Positions 1 to 64,000 of a stretch of DNA of 64,000 nucleotides are shown piece by piece. Within the stretch, counting starts at the first letter, position 1; each line of letters opens with the position of its first letter. Made by a program: the position numbers and the translations under genes. The stretch spans positions 62,001 to 126,000 of the forward strand of contig CALUZB010000004.1 of the NCBI GenBank assembly GCA_944325195.1. Direction: 5' to 3'. The stretch comes from an uncultured Desulfovibrionaceae bacterium (lineage in GTDB: Bacteria > Desulfobacterota > Desulfovibrionia > Desulfovibrionales > Desulfovibrionaceae). A model generated the notes under the pieces. It had not been told where the DNA came from, did no database searches, and saw only the letters and a list, made by a program, of their open reading frames with translations.

Positions 1-29
1 CGCCAAACCGGCCTTTCAATCCGCTGCAA

Positions 30-2084
30 CTACTGACTTAAAGCTGCAAATTCGGCAACCACCTTTTCCGTAATATTGCTTGGGGCCTCTTCATAATGGT
101 CAAATTCCATTGTAAACATCCCCTGACCAGCGGTCATTGCCCGCAAATCCGGAGCATAACGCAAAATTTCACTCATCGGCACATGAGCCCGCACTTCGGT
201 AACCCCGCCTTGCGAGTCTGAGCCGAGCACTTTGCCGCGGCGGCTGGAAAGATCGCCGATAACATCACCCATGAATTCATCGGGAATAGACACCATGAGC
301 GTGACCACCGGCTCAAGCAGCTTTACTTTCAACTGTTCCATTGCCTTTTTAAAAGCGATGGATCCGGCCATTTTAAAAGCCATTTCCGAAGAGTCCACGT
401 TATGATAACTGCCGTCGTACAGCTTAACCTTGAAGTCCACCACCGGGTAGCCGGCCAGGAACCCACGCATCGCTGATTCCTGAATGCCCTTGTCCACAGC
501 CGGAATATACTGACGCGGTATGGCCCCACCCACAATGGCGTCTTCAAACACATATCCGCTGCCGCGCGGCAAAGCTTCCATTTCAATCCAGCAGTCGCCG
601 AACTGGCCGCGCCCGCCGGTTTGTTTCTTATGCCGTCCCTGCACCTGCACCTTGCCCTGAATGGTTTCCCGATAAGGCACTTGCGGTGTTTTCAGTACAA
701 TATCCACCTTTGAGCGGCGTTGCGCTTTTTCCACGGCAATTTCAATATGGAGCTGGCCCATGCCGGAAATCAGAATTTCAGAGGTAACCTCGTCGCGGAA
801 CAGGCGCAGACAGGGATCCTCTTCCAAAAGCTTCTGAATTGCCGCGTAAACCTTGTCTTCACCGCCCTTTTCCTTGGGCGCCAAGGCATAGGAGATAAGT
901 TGAGGCGGAGTTTCCGGCTGAGGCACAATAAAGGGATTCTTTTCTTCCGTAAGGGTATGGCCGGTTTTTACCGACTTCAGCTTGGACAGGGCGATAATCG
1001 CGCCCGGGCCGACCGCATCCTTGATCGGCGTATGGTTTTTCCCCAGCATGAACATCGCATTGCCCATGCGTTCGCTTTCTCCGGTCTGCATATCAGTGAG
1101 AGACATATCCGTGCTCACTGTGCCGGATACTACTCTGCCCATATACAGGTAGGCGGAAAACGGATCGGACAGGGTATTGAAGATAAAAACCGTAGGGGTG
1201 TCGTCCGGAGAAGATTTTCTGACGTTTCCTTCCGCGTCCTTCCAATCAGGACGGTCGAGCGGGGAAGGCAGCAGCGCGTCAACCGCGTCCAGCAAAAGTT
1301 CGCCCCCCAGGTTCAGCAATGATGCCCCGGCAAATACCGGGACCAACTCCCCGGTTTTTGTACCGGTTTTTATCGCGCTGTTCATTTCCTCCTGGGTAAG
1401 CTCGCCTTCTTCCAGATATTTTTCAATCAGCACTTCATCGCTGGAGGCGATATTCTCCATGCCGACATCGCGCAATACCGCAATCTCTTCCTTAAATTCA
1501 TCAGGCACAACTCCGTTCACTGCTTTGCCGCCGTCAAGCAACAAGGCGCTGTTGCCAAAAACATCAGCCAGCCCGGCAATGTTGCCCGGCTGACCAATGG
1601 GAGATTGCATGACCACAGGCCGGATACCCAGCATGGAAGACAGGGAATTGACCGCCATATCGAAGTCGGCGCGGTCGCGGTCTATTTTGTTAATAAAGAC
1701 AATGGCGGGCAACTCGGCGTCCTGAATCGCTTTCCACAGCTTGCGCCCCAACGGACGGACCCCGTCGATGGCGTCCACCACGAAAATCACCCCGTCCACT
1801 GCGGTTAATATATAGTTGAGATCGCCCAGAAAGTTGTTGTCGCCCGGCAAATCCACCAGAAAATGCTGAGCACCTTTATATTCAAACGTGGCGAATGCAG
1901 GCTGCATACTGCTTTTATGACTGGTTTCTTCGGGTTCATAGTCGAGGGTCGTTGAGCCTTCTTCAATTTTACCCATGCGGTTGATTGCCCCAGCCTGAAA
2001 AAGCAACATCTCCGCGAGTGAGGTTTTACCGCAGCCCGCAGTACCGACAATGGCATATGTGCGTTGTTTTGTTAAAGGTCCCAT
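30..2084 (-). CDS. Elongation factor G-like GTPase (EF-G paralogue)
   Basis: 684-residue translational GTPase with EF-G architecture: an N-terminal G domain, then domains II-V ending in the EF-G C-terminal fold. Visible G motifs are G1 GTAGCGKTS (about 14-22), G3 DLPGD (78-82) and G4 NKID (132-135). Canonical EF-G reads DTPGH at G3, where the His helps GTP hydrolysis; here it is Asp82. With the atypical P-loop (no AHIDAGKTT) this places the protein with the EF-G-like paralogues (often called fusA2 or EF-G-like) rather than the main translocase. Start ATG has GGAGGTGTT just upstream. It lies upstream of nothing on its strand in this window and follows uvrA after 172 bp. Family assignment is sure; the cellular role (ribosome rescue, recycling or stress) cannot be read from the sequence. 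Confidence 0.9.
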   Translation of the reverse strand: MGPLTKQRTYAIVGTAGCGKTSLAEMLLFQAGAINRMGKIEEGSTTLDYEPEETSHKSSMQPAFATFEYKGAQHFLVDLPGDNNFLGDLNYILTAVDGVIFVVDAIDGVRPLGRKLWKAIQDAELPAIVFINKIDRDRADFDMAVNSLSSMLGIRPVVMQSPIGQPGNIAGLADVFGNSALLLDGGKAVNGVVPDEFKEEIAVLRDVGMENIASSDEVLIEKYLEEGELTQEEMNSAIKTGTKTGELVPVFAGASLLNLGGELLLDAVDALLPSPLDRPDWKDAEGNVRKSSPDDTPTVFIFNTLSDPFSAYLYMGRVVSGTVSTDMSLTDMQTGESERMGNAMFMLGKNHTPIKDAVGPGAIIALSKLKSVKTGHTLTEEKNPFIVPQPETPPQLISYALAPKEKGGEDKVYAAIQKLLEEDPCLRLFRDEVTSEILISGMGQLHIEIAVEKAQRRSKVDIVLKTPQVPYRETIQGKVQVQGRHKKQTGGRGQFGDCWIEMEALPRGSGYVFEDAIVGGAIPRQYIPAVDKGIQESAMRGFLAGYPVVDFKVKLYDGSYHNVDSSEMAFKMAGSIAFKKAMEQLKVKLLEPVVTLMVSIPDEFMGDVIGDLSSRRGKVLGSDSQGGVTEVRAHVPMSEILRYAPDLRAMTAGQGMFTMEFDHYEEAPSNITEKVVAEFAALSQ

Positions 2085-2256
2085 AACACCTCCAAACCAG
2101 TTGAATGATTAAACTTAAACTATAGCGTTCTCCACTTTCCGAATTTCATTCTTGTAATGACTTTGCAATACTGGCCCGATTTGTCAAGCATAAACTTGGC
2201 ATAGGGCCCGCCGGGCAAGCAAAAACCGCCCGCGCAAAATCATTCACCGGCAGACA

Positions 2257-5160
2257 TCACTCCTTGCCCAAAAACCTGCCGGTAACAGAGTGGGGATCGG
2301 CGATAATCTGCTCCGGCGTGCCCTGCGCCACAATCTGCCCGCCCGATTCGCCGCCCCCCGGGCCCAGGTCGATCACATAATCAGAGGCCATGATCACATC
2401 CGGGTTATGTTCAATCACCACCACTGTGGCCCCTTTTTCAACCAGTTGATGCAGCACCAAAATCAACTTGCCCACCTCGTGCATATGCAGCCCGGTGGTG
2501 GGCTCGTCCAGGATATACACTGTGCCGGGCAGACCTTTCTTTCCCAGCTCGCGGGAGATTTTGATGCGCTGTGCCTCTCCGCCGGACAGAGTGGTGGCGG
2601 GCTGACCCAGGGTGAGATAGTCCAGCCCCACCGCCTCCAGCACTTCCAGACGCCGGGCCAGGCTGGGATAATTCTCAAAGAACTCCCGCGCCTGTCGAAT
2701 GGTCAGTTCCAGCACTTCCGCGATATTCAGTCCCTTATACTGCACTTCCAGGGTCTCGGTATTGTAGCATTTGCCTTTGCACACGTCGCAGGTAACATAC
2801 ACATCCGGCAAGAAATGCATTTCCACCCGGATCTGCCCGTCGCCCTGACAGGCCTCGCAACGCCCCCCCTTCACGTTGAACGAGAACCGGCCGGGTTTAT
2901 AGCCCCGTTTGCGCGCATCCGGAGTCATGGCGAAAATATTGCGGATTTCATCAAACACTTTGGTATAAGTGGCCGGGTTGGAGCGGGGCGTGCGGCCGAT
3001 GGGGGTCTGGTCTATTTCAATAACCTTCTCCACCTTTTCAATATTCTTGATTACCCGCAACACCCCCGGGTTTTCCACCTTCATGCTGTGATAAAGGGCC
3101 AGATGCTTATATAAGGTATCCACCACCAGGGAGCTTTTGCCGGAGCCGGACGGGCCGGTCACGCAGGTAAGGGCTCCCAGCGGGATTGCGCACTCCAGGT
3201 TCTTCAGATTATTTGTAACCACGTCCTGCATCACCAGCCATTCTTTGGGCTTGCGCCGCTCTCCCGGGTAGAAGATCTTCAAATCGCCGCGCAAATATTT
3301 GGCGGTGAGCGTGTCCGCCTTTTCCAGCAAATCTTTCACCGGCCCGGCAAACACCACTTCGCCGCCCAGCGAGCCCGAACCCGGCCCCATTTCAATCACC
3401 GTATCCGCCTCGCGAATAGTGGCTTCGTCATGCTCCACCACCAACACAGTGTTGCCCCGGCGTTGCAGACCGCGCAAGGTGGCGATCAGGCGGGCGTTGT
3501 CTCTGGGGTGCAGACCAATGGAAGGTTCATCCAGCACATAAGTCACACCTACCAGCCCGGTTCCCAATTGCGAAGCCAGCCGAATGCGCTGCACTTCTCC
3601 GCCGGAAAGCGTACTCATGCTGCGCCCCAGAGAAATATAGTCCAGCCCCACGTTTTTCATGAACTCAAGCCGGTGCTTCAATTCCTTGAGCAACGGCTCG
3701 AAAATGGCCAGCTCTGAGGCGGGGAACTGTCGCCCCTGGATCCATTCCAGAGCCCTGGCCACCGGCATGGCGCAGAATTCGGCAATATTCACTCCATCGA
3801 TTTTCGCGGCCAGAGATTCCGGGCGCAAACGGGCTCCACTGCACTCCGGACAAGGCATGTTCTGACGATAGCGGGAAAGCAGCTCGCGCCATGACTCCCC
3901 ATAGCGCATTCCTTTTTCCAGAATGGAAATCACTCCTTCCCAGCGCCCGGACTCGCTGGTATGTTCCGGTGAACCCAGGTCGTCCACCCACGGCACCTGC
4001 GTTTCCAGAGTGACAGAGCCGCCCAGCCAGTTGCGGCGCAAGCCGGACGAGGCCCCGTGGCGCATCGGTTTGCCGTCTTTGCCTTCGCCGTAAAACAATA
4101 CGTCCAGAGCATCTTCAGAGAACTTTTCAAGCGGGGTGTCCAGGCTGAAGCCCCAGGTTTTACCCACTTTCTTCAAGATATCAGCATAACGGGAGAAAGC
4201 GTTGTTGTCCCGCCACGGCACAATTACTCCACCGTTCAGAGAAAGCCCTTTGTATGGAGCAATCAGGGCCGGCTCAAAATATTCCACCGAGCCCAGCCCC
4301 AAACAGCGGGGACAGGCCCCTTGCGGGCTGTTGAATGAGAACAACTGGGGCGACAACGCGGGCAGACTGATGCGGCAGGTAGGGCACACCGACTGGGTGC
4401 TGTGAATGTCTTCCTGCCAAGGGGCGTCTTTGGGGGCGTCCTGTTTCTGATACAGCACAATAATCCGGTTTGAGCCGTAACTTAAGGCCAGCTCTACCGA
4501 ATCGGCCAGGCGGGAGCGGATGCCGTCCTTGATTACCAGACGATCCACCACCAGGTCGAGGTTATGCCGGGTATTCTTTTCCAGAGCCGGGGCCTGGTCA
4601 ATTTCATACACCTCACCGTCAATGCGCACCCGCACAAACCCTTGAGCCTTGAGCTTTTTCAAACGGTCCTGCTGGGAGCCCTTCTGATGCTCAACCAAAG
4701 GGGCGAGAATCATGCAGCGCGCCCCATTGCCCAGTGCAAGAATATCGGCGATAATCTCGTCCGACGCCCGGGCCGCAATCACTTTGCCGCAGCGGGTGCA
4801 GTGCATCCGGCCCAGGCGGGCGTAGAATACGCGCAGGAAATCGTAAATTTCCGTCACGGTTCCCACTATGGAGCGGGGGTTGCGGGTTGCGGACTGTTGC
4901 TCCAGGGAAATAGCCGGTGAAAGCCCCTCAATTTTGTCCACAGCCGGTTTGTCCATTTGAGGAAGGAACTGGCGGGCATAGGTGGACAGTGACTCCACAT
5001 AGCGGCGTTGTCCTTCCGCATACACAATGTCAAAAGCAAGGGTGGATTTCCCCGAACCGGAAGGCCCGCAGACAACCACCATTTCATCACGCGGAATATC
5101 GACAGTAACATTTTTAAGGTTGTGCTCGCGAGCGCCCTCTATATGGATATTCTTTTTCAT
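2257..5160 (-). CDS. uvrA: Excinuclease ABC subunit A
   Basis: 967-residue UvrA, the damage-recognition ATPase of nucleotide excision repair, which loads UvrB on lesions. It has two ABC ATPase modules. The first Walker A is GPSGSGKST at 32-40, with ABC signature [13 protein letters not shown]; the second is [11 protein letters not shown] with [12 protein letters not shown], followed by DEPTTGLH. Zinc-finger cysteines are visible at CTRCGK, CPTC/CPRC and in the C-terminal half at CEACQGDG and CDVCKGK. Length is normal for the family. The ATG at 5160 has only a weak AAGTGG-like ribosome site. It stands alone on the minus strand, 49 bp downstream of the DUF554 gene, so the two could be cotranscribed. 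No LexA-type operator was recognised upstream. Confidence 0.98.
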
Positions 5161-5209
5161 TATCAGCCACTTAATTCAGCAGACAACTGCTTTTTACGGT
5201 TATTCGAAC

Positions 5210-5926
5210 TTAATAAAACAAAGGGAATAATATACATACCCAAAACATTGCCGGTAACAGATTCAACATCTTGAACTGATCCGGAAAAAGCAAGCCGGCC
5301 CCCACTCCGGCAATCAGCACCCCGCCCACCGCGGAAAGTTCAACCAGCACCTCGCCCTGCAACAGAGGCTGCAAAAGGCTTGCAAGCAAAGTAAGCGCCC
5401 CTTGATAAATAAGCAACGGCAAAGCGGACAACATCACCCCCTTGCCTTTACTGGAAGCGATATTAATGGCTACTATGCCGTCCGCAAACGATTTGACCAG
5501 CAAAATCTGATAATTCCCGCTCACACCCTCCTCAATCGAGCCCAATATGCCCATGGACCCCACGCAGAAAAACGCGGTGCTGCTGACAAACGCAACAGAG
5601 AAGTCTGTGTCGGAACTGCTGCTCTTCTTGTTTTTCTCAGCCCGGGCAGCCATGCGCCGCTGTACATAGTCGGCGAAGCCTTCCAGGCGCTCCTGAAGCC
5701 CAATCAGGGAACCGGTCACAGCGCCCAGCACCAGGCTCAAAGTGAGCAGGAAAATGTTCTGATACCCGATAATAAGCTTGGCGCCCATTGCAATTACGGC
5801 CAGACTTAAAGCCTGAAGCAAAGCAAGCCTGATCCTTTCAGGCAACCAGGGCCCGATTACAGAACCGATAGCGCCCCCAGCCACAATGGCCAGTGCGTTA
5901 ATCGTTGTTCCTATGGGCAACTGCAT
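5210..5926 (-). CDS. DUF554 family integral membrane protein
   Basis: 238 residues, nearly all hydrophobic, with about six to seven predicted membrane segments. The central motif [12 protein letters not shown] followed by a K-S-F-A-D-G segment matches the conserved core of DUF554 proteins (YdfK/YqgA type), whose function is unknown. A short polar linker rich in Lys and Ser (about residues 95-107) separates the two membrane halves. The start ATG at 5926 is preceded by GGGAGACAGGT. It sits 49 bp upstream of uvrA on the same strand. No transport substrate can be inferred. Confidence 0.85.
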
Positions 5927-6438
5927 ACCTGTCTCCCGGTTAAATTACTGCTTACTGCCCCATTAGCTGATGAGCCCCCAAACAGAATATATTCCCATTG
6001 CCGCTATTATTCAAATCAAATTACTCGGAAGTGTATTAACCGGCAAGCAGATTATTAACGGGAATACAGTCAGGCTGATGCCAAGCCGGGAAAATCACCA
6101 TGCTCTGCCCACGCAAACCGCACCTACCTCACGTCAGTCCCGGCCTGAACTCAATGTTGATTAGGCATTTACTTTTATCAGGATATAATTATAGTTCAAA
6201 CAGCGGCTGTCGTAACAGATGGCCCAAGCAGACAATATAATCAGGTAATTACAACTCATAAACCGTCTGCAAGGCGATTTATGAAAAACACTTCGCCAAA
6301 AGCGTGGTTTCCGGCTTGTTCAAGGCGGTGTTGCCGCTGCTCCGGGCTCTTGCCCGGTGATGGAAGTTTATGAAAGACTTTCTGAATAAGCAGGCGTTAA
6401 AGCTTAATTTACCGTATATTTCACTTAAGGAGATGGCA
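5927..6438. other. Intergenic region between divergent genes
   Basis: About 510 bp between the minus-strand DUF554 gene and the plus-strand exported protein gene. A TATAAT at 6184-6189 is a possible -10 box, but no good -35 is correctly placed. A perfect 6-bp stem with a TCTT loop (CCGGGC/GCCCGG) lies at 6342-6357. A 30-codon Cys-rich ORF (6281-6373) is treated as a finding, not as a gene. Confidence 0.4.
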
Positions 6439-7359
6439 ATGCTCTCGGCAAAGGCAAACTACTTCTCAGCGCCGTTTTTAGCACTCTTTATGTGCCTTGC
6501 CCTTTGGGGCGATCCTGTCGCGGCCCAAACTTCTCAGTCGAACGCAGAGCCCCTTGGCATTGTCGGGCGTGGAAACAGCGTTGCAAAAGAAGAAATCATC
6601 GAGTTTGAAGAAGACGATCCTGAGTTAATCGGCCACTTACGTGAAGAAAAAACCTCATATGCCGATTATGAAATCCAAGCTGCAAAGGAAATCACGGAAC
6701 AAACTTCAAGCAAGCCGACAATGACTTCCGTTTCTGCCGGAAAAAACGCCACCCTGTCCGCGCCTGCAACAACCCCCAAACCATATGAGAAAGTCGTGCC
6801 GGCCCGTGGTCCGCAACCAACCGCCATGCGGCTTTTCCGCTACCTGCCTCCTTCAATTTTTGAAAACACCATTGAGGGAATGCGTGAAGATGAAAAACAA
6901 ACATTGATGGATACCGGAGAAACTGAATTCTGGGTACTGACCGCACTGACTGAAGACGAGTTGGTAATCGAAAACAAAGCGCCGGAAATCGACACCCAAG
7001 CCACGCTGATTTTGTTTCATGCCGATAATGCCGATATTGTAATGGCTATGGGCGTAACCGCCGGTGATTCCTGTGCTTTGGAGTTATGGAAGTTCCGGGC
7101 GGACAAAGGGGGAATTGCCCCTGTACAGATGCCGGATGAGCCTGCGGTGAGCGAGTTTTTTCAGACGCACCGGGCATTGCCGCAAGACACGGATGTTTCC
7201 ATGCTGATCTGCCTTGATCCGGTTGAAAAGAATCTGGTAGCCAAGCCTTTAATCTGGACGCCCTCCGGGCTCGACCCGATTGTGCTGGACAACAAAGTGA
7301 TTTACGCCTGGAATGGGAAAGAATTTGTTAAAGAAGTTGTGCCGTTGCGGCTTAAGTAA
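6439..7359 (+). CDS. Exported hypothetical protein
   Basis: 306 residues from ATG 6439. This start is chosen because AAGGAG (6427-6432) lies 6 nt upstream and because the protein then begins with a clean signal peptide: a short basic n-region, the hydrophobic run APFLALFMCLALW, and an A-x-A type cleavage site at DPVAAQ. The frame is open back to 6370, but that start would put about 23 extra residues before the signal. The mature protein is acidic with a low-complexity linker (about 90-130), followed by a globular half ending in LIWTPSGLDPIVLDN. I recognise no family. A periplasmic location is inferred from the signal peptide. Confidence 0.75.
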   Translation: MLSAKANYFSAPFLALFMCLALWGDPVAAQTSQSNAEPLGIVGRGNSVAKEEIIEFEEDDPELIGHLREEKTSYADYEIQAAKEITEQTSSKPTMTSVSAGKNATLSAPATTPKPYEKVVPARGPQPTAMRLFRYLPPSIFENTIEGMREDEKQTLMDTGETEFWVLTALTEDELVIENKAPEIDTQATLILFHADNADIVMAMGVTAGDSCALELWKFRADKGGIAPVQMPDEPAVSEFFQTHRALPQDTDVSMLICLDPVEKNLVAKPLIWTPSGLDPIVLDNKVIYAWNGKEFVKEVVPLRLK

Positions 7360-7439
7360 AGTTGATAAAAGTCAGGGATAATATAACTTTATGCTTGACC
7401 TTAAGCTTGATTTGACATAATTACCGCATTACATACTTA

Positions 7440-7524
7440 GCCGGGGTGGCGGAATGGCAGACGCACCTGACTCAAAATCAGGCGCCCACAAGGTGTGCGG
7501 GTTCAAGTCCCGCCCCCGGCACCA
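7440..7524 (+). tRNA. tRNA-Leu (CAA anticodon)
   Basis: 85-nt class II tRNA. The acceptor stem GCCGGGG (7440-7446) pairs with CCCCGGC (7514-7520), followed by discriminator A and an encoded CCA. The anticodon stem CCTGA/TCAGG encloses loop CTCAAAA, with anticodon CAA at 7473-7475 reading UUG. A long variable arm (GCCCACAAGGTGTGC region) and the T-loop GTTCAAGTC are present. It is followed closely by an intrinsic terminator. Confidence 0.97.
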
Positions 7525-7534
7525 AGGAAATCCC

Positions 7535-7571
7535 AAGGGGTAACGGAAACTTCTTTCCCTTACCCCTTTTT
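7535..7571 (+). terminator. Intrinsic terminator of tRNA-Leu
   Basis: The stem AAGGGGTAA (7535-7543) pairs with TTACCCCTT (7560-7568). An inner GGAAA/TTTCC extension closes on a CTTC loop, and a T run continues to 7571. It starts 11 bp after the tRNA CCA end. Confidence 0.85.
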
Positions 7572-7949
7572 GCTTCAAACAGGCCCGTAAAAAAACAGGC
7601 ACCGCGCAACCCTGTTCTTCACGAAAAGTCGTGTTTAAAAATTCTTTGCCTTGCTGCGGGGATTTCTAAAAGGCGGCAAGAGATTCCAACTTCAAAACCA
7701 AGCGTCTTTATTTCCGGGTCATCGGCAATAAACCGACTTATTTCATCGCTAATCCGCCGAAGTTCCGACGCGGACAAAGCTTGCCGGGCTTAAGCCGGAA
7801 CGTGGTAAATGCCTGAACAGCAACAATTACCCGGTTTTATATTGACACAAACACAAAATTAAGGGATTTTGCCTTATAGGTTCTGTCTGCATCTGTATTT
7901 CGAATTCTGCAGACATGCTGTTATAGTCCTTTCAAGAACAGGGGTAATT
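7572..7949. other. Intergenic region after tRNA-Leu
   Basis: Apart from the possible minus-strand short ORF at 7619-7777, nothing was recognised. A weak promoter-like TTTTATATTGACACAAAC stretch near 7833-7850 precedes the LOG-family gene. Confidence 0.3.
7619..7777 (-). CDS. Possible 52-residue ORF or gene remnant
   Basis: A short minus-strand reading frame from TTG 7777, with an in-frame stop three codons further upstream. The translation is protein-like in composition, with an amphipathic beginning (SELRRISDEISRFIADDP) and a second part containing LGFEVGISCRLLEIP. There is no convincing ribosome site. It sits just downstream of tRNA-Leu, a common integration site, so a decayed fragment of a mobile gene is as likely as a real small gene. 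No family recognised. Confidence 0.25.
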   Translation of the reverse strand: MSASELRRISDEISRFIADDPEIKTLGFEVGISCRLLEIPAARQRIFKHDFS

Positions 7950-8606
7950 ATGAGCCGAGACAAGCAACATGTACTGAACGGGCTTTCCACGGAAGAATCA
8001 TGGCGCATGTTCAAAATTATGGCGGAAATTGTCGAGGGGTTCGACACATTGAACGAGTTTAATAAATGTGTTTCCATTTTCGGGTCGGCCCGCTCCAAGC
8101 CCAGCGATCCCATCTACCAGGAAACAGAAAAACTGGCCCATCTGCTGACAGAAGCCGGGTACGGCATTATCACCGGGGGCGGACCGGGACTGATGGAAGC
8201 CGCGAATAAAGGGGCGCAAAAGGCCGGCGGCAACTCCATCGGCCTGCACATCGAACTGCCGGAAGAACAAAAGCCCAATGAATTTCTGACCACCCGGCTC
8301 AATTTTCAGTACTTCTTCGTGCGCAAACTGATGTTTGTCAAGTATGCAATGGCCTATGTGGTAATGCCGGGCGGCATGGGAACAATAGACGAACTCAGCG
8401 AAGCCTTTGTGCTGGCCCAAACCAATCGGATAAAACCTTTCCCCATTGTGCTTTACGGCTCTGAATTCTGGGGCGGTCTGCTCGACTGGATCAAAGATAA
8501 AATGTTTTCGTATAACTTCTTGAATGACAATGAACTGGATTTGGTTTCCGTAATGGACAAACCGGAGGATGTGGTAAGCTTTATCAAGCGCCATGTAATT
8601 ATCTAA
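7950..8606 (+). CDS. LOG-family protein (TIGR00730 Rossmann fold)
   Basis: 218 residues from ATG 7950; the frame is open upstream to 7869, but the conserved part begins about 30 residues after this Met. The two family hallmarks are present: GGGPGLMEAANKGA in the N-terminal half and VMPGGMGTIDE (the PGGxGTxxE motif) in the second. Proteins of this family (LOG, formerly mis-called lysine decarboxylase) hydrolyse nucleoside monophosphates such as cytokinin ribotides to base plus ribose 5-phosphate; the bacterial substrate is often unknown. It lies 18 bp upstream of tadA and is probably cotranscribed with it. Confidence 0.9.
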   Translation: MSRDKQHVLNGLSTEESWRMFKIMAEIVEGFDTLNEFNKCVSIFGSARSKPSDPIYQETEKLAHLLTEAGYGIITGGGPGLMEAANKGAQKAGGNSIGLHIELPEEQKPNEFLTTRLNFQYFFVRKLMFVKYAMAYVVMPGGMGTIDELSEAFVLAQTNRIKPFPIVLYGSEFWGGLLDWIKDKMFSYNFLNDNELDLVSVMDKPEDVVSFIKRHVII

Positions 8607-8624
8607 GCTTATCGGCAAAAAAGT

Positions 8625-9230
8625 ATGCATACCCTGTATTCCGAACGGGAGTCGCCAAACCCGCTCAGCAATGGCTGCAAAGTGGAGTCGCTTCCTTTAA
8701 TGCAGCCGCCGAGCCCGGAAACAGTGCCCGGGCTATGGCTTCCCAAAGGCTGGGAAAGTTGGGAAAGCTTAATGGATGAAGCTTTGCGTGAAGCGCATAA
8801 AGCCTTGTTGCTGGACGAAGTGCCTGTAGGAGCCGTGGTTGTTGATGCCAATGGAACGGTTATCGGGCGGGGGCATAACTCGCCCATATCCAGTTGCAAC
8901 CCCACAGCCCATGCCGAACTCACGGCTCTGTGCCAAGCCGCCCAAAATGTCGGCAACTATAGACTGAACCAGGCTTTTTTGGTAGTTACCCTGGAGCCGT
9001 GTCTGATGTGCGCGGGGGCTGTTGTGCACAGCCGCCTGCAAGGAGTCGTATTCGGAGCTTCCGACTTTAAAACCGGGGCCCTGTGCTCGCGGATAGGTGC
9101 GCTGGACTTACAGTTCCATAATCATAAGACCGTTTGGGCGGGTGGCGTGAAACAGAAAGAATGTGGAGAACTGCTTTCCTCATTTTTTAAAAAAAAGCGG
9201 CAGACCGCCAAAACAGCCGGTCTGCCCTGA
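8625..9230 (+). CDS. tadA: tRNA-specific adenosine deaminase TadA
   Basis: Deaminates A34 to inosine in tRNA-Arg(ACG). The zinc and catalytic motifs of the CMP/dCMP deaminase fold are visible: HAE at 96-98 and PCLMC at 125-129 (numbered from the 8625 start), with VPVGAVVV before them. The ORF is 201 residues, about 45 longer than usual at the N-terminus. In-frame ATG codons at 8700 and 8772 (beginning MDEALREAHKALL) are plausible alternatives, and the latter gives the typical length. None has a strong ribosome site. It follows the LOG gene closely and precedes a small membrane protein gene by 13 bp. Confidence 0.93.
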   Translation: MHTLYSERESPNPLSNGCKVESLPLMQPPSPETVPGLWLPKGWESWESLMDEALREAHKALLLDEVPVGAVVVDANGTVIGRGHNSPISSCNPTAHAELTALCQAAQNVGNYRLNQAFLVVTLEPCLMCAGAVVHSRLQGVVFGASDFKTGALCSRIGALDLQFHNHKTVWAGGVKQKECGELLSSFFKKKRQTAKTAGLP

Positions 9231-9243
9231 GCAAGGAGTGCTT

Positions 9244-9705
9244 ATGTACGGGGAAGATGCTGTACTGGCGATTGCAATGCTTATATACGTTTTGATCCTG
9301 GGGTTGTGGTGGCTTGTCTGTGGAATTATGGCCCACTCCATGTTTAGTAAAAAAGGGTATAGGCACGCCGGACTTTATGTCCTCGCCTGGCTTCCCCTGA
9401 TTAATTCTTTTGTGGGCATCCTTCTGGCCATTGGCCTGCCGGACGTACTGCTGCACCGTAAAATGGATTATTTGCTGAGGCAAATGGCGGCAAACGGATT
9501 AATTCCTGGTCCGCAGGCGCAACAGCCGGTCGGCTGCAGCCCTCAAACAGGAGCTCAGGCCGCACCGGCCCGGAATCCAGCGCAGATGTTTCAATTTACC
9601 CAAACAGCAAATACAGCTCCCGAGCAACCCGTGCGGCAACCACAAACAACCGTTGCCCCTGCCCCGGAAAACTTGTTTTGTCAGGGCTCTCCCGGTAACA
9701 ATTAA
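9244..9705 (+). CDS. Small membrane protein, unknown function
   Basis: 153 residues from ATG 9244, chosen because AAGGAG lies 6 nt upstream; the frame stays open upstream into tadA. The N-terminal half has two to three hydrophobic segments (AIAMLIYVLILGLWWLVCGI and YVLAWLPLINSFVGILLAIG). The C-terminal 70 residues are Gln/Pro/Ala-rich and likely disordered. I recognise no family. It is followed directly by an intrinsic terminator, so it probably ends the LOG-tadA operon. Confidence 0.7.
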   Translation: MYGEDAVLAIAMLIYVLILGLWWLVCGIMAHSMFSKKGYRHAGLYVLAWLPLINSFVGILLAIGLPDVLLHRKMDYLLRQMAANGLIPGPQAQQPVGCSPQTGAQAAPARNPAQMFQFTQTANTAPEQPVRQPQTTVAPAPENLFCQGSPGNN

Positions 9706-9726
9706 AACAGTTGACCATCAGGATAA

Positions 9727-9748
9727 GGCCGGGCAAACCCGGCCTTTT
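9727..9748 (+). terminator. Intrinsic terminator
   Basis: A perfect 7-bp stem GGCCGGG/CCCGGCC with CAAA loop, followed by TTTTATTTAT. It ends the LOG-tadA-membrane protein unit. Confidence 0.85.
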
Positions 9749-9921
9749 ATTTATACCTCGCTGGAATTTTACTGTGCAGGCGCACTGGCATTTATTCCCG
9801 ATGTGGTGTAGAAGTAATATCTATTTATGGCAACTTGCAACATACTTTAGCCAGCTCCCCCGGATGCACCGGCGGGAAAGACATGGCTATCTGAATATCC
9901 CTTTGTAGTTACGGAGTTTTT

Positions 9922-11430
9922 TTGTCCACACAAGTTATATATGGAGTTCAACTGCAGCCTTGCGGCCAGATCTGTTATTTTACAGCCGGAGAATGGCCGG
10001 ACCTTTCCGCCGGTGACAGAGTAGTTGTGCGCATCAACCGGGGCGAAGCCCTGGCGGAAATTGTGCGGGTTCTGAACCAGGATCAACTTGATGATTACTC
10101 CACCTTGTCCGGTTCAGCCGACAACGGAAGCGAAGGCGATAAATCCCAAAGCTGCGGCAAAGAGCAACAGCTCCATGAAAATGCCCCTGCAGACCGCCAT
10201 ATTGAAAATAACGAGCGGGCCGATGACAACTCAGTTGATGAAAAGAAACATGCCTTCATCGGCGAGCCGTTGCAATGGGAGGTATGGGATGACGATGAAC
10301 AGCCTGAAGAAGGTGCGGCCATAGAACCGGGCCTTTGCCTTGACCCCGCTTCCCCCGCCATTCAAGCCATTCTGCGCCCGGCCGCTCCCGATGACCTTAA
10401 GCGAGCTGAAAGCAACCGGGAACTTTCCAGAGAAGCCAACATTTTCTGTATGCAGCGGGCCCGTTATCACAATCTGGATATGAAAATGGTTCAGGCCGAA
10501 TATCTGTTGGACGGTTCGAAAATCATCTTTTATTTCACCGCTCCAAACCGCATAGATTTTCGCGAGTTGGTCAAAGACCTGGTTAAAGAGTTCCGCACCC
10601 GCATAGAATTGCGCCAGATCGGAGTGCGCCACGAAACACAGATGATTGGCGCCACCGGTAATTGCGGCATGGTTTGTTGTTGCCGCCGCTATATGCGCCA
10701 CTTTGCGCCGGTAACCATTAAAATGGCTAAAGAGCAGAACCTGTTCCTGAACCCCGCGAAAATCTCAGGCACATGCGGCCGCCTGCTGTGTTGTCTGGCC
10801 TTTGAGCAGGAAGGATACGAAGAATTCCATCGGCGCTGCCCAAAAATGAGCAAGAAATATATCACCAACCGTGGCGTGGTAAAGGTGCTGCGTTCAAGCA
10901 TCTTCAGAAACACTCTTTCTCTTTTACCGGAAGAGGGCGAGGAATTTGAAGTTACCTTGGATGAATGGCAGGCTATGGATCCGGTACGCCAAGGGCAAGT
11001 GCAGCAACCTAAAAAAAGCCAAACCGGCCAAGCCGCGGCAATGCCTGAATCGGACAGACCGGCAGCCGGACTTTCCACGGGAAAACCACAAAGAGAAAGC
11101 CGCCGAAGCGGCGGCGGCGAACAGGCCGCTGAATCCCCAGCATTTGCTCCCGCCGCCAAGCGCAAAGAACGTGATGAGCGCATTCACGGCAATAAGCCGG
11201 AAAGAAAAGACCGCGACGACAAGCAAGCCAACCCAAGAAAAGAACAGGCCCATGGCGCGCCGACTTCTCCCGCGCCCGAAGCAGGCCGAAAAATAACCAT
11301 TCAACCACCGGCCAACGGCGATAATGAACCGGAAGGGGCATTCTCCCCGTCTGAAAAACCACAGAAAGAAGATGCCCAGTCAGCGGGCCTGTCCCGCTTT
11401 TTAGCCGCTACAGGTGAAGAAGAATCATAA
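9922..11430 (+). CDS. ricT: PSP1-domain protein RicT-like, with long acidic/basic extensions
   Basis: 502 residues from a TTG start at 9922, with ACGGAG 5 nt upstream. The conserved PSP1 core is recognisable: an N-terminal GDRVVVRINRGEALAEIVRV segment, then after an acidic insert (about 55-160) the block from FCMQRARYHNLDMKM to CGRLLCCLAFE. The cysteines GNCGMVCCC and GTCGRLLCC are those that bind Fe-S clusters in the B. subtilis Ric complex (established for RicT/YaaT). The last 150 residues (about 355-502) are Lys/Arg/Glu/Pro/Gln-rich and look disordered. Such long tails are not part of the minimal family. The next gene is metG, a neighbour arrangement common in deltaproteobacteria. The role here (RNA processing factor or other) is inferred only. 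Confidence 0.85.
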   Translation: MSTQVIYGVQLQPCGQICYFTAGEWPDLSAGDRVVVRINRGEALAEIVRVLNQDQLDDYSTLSGSADNGSEGDKSQSCGKEQQLHENAPADRHIENNERADDNSVDEKKHAFIGEPLQWEVWDDDEQPEEGAAIEPGLCLDPASPAIQAILRPAAPDDLKRAESNRELSREANIFCMQRARYHNLDMKMVQAEYLLDGSKIIFYFTAPNRIDFRELVKDLVKEFRTRIELRQIGVRHETQMIGATGNCGMVCCCRRYMRHFAPVTIKMAKEQNLFLNPAKISGTCGRLLCCLAFEQEGYEEFHRRCPKMSKKYITNRGVVKVLRSSIFRNTLSLLPEEGEEFEVTLDEWQAMDPVRQGQVQQPKKSQTGQAAAMPESDRPAAGLSTGKPQRESRRSGGGEQAAESPAFAPAAKRKERDERIHGNKPERKDRDDKQANPRKEQAHGAPTSPAPEAGRKITIQPPANGDNEPEGAFSPSEKPQKEDAQSAGLSRFLAATGEEES

Positions 11431-11446
11431 TATCCGGAGCAATACC

Positions 11447-13429
11447 TTGAACAGCTTTTATATTACCACACCTATTTATTATGTGAATTCAAACCCTCAT
11501 ATCGGGCACGCCTACACCACTATTGTGGCAGACTGCATGACCCGATATCACCGCTTGATTGGCTGCGACGCTTTTATGCTCACCGGAACCGATGAGCATG
11601 GCGACAAAATCTTCAAAGCTGCAACTCAGGCGGGCAAATCGCCTCAGGCCTTTGTGGATGAAGTTTCCCAAAAATTTAAAGATACCTGGGAGGAACTGGG
11701 ACTGCACTTCAACCGGTTTATCCGCACAACAGACAAAGAGCATGTTGCGGCCGTACAGGCGTTTCTACAGAAAGTGTACGATAACGGCGATATCTATTTC
11801 GGGGAATACGGCGGCCATTACTGCTACGGCTGCGAACGTTTCTATACGGAGAAGGAACTGGAAGACGGTCTTTGCCCCCAACACCGGCAAAAGCCGGAAT
11901 ACATTGCTGAAAAGAATTACTTCTTCCGCATGTCCAGGTATCAGGGTTGGCTGAAAGAACACATTCTGAACAACCCCGATTTTATCCGCCCGGAACGCTA
12001 CCGCAATGAAGTGCTCAGCCTTCTGGACAGCGGCGCTTTGGAAGATTTATGTATTTCGCGCCCCAAAACCCGCCTGACCTGGGGAATTGAACTGCCGTTT
12101 GACCGCGACTATGTGTGCTATGTCTGGTTTGATGCTCTGCTCAACTATATTTCCGCTCTGGATTACCCGGACGGACCCAACTTTAAAAAGTTCTGGCCCG
12201 GCGAGCACTTGGTGGCCAAAGACATTCTCAAGCCGCATGCGGTTTTCTGGCCCACAATGCTCAAGGCCGGCGGGGTGGAGCCGTACAAGCACCTGAACGT
12301 ACACGGCTACTGGCTGGTCAGGGAAACCAAAATGAGCAAAAGCCTGGGCAATGTGATTGACCCGGTGCAGCTTACAAAGGTGTGCGGCCTGGATTCGTTC
12401 CGCTATTACCTGCTTCGGGAAATGCATTTCGGAGCTGACGCCTCATTCTCGGTGGAGTCGCTAATTGTGCGCCATAACGCCGATCTGGCCAATGATTTGG
12501 GCAACTTGTTTTCCAGGGTGTTGTCCATGAACCGGAAATATTTCGGCGGCAAAGTGCCCGCGCCCGGAAAACTTGCCCCGGAAGATCAGGCTATTGTGGA
12601 TTTGGCCGCCGACGCCCAGGCCAGATATCTGGAGCTGTTTGAAGAGACTAAATTCTCCCATGCCCTGGAAGCGCTGTGGGAACTGGTGCGCGGCCTGAAC
12701 AAATATGTGGATTCCAGCGCCCCTTGGACTTTGTTCAAGGAAAACAACACCGAACGTCTGAGTACGGTAATGCATACCCTGCTTACCGGCCTGTTTAAGG
12801 TGGCGGTACAGCTTTTGCCGGTTATGCCGGAAGCGGCACGACAGATGCTGGAACAGCTTTCCAAGGATACCCGCCCGGAAAACTACAATCTGAAAGAAAC
12901 GGCAAAAGATTTCAACGGCATGAACCCCGGAGAACAGATTGCAGGAGCAAGCAGCCTGTTCCCGCGCCTGGAAGAGAGCTCTTTTGACAATCTGAACGAG
13001 CAAGCCCCAAAAGCAACAGCAATTTCAACCGTTAAGAATGCCGCCAAACAGGCTGAAAAGCCGTCTGAGCAGGCAAGCCCGGACGTTAAGGAAGAAGGGG
13101 TTGCAATCATCGGCTTTGATGACTTTGCGCGGGTGGACCTGAAAATCGGTACTGTAACGCTTGCGGAAAAACACCCGGCCGCGGATAAGCTGCTGCGCCT
13201 GGAAGTGGATTTAGGTGAGGAAACACCCCGCCAGATCGTGGCGGGAATAGCAGAGTTCTTCACCCCGGCTGAGTTGGTGGGAAAACAGGTGTGTGTTGTG
13301 GCTAATTTAGCACCCCGCAAGCTGCGCGGTCTGGAATCGCAAGGCATGCTTCTGGCCGTGCGCAAGCCAGGCGGCCTGGAACTGCTCACCCCCAGCGGAC
13401 CGGTATCAGCCGGGAGCAAGGTTTCCTAA
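11447..13429 (+). CDS. metG: Methionyl-tRNA synthetase
   Basis: Charges tRNA-Met. 660 residues from TTG 11447, which I prefer because CCGGAG lies 7 nt upstream and the protein then starts MNSFYITTPIYYVN; an in-frame GTG at 11414 would overlap ricT by 17 bp. The HIGH signature is PHIGHAYT (17-24) and KMSKS is at about 295-299. A zinc knuckle is formed by CYGC (126-129) and CPQH (143-146). The last 110 residues are the OB-fold tRNA-binding domain (from DDFARVDLKIGTV through VANLAPRKLRGLESQG), giving the class of MetG that dimerises. A Lys/Ala-rich linker of about 50 residues joins the two parts. Confidence 0.97.
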   Translation: MNSFYITTPIYYVNSNPHIGHAYTTIVADCMTRYHRLIGCDAFMLTGTDEHGDKIFKAATQAGKSPQAFVDEVSQKFKDTWEELGLHFNRFIRTTDKEHVAAVQAFLQKVYDNGDIYFGEYGGHYCYGCERFYTEKELEDGLCPQHRQKPEYIAEKNYFFRMSRYQGWLKEHILNNPDFIRPERYRNEVLSLLDSGALEDLCISRPKTRLTWGIELPFDRDYVCYVWFDALLNYISALDYPDGPNFKKFWPGEHLVAKDILKPHAVFWPTMLKAGGVEPYKHLNVHGYWLVRETKMSKSLGNVIDPVQLTKVCGLDSFRYYLLREMHFGADASFSVESLIVRHNADLANDLGNLFSRVLSMNRKYFGGKVPAPGKLAPEDQAIVDLAADAQARYLELFEETKFSHALEALWELVRGLNKYVDSSAPWTLFKENNTERLSTVMHTLLTGLFKVAVQLLPVMPEAARQMLEQLSKDTRPENYNLKETAKDFNGMNPGEQIAGASSLFPRLEESSFDNLNEQAPKATAISTVKNAAKQAEKPSEQASPDVKEEGVAIIGFDDFARVDLKIGTVTLAEKHPAADKLLRLEVDLGEETPRQIVAGIAEFFTPAELVGKQVCVVANLAPRKLRGLESQGMLLAVRKPGGLELLTPSGPVSAGSKVS

Positions 13430-13851
13430 CGCGGATAAACAGAAGTCCGGAAAGCACTGACAATGCGGCTGAGTTAACGTCAATCCCCATAGCTCCGACA
13501 AGCATTTCGGCTCTGTTTGACAAACCTGAAGGCGTGGGAAACCGCGCCTTCTAAATATTCAGGTCATACTTTGAGTCTGAGTAGTTTACCTCGGCATCCA
13601 ACAAACCTGTACCCCTGACACCTATAAAGGGATTCGGCCTATATTCACACCCACCGGTAACTGCCGTAATTATCAAAGCCTAAGACAACACTTGGAAAAT
13701 TTGTGCTTGAGCCATACTTGCGTAAAGCGCACGTGAAATTAACATTGGTGAGGCGTCATTAAGCGATATCTCAAACCCCAAATACCCAGTGAGAGCACGC
13801 CCGGCACAGTTCCAGCAGCAAACGGACAACTCCTGGTTCTTGAAAACAGCC
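13430..13851. other. Intergenic region downstream of metG
   Basis: About 420 bp between convergent metG and the glycosyltransferase gene. A 7-bp hairpin GAAGGCG/CGCCTTC (13528-13551) followed by TAAATATT could terminate metG, though the T run is poor. A 62-codon minus-strand frame reaches in here and was rejected as a gene. Confidence 0.4.
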
Positions 13852-14847
13852 TTAGTTTCTTCCAGCAACCCTGTTAAACGACTCCATGTCCTGGCCGCAA
13901 TCGCGCATTATTTGTTTCAACTGTTCATGAAAGGCCAAATCATGAAATACAAGTTCGCCGCGTTCAAGGTGTGCCTGCATGATTAATCGCCTGCACTCTT
14001 TCAAAGCGCTGTCCACCACTTTGAATTCTTCCGTTTTCGCAAGTCGCACCTGATTGTTGTCGTCTATATCTACTATTCTATATTTACGACATACCCGCGG
14101 TGATCTGATACAGTTGTGGATCAAGAATGAGTTAATCCCAAATCGCCCGAAATAACCATCCCGCCCTACTTTATCCAGCGACTTCTCCGATTTCTTATTT
14201 AATCCGTGTTCGGCATATTTGGCCTCAGCGCCCTTTTTGTCCAAATCAAACCGGATATAATCCTTATAATAATAGCAATATTGCGGAAAACCGGTAAACA
14301 GCATTCTCATGCCGTAATCGCCGTCCTCCGATCCATACCGCCCATATTCCTCATTCCAATAGCCCAGAATATCTGAAACCGCTTTGGGAATGAAGATTCC
14401 GGTTCCCGGAAGCGTTGACTCACAAACCCCCAAACTGCCGTCCGGGGTTTGGAGCACGCTCTTTTGTAATGAGTTGTCCGATAATGAATATCCCAGATTG
14501 GACAGAGCGGCTCCATGCCGCCAGACCCTGAACAATTCCGGTATCCAATCCGGGCGCACCGGCATCGTATCATTATCGATTTTGCAATAGAAATCCGCCG
14601 AGGCGGACATTTCCCAGCCAATGTTGCAGGCACAGGCAATGCCCATATTCCTTTCAAGAAGAAACAGTTTGTCTATAATTCCCGCCTGATGCAGCTCGCG
14701 CAACCGCTCTACCAAGCGCTTTTCGCTTCCATTATCAACCACAGTAATGGTAAACGGAATATCTCTTCTGGATTTATGCAAGGCAAGCAGGGCCATTTGC
14801 GTTGCTTCATAGCGGTTGAACACCGGCATTGTGAAATTAATGATCAT
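13852..14847 (-). CDS. Family 2 glycosyltransferase
   Basis: 331 residues from ATG 14847, beginning MIINFTMPVFNRYEATQ, the usual first beta strand of a GT-A nucleotide-sugar-binding fold. Further support: VVDNGS (about 37-42), ERNMGIACACNIGWE, and the metal-binding DxD in KIDNDT. A GYW..E-like segment (GYWNEEYGRYGSEDGD) contains the likely acceptor-site acidic residues. The frame is open upstream to a TTG at 14994, but that extension runs through a strong inverted repeat and has no ribosome site. The chosen ATG also has only a weak site, so the start is uncertain. Donor and acceptor sugars cannot be told. It stands alone, 360 bp from the ACT gene. Confidence 0.82.
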   Translation of the reverse strand: MIINFTMPVFNRYEATQMALLALHKSRRDIPFTITVVDNGSEKRLVERLRELHQAGIIDKLFLLERNMGIACACNIGWEMSASADFYCKIDNDTMPVRPDWIPELFRVWRHGAALSNLGYSLSDNSLQKSVLQTPDGSLGVCESTLPGTGIFIPKAVSDILGYWNEEYGRYGSEDGDYGMRMLFTGFPQYCYYYKDYIRFDLDKKGAEAKYAEHGLNKKSEKSLDKVGRDGYFGRFGINSFLIHNCIRSPRVCRKYRIVDIDDNNQVRLAKTEEFKVVDSALKECRRLIMQAHLERGELVFHDLAFHEQLKQIMRDCGQDMESFNRVAGRN

Positions 14848-15207
14848 GGAGCTGAAAGATTGGCCGTAAAGGCCAACGGTAAGAGATAAAACGCCTTTCG
14901 GGAAAACACAACCGCGAATGTCGACGGTTTGTGCGGAGCCTGGCACATATGCGTCAGGCTCCGCAAAGATAAGCTTATTAATATCTCCAATCAAACAAAG
15001 GTTTGATTGGAGCTCAGGCCCAAAGCTGGGCTTAAGCCTGTTTGCGCAGCGTTCGCTGTCAGGACAATCACCCGGTAAGGCCGGCGGGGGGTTAAATTCA
15101 GCACAGCCGGCTGGAGCAAACCTGAGCAGATTAACTTTCAGACGCTCGTTTCAGCGCTGACTGCGGAACTAATACTTCTGTCTGCACAAATTTCAACGTG
15201 AAATGCT
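14848..15207. other. Intergenic region with hairpins
   Basis: 360 bp between the ACT-domain gene and the glycosyltransferase gene, both on the minus strand. It holds a TTGGCC/GGCCAA hairpin (about 14860-14876) and the perfect 12-bp inverted repeat at 14985-15012. Nothing coding was recognised. Confidence 0.4.
14985..15012. repeat. Perfect inverted repeat, 12-bp arms
   Basis: CTCCAATCAAAC (14985-14996), loop AAAG, then GTTTGATTGGAG (15001-15012). Neither flank carries a T run, so it is not a standard intrinsic terminator. It could be a stem-loop processing or stability element or a large operator. Confidence 0.7.
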
Positions 15208-15642
15208 CTAGCTGTCAATATCAAGTTCCGCTTGCGACACAGGCGTACAATGATGTTCAGCAAGCACCTTGATTGCCTTTTCGTTGTCCTCAACCCGCAA
15301 CACAACATATGCCTTCCCTTTTTGCGAAGCGGTAAAGGCATATATATACTCAACATTAATGCCGCTGTCACCAAGCACGTCAAGCACAACCCCCAATCCG
15401 CCAGCCTCATCTTTCAGCGGAACGGCCAGCACCGGGGTGATTTTAAACACATAACCCGCATTTTTCAGTACAGATGAAGTTGCGTAAACGTCATTGACAA
15501 TCATACGCAATATGCCGAAATTATTCACTTCCGCAATGCACAGCGCGCGGATATTGATATCATTTTCACGCATCAGCCGGGTTAAGGACGACATGCTCCC
15601 CGGTGCGTTTTCTATAAATACTGAAATCTGATTAACTATCAT
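15208..15642 (-). CDS. Tandem ACT-domain protein
   Basis: 144 residues made of two ACT-like repeats: one starts at residue 1 (VNQISVFIENAPGSMSSL), the second near residue 70 (ITPVLAVPLKDEAGGLGVVL). ACT domains bind amino acids or related small ligands. The gene directly follows the phenylacetate-CoA ligase-like gene with only 12 bp between, on the same strand. This pair is common in anaerobes, often near indolepyruvate ferredoxin oxidoreductase genes, which are absent here. A role in sensing aromatic amino acids or arylacetates is inference from that partnership. Confidence 0.85.
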   Translation of the reverse strand: MIVNQISVFIENAPGSMSSLTRLMRENDINIRALCIAEVNNFGILRMIVNDVYATSSVLKNAGYVFKITPVLAVPLKDEAGGLGVVLDVLGDSGINVEYIYAFTASQKGKAYVVLRVEDNEKAIKVLAEHHCTPVSQAELDIDS

Positions 15643-15654
15643 GGCAGTCTCCTT

Positions 15655-16956
15655 TTAGTGCAAGTTGCGATTGTCAATAATCCGCACAGCCTTGCCTTCA
15701 CTGCGGGCAATGGTTTTAGGAGCAACAAGTTTCACGTTGGCGTAAACGCCCAACATGGATTTAAGCGCGTCAACCAGCTCTTTTTCCCTTGCGGTGACCT
15801 GCCCCATGGAGTCGGAGAACATCTCGCTGGTCATTTCCACCTGAATATCCAGGCAGTCGCTGTTCTTCACCCGGCTGACCACAATCTGATAGTTGGCCGG
15901 ATACCCCTTGTTGATCAGCACAGTTTCAATCTGCGACGGGAACACGTTCACGCCCTTGATAATCAACATATCATCACTGCGGCCCATAGGTTTGGACATT
16001 TTCACATGAGTGCGCCCGCACGAGCACGGTTTGCGGGTCAATACGCAAATATCGCGGGTGCGGTAGCGAAGCAGGGGAAAAGCCTCTTTGGTAATGCAGG
16101 AGAACACCAACTCACCTTTTTCGCCTTCGGGCAGCACTTCGCCGGTGTCGGGGTCGATAATCTCGGCAATGAAATGGTCTTCATTGATATGCATCCCGGT
16201 TTGCTCGCTGCATTCAAAGGATACGCCCGGTCCGGAAATTTCCGTAAGCCCGTAGATATCATAAGCCTTGATGCCCAGCGCCTTTTCTATATCGCGGCGC
16301 ATCTCTTCGCTCCAGGCTTCAGCGCCGAAAATACCGGCTTTTAACTTGATCTTGTCACGCAAGCCCCGCTCTCTGATACTCTCGCCAAGATAAGCCGCAT
16401 AGGAAGGAGTGCAGCAAAGGATAGTCGAGCCCAGATCGCACATAAATTGGATCTGCCGGTCAGTGTTCCCCGACGACATGGGAAGCGTGAGCGAGCCGAC
16501 TTTATGAGAACCGCCATTCAACCCCGGCCCGCCGGTGAACAGGCCGTAGCCGTAGCTTACATGCACCACGTCATCTTTGGTGCCGCCCGCGGCCACAATA
16601 GCCCGGGCGCAACATTCGTCCCAAAGGTCAATATCGTGCTGGGTGTAAAAGGCAATAACCCGCCTGCCGGTGGTTCCGCTGGTTGACTGAATGCGGACGC
16701 ACTCGGAAAGCGGCAAGGCCATAAGCCCATAGGGGTATGCCTCGCGCAAGTCGTCTTTAGTCAGGAAAGGCAATTTATGCAAGTCGTCAACGGACCGGAT
16801 ATCATCGGGAGTTATGCCCTTCTCCTGCATTTTCTCCCGGTAATAAGCCACATTGTTGTACACATGCTTTACGGTTTTGCATAAGCGTTCGTTTTGCCAT
16901 GCTCTGATCTGTTCTTGCGAAGCGCACTCGATTTCCGGTTGGAAATAATTCTCCAT
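15655..16956 (-). CDS. Phenylacetate-CoA ligase-like enzyme (PaaK family)
   Basis: 433 residues from ATG 16956 (AGGAGGAG about 9 nt upstream; a TTG three codons earlier is too close to it). It is an ATP-dependent, AMP-forming aryl-CoA ligase. The P-loop-like motif is STSGTTGRRV, the adenylate motif DIYGLTEISGPG, and the C-terminal hinge YRTRDICVL...GRSDDMLIIKGVNVFPSQIE. The CSCGRTH insert before the hinge is typical of PaaK relatives. The likely reaction is phenylacetate (or indoleacetate) + ATP + CoA to the aryl-CoA. With the adjacent ACT-domain gene it forms a two-gene operon that would recapture arylacetates from amino-acid fermentation; the exact substrate is not shown. Confidence 0.9.
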   Translation of the reverse strand: MENYFQPEIECASQEQIRAWQNERLCKTVKHVYNNVAYYREKMQEKGITPDDIRSVDDLHKLPFLTKDDLREAYPYGLMALPLSECVRIQSTSGTTGRRVIAFYTQHDIDLWDECCARAIVAAGGTKDDVVHVSYGYGLFTGGPGLNGGSHKVGSLTLPMSSGNTDRQIQFMCDLGSTILCCTPSYAAYLGESIRERGLRDKIKLKAGIFGAEAWSEEMRRDIEKALGIKAYDIYGLTEISGPGVSFECSEQTGMHINEDHFIAEIIDPDTGEVLPEGEKGELVFSCITKEAFPLLRYRTRDICVLTRKPCSCGRTHVKMSKPMGRSDDMLIIKGVNVFPSQIETVLINKGYPANYQIVVSRVKNSDCLDIQVEMTSEMFSDSMGQVTAREKELVDALKSMLGVYANVKLVAPKTIARSEGKAVRIIDNRNLH

Positions 16957-17061
16957 TGCTGCCAACTCCTCCTAAGGCTAATCGCATATGATTATTTACT
17001 GCAAAGACAATTTAAATCACCCATTAACGCCCCCCTGTCAACCTTTATTTGCCGTAATTTC

Positions 17062-17095
17062 ATAGCCCCGCCACATGCTGAAGATGTAGCGGGGC
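17062..17095 (-). terminator. Hairpin between paaK-like and reductase genes
   Basis: GCCCCGC-C-ACAT and ATGT-A-GCGGGGC form an 11-bp stem with one mismatch. It lies downstream of the reductase gene (minus strand). It lacks a clear T run, so termination is only likely. Confidence 0.4.
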
Positions 17096-17171
17096 CGGAT
17101 TTGAACAAAAGAGCTGTCGGCAACTCAGGAAAAGCTGCTCAGCCCTGTTTTCATATTCGACTTTCCTTCAC

Positions 17172-18289
17172 TCAGACAAGGGCCGCGGCCACTCTGTCCA
17201 ATTCCTGCCGGATAGCGATGTGTTGCGGGCAGACCTGTTCGCATAAACCGCATTTGATGCACTCGCCGGCCTTCTTTTTCCCATGTCCGCCCACCAGCCA
17301 GTTTTCCTGATGAAGCGCCGCCTTCTTATCATTATAAAGGGTCAGATAATTCATGGCTGTAAGCGAGCCGGAAATGCCGATGTTGCTGGGGCAGACTTCA
17401 GCACAATAGTTGCAGGTGGTGCAGGGGATCAGTGGAATGCGGGCCAGCTCTTCCTGAGCAGCCTTTAATGTTTCCCGCTCCCCCGGGGTCATGCCTGTAA
17501 AATCCCTGAGGCTGGCAAGATTATCCTGCACCTGTTCCAGGCTGCTCATGCCGGAGAGCACGGTAATGACCCCTTCCAAGCCGGCGGCAAACCGGATAGC
17601 CCAGGCGGCCGCACTGCGCTCCGGCTCTGCCTTTTTCAGGATTTCCAGGACGCTGGGCGGCGGAGTGGCCAGCATGCCGCCTTTAACCGGCTCCATGATG
17701 ATGACCGGCTTACCGTATTTTCTGGCCAGTTCATAACAGCGGCGGGATTGCACAGCCGGATATTCCCAGTCGGCATAGTTGATCTGCAACTGCACAAATT
17801 CCATTTCCGGGTGAGCGGCCAGAATTTCTTCCAGTTCTTCCGGGGTGGAATGGAACGAAAAGCCGACATGGCGGATCAGGCCCTCCGCTTTTTTTCCTGC
17901 ACAAAACTCCACATGTCATAGTCGTCAAAAAAACGGGTGCGTCCTTCCCCCAGGTTGTGCAGCAGGTAGAAGTCAAAGTAACCCGCGCCGGTTTGCCGCA
18001 GCGACGTCTCAAACTGGCCGATTGCCTGCTCTCTGGTCTCGCAGTTGATCCAGGCCGCATTCTTGGTGGCAAGCTGGAACTTTTCTCTGGGATAACGTTC
18101 CACCAAAGCCTGCCGCACGGCGTCTTCGCTCCCCGGGTAGGCCCAGGCCGTATCAAAATAAGTGAACCCCGCGGCCATGAAGGTGTCCACCATCTGTTTC
18201 GTCTGCTCGATATCAATTATGTTGTCCTTTTGCGGCAGGCGCATCAGCCCGAAACCTAATTTCTTAATGTTTTCACCTAAATACGGCAT
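17172..18289 (-). pseudogene. Aldo/keto reductase with C-terminal ferredoxin domain, frameshifted
   Basis: The gene starts at ATG 18289 (GGAGAAATT upstream) with an NAD(P)H-linked AKR barrel: FGLMRLP, FDTAWAYPGSE (Asp and Tyr of the catalytic tetrad), the ATKNA Lys and LLHNLG His. At an A7 run (plus-strand T7, 17889-17895) this frame ends as VQEKKRRA-stop. Continuing in the -1 frame gives the expected VQEKKAEGLIRHVGFSFHS and the rest of the barrel. A C-terminal 4Fe-4S domain follows with CTTCNYCAEVCP and CIKCGLCEQVCP. Together the parts make a normal-length (about 370 residues) ferredoxin-domain AKR. One missing A explains the break. The site is also an A AAA AAG slippery heptamer, so ribosomal -1 frameshifting or a sequencing indel remain possible. 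Flavodoxin and araC genes lie upstream. Confidence 0.85.
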
Positions 18290-18427
18290 AATTTCTCCTC
18301 TCTTGTTCAACACACAGGACTGAGTGGCTGCTTTATCGCGGCATCAGCTTTAGTCCATTGCCCAAACAACCAGGAATTAGTTTCAGCACCGGGCAAAGGC
18401 CCGGTGTGATCAGGCGCGCTCTCCCTT

Positions 18428-18910
18428 TTACAGGTTCAATCCCTCTACCCAGTTTTTAAGCTCGGCCGCCCGCGCATTGTCGGGAAAACGCCGGGCCGGG
18501 CGCCACCGGGTGTTGCCGGAGCAGGAAACGTGGAGCCACTTATCTGTTTCCCCAACCCCGCTTGATCCGGAAGTGGCAAACGGGATTACGGTTTTCCCGG
18601 AGAAATCGTAACTTTCCAGAAACGTATTGATAATGGTCGGGGCGATGTACCACCAAATGGGAAAGCCGATGTAAACTGTATCGTACTGCTCCATATCTAC
18701 CACTCTGCCCGCAATAGCCGGACGGCTTGCTTTGTCGCTCATTTCCACAGAGCTGCGCGAACGCGGGTTGTTCCAGTTCAAGTCGGCCTCGGTGTACGGC
18801 ACAGCAGGCTCAATTCTGTACAGATCGCCGTTCACCACCGCGGCCAGCGTGTTTGCCAGTTTTTCAGTCACTCCACTGCAAGAAAAATACGCAACCAGTG
18901 TTTTACTCAT
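18428..18910 (-). CDS. Flavodoxin-like protein
   Basis: 160 residues with a flavodoxin fold. The N-terminal FMN phosphate loop reads AYFSCSGVTEKLA, followed by a VYIGFPIWWYIAPTIINTFLE segment and PFATSGSSGVG, typical of the flavodoxin_4 group that accompanies aldo/keto reductases. Start ATG 18910 has GGAGG 5-6 nt upstream. It lies between an araC-type gene and an aldo/keto reductase on the same strand and could supply electrons to, or share control with, the reductase (inference). A CACCGGG/CCCGGTG hairpin at 18388-18407 separates it from the reductase. The C-terminal stretch after residue 125 (SCSGNTRWRPARRFPD) matches the usual end of these proteins. Confidence 0.88.
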   Translation of the reverse strand: MSKTLVAYFSCSGVTEKLANTLAAVVNGDLYRIEPAVPYTEADLNWNNPRSRSSVEMSDKASRPAIAGRVVDMEQYDTVYIGFPIWWYIAPTIINTFLESYDFSGKTVIPFATSGSSGVGETDKWLHVSCSGNTRWRPARRFPDNARAAELKNWVEGLNL

Positions 18911-19127
18911 GATTTACCTCCAATTTTACAGCAGCGGCCGGGAGTGGCGGATTGCCCACCCCCAAACCTTGTTCAAATGCTTCCACAGTCCGCACAGAAA
19001 TGGGGTGTTCCAGAGCCGTGCGCGCAAATCAGGCGGTCCGATTACAATCCATGAAGCACAGACTGCCGTGCTCGATGCAGCTTTTTATAAGCTTCACCTG
19101 AGAATGCTTTCTCTCCAACAGGCAAGG

Positions 19128-20042
19128 CTATATATTACCCGCGGACTTAAGGTTCCTGATATTCTTTTTCGGCGGTTCGCCGAACAGCCGTTTATATTCC
19201 CTGATGAACTGCGTCGCGCTTTCATAGCCCACAGTCATGGCGGCCTGGGTAACGTCATACCCCTTCGCCAGCATCAGGTTTTGCGCTTCAGCAAGGCGCA
19301 AACGTTTCTGGTATTGCAAGGGGCTTAGCGCGGTAAGCTCCTTAAAGTATTTATGAAATGTGGACTGAGCCATATTCGCCCGGCGGGCCAGCTCTTCCAC
19401 CACCAACGGTTTTCTGTAGTTTTCCCGCAACCAGGCAATGGCGCGCGCAATCTGGTGCCCCTGTGAACCAAAGGTATTGAGGCTGCGGAGAATGCCGCCG
19501 AAAGGCCCGGCAAGCAAACGATAATGAATTTCCCGGATCAGCAGCTCTTCCATAACCGGAATATGCTCCGGCTTTTCCAGCAGCAGGGCCAGCCGGACAA
19601 ACGCATCCAGCAAATCCGGCTCAACTTTCTGCGCCATTGCGCCTCGGAAGCAACCAGGCGTTTTCTCCGGGGGCGGAACCCTGGACGCCAGATTGGCAAT
19701 CAGCCCGGCATCCAGATGCAAAGACAAGGCAAGATACGGCTTTTCCGGGGCGGCCTCCATGATACAGCTTGCAACCGGCATGTCCACGCCGCACACAAAA
19801 CAGACATTTTCCCCGTAATAGTATTCCTGCGAACCGATGCGCACCAACTTTGTGCCCTGTGCAACCACAATGACCACCGGTTCCATAAAATGCGGTTTGG
19901 GATCCGCATTGTTAATCTGGCGGTGAAAAGTCATGCCGCTGACGGGCGTTTTATAACTTCCGCCGTCTGCTGGAGTGCTGCGGAGAATCATATCTTTAAG
20001 AATAGACCAACCAGTGCCCACAGACACGCGCCTGTTTTCCAT
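19128..20042 (-). CDS. AraC-family transcriptional regulator
   Basis: 304 residues. The N-terminal 200 residues resemble the AraC_N effector domain (GMTFHRQINNADPKPHFMEPV, then YYYGENVCFVCGVDMPV). The C-terminal 100 carry two helix-turn-helix motifs (LVVEELARRANMAQSTFHKYF and DVTQAAMTVGYESATQFIREY). Start ATG 20042 has AGGAAAGG upstream. Members of this subgroup (for example YqhC in E. coli) control nearby aldehyde/aldo-keto reductase genes, and here a flavodoxin and an aldo/keto reductase follow on the same strand, so the local targets are probably those. It is divergent from an exported hydrolase gene. Confidence 0.9.
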   Translation of the reverse strand: MENRRVSVGTGWSILKDMILRSTPADGGSYKTPVSGMTFHRQINNADPKPHFMEPVVIVVAQGTKLVRIGSQEYYYGENVCFVCGVDMPVASCIMEAAPEKPYLALSLHLDAGLIANLASRVPPPEKTPGCFRGAMAQKVEPDLLDAFVRLALLLEKPEHIPVMEELLIREIHYRLLAGPFGGILRSLNTFGSQGHQIARAIAWLRENYRKPLVVEELARRANMAQSTFHKYFKELTALSPLQYQKRLRLAEAQNLMLAKGYDVTQAAMTVGYESATQFIREYKRLFGEPPKKNIRNLKSAGNI

Positions 20043-20342
20043 ATTAAACCTTTCCTGCTGATTTCCGCTTACATCAGATATAGATAATCAAGATTACGCT
20101 CGGAATAAAATCGTTTCATCCTTTATTGAGCAAGGCACATCATTGCTGCATACTGTTATTATCTAGATTTTTTAAGGTTACAAATCAACAGATATTCCTC
20201 TCCGATAGAGGAATAGGCAGAAAAAACAGAGAAATGCACTATCTGAACCGCCCTCCGTCGACTACATTCTGAACCATCCCCGCGTTCCTTTAAACGCCAA
20301 CTCCGAAACAGAAATGAAACAATAAAACAAAAGGAGCCACCT
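20043..20342. promoter_or_regulatory. Divergent intergenic region with palindrome
   Basis: 300 bp between araC (minus) and the alpha/beta hydrolase (plus). TATTCCTCT (20193-20201), spacer CCGAT, AGAGGAATA (20207-20215) form a perfect 9-bp inverted repeat, a good candidate operator for one or both genes. AT-rich flanks could hold promoters, but no clear -35/-10 pair was assigned. Confidence 0.5.
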
Positions 20343-21527
20343 GTGAGAAGAATTAAAGGTCGGTTTTATAAAACAGCCGCTGCAATCCTATTTCTTTGCG
20401 CTCTCTTACCCTTGACGGCTGCAGCCGCAGAGGCTGAAGAAAAACCAATTACCCTGAAAACCATGGGGAGTCTTTTCTTCGGCGGTACACTGCTTAAACT
20501 GGAAAACGGCGAAACTTTCCACGGAGATCACGGCTATGCCCAGTTCTATATTCCGCAAAATGCGCGCCGGTATCCGCTGATCATGTGGCACGGTATGGGA
20601 CAGTCCGGGCGCAGTTGGGAATCCACGCCGGACGGCCGCGAAGGCTTTCAGGCCATTTTTACACGGCGTGACTGGCCTGTGTACATCATCGACCAGCCGA
20701 GAAGAGGCCGGGCTGGCTACACCAGGGCATTGCCGGACGATCCCGGTAAAGTAACCACCACAGCAAGGGAAAGCGGCGTCTGGAACGCTTTCCGCAATGG
20801 CGAATGGGTGCCGCCCAATGCGCCGCGAATGTACCCGAACGTGCAGTTTCCCCGCAACGCCGCTGCCATCGAGCAGTTTTTCCGCCAGCAATCACCAAAT
20901 ACCGGTGAAGAGCCCATGACCAACGAGTACCGGGCTTTGCTTGGCCGTACTATGGCCGAATTACTGAAGCTTACCGGGCCGTCAATTTTAATCACCCATT
21001 CCAACAGTGGCCAATACGGCTGGTTCACTGCCATGGCGGCCCCGGAACTGGTAAAAGCCATAGTAGCTTATGAGCCCGGCGCGTTCACCTTCCCGGAGGG
21101 AGAACGCCCGGCAGACATTCCCGGCAAGGCTGAGAACGTGGATTATCATATGGCCCCGCGCATGGTTCCTCTGGCGGAGTTTGAAAAACTGACCCGGATG
21201 CCGATTATCGTCATTTACGGGGATAACATATCCAAAGAACCCAGCGACATTTTCAATGTGGATGTCTGGCGCATTGCCAGCACCCGCGCCAGGCAGTTTG
21301 TAGATGCAGTCAACCGACACGGCGGCGATGCCACTCTGGTGCTGCTTCCGGAGCTGGGTATTCACGGCAACACACATGCGCCTTTCGCCGATTTAAACAA
21401 TCTGGAAATCGCCGCTCACCTGGAAAACTGGCTGCACAGCAAAAAGCTTGACGGGCGCGACCGGCCGCATACCGGTCCTGCTCCTAAAAAGCTGGAAGGA
21501 ATCACAATTCCCTTGCAGGAACAATAA
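20343..21527 (+). CDS. Exported alpha/beta hydrolase
   Basis: 394 residues from GTG 20343, with AAGGAG (20331-20336) 6 nt upstream. The N-terminus is a signal peptide (AAAILFLCALLPLTAAAA). The hydrolase fold is supported by LIMWHGMGQSGRSWE (oxyanion region after the first strand), VYIIDQPRRGRAGYT, and the nucleophile elbow ILITHSNSGQYG, where the usual G-x-S-x-G is H-S-N-S-G. PIIVIYGDNI and LPELGIHGNTH near the C-terminus fit the acid and His of the triad. Probably a periplasmic esterase or lactonase of unknown substrate. It is transcribed away from the araC gene, which may control it. Confidence 0.85.
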   Translation: MRRIKGRFYKTAAAILFLCALLPLTAAAAEAEEKPITLKTMGSLFFGGTLLKLENGETFHGDHGYAQFYIPQNARRYPLIMWHGMGQSGRSWESTPDGREGFQAIFTRRDWPVYIIDQPRRGRAGYTRALPDDPGKVTTTARESGVWNAFRNGEWVPPNAPRMYPNVQFPRNAAAIEQFFRQQSPNTGEEPMTNEYRALLGRTMAELLKLTGPSILITHSNSGQYGWFTAMAAPELVKAIVAYEPGAFTFPEGERPADIPGKAENVDYHMAPRMVPLAEFEKLTRMPIIVIYGDNISKEPSDIFNVDVWRIASTRARQFVDAVNRHGGDATLVLLPELGIHGNTHAPFADLNNLEIAAHLENWLHSKKLDGRDRPHTGPAPKKLEGITIPLQEQ

Positions 21528-21585
21528 CCGCCTTCCACTTGGAATTCCCACTTTAAAGCAGTTAAAATCCACTTTATGGAATCCC

Positions 21586-21618
21586 GCGGGTGATGTAAAT
21601 CCGGTTTGCATCACCCGC
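21586..21618. terminator. Strong hairpin between convergent genes
   Basis: GCGGGTGATG (21586-21595) pairs perfectly with CATCACCCGC (21609-21618), with an inner AAA/TTT pairing around TCCGG. It lacks a T run on either side but sits where a bidirectional terminator is expected. Confidence 0.5.
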
Positions 21619-21685
21619 CCGGATCAGGACAGATAACTTCAGGCGCAAAATGTCCCGCTGTGGCCCTGAAAGGCGCGTTTGTCCC

Positions 21686-21790
21686 GAAAACGCCATGAAA
21701 CGCCACGGCGAAACCATGAAACGCAACTGAAACACCGTTGAAACGTCGCTGCAACACCGGAAAAACACCACTGAAACGCCGGAAACAGCC
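21686..21790. repeat. Array of degenerate GAAAC units
   Basis: Roughly nine GAAAC or near-GAAAC units spaced mostly 8-13 bp apart (often GAAACGCC or GAAACACC). The spacing is irregular and the units are too short for CRISPR. It directly adjoins the pentanucleotide tract. Confidence 0.5.
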
Positions 21791-21835
21791 CAGAACAGAA
21801 CAGAGCAGAGCAGAGCAGAGCAGATAAGATAAGAT
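21791..21835. repeat. Pentanucleotide simple repeat
   Basis: 45 bp of 5-bp units: CAGAA x2, CAGAG x4, CAGAT x1, AAGAT x2. It looks like a slippage-prone tract with point-mutated ends. It lies about 45 bp beyond the folD stop codon. Confidence 0.85.
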
Positions 21836-21878
21836 CCTACACCATAATCTATTCTGAGGATCTTAATAGCCGGACAGC

Positions 21879-22745
21879 TCACACCCGTCCGGCGGTCTGG
21901 GCCAGATAAGCCTGCAAGGTATTTGAAAGCAGCATGGCAATGGTCATGGGGCCAACTCCACCCGGCACAGGGGTCATGGCTGAAACCAGGCCGGAAAGCG
22001 CGTTGAAGTCGGCGTCGCCGCGCAACCCCTGGGCAGTGCGGCTGATGCCCACATCCACAATCACCGCTCCCGGCTTGACCATATCCGGCCCCACAAATTC
22101 AGGCCGTCCGATGGCTAAGAAAAGAAAGTCGGCCTGACGGGTAAATTCGCTTAAATCCGGAGTCTTACTGTGGCAAACCGTTACTGTGGCGTTACCGAAA
22201 TCACCGGGGCGGGCCAGCAGCATAGCCAGGGGCTTGCCCACAATATTGCTGCGCCCCACCACCACGGCATGTTTGCCGGCGGTTTTCAGATCGTATTCCT
22301 TCAAAAGCTCAATCACCCCGGCGGGGGTGCACGGTTTAAGGCCGGGCAGACCAAGCGCCAGCCGCCCCATGTTCACCGGGTGGAACCCGTCCACATCCTT
22401 TTCAGGGGAAATCAACGCCAGCAGATAATCACTGTCCAGCCCGCGCGGCAAGGGCAGTTGCAACAATATGCCGTCCACATCCGCACGCCCGTTCAGCTCA
22501 ACAATCAGCTCCGCGAGCTCCGCCTGGGGAGTATCAGCGCCAAGTTTATAGGCATAGGAAACAAAACCGGCTTCTTTGCAGGCGCGCTCTTTGTTCGCCA
22601 CATACACTTGCGATGCCGGGTCATCGCCTACCAGAATTACCGCCAAACCGGGCGCCCGTTTGCCGCCCTGAAGCAGCCGACTTACCTGCCCGGCCAGCTC
22701 GGCCCGGATTTTCTGCGCTGTGGTCTTGCCGTCTAAAACTATCAT
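21879..22745 (-). CDS. folD: Bifunctional methylenetetrahydrofolate dehydrogenase/cyclohydrolase FolD
   Basis: Interconverts 5,10-methylene-THF and 10-formyl-THF, using NADP. 288 residues from ATG 22745, chosen over the longer frame because GGAGG lies 10 nt upstream and the protein then begins [17 protein letters not shown]. The folate-site motif [14 protein letters not shown] contains the catalytic Lys, and [13 protein letters not shown] is conserved. The Rossmann motif [23 protein letters not shown] and C-terminal [14 protein letters not shown] are all intact. It is the last gene of a coaX-eno-folD block on the minus strand, with a 270-bp spacer from eno. Confidence 0.97.
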
Positions 22746-22983
22746 TGCTCTTAAGCCTCCGTGAGAGATAAAGGACGGCCTTATATCATCATTCAGCCGG
22801 AAGGTCACCCCTGTTAAGGGGCTGAACCGGCTCAATCAAGATAAATCATATGCAATTTAAGCGCACTGCCTTCAAGCTGCGCCAAAAGCACGGCCTTGCC
22901 CGCGGGTATGGACAGGAGCCGGAAGCATGGGGCGACGCCCCCGCGGCTGCCGGCGGGATCGGATACCCGAACATTTTAAGCAG

Positions 22984-23003
22984 AGGGGGGAGTACTCCCC
23001 CCT
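22984..23003. terminator. 20-bp perfect palindrome after eno
   Basis: AGGGGGGAGTACTCCCCCCT reads the same on both strands. It lies 15 bp beyond the eno stop and can form a very GC-rich stem with a tiny loop. There is only a short T stretch, so it is a probable but not canonical terminator. Confidence 0.5.
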
Positions 23004-23018
23004 TTACGACCTGCACCG

Positions 23019-24341
<1,323 letters not shown>

Positions 24342-24400
24342 TTAAATTGGTTTAATGGCATAACCTTCCCGCGCCCGGGCCTGCAGGCGGCGGGCTTTTG

Positions 24401-25201
24401 TCAATATCGTCCCTTGCCGCTTAAAAGCGGTAAACTCAAACGCAAACCGTCCAGCAGCAAATCCGGGCGCACATGGTCAAAACAATCGGCCACCCGGGCC
24501 ACAGTGGTGGAAAAACCGCCGGTGGCCACCACTTCCAACGGTTGCGGCAACAGCTTGCCCAGCCGGGCCACCAACCCCTCACTCATGGCGGCAAACCCGA
24601 AAATGAACCCATGGTTCAGGCTGGTTGCCGTGTTCACCCCAATCAGCGGCTCGCTTTCATCCAACTCCAGACTGATTTGCGGCAGTTTGGCGGTGCGCGC
24701 CGCCAGATTCCGGGCTGAACTCAAAAGTCCCGGGCAGATCAGGCCGCCCAGATAGGCGTTGCCGCTGATGCAATCGAACGTGGTTGCGGTTCCAAGGTCA
24801 ACGGAAATCAGACTGACCGGCTCCGGATAGAGCAGGCGCGCCGCATAAGAGGCAACCAGCCGGTCCGCCCCCACCTCCCGGGGGTTCTGATACCGATTTT
24901 CCAACGGCAGATCCACATCTTCAGCCAGAAAACAAACCGGTTGCCCCAAAAACCGCCGGCAAGCCTGACGGGCCAGCGGATTGATTGCGGGCACCACCGA
25001 TGAGGCCACGCAACCGCCAAGCTCCTGCAGCCCCACCCGGCTGTGCCGCAACACATCCAGCAGACGCAAACCCAGCAAATCAGCGGTAATGCCTGTGTCT
25101 GTGGGCAGGGCGTAAGCGCAAAGCAGCCTGGCTTCCGTGCAGATGCCGATTTTGATGTTGGTGTTGCCGATTTCCAGCAACACATGCTTCTTTTCAGCCA
25201 A
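24401..25201 (-). CDS. coaX: Type III pantothenate kinase
   Basis: First step of coenzyme A synthesis: ATP + pantothenate to 4-phosphopantothenate. 266 residues of the ASKHA-fold CoaX type, supported by LEIGNTNIKIG near the N-terminus, GADRLVASYAA and SVDLGTATTFD. In most CoaX proteins the first motif begins with Asp (D-x-G-N-T); here that position is Glu (E-I-G-N-T), a conservative change at a residue linked to ATP/metal binding. The rest of the protein is well conserved, so I expect it to be active. It is upstream of eno on the same strand. Confidence 0.93.
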   Translation of the reverse strand: MAEKKHVLLEIGNTNIKIGICTEARLLCAYALPTDTGITADLLGLRLLDVLRHSRVGLQELGGCVASSVVPAINPLARQACRRFLGQPVCFLAEDVDLPLENRYQNPREVGADRLVASYAARLLYPEPVSLISVDLGTATTFDCISGNAYLGGLICPGLLSSARNLAARTAKLPQISLELDESEPLIGVNTATSLNHGFIFGFAAMSEGLVARLGKLLPQPLEVVATGGFSTTVARVADCFDHVRPDLLLDGLRLSLPLLSGKGRY

Positions 25202-25332
25202 CAGTAACTCCTTGACTTGATGAGTTTAGCCTGCTTGCCGGTTCAGGGCAAGTAAAACACCGGCAAATTTCAAGGATTGCGCCCGCATTAACCGGGCCGC
25301 CCTTGCCCGCGGGCTGCTTCAGCCGTAAAAAA

Positions 25333-25355
25333 AAACCCGCTTGTGCAGCGGGTTT
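25333..25355 (-). terminator. Intrinsic terminator of the small membrane protein gene
   Basis: AAACCCGC (25333-25340) pairs with GCGGGTTT (25348-25355). On the minus strand the stem is followed by a run of nine T (plus-strand A run 25327-25335). It lies 12 bp beyond the stop codon of the 34-residue ORF. Confidence 0.85.
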
Positions 25356-25367
25356 CGGGTTAAGCAA

Positions 25368-25472
25368 TCAGTTGCGTTTGACCGGAACTTTCCGGTAAGC
25401 CGGCCTGAACAAATGCCGGTGCCCCAGCCAGATTGTGGCGGCCAAAGCCCACATCATCACAAAAACGGTCAT
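25368..25472 (-). CDS. 34-residue single-span membrane miniprotein
   Basis: ATG 25472 is preceded by a strong CGGAGGG ribosome site 3-4 nt upstream, and the stop at 25368-25370 is followed within 12 bp by a classic intrinsic terminator. The peptide starts MTVFVMMWALAATIWLG, a single hydrophobic helix. It continues with a basic tail (HRHLFRPAYRKVPVKRN), so the C-terminus should lie in the cytoplasm by the positive-inside rule. No family recognised. The coincidence of a good ribosome site, membrane helix and own terminator makes a real gene likely. It is upstream of coaX but separated by the terminator. Confidence 0.65.
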   Translation of the reverse strand: MTVFVMMWALAATIWLGHRHLFRPAYRKVPVKRN

Positions 25473-25801
25473 AAACCCTCCGTGTCTGAAATCATCTATG
25501 CAGTAAACTTAAGCATCGGCCGGATAATTGTAAAGTCTTACCGAAAAATCCGGCTTTTCCTCTTGCTTTATTTGCGCAAATGTGGTAGGGTTAAAGAAAA
25601 TAGGGCGTTTAATTATACAAAACCACCCCCTGTCCCTGCGGTCCGGCTTGCTTCACCCCGGCCCGGACTGCCGCCTCCCACACCAGAGGTTGTATTATTT
25701 CATCTCCTCTTTTTCCGCTTATCTGCCGGTACAACTGTGCCGCAAGCGGCCTTAATATATATCATCAACCCAATATCTGAAAACAAGGAGCGCAAGCACG
25801 A
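25473..25801. other. Intergenic region upstream of XRE/cupin gene
   Basis: About 330 bp. It holds upstream sequence for the minus-strand miniprotein gene and the plus-strand regulator gene. Nothing specific was recognised beyond AAGGAG at 25786-25791 ahead of the regulator. Confidence 0.3.
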
Positions 25802-26362
25802 ATGAAATCCAACATTACTCTGCTGCAGGAACAGGCCCAACGTCTGCGCGGCCTGCGCGACGCATTGGACATCAGCATTGAGCAGATGTCTGAAACTCTG
25901 AGAGTGGAAGCGGATTTGATTTCACGCTATGAAAGCGGCGAGCACGAAATTCCGGTAAGCTTTTTAAGCGATGTGGCCCACACCTACCAGGTTGACCTCA
26001 CCGATCTGATTTCCGGGCGGCCGTCGCATCTGCAGATGTACTCCCTTACCCGCAAGGGTGAGGGGCTTTCCGTGCAAAGGCGCAAAGATTACGACTACTG
26101 GAACCTGGCCGCCCGTTTTGAACAGCGCCTGATGGAGCCGTTTCTGGTGCGGGTTCCGCCCAAAGAGGAAAAAGACCTTTCCTTCAATCACCATAAGGGA
26201 CAGGAATTCATTTATATGCTGGAGGGACGCCTGGAGATCTGGCTTGGCGACAAAGCTCAGATTCTTGAACCGGGCGACAGCATTGTGCTGGATTCGCAAA
26301 TTCCCCACGCCCTGCGCGGGCTTGACGGCAAGGACGCCCTGTTCCTGGACGTAATTATTTAA
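25802..26362 (+). CDS. XRE-family regulator with C-terminal cupin domain
   Basis: 186 residues. An N-terminal helix-turn-helix of the Cro/C1 type (about 14-72: RLRGLRDALDISIEQMSETL through ISRYESGEHEIPVSFL) is followed by a cupin barrel (about 110-186: HHKGQEFIYMLEGRLEIWLG, then LEPGDSIVLDSQIPHAL). Such regulators bind a small ligand in the cupin and usually control a neighbouring gene. The AMP-forming acyl-CoA synthetase gene follows after 88 bp on the same strand, so a fatty acid or acyl-CoA ligand is plausible (inference). AAGGAG is 10 nt before the ATG. Confidence 0.9.
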   Translation: MKSNITLLQEQAQRLRGLRDALDISIEQMSETLRVEADLISRYESGEHEIPVSFLSDVAHTYQVDLTDLISGRPSHLQMYSLTRKGEGLSVQRRKDYDYWNLAARFEQRLMEPFLVRVPPKEEKDLSFNHHKGQEFIYMLEGRLEIWLGDKAQILEPGDSIVLDSQIPHALRGLDGKDALFLDVII

Positions 26363-26450
26363 CTTCCCTTCAGCGTGCAGGCGGGCGGCAAGGAACAATC
26401 CCCCGACAAGTTCCGTTTTCCCGCGCCACGCATGGTCAAAGGATATCCGG

Positions 26451-28139
26451 ATGAATACCAAACGCGAATTCCAATCGTATGACGATTTCAAGGCCAACTT
26501 CCAACTGGAAGTGCCTGACAACTTTAACTTTGTGTACGACTTTCTCGATGTGGCGGCCCATGAACGCGGCAACGAGCCGGCCCTGATTCATGTGGACAAC
26601 CACGGGGTGCGCCGCGATTATACCTTCAACTGGTTTAAAGAGCAGTCGTCGCGCCTGGCCCACGCCCTGAAAGCCAGAGGGGTGAAGAAAGGCCATAAGG
26701 TGATGATCATTTTGTACCGGCGCATTGAGTTCTGGGTGGTATCCCTGGCCCTGCAACGCCTTGGCGCAATAGTGGTATCCGCCCCGTCCCAACTCACGCC
26801 CAAAGACATCGCTTTCCGTGTGGATTTCGGTAAAATCGACGCACTCATCGTGGAAGACAGCATCACTCCGCGGGTGGAAGAAGCCGGCAGACAGTGCAAA
26901 CTGCCGGAACTGTTGATTGAAGTGCCTGATGAGCACTTTTCCGGCACCAAGGGCTGGCTGAACTACTTTGAAATTTTACAGGGGCAGCCGTCCAGCTTCC
27001 CCCGCCCGGATAACCCCGCCGAGAACTCCGGCGGGCGCGATCCCATGCTGGTGTTCTTTTCATCGGGCACTTCCGGTATGCCCAAAATGGTGTGTCACGA
27101 CGCCCGCTATCCGTTGGGTCACTATCTCACCGCCGCCTATTGGCACGATCTGAACCCGGGCGATATCCACTTCACCCTGGCTGATACCGGCTGGGGCAAG
27201 GCGGTTTGGGGCAAATTTTACGGGCAGTGGATGGCCGGTGCGGTTGTCTTTGTTTGGGATTTCCGCGGCAAATTCGAGCCGGCCAAGTTGCTCCAGGTGC
27301 TTTCCGAGCATAAAGTCACCTCGTTTTGCGCCCCGCCCACGGTTTACCGCTTCCTGATCCGCGAAGACCTGGGCAGATACGATTTAAGCTCACTCCGCCA
27401 CTGTACCACTGCCGGTGAACTGCTGAATGAAAGCGTGTTCCTGGAATGGAAAAAAATGACCGGCAAACCGATTTATGAAGCTTTCGGTCAGACTGAAACT
27501 GTATGCGTCTTGCTCACCGTCAAATGTATGCAGCCCAAACCCGGCTCGGTGGGGCGCCCTGCTCCCGGTTGGGACGTGGTGCTGGTGGACGAGCACGGCA
27601 ACGAATGCCCCCCTGGTGAGGAAGGGGAAATTTGCGTGCGGCTTGACCCGACCCGGCCGGAAAATCACCCGGTCGGTCTGCTGCGGGAATATCTGTATGA
27701 CCCGGAAAGAACCGCCGAAGCCCTCACCCCCAGCCTGTACCACACAGGGGATAAAGCCTGGATGGATGAAGACGGTTATTACTGGTTCCTGGGCCGGGTG
27801 GACGACTTAATTAAAAGTTCCGGATACCGCATCGGCCCGTTTGAGGTGGAAAGCGCCCTGGTATCGCATGCGGCCGTGGTGGAAGCCGCTGTTACCGGCG
27901 TGCCCGACCCGGTGCGCGGGCAGGCGGTAAAGGCATCGGTGGTGCTGGCAGAGGGGTTTACGCCCAGTGATGAGCTGACCAAGGCGCTTCAGGATCACGT
28001 AAAGAAAGTGACCGCTCCCTACAAGTATCCGCGCATCATTGAATATGTGAAAGAGTTGCCTAAAACCATTTCCGGCAAAATCCGTCGAGTGGAAATCCGG
28101 GAAAAGGACGCTCAGGGGGCGGCGGCCAAAGCGGATTAG
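26451..28139 (+). CDS. AMP-forming acyl-CoA synthetase
   Basis: 562 residues of the ANL superfamily. The ATP-binding loop is FFSSGTSGMPKMV (about 203-215), the adenylate motif YEAFGQTETVC, the hinge TGDKAWMDEDGYYWFLGRVDD, then LIKSSGYRIGPFEVES. The catalytic Lys is in PKTISGKIRRVEIRE near the C-terminus. The family converts a carboxylic acid + ATP + CoA to the acyl-CoA. The GRVDDLIKSSGYRIGPFE pattern and overall length resemble medium-chain (ACSM-like) enzymes, but the acid is not provable here. It follows the XRE/cupin regulator gene. Confidence 0.9.
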   Translation: MNTKREFQSYDDFKANFQLEVPDNFNFVYDFLDVAAHERGNEPALIHVDNHGVRRDYTFNWFKEQSSRLAHALKARGVKKGHKVMIILYRRIEFWVVSLALQRLGAIVVSAPSQLTPKDIAFRVDFGKIDALIVEDSITPRVEEAGRQCKLPELLIEVPDEHFSGTKGWLNYFEILQGQPSSFPRPDNPAENSGGRDPMLVFFSSGTSGMPKMVCHDARYPLGHYLTAAYWHDLNPGDIHFTLADTGWGKAVWGKFYGQWMAGAVVFVWDFRGKFEPAKLLQVLSEHKVTSFCAPPTVYRFLIREDLGRYDLSSLRHCTTAGELLNESVFLEWKKMTGKPIYEAFGQTETVCVLLTVKCMQPKPGSVGRPAPGWDVVLVDEHGNECPPGEEGEICVRLDPTRPENHPVGLLREYLYDPERTAEALTPSLYHTGDKAWMDEDGYYWFLGRVDDLIKSSGYRIGPFEVESALVSHAAVVEAAVTGVPDPVRGQAVKASVVLAEGFTPSDELTKALQDHVKKVTAPYKYPRIIEYVKELPKTISGKIRRVEIREKDAQGAAAKAD

Positions 28140-28266
28140 CTTTGTAACTGAGGACTTTCAAGGTTGAAGCCGCTTCCGGCCCTGCCCGCCGCAAAGCCGG
28201 TAAGTCCCGGGCAGAGCGCTTTCGGCAACCTGGGGCCTGACCCGGCAAGAAAGCGCAAAAATCCGC

Positions 28267-28295
28267 TTGACAATAACCTGGTTATTGGGTATGAA
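28267..28295 (+). promoter_or_regulatory. trp promoter
   Basis: TTGACA (28267-28272), a 17-bp spacer and TATGAA (28290-28295), 22 bp before the first leader-peptide ATG. The perfect -35 and standard spacing make it the likely start of the trp transcript. Confidence 0.75.
28271..28287. promoter_or_regulatory. Candidate trp operator (17-bp palindrome)
   Basis: CAATAACC-T-GGTTATTG is a perfect 8-bp inverted repeat about one central base. It lies in the -35/-10 spacer, where a bound repressor would block RNA polymerase. It does not match the E. coli TrpR box (CTAGTT/AACTAG). The repressor is not encoded nearby. Confidence 0.6.
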
Positions 28296-28316
28296 ATTCA
28301 ACAAGAGGATTAAACA

Positions 28317-28400
28317 ATGATTGCAACCGCAAACAACATCTTTACCATTTCCGGATCCCATTTCGTTTGGTGGCGTGGTTGTTTGCGGCCACTAATCTGA
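28317..28400 (+). CDS. trpL: trp leader peptide 1 (tandem Trp codons)
   Basis: 27 codons starting MIATANNIFTISG and containing HFVWWRGCLRPLI before the TGA. The two adjacent TGG codons are at 28368-28373. AGAGGAT precedes the ATG. CCGCAAACAAC (28327-28337) pairs with GTTGTTTGCGG (28378-28388), giving the 1:2 stem. CGGCC (28386-28390) can instead pair with GGCCG of the terminator arm. A ribosome paused on the Trp codons would mask the 5' part of region 2, while one at the stop codon would cover CGGCC and allow the terminator. This is classical trp attenuation logic, read directly from the sequence. Confidence 0.85.
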   Translation: MIATANNIFTISGSHFVWWRGCLRPLI

Positions 28401-28426
28401 TATTATCCTTATTAATCTGCAGACTC

Positions 28427-28460
28427 AAGGGCCGTTAATTTCCGTTAACGGCCCTTTTTT
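28427..28460 (+). terminator. trp attenuator 1
   Basis: AAGGGCCGTTAA (28427-28438) and TTAACGGCCCTT (28445-28456) form a perfect 12-bp stem with a 6-nt loop, followed by a T run to 28460. Confidence 0.9.
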
Positions 28461-28480
28461 ATTGAACAAAGGTAACGGTA

Positions 28481-28543
28481 ATGAATCAACAATTTGTATC
28501 TTCAATCTTCAACTGGCGCTGGCAACCCTGCATCATCACTTGA
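28481..28543 (+). CDS. trp leader peptide 2 (Trp-Arg-Trp)
   Basis: A second short ORF of 20 codons, beginning MNQQFVSSIF and ending NWRWQPCIIT, placed between attenuator 1 and a second terminator. AAAGG (28468-28472) is 8 nt before its ATG. Trp codons are at 28514-28516 and 28520-28522. Two Trp in 20 residues, again just upstream of a terminator, is very unlikely by chance in a trp leader. TTCAATC (28501-28507) can pair with GATTGAA (28564-28570), and GCTTTT (28575-28580) with AAAAGC of the terminator arm, giving possible 1:2 and 2:3 alternatives. The pairings are weaker than in leader 1. Confidence 0.75.
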   Translation: MNQQFVSSIFNWRWQPCIIT

Positions 28544-28595
28544 GAGGGGTCTGCTTTGTCGCTGATTGAACCGCGCTTTTGCCGCATTGAACCTG

Positions 28596-28628
28596 AAAAG
28601 CCGCTCTTCTCCAAAGAGCGGCTTTTTT
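28596..28628 (+). terminator. trp attenuator 2
   Basis: AAAAGCCGCTCTT (28596-28608) pairs perfectly with AAGAGCGGCTTTT (28614-28626) around a CTCCA loop, followed by T residues to 28628. It is a second complete intrinsic terminator before trpE. Confidence 0.9.
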
Positions 28629-28707
28629 ATTGAGAGGTTTCAATCCACTTCCCGCCCCATCCGCCAAACTGACTGAACCCGCCGACGGATAGGGGCCGTG
28701 CGGATTG

Positions 28708-28727
28708 CCTCTCCCTCAAGGGAGAGG
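28708..28727 (+). other. Stem-loop upstream of trpE
   Basis: CCTCTCCCT/AGGGAGAGG, a perfect 9-bp stem with a minimal loop and no T run. It lies 90 bp before the trpE start. It may affect mRNA stability or trpE translation; no function can be shown. Confidence 0.4.
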
Positions 28728-28817
28728 TTACGGCAAAACGATCTCATCGGCTCAAAGATTTGTCAATCACTCTTTTCCCCCGGAAGGGGGCGGTTTCAAA
28801 CCACAAAGGAACTTTTG

Positions 28818-30260
28818 ATGAACATAGAACTTACCCAAGCAGTCAGAAAGTTAGACGGCGATCTGGATACTCCGATCAGTATGTACCTGAAAACCGTGGG
28901 CCAAGGCAACGGCTTACTGCTGGAAAGCGCTGAAGTGGACGGGCGCTGGGGCCGCTACAGCATTATCGCCGCCAATTTCCTCTTGGAACTCGGCTGCCGG
29001 GACGGTCGGCTCAGCATAAAAAGCCAAGACCAACGCCTGGCGCCGCTTGCCGAATTTGAGGGCATGCCGTTTGATTTGGGCCTGAAAGCGGTAATGCGGG
29101 AACTCAGCCTGACCACCGCTGAAACACCGTACCAACTGCCGCCCATTACCAGGGGATTATACGGCTATCTGGGTTATGGTCTGGCCGGGATTTTCCAACC
29201 CAAGCTCAAAGCCTGCATTCCGCCCGGGCAGGCCGAAGCCTGCCTGGTGCTGCCCGGAGATTTGGTTCTGTTCGATCATCTCTATAATCAGGTCTTCCAC
29301 ATTTCGTTGTTGAACGGCTGCCAATCCCCCGCTAACCAAAGCTTTGCCGCGCCGCTTTCACCCAAAATCGGGCCGGTAAAAATCAGCCCCGGCAAAGCGG
29401 AATATATCGGCATGGTCTCTAAAATCAAAGAACTGATTTGTCAGGGGGAGGCCATTCAAGTGGTTGTTTCCACCCGTTTTTCCGCGCCCATAGAGGGTTG
29501 CCCGTTCAATATTTACCGTAATTTGCGCGCAATCAACCCCTCTCCCTATATGTTTTTCATGCAGTTTGACGAGCTGTGCCTGTTCGGCTCGTCGCCGGAA
29601 GCGTTGGTGCGCTGCTCTGAAAACGTGCTGGGGCTTTCGCCCATTGCCGGCACCAGGCCGCGGGGCAACACCAAGGGCGAAGACAATCTGTTTGAGGGAG
29701 AATTGATGGAAGATCCCAAAGAAAAGGCGGAGCATGTCATGCTGGTTGACCTGGGGCGCAACGACCTGGGCCGAGTGGCCGCGCCCGGCAGTGTTAAGGT
29801 TGAACGGTTTATGGAAGTGGAAAAGTTCTCACATGTAATGCATCTGACCTCATATCTGAGCGCCACCCTGAAACCCGGTCTGGACGGCGTGGATATTGTT
29901 GCCGCAACCTTCCCGGCCGGGACCGTGAGCGGAGCGCCCAAAGTAAGAGCTATGGAAATTGTGGCGGAAAATGAGGGAGCATTTCCCGGTCTGCACAACG
30001 GCAGAGGCCCCTATGCCGGAGCAATCGGCTGGCTTGGTCTGGATAAGGACAAGGTCAACCTGGATCTCGGCCTGACCATTCGCAGCATGTGGGTACGCGA
30101 CGGCAAGCTGAACTGGCAGGCTGGGGCGGGGATTGTTTACGATTCCGACCCGGAACTGGAATGGAAGGAATGTGGGAACAAGGCGAAAGCCGTGTTAGCC
30201 GCAATAGAGCACAACCCGGAAGAGCAAGAAGGAGCAAGCCATGTTTCTGCTCATAGATAA
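28818..30260 (+). CDS. trpE: Anthranilate synthase component I
   Basis: Uses chorismate and ammonia (from TrpG) to make anthranilate. 480 residues from ATG 28818, with AAAGGA 7 nt upstream; an in-frame start at 28698 would lie inside the leader stem-loop. The tryptophan feedback site LLESAE is at 34-39, so the enzyme should be allosterically inhibited by Trp. The chorismate-binding core shows SPYMFFMQF, SPEALVR, PIAGTRPRG, HVMLVDLGRNDLGRV, FPAGTVSGAPKVRAMEI and YAGAIGWLG near the C-terminus. It overlaps the trpGD gene by 20 bp, indicating translational coupling. Confidence 0.97.
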   Translation: MNIELTQAVRKLDGDLDTPISMYLKTVGQGNGLLLESAEVDGRWGRYSIIAANFLLELGCRDGRLSIKSQDQRLAPLAEFEGMPFDLGLKAVMRELSLTTAETPYQLPPITRGLYGYLGYGLAGIFQPKLKACIPPGQAEACLVLPGDLVLFDHLYNQVFHISLLNGCQSPANQSFAAPLSPKIGPVKISPGKAEYIGMVSKIKELICQGEAIQVVVSTRFSAPIEGCPFNIYRNLRAINPSPYMFFMQFDELCLFGSSPEALVRCSENVLGLSPIAGTRPRGNTKGEDNLFEGELMEDPKEKAEHVMLVDLGRNDLGRVAAPGSVKVERFMEVEKFSHVMHLTSYLSATLKPGLDGVDIVAATFPAGTVSGAPKVRAMEIVAENEGAFPGLHNGRGPYAGAIGWLGLDKDKVNLDLGLTIRSMWVRDGKLNWQAGAGIVYDSDPELEWKECGNKAKAVLAAIEHNPEEQEGASHVSAHR

Positions 30261-31866
30261 TTACGACTCATTTACCTATAACCTGGTGCACGCCTTTGAA
30301 AACCAGGGCATCAGTCCGGACGTGGTGCGTAATGATGAACACCGTCTGCTTGAGCTGGCCGAAAACCCGGAATTGAAGGCGGTTTGCATTTCGCCCGGCC
30401 CCAGCAACCCTGACAATGCGGGCTTATGTCTGCAATTTCTTTCACGTCTGCCCAAACAGATACCCGTGTTCGGCGTTTGCCTGGGGCACCAGATTCTCGG
30501 ACGTTTCGCCGGAGCCCGGATCAAGGTAAATTACCGGATCATGCACGGCAAGCAGTCGGAAGTGCAGCATAATCATCTGGGCCTGTTTAAAGGCCTCAGC
30601 GCGCCAATGACCGTGGCTCGCTATCATTCCCTGGTAGTTGACGAGGCAAGCTGTCCGGACTGCCTGGAAATCACCGCCCGTACCCCGGAGGGGGAAGTCA
30701 TGGCACTGACCTTCAAAGACCGGCCGTGGAGCGGCGTGCAGTTCCACCCGGAATCCATTCTCACCCCGGAAGGAAACCAGCTGATTGCCAACTTCCTGGA
30801 AGAAAACGGTCTGAAAGCCGGACAAGCCGCATGCCGGAGCAACAGCTTAAAAGCCTTGCCGATACAGATACCAAAAGTACTTGAAGCTTTGGCTGGCGGA
30901 GAAGATCTGGATAAAGAAACAGCGCGCCACATTTTCAACCGCCTGATGAACGGCGAACTGACCCCGGCCCAGTCCGGCGCATTGCTGCTGGGGCTGCGGG
31001 CCAAAGGGGAAACCAGCGTGGAGTTGCAAATGGCCGCTGAAGCGGTGCTGGACAAGGCCGTACAATTGCCCGGTCTGGAGCAGATTACCGAACCGGTACT
31101 TGACGTTGTCGGCACCGGCGGCGACAGTAAATTCTCCTTCAACTGCTCCACGGCCACAGCGCTCACCCTGGCCGGCCTGGGCTACAAGGTGCTTAAGCAC
31201 GGCAACCGTTCAGTATCTTCGCGCTGCGGCAGTGCCGATGTGCTGGAGAAGCTCGGCCTTCCTCTGGATCTGCCGCCGGCCGCCGTGGCCCCAACCCTGC
31301 AAAAGGACAATTTCGCTTTTCTGTTTGCGGTGAACATGCACCCGGCCTTCAAGCACATCATGCCGGTGCGCCGGGAGCTGGGCGTGCGCACTCTGTTCAA
31401 CATGCTCGGCCCCCTGACCAACCCGGGCCGCCCCAGCCGTCGCCTGATCGGGGTGGCCGGCCCGCACATGCTGTTGCTGCTTGCCCACGCCCTGGCTGCC
31501 ATGTCCGTCCAACGCGGAGCAGTGGTGCACGGCAGCGGCGGATATGACGAGCTCACTCCCCTTGGCCCGGCAGAAGTGGTGTTCATCGACCAGGGTAAAA
31601 TCAGACAAACCACCATTCGGCCGGAAGACTACGGGTTTTCCCCTTGCACAGAGCGGGATCTGGCTATCTCCGGAGCGGACGAGGGTTGCGCGGTGTTGCG
31701 GGAACTGCTGTCCGGGCGCGGCTCCAAACCCATGCGGGAGATGCTGGCCCTGAATGTGGGTTTGGGCATTTACCTTATGGAATCCAACCTGGAACTGGCG
31801 GAATGTATGCACGCCGCGCGGGCGGCGGTTAACTCCGCCGCGGGCAGGAGGTTTATCCATGCTTGA
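30241..31866 (+). CDS. trpGD: Fused anthranilate synthase component II / anthranilate phosphoribosyltransferase
   Basis: 541 residues. Residues 1-195 form the class I glutamine amidotransferase TrpG: LLIDNYDSFTYNLVH, SPGPSNP, the nucleophile in GVCLGHQ (Cys80), and His169/Glu171 in VQFHPES. From about 205 on it is TrpD: GTGGDSKFSFNCSTA (291-305) and KHGNRSVSSRCGSAD (319-333) bind PRPP and anthranilate. It supplies NH3 to TrpE and then transfers phosphoribosyl to anthranilate. G-D fusions also occur in enterobacteria. The ORF ends inside trpC by 8 bp (ATGCTTGA). Confidence 0.97.
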   Translation: MFLLIDNYDSFTYNLVHAFENQGISPDVVRNDEHRLLELAENPELKAVCISPGPSNPDNAGLCLQFLSRLPKQIPVFGVCLGHQILGRFAGARIKVNYRIMHGKQSEVQHNHLGLFKGLSAPMTVARYHSLVVDEASCPDCLEITARTPEGEVMALTFKDRPWSGVQFHPESILTPEGNQLIANFLEENGLKAGQAACRSNSLKALPIQIPKVLEALAGGEDLDKETARHIFNRLMNGELTPAQSGALLLGLRAKGETSVELQMAAEAVLDKAVQLPGLEQITEPVLDVVGTGGDSKFSFNCSTATALTLAGLGYKVLKHGNRSVSSRCGSADVLEKLGLPLDLPPAAVAPTLQKDNFAFLFAVNMHPAFKHIMPVRRELGVRTLFNMLGPLTNPGRPSRRLIGVAGPHMLLLLAHALAAMSVQRGAVVHGSGGYDELTPLGPAEVVFIDQGKIRQTTIRPEDYGFSPCTERDLAISGADEGCAVLRELLSGRGSKPMREMLALNVGLGIYLMESNLELAECMHAARAAVNSAAGRRFIHA

Positions 31867-32644
31867 CAGGTTCCGGAAAGCGAAAGCACAGGAAATTGCA
31901 CGGCTGCAGCAGCTTAAACAGGCTGGAGCAATGCCCGCGCCTTGGCCGGGGGTGAGACCCGGCTTTGCCGCCGCATTAATGGGGCCGGATTGCGCCATCA
32001 TCGCTGAATATAAAAGGGCCTCGCCCAGCAAGGGAGCAATCAACCTGGAAATAAGCCCGGCGCAATGCGCGCGGGAATATGCCGCGGCCGGGGCAGATGC
32101 CCTGTCCGTCCTCACAGAAGCAGTCTATTTCAAGGGAAGCCTGGATTATCTGTTCGCCATGCGGTCCGCGCAATCCGGACCGGAAGCTCGTCTCCCCCTG
32201 TTGCGCAAGGATTTCATTTTTCAGCCGCTCCAGGTGGAAATGACCGCGGCCACACCGGCCTCCGCCCTACTGCTGATTGCCAGAATGCTGGACAGAGAAC
32301 AACTGGAAGCTCTGATCCGGCTTGCCGCCTCATTCGGCCTGGAATGCGTGGTGGAAATCTTCGATGAAGCCGATTTTGAGCTGGCCGCTTCCGCCGGGGC
32401 CGGCCTCATTCAGGTCAATAACCGTGATCTGGCCTCCCTGCAAACCGACTTGAACCGTTCGTTTAAGTTGGCGCATCTGAAGCAGAGCGGACAGGTCTGG
32501 ATCAGCGCCAGCGGCATCACCCGCCCCACCGATTTGCAGGCCCTGCATGCCGCGGGCTATGACGCGGTGTTGGTGGGAAGCAGTCTGATGGCGGGGAAAA
32601 GCCCGGGCCAGGCCCTGCACCAACTGCGAGGCTGCAATGCCTGA
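31859..32644 (+). CDS. trpC: Indole-3-glycerol phosphate synthase
   Basis: Ring closure of CdRP to indole-3-glycerol phosphate. 261 residues from ATG 31859 (GGAGG just upstream), overlapping trpGD by 8 bp. TIM-barrel signatures: AEYKRASPSKGAIN (catalytic Lys), LLRKDFIFQPLQV, VNNRDLASLQTDL and ISASGITRPTDL with VGSSLM at the phosphate site. It is a separate gene, not fused to trpF as in E. coli. Confidence 0.97.
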   Translation: MLDRFRKAKAQEIARLQQLKQAGAMPAPWPGVRPGFAAALMGPDCAIIAEYKRASPSKGAINLEISPAQCAREYAAAGADALSVLTEAVYFKGSLDYLFAMRSAQSGPEARLPLLRKDFIFQPLQVEMTAATPASALLLIARMLDREQLEALIRLAASFGLECVVEIFDEADFELAASAGAGLIQVNNRDLASLQTDLNRSFKLAHLKQSGQVWISASGITRPTDLQALHAAGYDAVLVGSSLMAGKSPGQALHQLRGCNA

Positions 32645-33278
32645 GTTCCCGTATAAAAGCCCGCTGCTGAAAGTCTGCGGTCTGACCAGGCGCCAAGATG
32701 TTGTTGCCTGTGTCGATCTGGGCATCGATTTAGTCGGCTTCATTTTTGTGCCGGACAGTCCCCGGGCAGTAACCCCCGGGCTGGTCGCTTCCTTTCCCAC
32801 AGGCAAAGCTTTGCGGGTAGGCGTTTTTGCCGGCTTAAGCCCGGACGAAGTACTTGAGATTTCCGCTCAGGCGCGTCTGGATTTAATTCAACTGCACGGC
32901 GGGGAGAACGTGGACTACTGCCGGGCTTTGGACGGAAAACGGCTTATTAATGTGCTGTGGCCTGAAAACATGTCGGAACAGGCCCTTCAGCAAGCAATTG
33001 AGGCCTTTTCGCCCTGTTGTGCCGCCTTTCTGTTCGATGCCGGCAAAAGCGGCGGGGGCAGCGGGCGCCCCTTGCAGTGGAAGCGCCTGACCAGACTGCA
33101 CCTTGCCAAGCCCTGGTTCCTGGCGGGCGGCCTGAACCCGGATAACTTCAACCAGGCTCTGCAGGACTGCCGCCCCACCGGTCTGGACTTCAATTCCGGG
33201 GTGGAAATTGCGCCGGGCGTAAAGGACATTGAATTAGTTAAACAAATCATGAGACTTAAGGAGTCAGCAAATGCGTAA
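32637..33278 (+). CDS. trpF: Phosphoribosylanthranilate isomerase
   Basis: Amadori rearrangement of PRA to CdRP. 213 residues. KVCGLTRRQDV holds the catalytic Cys; LIQLHGGE, FLAGGLNPDNF and LDFNSGVEIAPGVKD (catalytic Asp and phosphate loop) are intact. It overlaps trpC by 8 bp (ATGCCTGA) and trpB by 8 bp (ATGCGTAA), so translation is coupled on both sides. Confidence 0.97.
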   Translation: MPEFPYKSPLLKVCGLTRRQDVVACVDLGIDLVGFIFVPDSPRAVTPGLVASFPTGKALRVGVFAGLSPDEVLEISAQARLDLIQLHGGENVDYCRALDGKRLINVLWPENMSEQALQQAIEAFSPCCAAFLFDAGKSGGGSGRPLQWKRLTRLHLAKPWFLAGGLNPDNFNQALQDCRPTGLDFNSGVEIAPGVKDIELVKQIMRLKESANA

Positions 33279-34458
33279 AGGATATTTCGGCAATTTCGGC
33301 GGTCAGTTCGTACCGGAACTGTTGATGCCGCCTTTAATCGAATTGGAAGCGGCCTATGCGGAGATCGGGCAATCGCCCCAATTCCGGCAGGAACTTGCAG
33401 ACCTGCTGCATAATTATGCAGGCCGGGAAACCCCGCTCACCTTCTGCCCCAATCTCTCCGCAAAACTGGGATTTGACTTGTGGCTGAAACGCGAAGACCT
33501 GCTGCATACCGGTGCCCACAAAATGAATAATACTCTGGGACAGGCTTTGCTGGCCAGGAAAATGGGCAAGTCGGCTCTGGTGGCGGAAACCGGGGCCGGA
33601 CAACATGGTGTGGCCACTGCCGCCGCGGCTGCCCGGCTTGGACTTGAATGCACCATTTTCATGGGCGCAACCGATGTGCAGCGCCAGGCCCCCAACGTGG
33701 CCCGCATGCAGGTGCTGGGGGCAAAGGTAGAGGCAGTGGAAAGCGGAACCAGAACCCTGAAAGATGCCATTAACGCTGCCTTGCGCCATTGGATTTCCAG
33801 TCAGGAAACAACCCATTACTGCTTCGGCACTGCCGCCGGGCCACACCCGTTTCCCACCCTGGTGCGCGATTTTCAAACAGTTATCGGTAAGGAAACAATC
33901 CAACAGGTGCAGGCCCAAACCGGCTGGCCCCCGTATCTTGTGGTTGCCTGCGTCGGCGGCGGCTCCAATGCAATCGGCATGTTCCAGCCTTTTGCCGTCA
34001 ACCCGGAGCTTGCTCAGGTGCAACTGGTCGGGGTGGAAGCGGCCGGAAGCGGCCGGCCCGGCTGTTACCACTCGGCGTCGCTCAGTTTGGGCCGCCCGGG
34101 CGTGCTGCACGGTCAATACTCCATGCTGCTTCAAGATGAAAACGGACAGATTGAGCCCTCGCACTCCATAGCCGCGGGGCTCGACTATCCGGGCGTGGGA
34201 GCGGAACATGCCTACTTCCGGGAAATCGGCCGGGTGCAATATGAGGTCATCAACGACAGGCAGGCCCTGAACGCCTTCCACGCCTTATCAGCCGGGGAAG
34301 GGATTATTCCGGCTCTTGAATCCGCCCATGCCCTGGCCTGGGTGCTGGAGAACCGCGGCCGCATCCCCCAAGGCAAAACCGTGGTTGTTAATCTATCCGG
34401 GCGCGGCGACAAAGACATGGACATCATTTCTGAAATCAACAACAGGCAGGTAAACTGA
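33271..34458 (+). CDS. trpB: Tryptophan synthase beta chain
   Basis: Condenses indole with serine to L-tryptophan using PLP. 395 residues. The PLP lysine lies in HTGAHKMNNTLGQ, the catalytic Glu region is ETGAGQHGVATA, the phosphate loop is VGGGSNAIGMF, and the C-terminus has VVNLSGRGDKD. AAGGAG is present before the ATG. This is the standard TrpB1 type expected to pair with the adjacent TrpA. Confidence 0.98.
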   Translation: MRKGYFGNFGGQFVPELLMPPLIELEAAYAEIGQSPQFRQELADLLHNYAGRETPLTFCPNLSAKLGFDLWLKREDLLHTGAHKMNNTLGQALLARKMGKSALVAETGAGQHGVATAAAAARLGLECTIFMGATDVQRQAPNVARMQVLGAKVEAVESGTRTLKDAINAALRHWISSQETTHYCFGTAAGPHPFPTLVRDFQTVIGKETIQQVQAQTGWPPYLVVACVGGGSNAIGMFQPFAVNPELAQVQLVGVEAAGSGRPGCYHSASLSLGRPGVLHGQYSMLLQDENGQIEPSHSIAAGLDYPGVGAEHAYFREIGRVQYEVINDRQALNAFHALSAGEGIIPALESAHALAWVLENRGRIPQGKTVVVNLSGRGDKDMDIISEINNRQVN

Positions 34459-35228
34459 TGAGCAGGTTACAAACAAAAATCGAGCAGGCGGAACAGGCGG
34501 GCCGCCTGGCCCTTATTCCCTTCCTGACCGCCGGCTATCCCAGCCTTGACGGTTTTTGGAAAGCGCTGCGGGAGCTGGACGAAAGCGGTGCGGATATTAT
34601 TGAAATCGGGGTGCCGTTCTCCGATCCGGTTGCCGATGGCCCGGTGGTTGAAGCCGCATCGTTACAAGCCCTGGAAAACGGCGTCAGTCTGAGCTGGATT
34701 CTGCAGGAATTAGCCGCACGCAAAGGCCACTTCCAGGCCGAACTGGTGCTGATGGGCTACTACAATCCGTTTTTGCAATACGGCCTGTCCCGGTTCGCGG
34801 AAGCTGCGGCAGCAGCCGGGGTGGCCGGGGTGATCGTTCCGGATCTGCCCTTGAATGAAGCGGCCCCGCTCCGCCGGGCCCTGGCTTTGACCGGGCTGGA
34901 TTTGATTGCCCTGGTCGGCCCCAACACCCCGCCGGAACGGATGCAGGAATATGCAGAACAGGCGGCGGGGTATGTGTATGTTGTTTCCGTAATGGGCATC
35001 ACCGGCGTCCGCCAGGGACTTCCCCCGGCGGTGAAAGCAACGCTTGAGCGGGCCCGCAAGGCATTCCCGGCTCTTCCCATTGTGCTGGGCTTTGGAGTAA
35101 AGGAGCCCGGCCAACTGAAAGAAGTGGCTGAGCAATTGGACGGAGTGGTTTTCGGAAGCGCGCTGCTCAAACACCTTCAGGCCGGGGGCAGTGCTGAAGA
35201 ATTCATGCGGCAATGGGTTCAAGCATAA
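34458..35228 (+). CDS. trpA: Tryptophan synthase alpha chain
   Basis: Cleaves indole-3-glycerol phosphate to indole and glyceraldehyde 3-phosphate, channelling indole to TrpB. 256 residues. Catalytic Glu and Asp are in IIEIGVPFSDPVADGP; VIVPDLPLNEA and the VSVMGITGVRQG phosphate loop are present. The start shares one base with the trpB stop (TGATG). It is the last gene of the operon, followed by a large hairpin. Confidence 0.98.
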   Translation: MSRLQTKIEQAEQAGRLALIPFLTAGYPSLDGFWKALRELDESGADIIEIGVPFSDPVADGPVVEAASLQALENGVSLSWILQELAARKGHFQAELVLMGYYNPFLQYGLSRFAEAAAAAGVAGVIVPDLPLNEAAPLRRALALTGLDLIALVGPNTPPERMQEYAEQAAGYVYVVSVMGITGVRQGLPPAVKATLERARKAFPALPIVLGFGVKEPGQLKEVAEQLDGVVFGSALLKHLQAGGSAEEFMRQWVQA

Positions 35229-35231
35229 GAC

Positions 35232-35272
35232 CGGGCGTTTAAGGGGAGCGGCCCGCTTCCCTTAAACACCCG
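35232..35272 (+). terminator. Large hairpin at end of trp operon
   Basis: GTTTAAGGG (35237-35245) pairs with CCCTTAAAC (35259-35267). An inner GAGCG/CGCTT extension and an outer CGGG/CCCG pair add to the stem. It is very stable but lacks a T run; it probably ends or protects the trp mRNA. Confidence 0.6.
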
Positions 35273-35489
35273 TCCTTGAAAGTGTGTTGCCGGGACTGTC
35301 TTGCTCTAAGTTATACCAATTAACAGAATGCTGTTGTCGCAACTTTGCATAGATTGCTCTGTCAGAGCCTTTCAATGGGTTCCGCATATAGGCTGACCAT
35401 TTACCGCATCGGCAAACACGCATTGCCGTTAATACAAATTTAATTTAGACCTGAAGCGTCAGTTGGGCATGTTAAACCAAGGAGTTTGT

Positions 35490-36452
35490 GTGGTTAAAGT
35501 TAAATACATTGCTGTTCCCCAAAGCATTGAAGGGCTGGAAAATATTTTCGGCGGCTGGCTGGTGCGACTGCCGTGCCCCACCGCTCCTACCGGTGAATTT
35601 GTGGCCCTGGTGGATGTGGGAACTGCCACTGCAGCCCCGGCCTTTATTGCAGCGCTTAAACAAGAAGGTGTGGAACGGATTGATCTGGTTTTAATTTCGC
35701 ATATTCATGTTGATCACGCCGGTGCTCTGGCTGATGTGCTGGCGGCGTACCCTACTGCCCGGGCCGTGTGCCACAGCAGGGGATTAGCGCATTTGGCCAA
35801 TCCGGAGCGGCTGTGGGAAAGCACCAGAACAGTAATGTCGGTTCTGGCCGATATGTATGGCCGCCCCAAACCCGTGCCTCCGGAAAGGCTCGTCGGCTTG
35901 AGCCCAGATGAATTCTCGACTCTGCCGCCGGAAATTCTGCCGTTTGGATTTCCGGAAATCGGGGTGATGGCTGTGCCGGGGCATTCTCCGCACAGTATGT
36001 TCTACTCGCTGGGGGACTACTACTTCATTGGAGAGGCCGCCAGTTGCACCTTTGAATTCCAAAACCAGGTTTTCTTTCGGGCGGCCACTCCAGCTCGATT
36101 CGAGTTGCCGGTTTTTGTCAGAAGTATCAACAAGCTGCTGACCTTACCCGAACGCCCGGCTTTCGCCGGTCACAGCCCCCGCCCCTATCCCTCACACTGG
36201 CTGCTCACCCGCAGCCGCGAACAATTATATCGCTGGCTTGATTTGCTCGCTCCCGTCGCTTTGCCCGAACCTGGCGAAAACCAGGAAGTACACCTGGAAC
36301 ATTTACTGGAGCTCATTATCAGAGAAGATCCGGACTTCGGACCGATTGGGGTGTGGGCAGCGCCGAAATGGGACCGTTTTTTCCACAAGAATTCCATTTT
36401 CGGGTTTGTTGATTACCTCAGACGTGCCGAAAGAGAAGTCGTCCAGATATAA
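35490..36452 (+). CDS. MBL-fold metallo-hydrolase
   Basis: 320 residues from GTG 35490, with AAGGAG 5 nt upstream; the frame opens earlier at a TTG without a ribosome site. The metal-binding motif is SHIHVDH (His71, His73, Asp75, His76), followed by CHSRGLAHL, a PGHSPHSMFY His and FAGHSPRPYP. The domain is a metallo-beta-lactamase-like hydrolase with an extra C-terminal 90 residues. I cannot name the substrate. It stands alone between trpA and cheV. Confidence 0.85.
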   Translation: MVKVKYIAVPQSIEGLENIFGGWLVRLPCPTAPTGEFVALVDVGTATAAPAFIAALKQEGVERIDLVLISHIHVDHAGALADVLAAYPTARAVCHSRGLAHLANPERLWESTRTVMSVLADMYGRPKPVPPERLVGLSPDEFSTLPPEILPFGFPEIGVMAVPGHSPHSMFYSLGDYYFIGEAASCTFEFQNQVFFRAATPARFELPVFVRSINKLLTLPERPAFAGHSPRPYPSHWLLTRSREQLYRWLDLLAPVALPEPGENQEVHLEHLLELIIREDPDFGPIGVWAAPKWDRFFHKNSIFGFVDYLRRAEREVVQI

Positions 36453-36655
36453 TTAATGCTGTCAATACCGAAGCCGGTGCGTTAAACTTTGAGATAGTAA
36501 AATCCAAAAAGAAAAGGCTTCTTCCCGGTTGGACGCACCGTTAAAACTAATAACTTGCCAGAAGATGACGGCTCGGCTATATTGCTCCATAAAATTCGAT
36601 TAAATAGGTTGACCCAACCTAAATAACCCAAATCCGGACCATTTTGGGGGTTAAC

Positions 36656-37594
36656 ATGTCTCAAACAAATATCCTGTTGGAATCGGGGACTAATGAACTT
36701 GAACTGGTTGAGTTCTACATCGATGAAGCGGATGATTACCGCGGCCACTACGGAGTCAACGTTTCCAAGGTAGTGGAAATAATCAGAATGCAGCCGGTGA
36801 CGGTTATGCCCAATATGCGTCATGAGTCTGTTCTGGGCGCCTTCCAATATCGAAACGGGCGTATTGTTCCCCTGATTGATCTTGCAAAATACCTGAAGAA
36901 ACCTTCCGCGGAAAATAAAGAACCCAAGATTATCGTCACTGAATTCAATAATGTGATTACTGCATTTCTGGTTTCCGGTGTAAACCGGATTCACCGCCTT
37001 TCCTGGGAACAGGTTGAGCCGCCCGGAGCGTTTATCCAGAACATGAGCAACGCCATCACCGGTGTGGTCCGGCTGGAAGGCCGCACCGCCTTTGTGCTCG
37101 ATATGGAAAAAATAGTCGGCGACATGGACGAGGGATTGTCAATCAGCTATTCACATCCGGGTGAATTAGAGTCAGACCAGGTCTACACCATTCTCCATGC
37201 CGACGACTCGCAAAGCGTCAGAGGATTAGTGAAACATTTGTTGGAAGAAAGCAAAGTCTTTAACGTAATCCAAGCTACCAACGGCGGCGAAGCCTGGAAC
37301 TATCTCAAAGAAATTAAAGAAAAGGCCATAGCCGAAGGCAAACCGGTAACCAACTATGTGAACGGGGTTATTTCAGACATAGAAATGCCCAGTGTTGACG
37401 GCCTTACACTCTGTCGCTGGATTAAGGAAGACCATACCCTGAAAGCGCTTCCCGTGGCTTTGTTTTCTTCCCTGGTTACCCACACCCTGCTGCACAAAGG
37501 TGAATCGGTGGGAGCAAACGCCCAGTTCTCCAAACCGGAACTTTCTCAGTTAAGCCAGAAAATGGTGGAGTTGATTAAAAACAGCCAGGCTTAG
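36656..37594 (+). CDS. cheV: Chemotaxis protein CheV
   Basis: 312 residues: a CheW-like domain (about 14-160) that couples chemoreceptors to CheA, then a response-regulator receiver domain (about 175-310). The receiver has the acid pair Asp183-Asp184, phosphoacceptor Asp241 (VISDIEMP), Ser271 at the switch position and Lys293 (FSKPE). The start ATG 36656 is preceded by a GGGGG stretch. No other che or fli gene is in the window, so it is an orphan here. It could adapt receptor signalling on phosphorylation (known for the family). Confidence 0.93.
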   Translation: MSQTNILLESGTNELELVEFYIDEADDYRGHYGVNVSKVVEIIRMQPVTVMPNMRHESVLGAFQYRNGRIVPLIDLAKYLKKPSAENKEPKIIVTEFNNVITAFLVSGVNRIHRLSWEQVEPPGAFIQNMSNAITGVVRLEGRTAFVLDMEKIVGDMDEGLSISYSHPGELESDQVYTILHADDSQSVRGLVKHLLEESKVFNVIQATNGGEAWNYLKEIKEKAIAEGKPVTNYVNGVISDIEMPSVDGLTLCRWIKEDHTLKALPVALFSSLVTHTLLHKGESVGANAQFSKPELSQLSQKMVELIKNSQA

Positions 37595-38006
37595 CCTTAA
37601 GCAACGTTTACAGCCCTAAATGGCCCATCTTGAGGAATAAGCGCTGTAAAGCTCCAAATATTACGACTTTATTGTCAAAATAAAGCTGCGGCATATTTCT
37701 GGTTTAAAAAGCTGTTCATTTCTTGCCCTTAATTTGCGGTTTGTATGCATTTTTCTGCAAAATCACGGGCGTAACTCCATTACCCAGGTCAGTTTATTGG
37801 TATATTCAGTCCTCAGACTGTTCTTGTCTGCCTGAAAAGCAAATGACGGTTACAGAAATACCGACCACAGCAGACAGCAGGCTCTGGACTCAAAGCGGAT
37901 GTTCTATGGGGTTGTGCTTCAAATGTAAAAGGTCCGCCCTCAGACAGAAGGCGGACCTTATTGTTTATATACTACGTTACAGTTCAGCCATTACTGCCGG
38001 CGCCTG
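37595..38006. other. Intergenic region, possible small RNA
   Basis: 410 bp between cheV and the minus-strand exported protein gene. It contains a CTTTATT/AATAAAG hairpin near 37669-37687 and the terminator at 37929-37959. Between about 37800 and 37930 there is no ORF, but complementary GTCTGC/GCAGAC segments are present; see the findings. Confidence 0.35.
37929..37959. terminator. Bidirectional intrinsic terminator
   Basis: AAGGTCCGCC (37929-37938) pairs with GGCGGACCTT (37950-37959) around an 11-nt loop. It is followed by ATTGTTT on the plus strand and TTTTACATTT on the minus strand. Confidence 0.75.
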
Positions 38007-38339
38007 CTATTGCTCCAAGAAGGTATAGCCGGTTACATTGATATGATAGCTGTTGCCTTTCTTATAGGGGTACCCCACAACCATAATATGTTGGCCGGGC
38101 TCGCCTGAAGCAGCAACTCCATCTAAAAACACCATGCGCTCCTCGCCGCTGGTAAACATCACTACCCCCTGGGGGGTGTAGTCCACCTGCCCGTCCAAAA
38201 CCACTTCCTCGCCTTGGTGAAACATCATATCGCCTGCACCCTCGCGACTGGAACTTGTTTGGGCAAGATCAGGAGCAACCACCATAAACAAGAAAAATAC
38301 AGGCAAAAAGAGCCTGGCCTGAACAAAACCTGCACTCAA
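38007..38339 (-). CDS. Small exported protein, unknown
   Basis: 110 residues from a TTG start with AGGAAAATAAG upstream. There is a signal peptide (LFLPVFFLFMVVAPDLA), then a compact beta-rich domain of about 70 residues (VVLDGQVDYTPQGVVMF, then HIMVVGYPYKKGNSYHIN) that could be a small OB-like barrel. I do not recognise the family with confidence. Likely periplasmic. The gene is isolated, running against its neighbours. Confidence 0.65.
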   Translation of the reverse strand: MSAGFVQARLFLPVFFLFMVVAPDLAQTSSSREGAGDMMFHQGEEVVLDGQVDYTPQGVVMFTSGEERMVFLDGVAASGEPGQHIMVVGYPYKKGNSYHINVTGYTFLEQ

Positions 38340-38616
38340 CTTATTTTCCTGCCTTATCCTATCGTGTCATTCAGGTCTGTTTCTGCAAGTTGAATGGCTC
38401 TTTAACTTATTGCGAGCCAAAACAACCGAGCTCTTCTGTTTTACAAACCTGATACATGATGCTTTATTATCTTTTACCCCCTTTGCTAAACTTTGTCTAG
38501 AAAAAATCTAGATTGCTTCTCTCTCCAATTGCTCCTGTTTCCCGATTCAGCATCTTTACCAGTCTGACTTTCGAATTTGAATTGAACAAATATTGAGTTC
38601 AGGTTATACAAGCCCC

Positions 38617-40698
38617 ATGTCACAGAAAGTATCTTCAATGCTCAAATACTGGAATGGCTTCATTTTTGGGGAACCTTTCCCCAAATATCGGAGCCCGTTT
38701 CCCACATATCTGCTTTGCCTGGGGTTTGTGCTGCTTTTACTTTTGCTTTTTCGCCTGGCCTTTCTGATATACATCAGCAGCGCTCTGTCTGATGCTTCCC
38801 TGTCCGGCATAGGCAAGGCCATGTATATCGGATTTCGTTTTGACGCCCGCATTGCAGCCGGGGCCACTTTGCCTGTAGGCCTGTTTCTGACCGTCCCGTG
38901 TTTAACGCGTTGGCTGATTAAGCATGTGCGCATCTTTACTGTTTTCTATTTTTTCATCTTTCTGGGGCTTATCCTGATTTACATGATTGACTTCGGCCAC
39001 TACGCCTATCTGGGCATCCGGCTGAACGCCTATATTTTTGATTTGCTGAAAGACTTTCAAGTAGCTGCAGATATGGTTTGGCAGAGCTACCCGGTGGTTT
39101 TGCTCTCAATTGTCCTTATTCTGGGGGCACTGGCCTGCTCTGTTGTGCTGGAACGAATTTTGCGACGGCTGCGCCCCTCAAGGATGAGCCGCCCCAAAGC
39201 GGTATTGACCTGGCTTGCGGCCCTGCTTATTTTCGTGCTGGCAGGATACGGCCAGTTGAGCAGCAACTTCTTTCCCCTGCGCTGGAGCAATGCCTACTTT
39301 TCCCCCAACATGGCCCTGTCCAGTCTGGCGTTGAACCCAGTGCAGAATTTGTACGACACCTTCAAATCCACCTTGGGCGGCGGATTTGATCCGGCGGCTG
39401 CCCGCAAACACTACCCTCTGGTGAGCAGCCTGCTCGGAGTTGACTCTCCGAACGCCGACACCATGAACTATTTGCGCCATACCCCGGCCGCACCCCTTGC
39501 TCCCGACGAACGCCGGCCGAATGTGGTGGTAATTATCATGGAGTCACTGTCTTTCCCGAAAACATCGTTTGCGCCGGGAAATCTCAATCCCACGCCGTTT
39601 CTTCGGGAACTGGCTGAAGAGTCCAGGCTGTATCCCAACTTCTACGCTCCAACCCGTACAACCGCCCGGGCAATCTTTACCACCTTTACCGGCATTCCCG
39701 ACATTAACCAGGAAGGAAACACCAGTTCACGCAACCCGTTTCTGGTTGACCAGCGGGTAATTCTCAACGAGTTCAACGGCTACCGCAAAATGTATATGCT
39801 GGGAGCCAGCACCAGTTGGGCCAATATTCGGGGCATTCTAAGCACCAATGTGGGAGATCTGGAAATTTTCGAGGAAGGGGTATGGGAAGCGCCTAATATG
39901 GATGTATGGGGGGTATCCGACTACGATTTACTGCAAGAAGCACAAACGATTTTTGAAACCAGCCGACAACCGTTTTTCGCCTTTGTGCAACTGGCCAGCT
40001 ACCACCGCCCATACACCATTCCCGCCAACGCCCTGGAAGCGGGCTTCAAGCCCCTGCCGATCAGCGATGAAGACCGGGCCAACTACGGATTTACCAGTGA
40101 GGAAGAGTATAACTCCCTGCGTTTCAGCGATTTTGCCGTGCAGGAATTCTTCCGCCGGGCAAAGCAATCCGAATACTATCAAAACACGATCTTCTTCATT
40201 TTCGGAGATCACGGCCTTTCAGATACAGGTGCAAACCTCCCCGGCGCCTATTGGGCGGCGGATCTGCATTCATATCATGTACCTCTGCTCATCCACTCAC
40301 CGGCGCGAATTCCCGCCGGGGTGGACAATACCGTCTGCTCACAACTGGACATAATGCCTACCGCCGCCGCCATGGCCGGTGTGGAGTTCAACAACTATAC
40401 TCTTGGACGCAACCTGCTTGACCCACGCTTTGACGACACGCGATTTGCCTTTGTAACCGGAGCCGGTACAACGCCGCTTCGCCTGGTTGAGGGTAATTAC
40501 TGCTATTTTGATAATCGCCAGGGACAAAAGGTATTATACGATTTGCGCGACGCCGCTCCAATCGATCATGCGCCGGAATTGCCTGAACTTTTCGCCCGGC
40601 TGGGTGAGCTTGCTGAGGCAATGCAGGAAACAGCCCGATATATGCTGAACAACAATCAGAAAAACACTCAACCCGCACAAGCGTCCCCGGATACTTAA
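38617..40698 (+). CDS. LtaS-type sulfatase/phosphoglycerol transferase family protein
   Basis: About 693 residues from ATG 38617 (a TTG at 38593 is an alternative; ribosome sites are weak). Five N-terminal membrane helices (about 28-220) are followed by an extracytoplasmic alkaline-phosphatase-fold domain: PNVVVIIMESLS (metal ligand Glu), APTRTTARAIF with the likely Thr nucleophile, VWGVSDYDLL, FAFVQLASYHRPY and FFIFGDHGLSD. The family transfers phosphoglycerol or similar groups from phospholipids to envelope glycans. In a Gram-negative the target would be periplasmic glucans or LPS. Its stop overlaps the start of the glycosyltransferase gene, supporting a shared glycan pathway. Confidence 0.88.
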   Translation: MSQKVSSMLKYWNGFIFGEPFPKYRSPFPTYLLCLGFVLLLLLLFRLAFLIYISSALSDASLSGIGKAMYIGFRFDARIAAGATLPVGLFLTVPCLTRWLIKHVRIFTVFYFFIFLGLILIYMIDFGHYAYLGIRLNAYIFDLLKDFQVAADMVWQSYPVVLLSIVLILGALACSVVLERILRRLRPSRMSRPKAVLTWLAALLIFVLAGYGQLSSNFFPLRWSNAYFSPNMALSSLALNPVQNLYDTFKSTLGGGFDPAAARKHYPLVSSLLGVDSPNADTMNYLRHTPAAPLAPDERRPNVVVIIMESLSFPKTSFAPGNLNPTPFLRELAEESRLYPNFYAPTRTTARAIFTTFTGIPDINQEGNTSSRNPFLVDQRVILNEFNGYRKMYMLGASTSWANIRGILSTNVGDLEIFEEGVWEAPNMDVWGVSDYDLLQEAQTIFETSRQPFFAFVQLASYHRPYTIPANALEAGFKPLPISDEDRANYGFTSEEEYNSLRFSDFAVQEFFRRAKQSEYYQNTIFFIFGDHGLSDTGANLPGAYWAADLHSYHVPLLIHSPARIPAGVDNTVCSQLDIMPTAAAMAGVEFNNYTLGRNLLDPRFDDTRFAFVTGAGTTPLRLVEGNYCYFDNRQGQKVLYDLRDAAPIDHAPELPELFARLGELAEAMQETARYMLNNNQKNTQPAQASPDT

Positions 40699-42482
40699 TG
40701 CTGACCGAATTCTGGCACAATTTACCGGCTTCCTTAAAAATCGTTCTGCTGCAAGGCTCAACCGGTGGAAATCAGCTTTTGTTGCCGGCGCGACTGTGCC
40801 TGCGGGAAGCACAGGCGGCCGCGGGAAAAACAGCCGCAAGCAATACAATGCCGGCTCTGGCGCGGGAATTTCTGCTGGCTGCATGGGAATCTGACCCGCT
40901 CAACGGCGCTCTCGCTTCAGATGCGCTGAATGCCTGCCGGGACGTTCTGGAACCTCAGCACAAAAACCTGTTGCGCGATATCTGTAACCACTTCACTACC
41001 CCGCCCCCCTCCCGCTTACCGGATCAGTTCGCGCAAAAAGGCGATGTGGAACAAGAGCGCTCGGTTATTCTCGCCGGGCTGCACTCAGAACCGGATAATC
41101 TGTTCTGGGTGCGCACTCTGTGGAATTTAGGCTGGCGTGAGGGCGACGCCGCCCTTCTGGAGCAGGCCATCTCCCGGCTTGAAAACCCCCTCTCTCTCAA
41201 GTCGCTTGCTCTCTTCCTTAAAGCCCAACTGCATTTAATGCTGTATGCCAAAGACCGGGCAAACAGCCTGGGAGCCGCTTGCCCTCGGCAACCGGAACTT
41301 GCTCTCAACTGTCTGAACCGCCTGGACGAGCTGTGGCCCACGCCCGGCTCATGGCTGGCCCCGCTGGAACTTAAAAGCCTTCTGCTTGAACTGTTGGGAG
41401 CCGATGAGGAATCGCAAAGACTCGGACTGGCCGTGCTCAAGGCCCGCCCGTGGCACGTCAGCCTGGCCCTGAAACTTTACGATCAGCGCTTCAAATCGGG
41501 TTTGGAAAACCCGCCGCCCGGCAAAAATGTCTTACTGCTGTACACCTACAATAAAGCCGCTGATATAAACCGCGCAATTGAAGCTCTGGCCCCAAGCACC
41601 AGGTTGTTGTACAGAATTATCGTGTTAAATAACGGCTGCACAGATAACACCGGGGCCGTGCTGGCGGCGTGGGCTGAAAGACTGGGGCAGAGCCTGGAAG
41701 TCGTTTCTCTGCCGGTAAACATCGGCGCCCCGGCCGCGCGAAACTGGTTAATCCGCCACGATTCAGTTGCTGCCGCCGACTACACCATCTTCCTGGACGA
41801 CGATGCGCTGGTGTGCGGGGCCGACACCGGGCACTGGCTGAAAGCCTTTGGAAGAGCGGTGACAAGGTATCCGAACGCCGCCGCTTACGGCCTGAAAATC
41901 ATCGATTATCACGCGCCCCACACCAATCAGTCAGCCGACCTGCATATCATGTCCAGGGAAATTGGTCCGGGGCCTTTTCCCTCCCCGCATCTGGCGGAAC
42001 TTATAACCTCTGACGCTCCCAATCCCCCCAACCTTCCGCCGGACGCTTATTCACTGAATAAAGCGTACAGCCGCAGTTTTGATGTGGTCAACCCGGCCCA
42101 AGGGGCCGCGGACTTCGGACTTTTCAACTACATTCGCCCTTGCGCCTCAGTAACCGGTTGCTGCCACATGTTCCGCACAGCCAACCTGCTTCAGCACGGC
42201 GGATTTAATCTCAGCTTTTCTCCCTCGCAATGCGACGACGTGGAGCGCGACCTTCGCCTGGCGGCAGAAGGTTTATACGTCTGCTACAGCGGTTTGGGCA
42301 GTGCCTACCATTTGCAACGTACCGGCCGGGGGAAAATGCGTTCCCCCGCTTATGGAAGCGGCGTGGCCAATCACTACAAGCTCTCCGCCCATTTCAGCCA
42401 ACAGCGAGTGATTCAGATCATGCGGCATCAATTCAAAATTATGGAACAAGACCTTCTTTCCAAACTCAAGGCATTTGGTTAA
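40698..42482 (+). CDS. Glycosyltransferase family 2 with N-terminal helical domain
   Basis: 594 residues. The first 270 are Leu/Ala-rich and helical (possibly TPR-like) and not recognised as a family. The GT-A domain begins near 275 (VLLLYTYNKAADINRAIEAL) and shows IIVLNNGCTDNT, VNIGAPAARNWLI, the metal-binding FLDDDAL and SVTGCCHMF, followed by an acidic SQCDDVERDLRLA region with a His near the end (AYHLQRTGRGKM). Start and previous stop overlap (TAATG), and rnhA follows after 6 bp. It probably works with the upstream LtaS-like enzyme on an envelope glycan. Confidence 0.82.
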   Translation: MLTEFWHNLPASLKIVLLQGSTGGNQLLLPARLCLREAQAAAGKTAASNTMPALAREFLLAAWESDPLNGALASDALNACRDVLEPQHKNLLRDICNHFTTPPPSRLPDQFAQKGDVEQERSVILAGLHSEPDNLFWVRTLWNLGWREGDAALLEQAISRLENPLSLKSLALFLKAQLHLMLYAKDRANSLGAACPRQPELALNCLNRLDELWPTPGSWLAPLELKSLLLELLGADEESQRLGLAVLKARPWHVSLALKLYDQRFKSGLENPPPGKNVLLLYTYNKAADINRAIEALAPSTRLLYRIIVLNNGCTDNTGAVLAAWAERLGQSLEVVSLPVNIGAPAARNWLIRHDSVAAADYTIFLDDDALVCGADTGHWLKAFGRAVTRYPNAAAYGLKIIDYHAPHTNQSADLHIMSREIGPGPFPSPHLAELITSDAPNPPNLPPDAYSLNKAYSRSFDVVNPAQGAADFGLFNYIRPCASVTGCCHMFRTANLLQHGGFNLSFSPSQCDDVERDLRLAAEGLYVCYSGLGSAYHLQRTGRGKMRSPAYGSGVANHYKLSAHFSQQRVIQIMRHQFKIMEQDLLSKLKAFG

Positions 42483-42488
42483 AATAGT

Positions 42489-42962
42489 GTGAAGCAGGTA
42501 GTATTATTTACAGACGGCTCCTGTTTGGGAAATCCGGGCCCGGGCGGCTGGGCGGCGATTCTGCGGTTCAAGCAGATGGAAAAAGAGCTTGCCGGCGGCT
42601 TCCGGGTCACCACCAACAACCGAATGGAGTTGTTTGCCGCCCTGAAAGGTTTACAGGCTTTGAAAGAGCCATGTCGGGTTGAGCTTTATACCGATTCAAA
42701 ATATCTGGCCAATGCCATTACCAACAAATGGTTGGCCGGCTGGCAAAAGAACAATTGGAAAACTGCCGCTAAAAAACCGGTAAAGAACCGGGATTTGTGG
42801 GAAAGTCTGCTTCCGCTGCTTGAGCAGCATGATGTGGTTTTTCACTGGGTGAAAGGTCATGCCGGGCAGCCTGAAAATGAACGCTGTGATGAACTGGCCA
42901 GAAAGTGGGCCGCTCAACCGGGGCTGCCCGTTGACATCGGGTTCAATCAAGATGAAACCTGA
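42489..42962 (+). CDS. rnhA: Ribonuclease HI
   Basis: Degrades the RNA strand of RNA-DNA hybrids. 157 residues, GTG start. The DEDD catalytic residues are visible: [14 protein letters not shown] (Asp), [10 protein letters not shown] (Glu), [10 protein letters not shown] (Asp) and NERCDELAR (Asp), with the HWVKGHAG loop. The basic [18 protein letters not shown] segment is the substrate-handle region of the bacterial type. It appears to be cotranscribed with the two envelope genes upstream. Confidence 0.96.
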
Positions 42963-43243
42963 GCAGGTGATTGTTGCATAAAAGCAGGGCGCTGAATACA
43001 GCAAATGAGGTGGCCCGCATTGAAGCAAACAAAACAACCACCGGCTTGAAAGCTGCCCGACTAAACACCTTTCATGGTCATCTGCTCCGGAAGCTGCAGG
43101 TTGACTTTAAATGCTTATGCAAGGGTGTGCAGCGGCAAGCCGTCGTGGACAACCTGAAAAATGCATTTCGGTTCAAGGTAATTGCTGTTGTTATCTCTCG
43201 TAGCTTTACTGGACTTTATGCCTAATTCCATACAGGAGGCCGG

Positions 43244-43777
43244 GTGTTTCTCAGAATATTTTCCCAACGTGCCGCAAACCGGCAACCCCGCTCAGCCTGG
43301 CGCTCGCTTTTTCTGGTGCTGATTTTTTGTGGCGTGGCCTGGGCGTTCTGGCAAAATGCCCAAACTCAGATGCACCGCTTAACCGCCAATTCCAATGTCT
43401 GGGATGATCCCCCGGCGCTTAGCGAGAATGAAAGAGAGGCTCTACAGAAAATGATCGCCCAGTTCAAATCACGCTACGGCATTGACGTACGTATGGAAGT
43501 ACTGGAAGTACCTCTGCACGCGCCTGCAAGCAGGGCTCCACAGATCTATATCGGCATCAACCCCAAAACCGGCGACTTTCTGCTGGAATATCCCCCCTGG
43601 TTGCGTTTGGAGCCGGACTTCGCAAACCAAATAAAAGCAGACTACATTCAACCCCGCCTGGCAAAACAGCAATACGCCTATGCGCTGGCCGACGCCCTGC
43701 GCGCCTTATGGGAAGAGCTGAAAGCACAGGAAACAATTCAACAAACCGCTCCAAACGAGCATGGCGGCAAAAAGTAG
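43244..43777 (+). CDS. Membrane-anchored TPM-domain-like protein
   Basis: 177 residues from GTG 43244, preceded by AGGAGG. One N-terminal membrane helix (SLFLVLIFCGVAWAFWQN) is followed by a soluble domain with ALSENEREALQKMIAQFKSRYGIDVRMEVL, IYIGINPKTGDFLLEYPPW and a helical tail. The order (helix, strand with YGI, then a short strand block, then AYALADALRALWEEL) resembles TPM (TPM_phosphatase) domains, but I would not insist. Probably periplasmic. Confidence 0.6.
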   Translation: MFLRIFSQRAANRQPRSAWRSLFLVLIFCGVAWAFWQNAQTQMHRLTANSNVWDDPPALSENEREALQKMIAQFKSRYGIDVRMEVLEVPLHAPASRAPQIYIGINPKTGDFLLEYPPWLRLEPDFANQIKADYIQPRLAKQQYAYALADALRALWEELKAQETIQQTAPNEHGGKK

Positions 43778-44075
43778 CTCTACGCCCAATCGGTACCCCC
43801 CAAGCACTACGCCCCCCTGAACCGCTGACATTTATCACCGGATAATTACAACCCGCCGCACCTGAAACAAGGAATACCCCGCCTGCCGCTGCTGATCAGT
43901 GCCGCCGTTGAAACTATACACAGTTCAAACATGCCGATCGCCAACTCCAGCTACAAGCCTGTCAAGCGCTTTTTACCGCTTCCCAAGCCTTTTCCGCGTA
44001 TCCCCGCGCATCGCCCCCCAAACCATGTGCTATGTAACGTATAAGAGCGTTCAACAATCATTTAAGGAGAAACGA
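43778..44075. other. Intergenic region, nothing recognised
   Basis: About 300 bp. The only clear element is AAGGAG (44064-44069) of the next gene. Confidence 0.4.
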
Positions 44076-44753
44076 ATGAACCTGATAAATTTAGACTACA
44101 TATCGGTGGGAGAGCATCGTTACGCAATCAATCTGTTTAACCCGTTAGACGGCCTGGAATGGGGAAACCGGGTGCTTGCACTGCTTGGTCCGGGAGCGGG
44201 CACACTGATTGAACAAAAAGCTTGCCGGGATTTACAGAACCAGGCCGGCCGGCCGGATAAAGGCACAGCGGTTTTCGACGCTGTCATTTCCAGACTGGGC
44301 ATTGTTCTGGCCGGGCTTGACGCCTTGCACGGCAAAGCACTCGGCCTGTTGCAGAAAGAAGCGATAATGCGCTGCTGCACACCGTCAAATAAACCGCTGA
44401 ACAATCCGGGAGTGTTCCATGCCTGGTTCAGACAGCACCCCGGCGATTTGCATCAATTAGGCTGGGTTGCTTTGTACAGACTGGTACGCGATTTCCTTTC
44501 CGAAGGAGCTCGTTACCGTGATGAGCTCATTCCGGACGCTGAAGAATATTATGCCCAACCCAGAATCAGCACCCCAAACAGTTGGTACGCCCGCGCTTTG
44601 GTGAGCAGGGTAGTGAACAGCGGTGCCTGCACTTATCCGGATGTGGTCAACGACAATCTGAGTATGCACGATCTGTTTAATATTCTGCAAATGCTCGACT
44701 GGAATGATTACATTATCTTCAAAACTCAGGAGAATGCCAAAAAGATCAACTGA
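44076..44753 (+). CDS. Orphan protein resembling phage tail-assembly chaperone
   Basis: 225 residues from ATG 44076, with AAGGAGAAACG upstream; the longer open frame before it lacks a ribosome site. The first half (GHRYAINLFNPLDGLEWG-like start, ALLGPGAGTLIEQKA, AVFDAVISRLG...LAGL) and the following WFRQHPGDLHQLGWVALYRLVRDFLSE recall tail-assembly chaperones of myophages, which have a similar Gly-Pro-x-hydrophobic core and a similar C-terminal helix. This is resemblance by eye only. No other phage gene is nearby, and a bidirectional terminator follows at 44895. Confidence 0.5.
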   Translation: MNLINLDYISVGEHRYAINLFNPLDGLEWGNRVLALLGPGAGTLIEQKACRDLQNQAGRPDKGTAVFDAVISRLGIVLAGLDALHGKALGLLQKEAIMRCCTPSNKPLNNPGVFHAWFRQHPGDLHQLGWVALYRLVRDFLSEGARYRDELIPDAEEYYAQPRISTPNSWYARALVSRVVNSGACTYPDVVNDNLSMHDLFNILQMLDWNDYIIFKTQENAKKIN

Positions 44754-44894
44754 TACTTCAGGCCCCGCAGCGGTGGAGCAACCAGCTCTGCATACCCGGG
44801 TGTGCCTGAGAGCCGGTCACAGAGGTTTCACTTGCGGCATTCGCCCGAACCCGGCCAAGCAGACACCCGGACGGACGATTGTTTACAGTACGAC

Positions 44895-44922
44895 AAAAAC
44901 CGCGCCCGGAAGCGCGGTTTTT
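44895..44922. terminator. Bidirectional intrinsic terminator
   Basis: AAAAACCGCGC (44895-44905) pairs with GCGCGGTTTTT (44912-44922) around CCGGAA. It lies between the convergent phage-like gene and the symporter gene. Confidence 0.85.
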
Positions 44923-44942
44923 ATTCAATACAACCATATAAA

Positions 44943-46499
44943 CTAAGCCAGGCCGGCCAGTACATCATTTTCCGACGGAATCTCATCCAGCACCTGCGGC
45001 TTGGGCGGATACTTTTCCTGAGTGGACAGACTGACCACAAACATGGTGATCATGCCCACTGTCGGACAGATAAAGGTTTCAATGCCCAACCAACGGGAAT
45101 CTTCCGGGAAGGTGAGGAACAAAATCAGTCTGAGCGCACCGCCCACCAGAATGCTGGCCACAGCTCCGGCCGCATTGGCCTTCTTCCAGTAAACGCCCAG
45201 AAACAAAGCCGGAACGCAGGTAGCAAAACCAATGTCAAAGGCAAGCACCAGCAAAATGCCCGGTTCCGGCTTCACATAGGCAAGCCAGATTGCCAGCAGC
45301 ACTACCGGAATGGTCACCACGCGGGAGATGAGCAGAAGCCGTTGGTCAAACTTCTGGCGGTCTTCCTCAGTCTGATGCACGAACTCGGTAATGCCCTGCC
45401 GCTTAAGCCACCAACGGTAAAGGTTCTTCTGATACACGTTGCGCCCCAAACCGGTGGAAACACCCACCAGACCGCCGCTCGCCGTAGAGGCGCCCGCGCC
45501 GATAATCCCGGTCATTACCAGCACGCCTAAGCCGAACGGCAACACTTCCAGGCAAATCCAGGTGGTGACCTTGCGCACGTCGTCAATCTCAACGCCCGCG
45601 TCCGCGATCAGCGCATGGGCAAGCAGACCGTAAAGCGCGGAAAATGAACCAACGATCAGGGTAACCACTGCCGCGAAATAACAGGCATTCCGGGCGATTT
45701 TACCGCTTTTGCCCGCAAATACCCGCTCCATGAAGTCGAGAGCGATCACGTCGCCCAACCCCACGGCCATTAAAGCGGAATAGTTGATCAAGGCTCCATT
45801 GTCTATTCTGGTCCAGCCGGTAATATCCCACCAATAGGTTACGGAGCCGTTGGCATCCGGCGGCAGCCCGGCAACGAAATAATCCCAGCCGTAAGTATAA
45901 ATCAGCCAGACCGCACCTAAAATAAGACCAATGCAAGCCGGATACATTTGCACCACATTGGTTCCCGCAGAGGAAAAAAGGCCGCCGGCAATGGTATAAA
46001 TGAAGATCAACGTTGAAATGATCAACAGGGCGGAGCCGTACTCCAGGTTAAACAGCAGCGCAATAACCCAGGCGGACCCAGCCAAGTTGCCCGCCACCAG
46101 CACAATGAAACTGAACACCATGCACAGTGTGGACATCCATTCGGTATTCGAGCCGAACCGGCGAAAGTAAAAGTCGGGCAAGGTAAGCAGGTTCATATTA
46201 TTGAGTCTTCTGGCAAACAAGGCGCCGGTTACCAGCAGACACATGGCAACGCCTACGGGCAGCACCCAGCCCGCCCAATAGCCGTATGTATAGGTTGTCC
46301 CCACCGCGCCGATGGTTCCGTTGGAGTCCAACGCCTGAGCCAACAGCATTGTGGAAAGGATAAAGAAAGGAATGGCCTTGCCGCAGACAACGTAGCGTTT
46401 ACCACTTCCCTTAACAAACCAAAGCATGCCCATACCAATAAGCACGATCATCGCTACATAAATGACCATAGCTATGCGCATATAATATATTGAGTCCAT
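44943..46499 (-). CDS. Sodium:solute symporter (SSS family)
   Basis: 518 residues from ATG 46499, with AGGAGG directly upstream. About 13 membrane helices are expected, as in the SSS family. Conserved stretches include LLTLPDFYFRRFG, the YTIAGGLFSSAGTNVVQ sodium-site segment, and GASTASGGLVGVSTGLGRNVYQ. The substrate is unknown. It lies directly downstream of an amidinotransferase gene on the same strand (216 bp gap), so a guanidino compound or an amine acceptor is a reasonable guess (inference). Confidence 0.9.
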   Translation of the reverse strand: MDSIYYMRIAMVIYVAMIVLIGMGMLWFVKGSGKRYVVCGKAIPFFILSTMLLAQALDSNGTIGAVGTTYTYGYWAGWVLPVGVAMCLLVTGALFARRLNNMNLLTLPDFYFRRFGSNTEWMSTLCMVFSFIVLVAGNLAGSAWVIALLFNLEYGSALLIISTLIFIYTIAGGLFSSAGTNVVQMYPACIGLILGAVWLIYTYGWDYFVAGLPPDANGSVTYWWDITGWTRIDNGALINYSALMAVGLGDVIALDFMERVFAGKSGKIARNACYFAAVVTLIVGSFSALYGLLAHALIADAGVEIDDVRKVTTWICLEVLPFGLGVLVMTGIIGAGASTASGGLVGVSTGLGRNVYQKNLYRWWLKRQGITEFVHQTEEDRQKFDQRLLLISRVVTIPVVLLAIWLAYVKPEPGILLVLAFDIGFATCVPALFLGVYWKKANAAGAVASILVGGALRLILFLTFPEDSRWLGIETFICPTVGMITMFVVSLSTQEKYPPKPQVLDEIPSENDVLAGLA

Positions 46500-46715
46500 A
46501 AAACCTCCTACACCACCACTGAGAGAAACGGTCCCCAACACTCCTCTCTGAAGATGACTTATCCTGTTGCTTGGCCACGGACCATAACCAGACGGACGCT
46601 TCCGCCGTTATGGCCTTACAGCCGTATATACATAGAAGCCCCTCGTTAAATCGGCCGGGCACGCCATGCCCTCAGAGCAGGCGCACCCGGGTTGAAAGTT
46701 ACATCAGGTTAAAGC

Positions 46716-47876
46716 TTAGTAACCGGCAATCTGGTTGGGGAAGTAGTCTTCACAACCACCCTCGCGATTAATATCCAAAGTGGTGCAGTGCAGCGCCCCG
46801 CCCAAAGGAATAACCTTATCGTAAGGAATTGCATCCACTTCCATGCCCAGCTTGTCCAACTGATCGCAGTAGGCCTTTTCATGCGCTTCCACAAAAATGA
46901 CCTTGGGGCTGAACGAGAACGTGTTCATGGAAATCCATGAGGTCTGCCCGGGCTCGCAAATCAGATAGGTTTCGTGCTTATGAATGGCTTCAGGCCTTAC
47001 CGCCGGAATCATTTCCCAATCGTTGTCCTTGAAAATCTGGGTGAATTCAGGAGTAATGGGCATCCATTCCGGGTTATACATCAGTTTACCGGGATGAAGC
47101 GGGGCCAGGTTCACGTCGATGTGCCAAGGGTGCAGGTAATTATCAAACACCACATGGTGCATACGCAGACCAAGCGCTTCATACTGCCGCTTCAGCCAGT
47201 CAAACCCGGACTTGTTGGTTACCGCGGAGATCTGATGAAAGACGTCTTTCCCAAAGCGCATGGCGTCTGCCGCGTCCCAAAGGGGTTCATGCTCTGTAAG
47301 CTGGAACTCCGATTTGCGGGCTTTTTCCAGTTTCTCCTCGTATGACCAGACGTTATTATAATAATAGTAATAGTTCTTCACATAAGACTTGTCGGTCAGA
47401 CGCGGCCGGGGAGCGGAGAACCAGACCAGTTCCGGGTCCTCGCGGAAATACCTTTCCCAAATCGGACGGAAGTTCAGATATTCATACCAGCGGCTGCGGC
47501 GCACCGTGGTGGCTTCAATAATCATGTTGCCGTGCACCAGCATCACGTCGCGCACGTTGTTCACGCCGTGGTTGTTGGGCTGCACCCAGTCGGGCGTACT
47601 TACCGGACGGCCGCTGGTCATGAAATCCTGAATTTCAATCCGCTCCACCTTGGCGCCGCGTTTTTCCAGACGCTTCTGAAATTCGTTCATCTGCTCGTTG
47701 GCATTGTCAATCATTTCCTGAGGGAAAGGGCCAAAGGCACCCAGCGGATATCCGCCTTTGGGCTCATCATACCACCAGGCCGGCTCAGGAGCGGGAATAT
47801 TGGTGCCTTCCGGTCTGCCCATGATCACCAACTTCAACGGATCCCATTCATTCCATGCATTAACGATTTTAGCCAT
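46716..47876 (-). CDS. Glycine amidinotransferase-like enzyme (AGAT family)
   Basis: 386 residues from ATG 47876 (AAGGAGG upstream). It belongs to the pentein-fold amidinotransferases that move the amidino group from arginine to an amine. Catalytic residues align by eye with AGAT: Asp in LWDAADAMRFGKD, His in HPWHIDVNLAPLHPGK, and the nucleophile Cys364 in GGALHCTTLDINREGG. The N-terminal NAWNEWDPLKLVIMG start is typical. A Tyr-rich YYYYYNN stretch lies mid-protein. The acceptor (glycine, taurine, an inosamine or other) is not determinable here. The upstream neighbour is a divergent TolB/TPR gene and the downstream one a sodium symporter. Confidence 0.9.
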   Translation of the reverse strand: MAKIVNAWNEWDPLKLVIMGRPEGTNIPAPEPAWWYDEPKGGYPLGAFGPFPQEMIDNANEQMNEFQKRLEKRGAKVERIEIQDFMTSGRPVSTPDWVQPNNHGVNNVRDVMLVHGNMIIEATTVRRSRWYEYLNFRPIWERYFREDPELVWFSAPRPRLTDKSYVKNYYYYYNNVWSYEEKLEKARKSEFQLTEHEPLWDAADAMRFGKDVFHQISAVTNKSGFDWLKRQYEALGLRMHHVVFDNYLHPWHIDVNLAPLHPGKLMYNPEWMPITPEFTQIFKDNDWEMIPAVRPEAIHKHETYLICEPGQTSWISMNTFSFSPKVIFVEAHEKAYCDQLDKLGMEVDAIPYDKVIPLGGALHCTTLDINREGGCEDYFPNQIAGY

Positions 47877-48170
47877 AATCTGCCTCCTTAAAATAACACA
47901 CTTAATATGTTCGCCCCTGTCCCCGCCCGTTTTACCCCAGCGGGCGCCCTGTTGGGTAAGGGCCGTTTTCCTGGTTACAGAATACACATCTCAAGAAATC
48001 CCGGAAGCTATTTACTGTGTTTAACCGGATTAACAAAATGTAAACTTTTCATTAATCCACAATTATGCTACACAAACCCATGCCAGACGTATTATAACCG
48101 TTTATTCTCTACTTCCCGGCACAAATACACGAATCAATCTGTTCATTCCTTTTTTGAGGGGGTCAGACTT

Positions 48171-49841
48171 TTGAAAACTAAAGCCTCAAATGTCGATGAA
48201 ACAGCGGCTGTTGAAATCAGCCCGGAAGTTATTACAGCCCAGCAGGAACGTCTGCTTGCGAGCTCTGATTTTCAGGCGCCGCCCAGGCTAAAGGAGTTTT
48301 TGAAATTTATCGTACAGGAAACCCTGAACGGGAGAGCCGGAAATATCAAGGCTTACAATATAGCTGTAGAGGTTTTCGGGCGCAGTGAAGACTTCAACCC
48401 GGTGCTTGACCCGATTGTGCGCGTGGAAGCCGGAAAACTGCGTCGCCAACTCGAACGCTATTACTTTCTCAATCCTGACGATCCGATTCACATTTCCATT
48501 CCGCGCGGCTCTTATGTGCCTATTTTTTCCTACCAGGGCGGTAAAGAAGTTACCTTATCCCGCACCGCGCCCACGGCAGCCCCCGGCAGAGTGGAACAGC
48601 CGACTGCAGACGTCTGCCTTAATCAAATCACCCTTACTCCGGCCGGATTGGAATTGCGCCCGACATTGCTGATTATGCCGTTTGCGCTGATCGGTGACGA
48701 CAAGACTCTGATGAATTTCATTCAAGGTCTGCATGAAAACATTCTGGCTGAAATGAGTCAAAGCCACGATGTTGATGTGCTGGAGGTGGCGGCGACCGGG
48801 GCCAACCCAAACGACTTGCTGGACACAATTTACCGCGCTCAGGCCTTGAACTGTCGGTTTATTCTGCACGGACGGGTACAGCATACTGAAGATGACCTGA
48901 GAATTTTCGCCGCGCTTACCGACGCGCAAAGCGCCCGCCGCATCTGGTCTGAACGCTTTGACGCGACTCTGAGCAATGGCGCCCTGCTTGACCTGCAAGA
49001 CACGGTTTCCCAAAAGCTGGCCGGTTGGCTTGCCGACTCGTTCGGGTTGATCAACCGCACCCTGATGCGCGAATCCATTCACAAAGACCTGGAAGATATC
49101 GGTGTGTATGAAGCAAGCCTGCGTTATCACGCCTGGGTGGGCACCTTCGACAAGGGCGACTGGCTTAAAGCGAAACAGGCCCTGGAGCACAGCCTCCAGC
49201 TTGACCCGGACAACGCCACGATTTGCGCCCTGCTTTCAGATGTATATTCATCTGATTTTGAGTTCGGTTACGATCTGCTGGACAATAACCTTGATCTCGC
49301 CCAAGAACTGGCAAAAAAAGCGCTGCTTCTGGACCCGGCATCACAAATGGCGCATTGGGCCCTGGCCCTGAATTACTATCTGCGCCGGGACGTCCCCCGT
49401 ATGCAGGAAACTATCAGTCGTGTATTCCCACCCCAAAGCGCCAATGCGTATCTTTTCATCTCGGTTGCTTTGGTCATCGGTATGACCAAAGACCTGAAGG
49501 AAGGCAAAGAGCTGGTGGAAGAAGCCCTGAGGCTGAATCCTTACAGCCCCAGTTGGTGTCATATCGTTCCGTTCATGTATTACTATTCACAATCCCGGCA
49601 TGAAGAGGCATTGTCGGAGGCTTTGCAGATGAACGCGTCCACCTGCATTTGGGACTCGATTGCCCGGGCCGCCGCTTATGCAAAGCTGGGACTGAAAGAG
49701 GAAACAGAAAAAGCGGTCAATCAGTTGCTGACCTTGGAGCCGGACTTCAAACAAAAACAGAGCCGCCTGCTTCACGCCATGGTGATTGATGAAAAATGGG
49801 TAAACCTGCTTTCAGAAGGTCTTGCCTGCGGTGGAATATAG
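48171..49841 (+). CDS. TolB-like/TPR protein, possible sensor or regulator
   Basis: 556 residues from TTG 48171, with GAGGGGG about 9 nt upstream. The N-terminal domain (ASSDFQAPPRLKEFLKFIV, VEVFGRSEDFNPVLDPIVRV, EAGKLRRQLERYYF) is the helical module often found in front of TolB/TPR or adenylate-cyclase-like proteins. A TolB-like domain follows (LLIMPFALIGDDKTLMNFI, about 175-320). Then about five TPR-like repeats run from DLEDIGVYEASLRYHAW to the end. It is divergent from the amidinotransferase gene, with 294 bp between starts, so control of that gene is possible (inference). Confidence 0.75.
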   Translation: MKTKASNVDETAAVEISPEVITAQQERLLASSDFQAPPRLKEFLKFIVQETLNGRAGNIKAYNIAVEVFGRSEDFNPVLDPIVRVEAGKLRRQLERYYFLNPDDPIHISIPRGSYVPIFSYQGGKEVTLSRTAPTAAPGRVEQPTADVCLNQITLTPAGLELRPTLLIMPFALIGDDKTLMNFIQGLHENILAEMSQSHDVDVLEVAATGANPNDLLDTIYRAQALNCRFILHGRVQHTEDDLRIFAALTDAQSARRIWSERFDATLSNGALLDLQDTVSQKLAGWLADSFGLINRTLMRESIHKDLEDIGVYEASLRYHAWVGTFDKGDWLKAKQALEHSLQLDPDNATICALLSDVYSSDFEFGYDLLDNNLDLAQELAKKALLLDPASQMAHWALALNYYLRRDVPRMQETISRVFPPQSANAYLFISVALVIGMTKDLKEGKELVEEALRLNPYSPSWCHIVPFMYYYSQSRHEEALSEALQMNASTCIWDSIARAAAYAKLGLKEETEKAVNQLLTLEPDFKQKQSRLLHAMVIDEKWVNLLSEGLACGGI

Positions 49842-49940
49842 CGCCAATCGCAAGCTTACCGATAAGCTGGTTGCGCTGGAAGCGCCTTGAGGGATTATTT
49901 AGCTTAATATCAGCTGAAAAACAATAAAGGACGGCCATTA

Positions 49941-50660
49941 ATGCGTGGGCTGCTCAGAATTTGTCTTTTATCGGCTTTTTTCACATTCATCACTGGTTGC
50001 GGGCTGCCTTCCTTCAGCCTGTTTTCTTCCCCGAAAGGGAATATTGATTCTGAAGCCATTGAAAATGACGAGAAAGCCTTGGTGCTGTTGCGCGCCGTTA
50101 CTCCCGACGGCTCTCCGGTGGAGACACACTGGCTTAATCGGCAAACCGGTGAAGAAATCAAACTCAGCTCTCAATTTTTTGCCATGTCAGGAGAGCCGCA
50201 CCGGGAATATGACCCGGTTGCCCTTGAACCGGGTGAATATGTGCTGATTTATGCCGGTTATGGCGGACTTAACCCCCGTGCCCCCTTTAAAATGGATCCA
50301 CAGGCCGGCCCGTACAGCGACTTAGGGCAAGTAGTGGTGACTGAAAGCACTTTGGACGACCGCAAAACTTATCTGTATGCCCTGACCAGTCCTGGTGTGG
50401 ATGACAGCGGAAAAGCCTTGCTCGCTTCATTTTCGGTTAATGCCGGGGAGGTAAACTACCTTGGCGACATGAGCATTGAGTTCACATATGCCAACCCCGA
50501 AAAGCTGCCTGCCGGGCATTTCAGCGCTGAAAGCACGAGCATCGGCATTGTAAACCAACGCACCCGGGCCAAAAATGCACTGCTTGAGCTGCACCCGGAA
50601 CTGGCCGCGGAGATGTGCTATCGCCCGTTTACCGTCGGCAAGCTTGCTGTGCGCCGATAG
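49941..50660 (+). CDS. Putative lipoprotein, unknown
   Basis: 239 residues. The N-terminus has a lipobox (FFTFITGC, cleavage before Cys20), so it is probably an outer-membrane or periplasm-facing lipoprotein. The mature part is beta-rich with few Cys and contains EPGEYVLIYAGYGGLNPRAPF and an FSVNAGEVNYLGDMSIEF segment. This pattern (value rendered at a Gly-x-Tyr strand) resembles DUF2846-like exported proteins, without certainty. AAAGGA precedes the ATG. Confidence 0.65.
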   Translation: MRGLLRICLLSAFFTFITGCGLPSFSLFSSPKGNIDSEAIENDEKALVLLRAVTPDGSPVETHWLNRQTGEEIKLSSQFFAMSGEPHREYDPVALEPGEYVLIYAGYGGLNPRAPFKMDPQAGPYSDLGQVVVTESTLDDRKTYLYALTSPGVDDSGKALLASFSVNAGEVNYLGDMSIEFTYANPEKLPAGHFSAESTSIGIVNQRTRAKNALLELHPELAAEMCYRPFTVGKLAVRR

Positions 50661-50788
50661 GCAGACCGGCTTCAATATTGAACTGACCTGGAAAAGGCCG
50701 GAAATCCGACGGGGAAACTGCAACCCTTTGTGGAATACGCAAAAAGGCGATTATGCAGTTACAGCAGGCAACTGTATCAGCTACGGTT

Positions 50789-50826
50789 CGGGCGTTTACA
50801 GGCGCTCTTATGCCTTGCGCCTATAA
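50789..50826. terminator. Hairpin between convergent genes (1)
   Basis: GCGTTTA-C-AGGCGC and GCGCCT-A-TAAACGC make a 14-bp stem with one mismatch. No T run. Confidence 0.45.
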
Positions 50827-50862
50827 ACGCAGCGCTGTTGTTATGACCCGGTTTTTGTGTAA

Positions 50863-50883
50863 TGGGCCCGGGTTTACCGGGCC
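50863..50883. terminator. Hairpin between convergent genes (2)
   Basis: GGGCCCGG and CCGGGCCC form a perfect 8-bp stem around GTTTA, downstream of the BON-domain gene (minus strand). No strong T run. Confidence 0.45.
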
Positions 50884-50917
50884 CAAGCTGAGGGCTAAAT
50901 AATTCTCCAGGCGCGCA

Positions 50918-51451
50918 TTATTGAACAGTAAGCTGATTCCTTACATCCTTAACGCCGTCGGCGGCACGGGCTACTTTATCAGCCAAGCCCACTTGAGCCT
51001 GATTGTTCACCTCACCGGTCAGAGTGACTACTCCTTTAATCGTTTCCACAGTGATTTCACTGGAGTCTAAACCATCCTGCCCCAGGAACTTCGCTTTAAC
51101 CGCTGCGGTAATTCCGGCGTCGTCAATATAGGTGCCCACATTGCCGCTTTCCGGGCCAACAACTCTGATTTCATTCTCCACATTGGTTACGCCGGCAATG
51201 TCGCGGGCCCGACTTACGGCATCATCCATTTCCGTGTCGGTTTTCACTGTACCGGTCAACAACACCTCGCCGTCTTCAATAACCTGCACCTGAACATCAT
51301 TGTACTGTCCGACAGCGGATTTTACATCTGCAGCAATCTGGTTGACAGTGCGCTGCCCGTTATCCGACGCTGCAACTGCGGGGGTTGCAATGCTCAAACC
51401 TAAAACGAAAGCTCCAAAAAGAATGTACTTATATAAAGGCTTCTTGTTCAT
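50918..51451 (-). CDS. BON-domain periplasmic protein
   Basis: 177 residues with a signal peptide (FGAFVLGLSIATPAVAA). Two BON (OsmY-like) domains follow: one about 35-100 (VKSAVGQYNDVQVQVIEDGE, LLTGTVKTDTEMDDAVS), one about 107-177 (KAKFLGQDGLDSSEITVET, then GVVTLTGEVNNQAQVGLAD). Such proteins bind membranes and are often induced by osmotic or envelope stress (known for OsmY). Start ATG 51451 has AGGAAT upstream. It is divergent from the RND adaptor gene. Confidence 0.9.
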   Translation of the reverse strand: MNKKPLYKYILFGAFVLGLSIATPAVAASDNGQRTVNQIAADVKSAVGQYNDVQVQVIEDGEVLLTGTVKTDTEMDDAVSRARDIAGVTNVENEIRVVGPESGNVGTYIDDAGITAAVKAKFLGQDGLDSSEITVETIKGVVTLTGEVNNQAQVGLADKVARAADGVKDVRNQLTVQ

Positions 51452-51745
51452 ATATTCCTCATATCCATTTGATTAATTTTACCAATGATATCACCTTTGT
51501 TAAAAAATCCTATATAAATATACATTACACTATACAAAAAAATATTCAAGTATGTTTCCTTTCCCTCGACGGTTTAATTTAATGACCAACCAGGTTTAAA
51601 TCAGCCCTTGTCCATTTATATCTTGCCCGGGTTCAGTAAAACCTATTTAAAATTCTATACTGCTTGCAGTATTAAGCTGCCCATGTTAGCTTATTGAAAT
51701 ATTTTTGGGTTCAATCTTGCACCGAAAGTTGAGGAGATCGATTAA

Positions 51746-52966
51746 ATGCCGAAACTACTGTCTGCACTCGGTTTGATTTGTTTATGTGGGCTTACTTTTA
51801 TGCTGAATGCATGCAGCAACAACAAGGAACAGGATTCCCCGGCCATGCAGGTGGTTGTAGCCCCGGTGGAAGAAGCCGAAATTCCCATTGAGGCAAGCTT
51901 CAGCGCTACTTTATCAGCCAAGGAAACCGTTGAGGTGCGCGCTAAAATCAGCGGGTACATCACTGAAAAACTGTTCAAAGAAGGCGCTATGGTGCAGGAA
52001 GGAGAAGTGCTTTACCGCCTTGACGACCGCGATTTAAAGGCCGCTTTGGAAACCGCGAAAGCCAATGCCGCAAAAGCCAAAAGCGCCTGGGAAAATGACG
52101 AACGCACAGCTCAGCGCTACATTCCCCTGGCTAAAAGCGGGGCTGTAAGTATGCAGGAACGCGATGTGGTGGTATCCCGCGCTGAAGAATCCCTTGCCTA
52201 TTACAAAGCGGCCCAAGCCGATGAGGAAAAAGCGCTGGTGAATTTAAGTTACGCCACTATAACCGCACCAATCAGCGGCTATATAACCCGTTCAAACGTG
52301 GAAGTCGGAAGTTATGTGGGGGCGGGAAGCCAGTTGTTGACCACTGTGTATAAAATCGATCCCATCCGGGCTGAATTTTCCATTACCGACAAAGAATACC
52401 TGGAATACCTATCCAGATTTCAGGAAGATAAATTGCAGGAAGTGAAATTCCGCCTTGAGCTTGGGGATGACCGCTACCCTTACCCATATGAGGGCCGCTT
52501 GGAAATGGCCGATCCGATTGTGGGCAGTAATACAAATACAATCGGAGTCAGGGCTGAATTTCCCAATCCCAGCCGGAAACTGCGCCCCGGCCTTTATGTA
52601 AACGTGATCGGTCAGAGTGGAACTAAAGAAGCGTTAACCGTACCTGAGGTTGCGGTGATGGATTTCGGCGGCGGCAAAGCAGTGTTTACCGTGGACGCTG
52701 AAAACAGGCTGGTTCCGGTTCCGGTGCAAATCGGCAATTTAATCGGAGATCGGCGGGTAATTAACAAAGGGCTCAGCAAAGGCCAGCAAGTAGTAATTGA
52801 AGGGCTGGTTAATGCCCAACCCAACATGAAAGTGGAAGTGGTGACTGCTCCGGCGGCTCTGCCTACCCCCGGAAACGGGCAGAACGCCACGCCGCCGGTG
52901 GAAAATCCGGACGAAAATACCGGGGCTGACAGCACCGGTGCGGTAAACGCCGCACCGGCGGCATAG
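51746..52966 (+). CDS. RND efflux periplasmic adaptor (membrane fusion protein)
   Basis: 406 residues with a lipobox (MLNAC, Cys near 24), so lipid-anchored in the inner membrane. HlyD/AcrA-like: a barrel-sandwich lipoyl part (VRAKISGYITEKLFKEGAMV), a coiled-coil hairpin (about 95-160), then ATITAPISGYITRSNVEVGSYVGAG and a beta-barrel. The last 35 residues are Pro/Ala/Gly-rich. It links the RND pump to an outer-membrane channel. The pump gene is 253 bp downstream; no TolC-like gene is in the window. Ribosome site GAGGAG. Confidence 0.94.
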   Translation: MPKLLSALGLICLCGLTFMLNACSNNKEQDSPAMQVVVAPVEEAEIPIEASFSATLSAKETVEVRAKISGYITEKLFKEGAMVQEGEVLYRLDDRDLKAALETAKANAAKAKSAWENDERTAQRYIPLAKSGAVSMQERDVVVSRAEESLAYYKAAQADEEKALVNLSYATITAPISGYITRSNVEVGSYVGAGSQLLTTVYKIDPIRAEFSITDKEYLEYLSRFQEDKLQEVKFRLELGDDRYPYPYEGRLEMADPIVGSNTNTIGVRAEFPNPSRKLRPGLYVNVIGQSGTKEALTVPEVAVMDFGGGKAVFTVDAENRLVPVPVQIGNLIGDRRVINKGLSKGQQVVIEGLVNAQPNMKVEVVTAPAALPTPGNGQNATPPVENPDENTGADSTGAVNAAPAA

Positions 52967-53219
52967 CCCGGCAGACGGCACTTTCTGTCATCGCGCTTTT
53001 TGGAACTGGAGCATTCCCCACTTGAAAGGCGCGGCAGGGATTGCAGGCGAACCGCTGTTACCCATTGCTTTGGGGACGGCTTTGTTCCACCGCGAGCCAA
53101 TCGTTTAAAGTGAAAAATCAAGGCGCGGCGGCAGTCTGCAATCACAAAAAACCTTCAACCCCTGTCCGTTCCGGAATAGTCCAACCGGCAACGCACGACA
53201 ACAAAAAAGCAGGTCGACA

Positions 53220-56200
53220 ATGTTCAGGTTTTTCATTGAACGTCCCATTCTGGCAGCCAGTCTTTCCACTCTGATTGTGGTGCTTGGACTGATCAATCTT
53301 AAAGACCTTCCTCTTGCTAATTATCCCCGGATTGCTCCCCCCTCCATTTCGGTCAGCGCCTTCTATCCGGGGGCTGATGCGAATACGGTGTCGGAGTCGG
53401 TGGCAGCCGTTTTGGAGCGACAAATCAACGGTTCAGAGGGAATGCTTTATATCCAGTCAAAATGCTTCAACAACGGCCAGATGAGCATGACTGTAACTTT
53501 CGATGTAGGCCGCGATGAAGACCTTGCCCTTGTTGATGTGCAAAACCGGGTTGCCGAGGCGGAATCGTCACTGCCCGAAGAGGTGGTACGCCAAGGCATT
53601 ACCGTTCGCAAGCAGTCGCCCGACATGCTGATGCTGCTGAGCGCTTACTCGCCCAAAGGAACAGTAAACGATCTTGAGCTTGCCAACTATGTTTCCCGCT
53701 TTATGAATGATGAACTATCCCGGATTAACGGGGTAGGCGGCACTACGCTGGTAGGTGCCGGCGACTACGGTATGCGCCTGTGGCTGGACCCGGAACGCCT
53801 GGCCTATTATGACCTGACCGTTACCGATGTGCGCAATGGAGTAAACGATCAGAACCAACTCGCGCCGGCCGGCTCCTTCGGCGGCTCTCCTTCGGAAGCA
53901 AGCGTAAAGTTTGAACGCACCGGCCAAATTCAGGGGCGCCTGACTACTCCTGAAGAATTCAGCAACCTGGTGCTGCGCACCAATGAAGACGGTAGTGTGG
54001 TCAGGCTTGCCGACGTTACTCCCAGCATCACCCGGCTTGACGCCTACGGCAAAAAATATATTCAACCGGGAATAGAGCTGGGGGCGGAAAGTTACAACAA
54101 TTTCAGCCGCCTGGACGGTAAGCCGGCGGCGAGCGTGATTATTTACCAGCTCCCTTCCGGCAACGCCGTGGAAATTTCAAAGCAGGCCCGGGCCATGGTG
54201 GACAAATTCCGGGAAAATGTCCAGCGCAGCGGTGAGGATATTGACTTCTACATCGGGCTGGACATGGCGGAGTTCGTCAACAAATCGCTGTCGGAGTTGG
54301 TGCAGACTCTGGTCGAAGCCCTGGTTCTGGTGCTGATTGTGGTTTACCTGTTCCTCGGCTCGGTAAGGTCTTCCATTATCCCGATGATTGCCGTGCCGGT
54401 TTCCCTGATCGGAGTGTTCGCCTTCTTCCCACTGTTGGGGCTCAATATCAACAACCTGACCCTGTTCGCTCTGGTACTGGCCGTGGGTATAGTTGTTGAC
54501 GATGCCATTGTGGTGGTAGAGGCTGTGGAAGTGCGGCTTGAACAGGGCCACGCCCCCAAAGAGGCCGCCATTCTGGCAATGAAAGACGTGGGGTTCACCA
54601 TAGTGGGCATCACATTCGCCTTGGTTTCGGTATTTCTGCCCATGACCATGCTTGGCGGGCTGACCGGAAAATTGTACAGTCAGTTCGCGCTCACTCTCGC
54701 TATTTCCGTGGCGATTTCCGCCTTCAACTCGCTTACCCTGTCACCGGCCCTGTGCGCCCTGATTTTAAAGCCCAAGCAAGAAGGGGTGCGTCCGTTCATT
54801 GCCGTGCGGCTGTTCAATAAATTCTATTCCGCCCTGTTTAACCGCTATTCCGCCTGGGTTGGGATTGTGACCCGGCGCGGCATAGTTACAGTGATTATTA
54901 TGGTAGCAGTATACGCGAGTATGGGCGGCCTGCTTCATCTTCTGCCCACTTCTCTGGTTCCGGAAGAGGACCAGCGGGCATTTATGATGACTGTACAAAT
55001 GCCCAATGGTTCCAGCCAGGACCGCACGGAAGCGTTGTGTATTGAGCTGAGCAAAGTGCTGCGCGACAATATCCCGGAAATCGAATCCGTGGCTACGATA
55101 GGCGGTATGAACGTGGCGTCCGGCGCTCAAAGTTCAAGCGTGGCATCAATGATTATCCTGCTTACTAATTGGGAGCAACGCACAGGTAAAGGACAGGACG
55201 CCAGCAGTGTAATTGCCAAAGCCCAACAGGTGGCCCGCACCCATTTCCATGAGCCGTTGATCATGGCATTTAACGTGCCCACCATTACCGGTCTGGGGCT
55301 GAGCATGGGCCTTACCCTTGAGGTTGAAAACCAGACCGACGACCAGGAGCCGCAAGCCCTGCAGGAACCCATGGCCAAATTGATGACCGCGTTCAGTCAA
55401 GTTCCCGAACTCTCCAGCGCTTACAGCGCCTTCAGTTTACAAGGCAAATTCGTGCACCTGGATATAGACCGCGAAAAAGCCAAGCGCCAGGGGATATCGC
55501 TGTCTGACGTATTCACCACCATCGGCACCTTGCTTGGGGGATCTTACATCAACGATTTTCAGGAATTCGGGCGTACCTATAAAGTGATGATGCAGGCCCG
55601 CGACAATTACCGTTCCGACCCGAATATGCTGCGCTATTTCGACGTGCGTAACGCAAAAGGTGAACTTGTTCCGATTTCAAGCATAGTGCAGGCCTCTGAC
55701 ACTACCGGCCCTGAATTCCTGACCAGATACAATTTGTATCCGGCTATTGAATTCATGGCCGCACCGGCCGCCGGCTACAGCACCGGGCAAGCTATGGCCG
55801 CAATGCTGGCAACAGCCCGGGAAACTCTTCCCAACGGCTATGGATTCGAGTGGACCGGGCAATCATATCAGGAAATGCTGGCTGCCGGGCAGACCAGCAT
55901 AGTGCTGACGCTTGCCTTTATCTGCTGTTTTCTGGTTCTGGCCGGACTTTATGAAAGCCTGACTTCACCGTTGATTGTAATGGTTTCCGTGGGCATTGCC
56001 GTGTTCGGCGCACTTTTGGGACAGCTCTTGCGCGGCCTGACCATGGACGTGTTCATGCAGGTGGGCTTGGTAATGCTGATTGGCCTTGCAGCCAAAAACG
56101 CCATTCTCATTGTCCAGTATGCTCAGGAACGCCAGAAAGAAGGGCTTAATCCGTCCGAGGCTGCCGCCGTGGCCGGCAAGCAGCGGCTTCGCCCCATTCT

Positions 56201-56528
56201 GATGACCTCGTTTGCCTTTATTCTGGGTGTATTACCCCTGGTACTGGCTGCCGGCGCCGGCGCAAACTCGCGCCACTCGTTGGGCACAGGGGTATTTTCC
56301 GGAATGATTGCAGCCACTCTGATTGGAGTATTCGCTATTCCCGGCCTGTATGTGTTGGTGCAGAACCTAAAGCACAGAAGCATTCACAGCAAGCTGGGGA
56401 GCTCTTTCCTGAAAAAACTGCCTTTGCACAGACTTAAGAAAAAAGACCAGGCGGTTACAGAGCAATTCAGGCACAGCCGCCGCAAACAACACGGAGCTGA
56501 GGGGGACAAATCTGATAATGCGTCCTAA
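53220..56528 (+). CDS. RND multidrug efflux pump (HAE1, AcrB-like)
   Basis: 1102 residues, slightly longer than AcrB (1049) because of a basic/Gln-rich C-terminal tail of about 50 residues. It is a proton-driven drug exporter. The TM4 acidic pair is GIVVDDAI (Asp427-428) and the TM10 Lys is in GLAAKNAILIVQYA. The porter and funnel domains keep normal spacing. The N-terminus MFRFFIERPILAASLS is typical of the HAE1 group. ATG start, with no strong ribosome site. It probably assembles with the upstream adaptor and an unlinked TolC. Confidence 0.96.
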   Translation: MFRFFIERPILAASLSTLIVVLGLINLKDLPLANYPRIAPPSISVSAFYPGADANTVSESVAAVLERQINGSEGMLYIQSKCFNNGQMSMTVTFDVGRDEDLALVDVQNRVAEAESSLPEEVVRQGITVRKQSPDMLMLLSAYSPKGTVNDLELANYVSRFMNDELSRINGVGGTTLVGAGDYGMRLWLDPERLAYYDLTVTDVRNGVNDQNQLAPAGSFGGSPSEASVKFERTGQIQGRLTTPEEFSNLVLRTNEDGSVVRLADVTPSITRLDAYGKKYIQPGIELGAESYNNFSRLDGKPAASVIIYQLPSGNAVEISKQARAMVDKFRENVQRSGEDIDFYIGLDMAEFVNKSLSELVQTLVEALVLVLIVVYLFLGSVRSSIIPMIAVPVSLIGVFAFFPLLGLNINNLTLFALVLAVGIVVDDAIVVVEAVEVRLEQGHAPKEAAILAMKDVGFTIVGITFALVSVFLPMTMLGGLTGKLYSQFALTLAISVAISAFNSLTLSPALCALILKPKQEGVRPFIAVRLFNKFYSALFNRYSAWVGIVTRRGIVTVIIMVAVYASMGGLLHLLPTSLVPEEDQRAFMMTVQMPNGSSQDRTEALCIELSKVLRDNIPEIESVATIGGMNVASGAQSSSVASMIILLTNWEQRTGKGQDASSVIAKAQQVARTHFHEPLIMAFNVPTITGLGLSMGLTLEVENQTDDQEPQALQEPMAKLMTAFSQVPELSSAYSAFSLQGKFVHLDIDREKAKRQGISLSDVFTTIGTLLGGSYINDFQEFGRTYKVMMQARDNYRSDPNMLRYFDVRNAKGELVPISSIVQASDTTGPEFLTRYNLYPAIEFMAAPAAGYSTGQAMAAMLATARETLPNGYGFEWTGQSYQEMLAAGQTSIVLTLAFICCFLVLAGLYESLTSPLIVMVSVGIAVFGALLGQLLRGLTMDVFMQVGLVMLIGLAAKNAILIVQYAQERQKEGLNPSEAAAVAGKQRLRPILMTSFAFILGVLPLVLAAGAGANSRHSLGTGVFSGMIAATLIGVFAIPGLYVLVQNLKHRSIHSKLGSSFLKKLPLHRLKKKDQAVTEQFRHSRRKQHGAEGDKSDNAS

Positions 56529-57192
56529 AACAGCATGACGCTTCACCAAACGATTGCGCCCCTGCACAACATCAACTTAAAAGTGCAGTGAAACAAACAG
56601 TCAGCCGTACAGAAGGCCTTAGTCAGGTGTAACACCCGGTATCGGCCTGTGGCAACGTTTGGTCCACCGCGTCTGAAAAGCAGACGCCTGCTTTACTGCA
56701 ACTCAGGGGCAGAGGAACTTAACAGTGTATAGTGTAGAATAAGTGTTGCAAAAAGATAGGAACATGAACGCCGATGGCAGGCACCCATTACAGCCGTAAG
56801 CGCGGTTGAGGTATTGTTTTGGATATAACGTCGAGCGGACTACAGAATGCTTTCGCAGCGTCAGGCTTTTAAGTTCGGTACATCGGTGCTGAAAAGCTAC
56901 GCCGTTGATGAGTGCTTTGTGAAAACAAGAAGACAGCCTGAAGCGAAAGATTATGCCCGATGCAACAGAGCAGCAGCTATGGAATTTGCGTACGGCTTCC
57001 AGACAGCTCAGCGTATTTTCCAGCCTGAGAACGGAACGGCAGACCAGTCCGGGCATATAGGCATACCCTTCGCACCGCGTTTTCAGCTCCCGATATTTGA
57101 TTGCCGGATAAGCAATACCGGCCAAATGTACATTGTACCGGAGTACAGCTTAACCCCCAAACCCAGGCGGCAATTATATGCGTGAAGCAGAG
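56529..57192. other. 660-bp region without a recognised gene
   Basis: Between the pump gene and the convergent CopZ-like gene. A 7-bp hairpin GCGTCTG/CAGACGC (56669-56687) could act as terminator for the pump gene. Two opposing frames of 112-140 codons exist here but have poor composition and no ribosome sites. Nothing else was recognised. Confidence 0.4.
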
Positions 57193-57402
57193 TCACTCCA
57201 CACTGCTCACTTCAAATCCGGCTTCTTCCACCACCAGACACAGGGCTTTGTCTCCCACCAGGTCTTCCAATACAACCGTGGCCTCGCCGGCAGCCAAATC
57301 CACCCGGGCCTCAGCCACGCCCGGCAGAGAAAGCAGGGCCTTTTCCACCGCAGCGGCGCAATTCTTACAGCTCATACCTTCTATCTTCAAAACTTTGTTC
57401 AT
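57193..57402 (-). CDS. Heavy-metal-associated (HMA) domain protein, CopZ-like
   Basis: 69 residues, one HMA domain: KIEGMSCKNCAAAVEKAL with the metal-binding CxxC at 12-15, and a second conserved stretch GVAEARVDLAAGEATVVL. It would shuttle Cu(I) or a similar soft metal to a P-type ATPase or sensor. It is downstream of the MerR-type gene on the same strand (86 bp), so they may form an operon. Confidence 0.9.
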   Translation of the reverse strand: MNKVLKIEGMSCKNCAAAVEKALLSLPGVAEARVDLAAGEATVVLEDLVGDKALCLVVEEAGFEVSSVE

Positions 57403-57488
57403 CTGCCTTCCCCTTTGTTAAAGACTGACTAAGCGCAAAGCCTTAATCCATATAACCCTACATCTCCCATGTTTGCAAGCTGAAACGT

Positions 57489-57971
57489 TTATTCTGCGCC
57501 GGGATTATCCGCCCCGCCCTTCGCCCCTATTGTCTCACTGCCGATAATTTGCGCGCGCTTGCAGGCGGAACAGTACAGATCCTGCTTGCCCAGACTTAAA
57601 ATAATGCCGCAGGGAGAACCCTCTGAGCCGCCGTCGCACTTGTTGCGCAACTGTTGCAAATGCTCTTTCAGGTGTTCCAATGATCTTATCTGCTCATCCA
57701 CATTGGCGATATGGCTTTCAACCATACCGGCAACCCAGGAACAATCCGCCTGAGGGGCGTCGCGAAAGGCAAGCAACTTTTTAATCTCGCCCAGGCTCAT
57801 GCCGTGACGGCGACAATATATGATAAACTCCAGGCGCTCCAGATCCTCTTCCCGATAAACCCGATAATTGGCTCCGCTTCGTTCGGGCTTACTCAATAAA
57901 CCCTCTTTTTCATAATACCGGATAGTGACCACTTTGCACCCGGTTTTTCCGGCAAGTTCGCCAATTCTCAT
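57489..57971 (-). CDS. MerR-family metal-responsive regulator
   Basis: 160 residues from ATG 57971 (GGAG 7 nt upstream; the ATG two codons earlier is too close to the site). N-terminal winged helix MRIGELAGKTGCKVVTIRYYE, then the dimerisation helix. Metal ligands: Cys77 (ADCSWV) plus Cys112 and Cys121. Cys77 is a feature of divalent-metal sensors (ZntR, CadR, PbrR), whereas CueR has Ser there. The C-terminal tail carries two more Cys (LYCSACK), unusual for the family. Its partner gene is a CopZ-like HMA protein. Confidence 0.9.
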   Translation of the reverse strand: MRIGELAGKTGCKVVTIRYYEKEGLLSKPERSGANYRVYREEDLERLEFIIYCRRHGMSLGEIKKLLAFRDAPQADCSWVAGMVESHIANVDEQIRSLEHLKEHLQQLRNKCDGGSEGSPCGIILSLGKQDLYCSACKRAQIIGSETIGAKGGADNPGAE

Positions 57972-58021
57972 AGCCATTCTCCAGTTATCTTTAACACTGT
58001 TCCCAGGGTTCCAACCCACAA

Positions 58022-58053
58022 TTTATAGTAATTACAGGCTGATTCTTTGTCAA
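58022..58053 (-). promoter_or_regulatory. Candidate promoter of merR-copZ
   Basis: On the minus strand TTGACA (58053-58048), then 20 bp, then TATAAA (58027-58022). A 19-20-bp spacer is the hallmark of MerR-controlled promoters. No clear dyad was found in the spacer, so confidence is limited. Confidence 0.45.
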
Positions 58054-58282
58054 AGCAAAACCCCTCATGCAAGTTTCCGGTCGGTTCAATCTGCAGTCAG
58101 TTCTTCGGCCGTCCCGATAATGTCCACCGGGTCAGACTATACAGCCGTCCCCGCCTTCAAAGTGTCAGTTTAAGCATTCGGTTTCACTGGATTAAAAGTT
58201 CTGGGTATAAAGTAAATTTCAAAGAGGAAGGCTTTTATACTCCCGTCCAATATGGTATCTTGTTCAACAAACCGGAGGTATA

Positions 58283-59119
58283 ATGTTTCAAGATATCGAA
58301 CCGCACAGAATATCCTGTGAGTTTAAACCGATGCAACCCACTGACGCTGGTTATGTGGTTGTATATAACCATGACTCCGTGTTGTTAAAACAGGAAGTCA
58401 ACGGATTTACTCTGCCGACCTGCGCTGATTTAAAACGAATTCAACCCGGTATGCTAAACGATTTGCAATACCTGCTGTCTGTTGATGATAACGCTTTCTT
58501 CCTTTCTTTACAAAAACCTTCCCTTCAGCCGGGGTTTGTATTCAAATCTCCCCAAATCTTCCGGAAACTAAGCCCCACCTGGCTGGCCTTCGCAGGAGCA
58601 ACCGCTGCCCACTTAGGCCGGTGGTATGAGCAGCGCCGGTTCTGCGGCCGGTGCGGGGCAACCCTCAGCCACAAACCCGATGAACGCGCCCTGGTTTGCA
58701 GGGAATGCGGGCTGACGGAATACCCCAAAATCTCACCTGTGGTTATCGTCGGAATAATTAATAACGACAAACTGCTGCTCACCAAGGCCGCCGCCGGCGT
58801 TTACAGACGCTACGCCCTTGTGGCCGGTTATGTGGAGATTGGAGAAACGCTTGAGGCTGCTGTCCGCCGTGAAGTCATGGAAGAAACAGGCTTGCGCATA
58901 AAAAACATCCGCTACTATAAAAGCCAGCCCTGGCCCTTTTCCAGCTCCGTATTAGCCGGGTTCTTTGCAGACCTGGACGGCCCGGACACAGTTACTCTGG
59001 ATACCAGAGAGCTTGCGGAGGCGGTCTGGCTGAAACCCACAGAGATTCCGGAAGGCGAACCCAATTTCAGTCTGACCGGGGAGATGATTGAGGCTTTCCG
59101 GCGCGGCCTGATCACTTGA
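58283..59119 (+). CDS. nudC: NADH pyrophosphatase NudC
   Basis: 278 residues of the Nudix family, cleaving NADH and NAD-capped RNA. Zinc ribbon CGRC (about 119-122) and CREC. The Nudix box GYVEIGETLEAAVRREVMEE is followed by the NudC-specific motif SQPWPFSSS. ATG start with GGAGG directly upstream. It stands alone on the plus strand in the metal block. Confidence 0.94.
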   Translation: MFQDIEPHRISCEFKPMQPTDAGYVVVYNHDSVLLKQEVNGFTLPTCADLKRIQPGMLNDLQYLLSVDDNAFFLSLQKPSLQPGFVFKSPQIFRKLSPTWLAFAGATAAHLGRWYEQRRFCGRCGATLSHKPDERALVCRECGLTEYPKISPVVIVGIINNDKLLLTKAAAGVYRRYALVAGYVEIGETLEAAVRREVMEETGLRIKNIRYYKSQPWPFSSSVLAGFFADLDGPDTVTLDTRELAEAVWLKPTEIPEGEPNFSLTGEMIEAFRRGLIT

Positions 59120-59265
59120 AGTATTTTCAACTGCAGGATTCTCCAGCCCTTCGCTACAAGACTGTAGGCTCCAAAGGCAGACAACTACGTTAAAGGCATG
59201 CTTACAATGCGGACCGAAAGCCGGTTTAGCAATACCCCCCCTAACCCAATCAGAGGAAGGAAATC

Positions 59266-59712
59266 ATGAAAATCGCTTTGCTTATATTCTCTTTAATTTT
59301 ATGCACAGCCTGTTCCGCACAGCCTAAGCCGGAGCCAATCCATATGCCTGCCCCGAATTCAGTTAAAGCAGCTCTGCTGAACCGGCAATTCCAATTAACC
59401 GCGGTAAATGGGAAGCCTTTTACAGTATCTCCGGAGCAGCCGGAGCCCGGTTTGAGTTTCAGCCGGGAGATGATCGTTTCCGGGCGCATCTGCAACAGCT
59501 TCAGCGGCGCAGGCCAGTTCCGGAACAGTTTACTGATTGTTCCTGAAATGGCGGCAACCCTAATGCTCTGCCACGAACCGGAGTTGAACGAACTCGAAAC
59601 CGCATTTTTCAACCTGTTGCACACCGGCGCAGCAGTAAGCCTGGATGAACAAACCGGGGTGCTGATTTTAAGTTCCAATAAACTTACACTTGAATATAAA
59701 CCAATAAATTAA
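59266..59712 (+). CDS. META-domain (HslJ-like) lipoprotein
   Basis: 148 residues. Lipobox ILCTAC (Cys16) after a short signal. The META/HslJ fold is supported by NRQFQLTAVNGKPF, SGRICNSFSGAGQFRN and ATLMLCHEPELNELE with its conserved CN and MxC motifs. The family is heat-shock related, with unclear function. AGAGGAAGG precedes the ATG. Confidence 0.88.
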   Translation: MKIALLIFSLILCTACSAQPKPEPIHMPAPNSVKAALLNRQFQLTAVNGKPFTVSPEQPEPGLSFSREMIVSGRICNSFSGAGQFRNSLLIVPEMAATLMLCHEPELNELETAFFNLLHTGAAVSLDEQTGVLILSSNKLTLEYKPIN

Positions 59713-59874
59713 TATTATAGTCTAGCTTATAAGATAATGGAAACCGGCGCGGCTGCAACTCTTACCCCCATGCGCCCGCCGGTATCTCCGCGGTTGTGCA
59801 TGGCATCACTCCATCCCGCCCCTGGAGCGACTTCAGGCGGCATCAACCAATAATCAGGGGAAAGGCAGGCGTTA

Positions 59875-60711
59875 ATGATAAACCGGTCAGGCAACATTCT
59901 GATAACTGTTGACCAGAATTATTTGCCGCATGTGCGGATCATGTTGAGTTCCCTCTTCATCAACAACCCTGGAAACAGTTATGATTTCTACCTGTTGCAT
60001 GCCGATATTCCCAACCCGGCCTTGCAGCCGCTGCAGAGGTATTGCGAGCGGCAAGGCAGTCGTCTTTTCCCCACAAAAGTGCAGGACCATGTGTTTGCAG
60101 AGGCCCCGGTAGGAAGCTATTACAGCAAGGCCATGTATTACCGCTTGCTGGCCTACGAGCTGTTGCCGGAGCATCTGGACAGAATCCTCTACCTTGATCC
60201 GGATATTTTAGTGATCAACCCGATCAGCGAACTGTTTAATCTGGATTTGGGAGACAAACTGTTTGCCGCGGCTGAACACACCTGGGTCCCAAGCCTGTCG
60301 AAATATCTGAACATGTTGCGCCTGGGCAACTATGAGTCAGAGGGCTACTTCAATTCCGGAGTCATGTTGCTGAACCTGGCCCGGCAGCGCGAAGAAATGG
60401 ATAAAGCAGAGATTTTCAACTACGTGCAGCAGCACTGCAAGGAATTAATCCTCCCCGACCAGGACGTGCTTAACGCCCTTTACGGCCACCGGATCATGCC
60501 TTTTGACGACAGTCTGTACAATTACGATGCCCGCCTCTACAAGATTTACTATCTGACCAGCCGGGGAGAAAAAGACCTGAGCTGGGTTATGGAAAACACC
60601 GCGATAATTCACTTCTGCGGGAAAACCAAGCCTTGGCTCAAAAACACTAAAGGTGAGTTTGTGGCCCTGTACAAGCACTATATGCAGTTAAGCAAACAGA
60701 TATTTGAATGA
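59875..60711 (+). CDS. Family 8 glycosyltransferase
   Basis: 278 residues. GT8 signatures: a start of the DQNYLPHVRIMLSSLF type, KAMYYRLLAYELLP, the metal site ILYLDPDILVINPISEL (DxD), YFNSGVMLLNLAR, DQDVLNALY and IIHFCGKTKPW near the end. These retaining enzymes add a UDP-hexose, often galactose or glucose, to LPS core or other glycans. The end lies 8 bp from the convergent copA gene. Confidence 0.92.
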   Translation: MINRSGNILITVDQNYLPHVRIMLSSLFINNPGNSYDFYLLHADIPNPALQPLQRYCERQGSRLFPTKVQDHVFAEAPVGSYYSKAMYYRLLAYELLPEHLDRILYLDPDILVINPISELFNLDLGDKLFAAAEHTWVPSLSKYLNMLRLGNYESEGYFNSGVMLLNLARQREEMDKAEIFNYVQQHCKELILPDQDVLNALYGHRIMPFDDSLYNYDARLYKIYYLTSRGEKDLSWVMENTAIIHFCGKTKPWLKNTKGEFVALYKHYMQLSKQIFE

Positions 60712-60719
60712 GGAGATCG

Positions 60720-63275
60720 CTATCTGATATCCGTAACTGTAAAACCGGCTTCGGCAACCGCTCGTTTCAACTCGCCTTCATCTGCTGATTTTTCCATTAT
60801 CACCTCCGCTGTTCCCGTTTCCAGCGAAACCACGACTGCAAGCACCCCCGGGACAGCCCGTAAAGCCTTTTCCACCCTGCGCACACAATGGCCACAGTTC
60901 ATTCCCTCAACTTTCAAGAGCTTACGCATTTGCGGCACAGATGTTGACGGCTGCACGTCTGCTCCAGGTTTTGCTTCCGGCGCCTGCTCCTGACCATTCC
61001 ACCTCAATTGAGGCCGGAAAGATCTGAGCCGGAGCGCATTGAGCACTACGCAGACAGAGCTGAGACTCATGGCCGCCGCTGCAATCATCGGGTTCAGAAC
61101 AATGCCCATGCCGTAAAACACACCTGCTGCAACCGGAATACTGATGCTGTTATAGAAAAAGGCCCAGAATAGATTCTGCCGGATATTGCGCATCACCGCC
61201 CGGCTTAACTGAACAGCCCCGACTACATCCAGCAAGTTACCGTGCATCAACACGATATCCGCCGATTCAACAGCTATGTCCGTTCCCGCGCCAATGGCTA
61301 TGCCCACGTCCGCCCGGGCCAGAGCGGGCGCGTCGTTCACTCCGTCGCCCACCATGGCCACCCGCCGTCCCTGTTCCTGCAGGCTACGCACTTCCTGTTC
61401 CTTATCTTGCGGCAAAACCTCGGCCAGCACCCGTTCAATGCCCACCCGGCTTTGAACGGCAGCGGCGCTTCGGGCATTATCTCCTGTCATCATCACCACA
61501 TTTATACCCATGGCCGCCAACTCCGCCACAGCCTGCCGACTGCCCGGCTTGATGGCGTCCGCTATGGCGATCATGCCCAGCAATCTGCCCGCACAGGCAA
61601 AATACAAGGCGGTTTTCGCCTCTGCAGCCACTTTATCGGCCAGCAACTGCATATCAGCACTCAGGGGGATAGCATGGGCGCGCAATAAAGCGGCGTTCCC
61701 GGCCAGACAGATTTTCCCGTTCAGTGTGCCGCTGATGCCCTGGCCCGCCTTCTGCGAAAAATCGGTAACCGGCGCAAGCTCAATCCCGCGATTTTCAGCC
61801 GCCGCCACTATCGCTGCACCTAAAGGGTGTTCGGACTGCTTTTCCAGACTTGCCGCCATGCCCAACAGCTCCTCCTCACTTACCGGGCCGTTGGGGAAAA
61901 TATCCGTTACCTGCGGCCGCCCTTCGGTAACTGTGCCGGTTTTATCAAGCACAACCGTATCTACGGAGTGAGCCAGCTCCATACTCCGGGCTGATTTGAA
62001 CAGGATACCGTTGCGCGCCCCTCTGCCGGCGCCAACCATTATTGAAGTGGGAGTAGCCAACCCCAAAGCACAGGGGCAGGAAATTACCAACACCGAAATT
62101 CCGGCCGACAAGGCGAACTCCACCCCATACCCCAGCAGGAGCCAGACCAGCGTGGCAATACCGGCAATGCCGATAACCACGGGCACAAACACGCCGCTGA
62201 TCCTGTCCGCAAGCCGGGCAATGGGAGCTTTGGAAGAAGTAGCTTCGTCCACCAGTTTGACGATTTGGGCCAGAGTCGTATCACCGCCCACCCGGGTGGC
62301 CCGCATCAGCAGATGGCCCGACTGCACAATAGCAGCACTGGTAAGCGGATCTCCCACCTGTTTATCCACCGGCAGACTTTCTCCGGTGACGACTGATTCA
62401 TCAACAGCCGCATTCCCCTGCACAAGCACCCCGTCCACAGGAATACGTTCTCCTGTCTTCACAACCACAATGTCGCCCACCACAAGTTGTTCGGCTGGAA
62501 TCAAGGCTTCCACCCCAGCCCGCAACACCAGCGCTGTTTCAGGAAGAAGCGCGGCAAGGCCGGCAATGGCCTCGGAGGTCTTGCCCTTGGCTCCGGCTTC
62601 AAAGAACTTCCCCAGGGTGATCAGGGTTAAAATCATGGCGGCGGACTCGAAATACAGATTCATGGCAAAGCGCTCCACAGTCTGCCAATCGTCATGCCCA
62701 AGCCCGAAGCCGATTTTATACACAGCGTAAATGCCGAACACCGTGGCCGCTCCCGATCCTACTGCAATCAGCGAATCCATGTTGGGTGCGCGTAAATACA
62801 AAGCCCGAAAACCTGACTGATAATACCTGAAATTGATAAAGATGACCGGAACAAGCAGCAGGAACTGCGTATAGGCATAGGCCAAGGCGTTCTCCGGACC
62901 AAGCAGGCACTCCGGAAGCGGCAAACCGACCATATGCCCCATTGCCAGATAAAACAAAGGCGCGGTAAAGATAACGGAAACAATGAGGCGTACTTTCAAG
63001 GAGCGTGCCGCCTGGAACGCATCTGTCGTCAGGCCCTCCCGCTTTGTCGCCGACTTCGCCGCCCCATACACGCTTGCGCCGTAGCCGGCGCTCTCCACCG
63101 CGGCAATTATCCGGTCCGGCGCACAAAGTGTGTTGTTAAAGCCAACAACCATACTGTTCTTCAGCAGGTTAACGCTTACCCGCTCCACCCCGGCCACCCC
63201 GGCCACCGCTTTTTCCACCCGGGCGGCACAGGCCGCACAGGTCATGCCGCTGATATTAAACGTTTCTTTGCGCAT
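60720..63275 (-). CDS. copA: Copper-translocating P-type ATPase, HMA domain at each end
   Basis: 851 residues from ATG 63275, preferred over an ATG two codons earlier because GGTGGA lies 6 nt upstream. It is a P1B-type ATPase with N-terminal HMA SGMTCAACAARVEK, actuator TGES (about 297-300), the metal site SCPCALGLATP in TM6, the phosphorylation motif DKTGTVTEG and the ATP-binding P-domain MVGDGVNDAPALA. FYNSISIP (YN in TM7) and MSLSS (TM8) mark the Cu(I)-exporting subgroup. A second HMA domain (VEGMNCGHCVRRVEKAL) is at the C-terminus, less usual. It probably exports copper to the periplasm. Confidence 0.95.
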   Translation of the reverse strand: MRKETFNISGMTCAACAARVEKAVAGVAGVERVSVNLLKNSMVVGFNNTLCAPDRIIAAVESAGYGASVYGAAKSATKREGLTTDAFQAARSLKVRLIVSVIFTAPLFYLAMGHMVGLPLPECLLGPENALAYAYTQFLLLVPVIFINFRYYQSGFRALYLRAPNMDSLIAVGSGAATVFGIYAVYKIGFGLGHDDWQTVERFAMNLYFESAAMILTLITLGKFFEAGAKGKTSEAIAGLAALLPETALVLRAGVEALIPAEQLVVGDIVVVKTGERIPVDGVLVQGNAAVDESVVTGESLPVDKQVGDPLTSAAIVQSGHLLMRATRVGGDTTLAQIVKLVDEATSSKAPIARLADRISGVFVPVVIGIAGIATLVWLLLGYGVEFALSAGISVLVISCPCALGLATPTSIMVGAGRGARNGILFKSARSMELAHSVDTVVLDKTGTVTEGRPQVTDIFPNGPVSEEELLGMAASLEKQSEHPLGAAIVAAAENRGIELAPVTDFSQKAGQGISGTLNGKICLAGNAALLRAHAIPLSADMQLLADKVAAEAKTALYFACAGRLLGMIAIADAIKPGSRQAVAELAAMGINVVMMTGDNARSAAAVQSRVGIERVLAEVLPQDKEQEVRSLQEQGRRVAMVGDGVNDAPALARADVGIAIGAGTDIAVESADIVLMHGNLLDVVGAVQLSRAVMRNIRQNLFWAFFYNSISIPVAAGVFYGMGIVLNPMIAAAAMSLSSVCVVLNALRLRSFRPQLRWNGQEQAPEAKPGADVQPSTSVPQMRKLLKVEGMNCGHCVRRVEKALRAVPGVLAVVVSLETGTAEVIMEKSADEGELKRAVAEAGFTVTDIR

Positions 63276-63519
63276 AAGCATTCCACCAGATTTGAAGCTT
63301 TACAGCATCCTGTCCCCGAAATCACTTTAACGGCCGGAATAATCCCGCCCCAGGTTAATCCTGTACAGAGCAGGTCTGCATGGACTTTGTTAAGCAATCC
63401 CTGAGTACTTTACCATATCCGCGTCATTATAAAACAAGCTATGAATAAAATTCAACGACTAATATCCCCAGCAGATTGACTTCCATTAATTGTATTCATA
63501 TATTTCTGATTATCAAGAA

Positions 63520-63542
63520 TGTACTTTCCCGGTACATAGTAC
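63520..63542. promoter_or_regulatory. Candidate HxlR operator
   Basis: TGTAC (63520-63524) and GTACA (63532-63536) form an inverted repeat, and a further GTACT/AGTAC pair spans 63521-63542. It lies 17 bp before the ATG of the HxlR-type gene; such GTAC-containing dyads are typical of this family's autoregulatory sites. Confidence 0.5.
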
Positions 63543-63559
63543 CTGTAAGGATACTGTAA

Positions 63560-63946
63560 ATGGAAACATCAGAAAAAAGCGAAATCCCTACCCCAGCCGG
63601 AACTAACTGTCCGGTGGGAACAACCCTTCATTTGATTGGCGGGAAGTATAAATCGCTGATTTTGTGGAAGCTTACAAACAACACTTTGCGTTTTTCGCAT
63701 TTGCGCAAAGCTGTACCCGGCGCTACGCCGAAAATGCTTACTCAGCAATTGCGCGAGTTGGAAAGAGACGGGCTGATTCATCGGAAGGTTTATCCGGTGG
63801 TTCCGCCCAAAGTGGAATACTCCCTCACTGCGCTGGGCCGGAGCATTCAGCCGGTGCTGGAGGCCATGTATGAATGGGGTTCCAGCTATCTGAACGGTCG
63901 GGGGCTCAAGGTAAATTGCTCAATGGAACCGCTCAGGCCTTCCTGA
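63560..63946 (+). CDS. HxlR-family transcriptional regulator
   Basis: 128 residues. One winged-helix domain: HLIGGKYKSLILWKLTNN, FSHLRKAVPGATPKMLTQQL, RELERDGLIHRKVYPVVPPK, then EYSLTALGRSIQPVLEAM. Cys17 (NCPVGTT) matches the N-terminal redox-sensing Cys of YodB/HypR-type members. AAGGAT precedes the ATG, and a dyad lies upstream. The regulated gene may be beyond the window end. It is divergent from copA (284 bp between starts), so control of copA is not excluded. Confidence 0.9.
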   Translation: METSEKSEIPTPAGTNCPVGTTLHLIGGKYKSLILWKLTNNTLRFSHLRKAVPGATPKMLTQQLRELERDGLIHRKVYPVVPPKVEYSLTALGRSIQPVLEAMYEWGSSYLNGRGLKVNCSMEPLRPS

Positions 63947-64000
63947 AGTTCAACTGCACTGCGACTCTCACTTATGCCGAAAAATGTGCCAGCATTGTCG

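Follow-up and report, generated by a model that had tools for sequence, protein, structure and literature searches.

The window, a stretch of 64,000 nucleotides from an uncultured Desulfovibrionaceae bacterium, contains the tryptophan operon trpE-trpGD-trpC-trpF-trpB-trpA (28818-35228). In searches against NCBIfam, trpB, trpA, the TrpG domain and the TrpD domain scored above the curated cut-offs, and the other genes of the operon were equivalog matches below cut-off. trpG and trpD are fused in a single ORF of 541 amino acids (30241-31866). Between the promoter and trpE lie, in this order, leader ORF 1, terminator 1, leader ORF 2, terminator 2 and a dispersed repeat (Table 1).

Table 1. Features upstream of and including trpE (positions are those of the window)
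Feature	Position	Strand	Details
Candidate promoter	28267-28295	+	-35 TTGACA (28267-28272), spacer 17 nt, -10 TATGAA (28290-28295); read from sequence
Perfect 7+1+7 palindrome AATAACCTGGTTATT	28272-28286		between -35 and -10
Leader ORF 1	28317-28400	+	MIATANNIFTISGSHFVWWRGCLRPLI, then stop; ATG 28317; Shine-Dalgarno AGAGGA; Trp-Trp codons 28368-28373
Unit 1 segment 1	28327-28337	+	CCGCAAACAAC; perfect pairing with 28378-28388
Unit 1 segment 2	28378-28390	+	partner of 28378-28388 is segment 1; partner of GCGGCC (28385-28390) is segment 3 (GGGCCGU)
Intrinsic terminator 1 (segments 3 and 4)	28427-28460	+	13-pair stem 28427-28456, U tract to 28460; -19.4 kcal/mol
Leader ORF 2	28481-28543	+	MNQQFVSSIFNWRWQPCIIT, then stop; ATG 28481; Shine-Dalgarno AAAGG; Trp codons 28514-28516 and 28520-28522 (Trp-Arg-Trp)
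Unit 2 segment 1	28521-28529	+	GGCAACCCU; overlaps second Trp codon; pairs with 28546-28555
Unit 2 segment 2	28542-28557	+	GAGAGGGGUCUGCUUU; segment 1 or the 5' arm of terminator 2 (segment 3) as alternative partners
Intrinsic terminator 2 (segments 3 and 4)	28595-28628	+	14-pair stem within 28595-28627, U tract; -20.1 kcal/mol
Dispersed repeat	about 28635-28826		start GTTTCAATCCACAGTCGCCCC, end ..GGTTTCAAACCRCAAAGGAATTTTTGATGAA
trpE	28818-30260	+	first gene of the operon; NCBIfam match; ATG at 28818

Transcription from the candidate promoter would be expected to start near 28303. This promoter was absent from the output of a stricter consensus promoter scan. Most trp leaders of relatives, stand-alone and tandem, have one promoter of the TTGACN type, located 5' of the (first) leader ORF. 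A promoter search of the window leader, which covered the start downstream of attenuator 1 that the earlier note had named as evidence against its proposal, found no candidate between units 1 and 2. The palindrome between the -35 and -10 elements exists as a single exact copy across the whole genome, and a genome-wide search found no regulon for it; it is possibly an operator to which a repressor or other factor could bind.

The dispersed repeat between terminator 2 and trpE occurs across the genome in about 20 complete or partial copies, among them those on L002-L008 and L231-L241. Its terminal sequence means that the repeat carries a Shine-Dalgarno sequence together with an ATG, and in about half of the copies (trpE included) this ATG opens an ORF of more than 40 amino acids. 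Judging from these copies, the repeat is a portable translation start that provides trpE with its ribosome-binding site.

Both units upstream of the trp genes consist of a short ORF that combines a ribosome-binding site with a cluster of Trp codons, an intrinsic terminator between the leader ORF and the first structural gene, and a segment 2 that can pair with either segment 1 or segment 3 in mutually exclusive hairpins. The two terminators stand in series with no promoter match between them, the arrangement that defines a tandem attenuator leader. The two Trp-rich leader peptides and the 11 perfect pairs of the 1:2 stem in leader 1 are located as the earlier note described them. Its positions for the terminators also held (28427-28460 for the first; for the second, given as 28596-28628, the terminator begins one nucleotide earlier), but we counted 13 and 14 stem pairs where it had 12 and 13 bp. 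The interval that it assigned to the attenuators, 28261-28817, proved too long: the attenuator part stands, but 28635-28817 belongs to the dispersed repeat.

We scanned both strands of the window for short ORFs with WW or WxW located 10-70 nt before a terminator. Only these two ORF-terminator pairs were found, and not even one such pair appeared in 300 dinucleotide shuffles of the leader. The predicted 2:3 antiterminator duplexes have energies of -13.3 kcal/mol in unit 1 (p = 0.024, compared to 1000 shuffled versions of the intervening sequence) and -17.9 kcal/mol in unit 2 (p = 0.004, same test), whereas pairing of segment 2 with segment 3 across units gives -10.6 and -8.0 kcal/mol. Because segment 2 pairs better within its own unit, the two units look insulated from each other. 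At equilibrium both units favour the terminator fold, which means that any switch has to be kinetic. This is accepted for trp attenuation and agrees with such a mechanism, though it does not prove it. The predicted position of the ribosome fits the same scheme, in that segment 2 would be free while the A site holds a Trp codon and covered once it holds the stop codon. Searches of 27501-29500 with the Rfam Trp_leader model (RF00513) and with the T-box covariance model gave no match up to E = 5, and an Rfam scan of the leader yielded sub-threshold chance matches only.

The survey of relatives used sequences 5' of trpE from 156 genomes, the window genome among them, that belong to the same family and order. 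One Trp-rich unit was found in about 125, no unit was recognised by the scan in about 25, and six have two units. The tandem genomes, which represent six genera in two families, are the window genome and five of the 155 relatives: G002 (L023), G018 (L055), G037 (L052, from another family), G064 (L163) and G131 (L106). G002 and G131 were missed by the automatic classification and were added by eye; G077, G137 and G223 were automatically flagged as tandem but rejected, the extra unit lying in coding sequence or being an unrelated hairpin. All six tandem genomes have a recognised promoter 5' of ORF 1 (weak in G002) and none between the units, and in five of the six ORF 2 starts 20-43 nt after terminator 1 (20 nt in the window). 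Antiterminator pairing exceeded that of shuffled sequences in 10 of the 12 units (p at most 0.024) and was not significant in the remaining two, one of which is unit 2 of G131. The tandem trp attenuators proposed in the earlier note are thus borne out in the anatomy of both units and recur before trpE in five other genera.

Antiterminator pairing was further analysed across the order, and 101 of 125 distinct units beat shuffled sequences at p < 0.05. The mean energy of native segment 2/segment 3 pairs was -21.6 kcal/mol, compared to -17.8 kcal/mol for cross-genome pairs, and none of 5000 permutations was as low, in a test that is inflated by kinship. Native pairs being stronger than cross-genome pairs, segments 2 and 3 co-vary, as the earlier note had suggested looking for in related genomes. 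This co-variation favours the attenuator reading for the family generally, as support and not as proof. G001, the only genome of the same genus in the comparison, gave no trpE or trpB match at 91% completeness while keeping a tyrA-like gene; it is possible that tryptophan synthesis has been lost there.

Many relatives have trpE behind a tyrA gene that ends in codons for ...WWWR... (for example L011, about 1300-1440, L013 and L012). An intrinsic terminator starts 17-49 nt past the tyrA stop codon in 36 of 47 genomes with tyrA-trpE, and in many of these bacteria the trp leader peptide seems to be the C-terminus of full-size tyrA. The WWW tail is also present in tyrA genes located away from trpE (G066, G142, G102, G088, G064 and G018), so the Trp codons look co-opted. 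Stand-alone leaders (GWWWR...GGDVR) resemble the tyrA tail.

The observed elements, their pairing potential, the single promoter candidate and the recurrence in relatives would be best explained if one transcript, starting near 28303, carried two complete ribosome-mediated Trp attenuators in series, a reading to which we assign a probability of about 0.74. When tRNA-Trp is charged, the ribosome would reach the leader stop codon and cover segment 2, the 3:4 terminator would form and RNA polymerase would be released. With uncharged tRNA-Trp, the ribosome would stall at the Trp codons, segment 2 would pair with segment 3 and the polymerase would continue; in unit 1, such stalling would leave GCGGCC (28385-28390) free for the 5' arm of terminator 1. 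Because the polymerase would have to clear both gates before trpE, read-through would be the product of two probabilities. Two gates would lower the repressed level and could make the response to Trp starvation steeper or wider, in a lineage with no detectable TrpR. We infer from this anatomy that ribosomes stall and transcription terminates, that the gates act serially (AND logic) and that the second gate brings a benefit. The weaker points of the serial reading are the modest antiterminator of unit 1 (p = 0.024), the greater stability of both terminators at equilibrium and the atypical spacing in unit 2, which has two Trp codons only and a stop-to-terminator gap of 51 nt, compared to 21-37 nt in other units.

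The main rival, which we consider unlikely, is that only one unit still senses Trp, its partner being a relic or a duplicate in decay that stops a constant fraction of transcripts. Tandem units do arise by duplication, most relatives manage with a single unit, and second units elsewhere show defects: that of G131 has an imperfect terminator along with its non-significant antiterminator, and that of G002 has a single Trp codon. The spacing of unit 2 in the window would also suit a relic. Both window units, however, retain a Shine-Dalgarno sequence, a cluster of Trp codons, a terminator that is close to perfect and 2:3 pairing beyond that of shuffled sequences; they have diverged from each other yet kept all these features, of which a relic would be expected to have lost some, and this counts against decay.

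Other explanations are much less probable. A separate start inside unit 1 could yield a second transcript under the control of unit 2 alone, but no result speaks in its favour, terminator 1 and ORF 2 are separated by just 20 nt, and the sole promoter-like match lies 5' of ORF 1, as it does in the other tandem genomes; we regard such a start as very improbable. Equally improbable is that the released leader RNA or leader peptide acts in trans and that actual control of trpE falls to the second attenuator. This has a precedent in peTrpL, the trp leader peptide of Sinorhizobium meliloti, reported as a trans-acting attenuator product (PMC7298713), but the anatomy of unit 1 is ordinary and the sequence gives no evidence for a trans role; moreover, such a role would be compatible with the serial reading and does not exclude it. 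Short ORFs are common, and Trp codons and hairpins might by chance happen to precede trpE, but the uniqueness of the two pairs in 64 kb, their failure to appear in shuffled leaders and the recurrence of such units before trpE in relatives leave this coincidence a negligible likelihood.

How the tandem arrangement arose was approached with a TrpE tree of 94 genomes. On this tree the trait needs six changes, at least five of which are forced by well-supported branches; three tandem genomes fall within one 15-row TrpE group, so a single early gain with subsequent losses is possible there. The two units of G064 are plainly duplicates (125 of 141 aligned bases identical), and, according to computed segment 2/segment 3 pairing, they would cross-pair. 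Their terminator cores, about 400 nt apart, are identical, and the start codon of the first leader is putative. The duplication appears to be recent and in tandem, and it may show how the arrangement of the window looked at an early stage. The units of G131 are also related (74 of 90 aligned bases identical), and those of the other four tandem genomes, the window genome included, show no clear similarity. A recent duplication was rejected for the window itself, where similarity between units 1 and 2 is no better than that of shuffled sequences. On balance, we lean slightly towards repeated evolution of serial ribosome-mediated Trp attenuation in this order, by duplication followed by divergence that would prevent cross-pairing; the second gate would replace a missing TrpR layer, and the arrangement would independently parallel the tandem T-boxes of Bacillota.

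Leader-peptide attenuators are textbook regulatory elements, and tandem switches for the same signal are documented for T-boxes and riboswitches. The window leader shares with the E. coli-type trp attenuator (trpL) a short Trp-containing ORF, mutually exclusive 1:2, 2:3 and 3:4 hairpins and an intrinsic terminator before trpE; unlike trpL, it has two complete units in series, with no TrpR found and no match to Rfam Trp_leader. In trp operons of Bacillota, two (rarely three) tRNA-Trp-sensing T-boxes may be arranged in series, and a pseudo-cooperative, digital-like response is expected from such independent switches for one ligand (PMC12452182). These tandem T-boxes are likewise same-signal switches in series before trp genes; however, a T-box binds uncharged tRNA directly, whereas the sensor in the window would be the ribosome translating the leader peptide, and no T-box match was found in the leader. 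The Salmonella mgtCBR leader also contains two attenuation ORFs, which respond to different signals (ATP and proline); its authors call a single attenuator normal and contrast mgtCBR with the metE leader and its two terminator sites (PMC3641672). In the window both units would respond to Trp, each with a terminator of its own. For D. vulgaris, an attenuator has been listed ahead of the aro-tyrA-trp supraoperon (PMC1173090). This tyrA-trp supraoperon of Desulfovibrio was seen in many of the surveyed relatives, which makes Desulfovibrionales the probable order of these genomes; in contrast, trpE in the window does not follow tyrA: it has a promoter of its own, and its two leader ORFs are stand-alone. 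In the open-licence literature we found no account of leader-peptide attenuators for the same amino acid in series; a description in a subscription journal is possible.

No TrpR-family gene was found in the 12 genomes searched, which included all six tandem genomes. As a control, the same search found TrpR in E. coli; B. subtilis also gave a match. According to a published survey (PMC5343134), many gammaproteobacterial groups conserve TrpR and other classes lack it. With no detectable TrpR, the second attenuator may supply the range that TrpR gives E. coli. According to models of ribosome-mediated attenuation, sensitivity depends on the number of regulatory codons (PMC1183508); two gates in series would be another route to sensitivity and range. 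The fresh duplicates of G064 and G131, the four diverged pairs and the single units of related genera form a natural series, which, in bacteria with no TrpR found, makes the benefit of a second attenuator directly testable.
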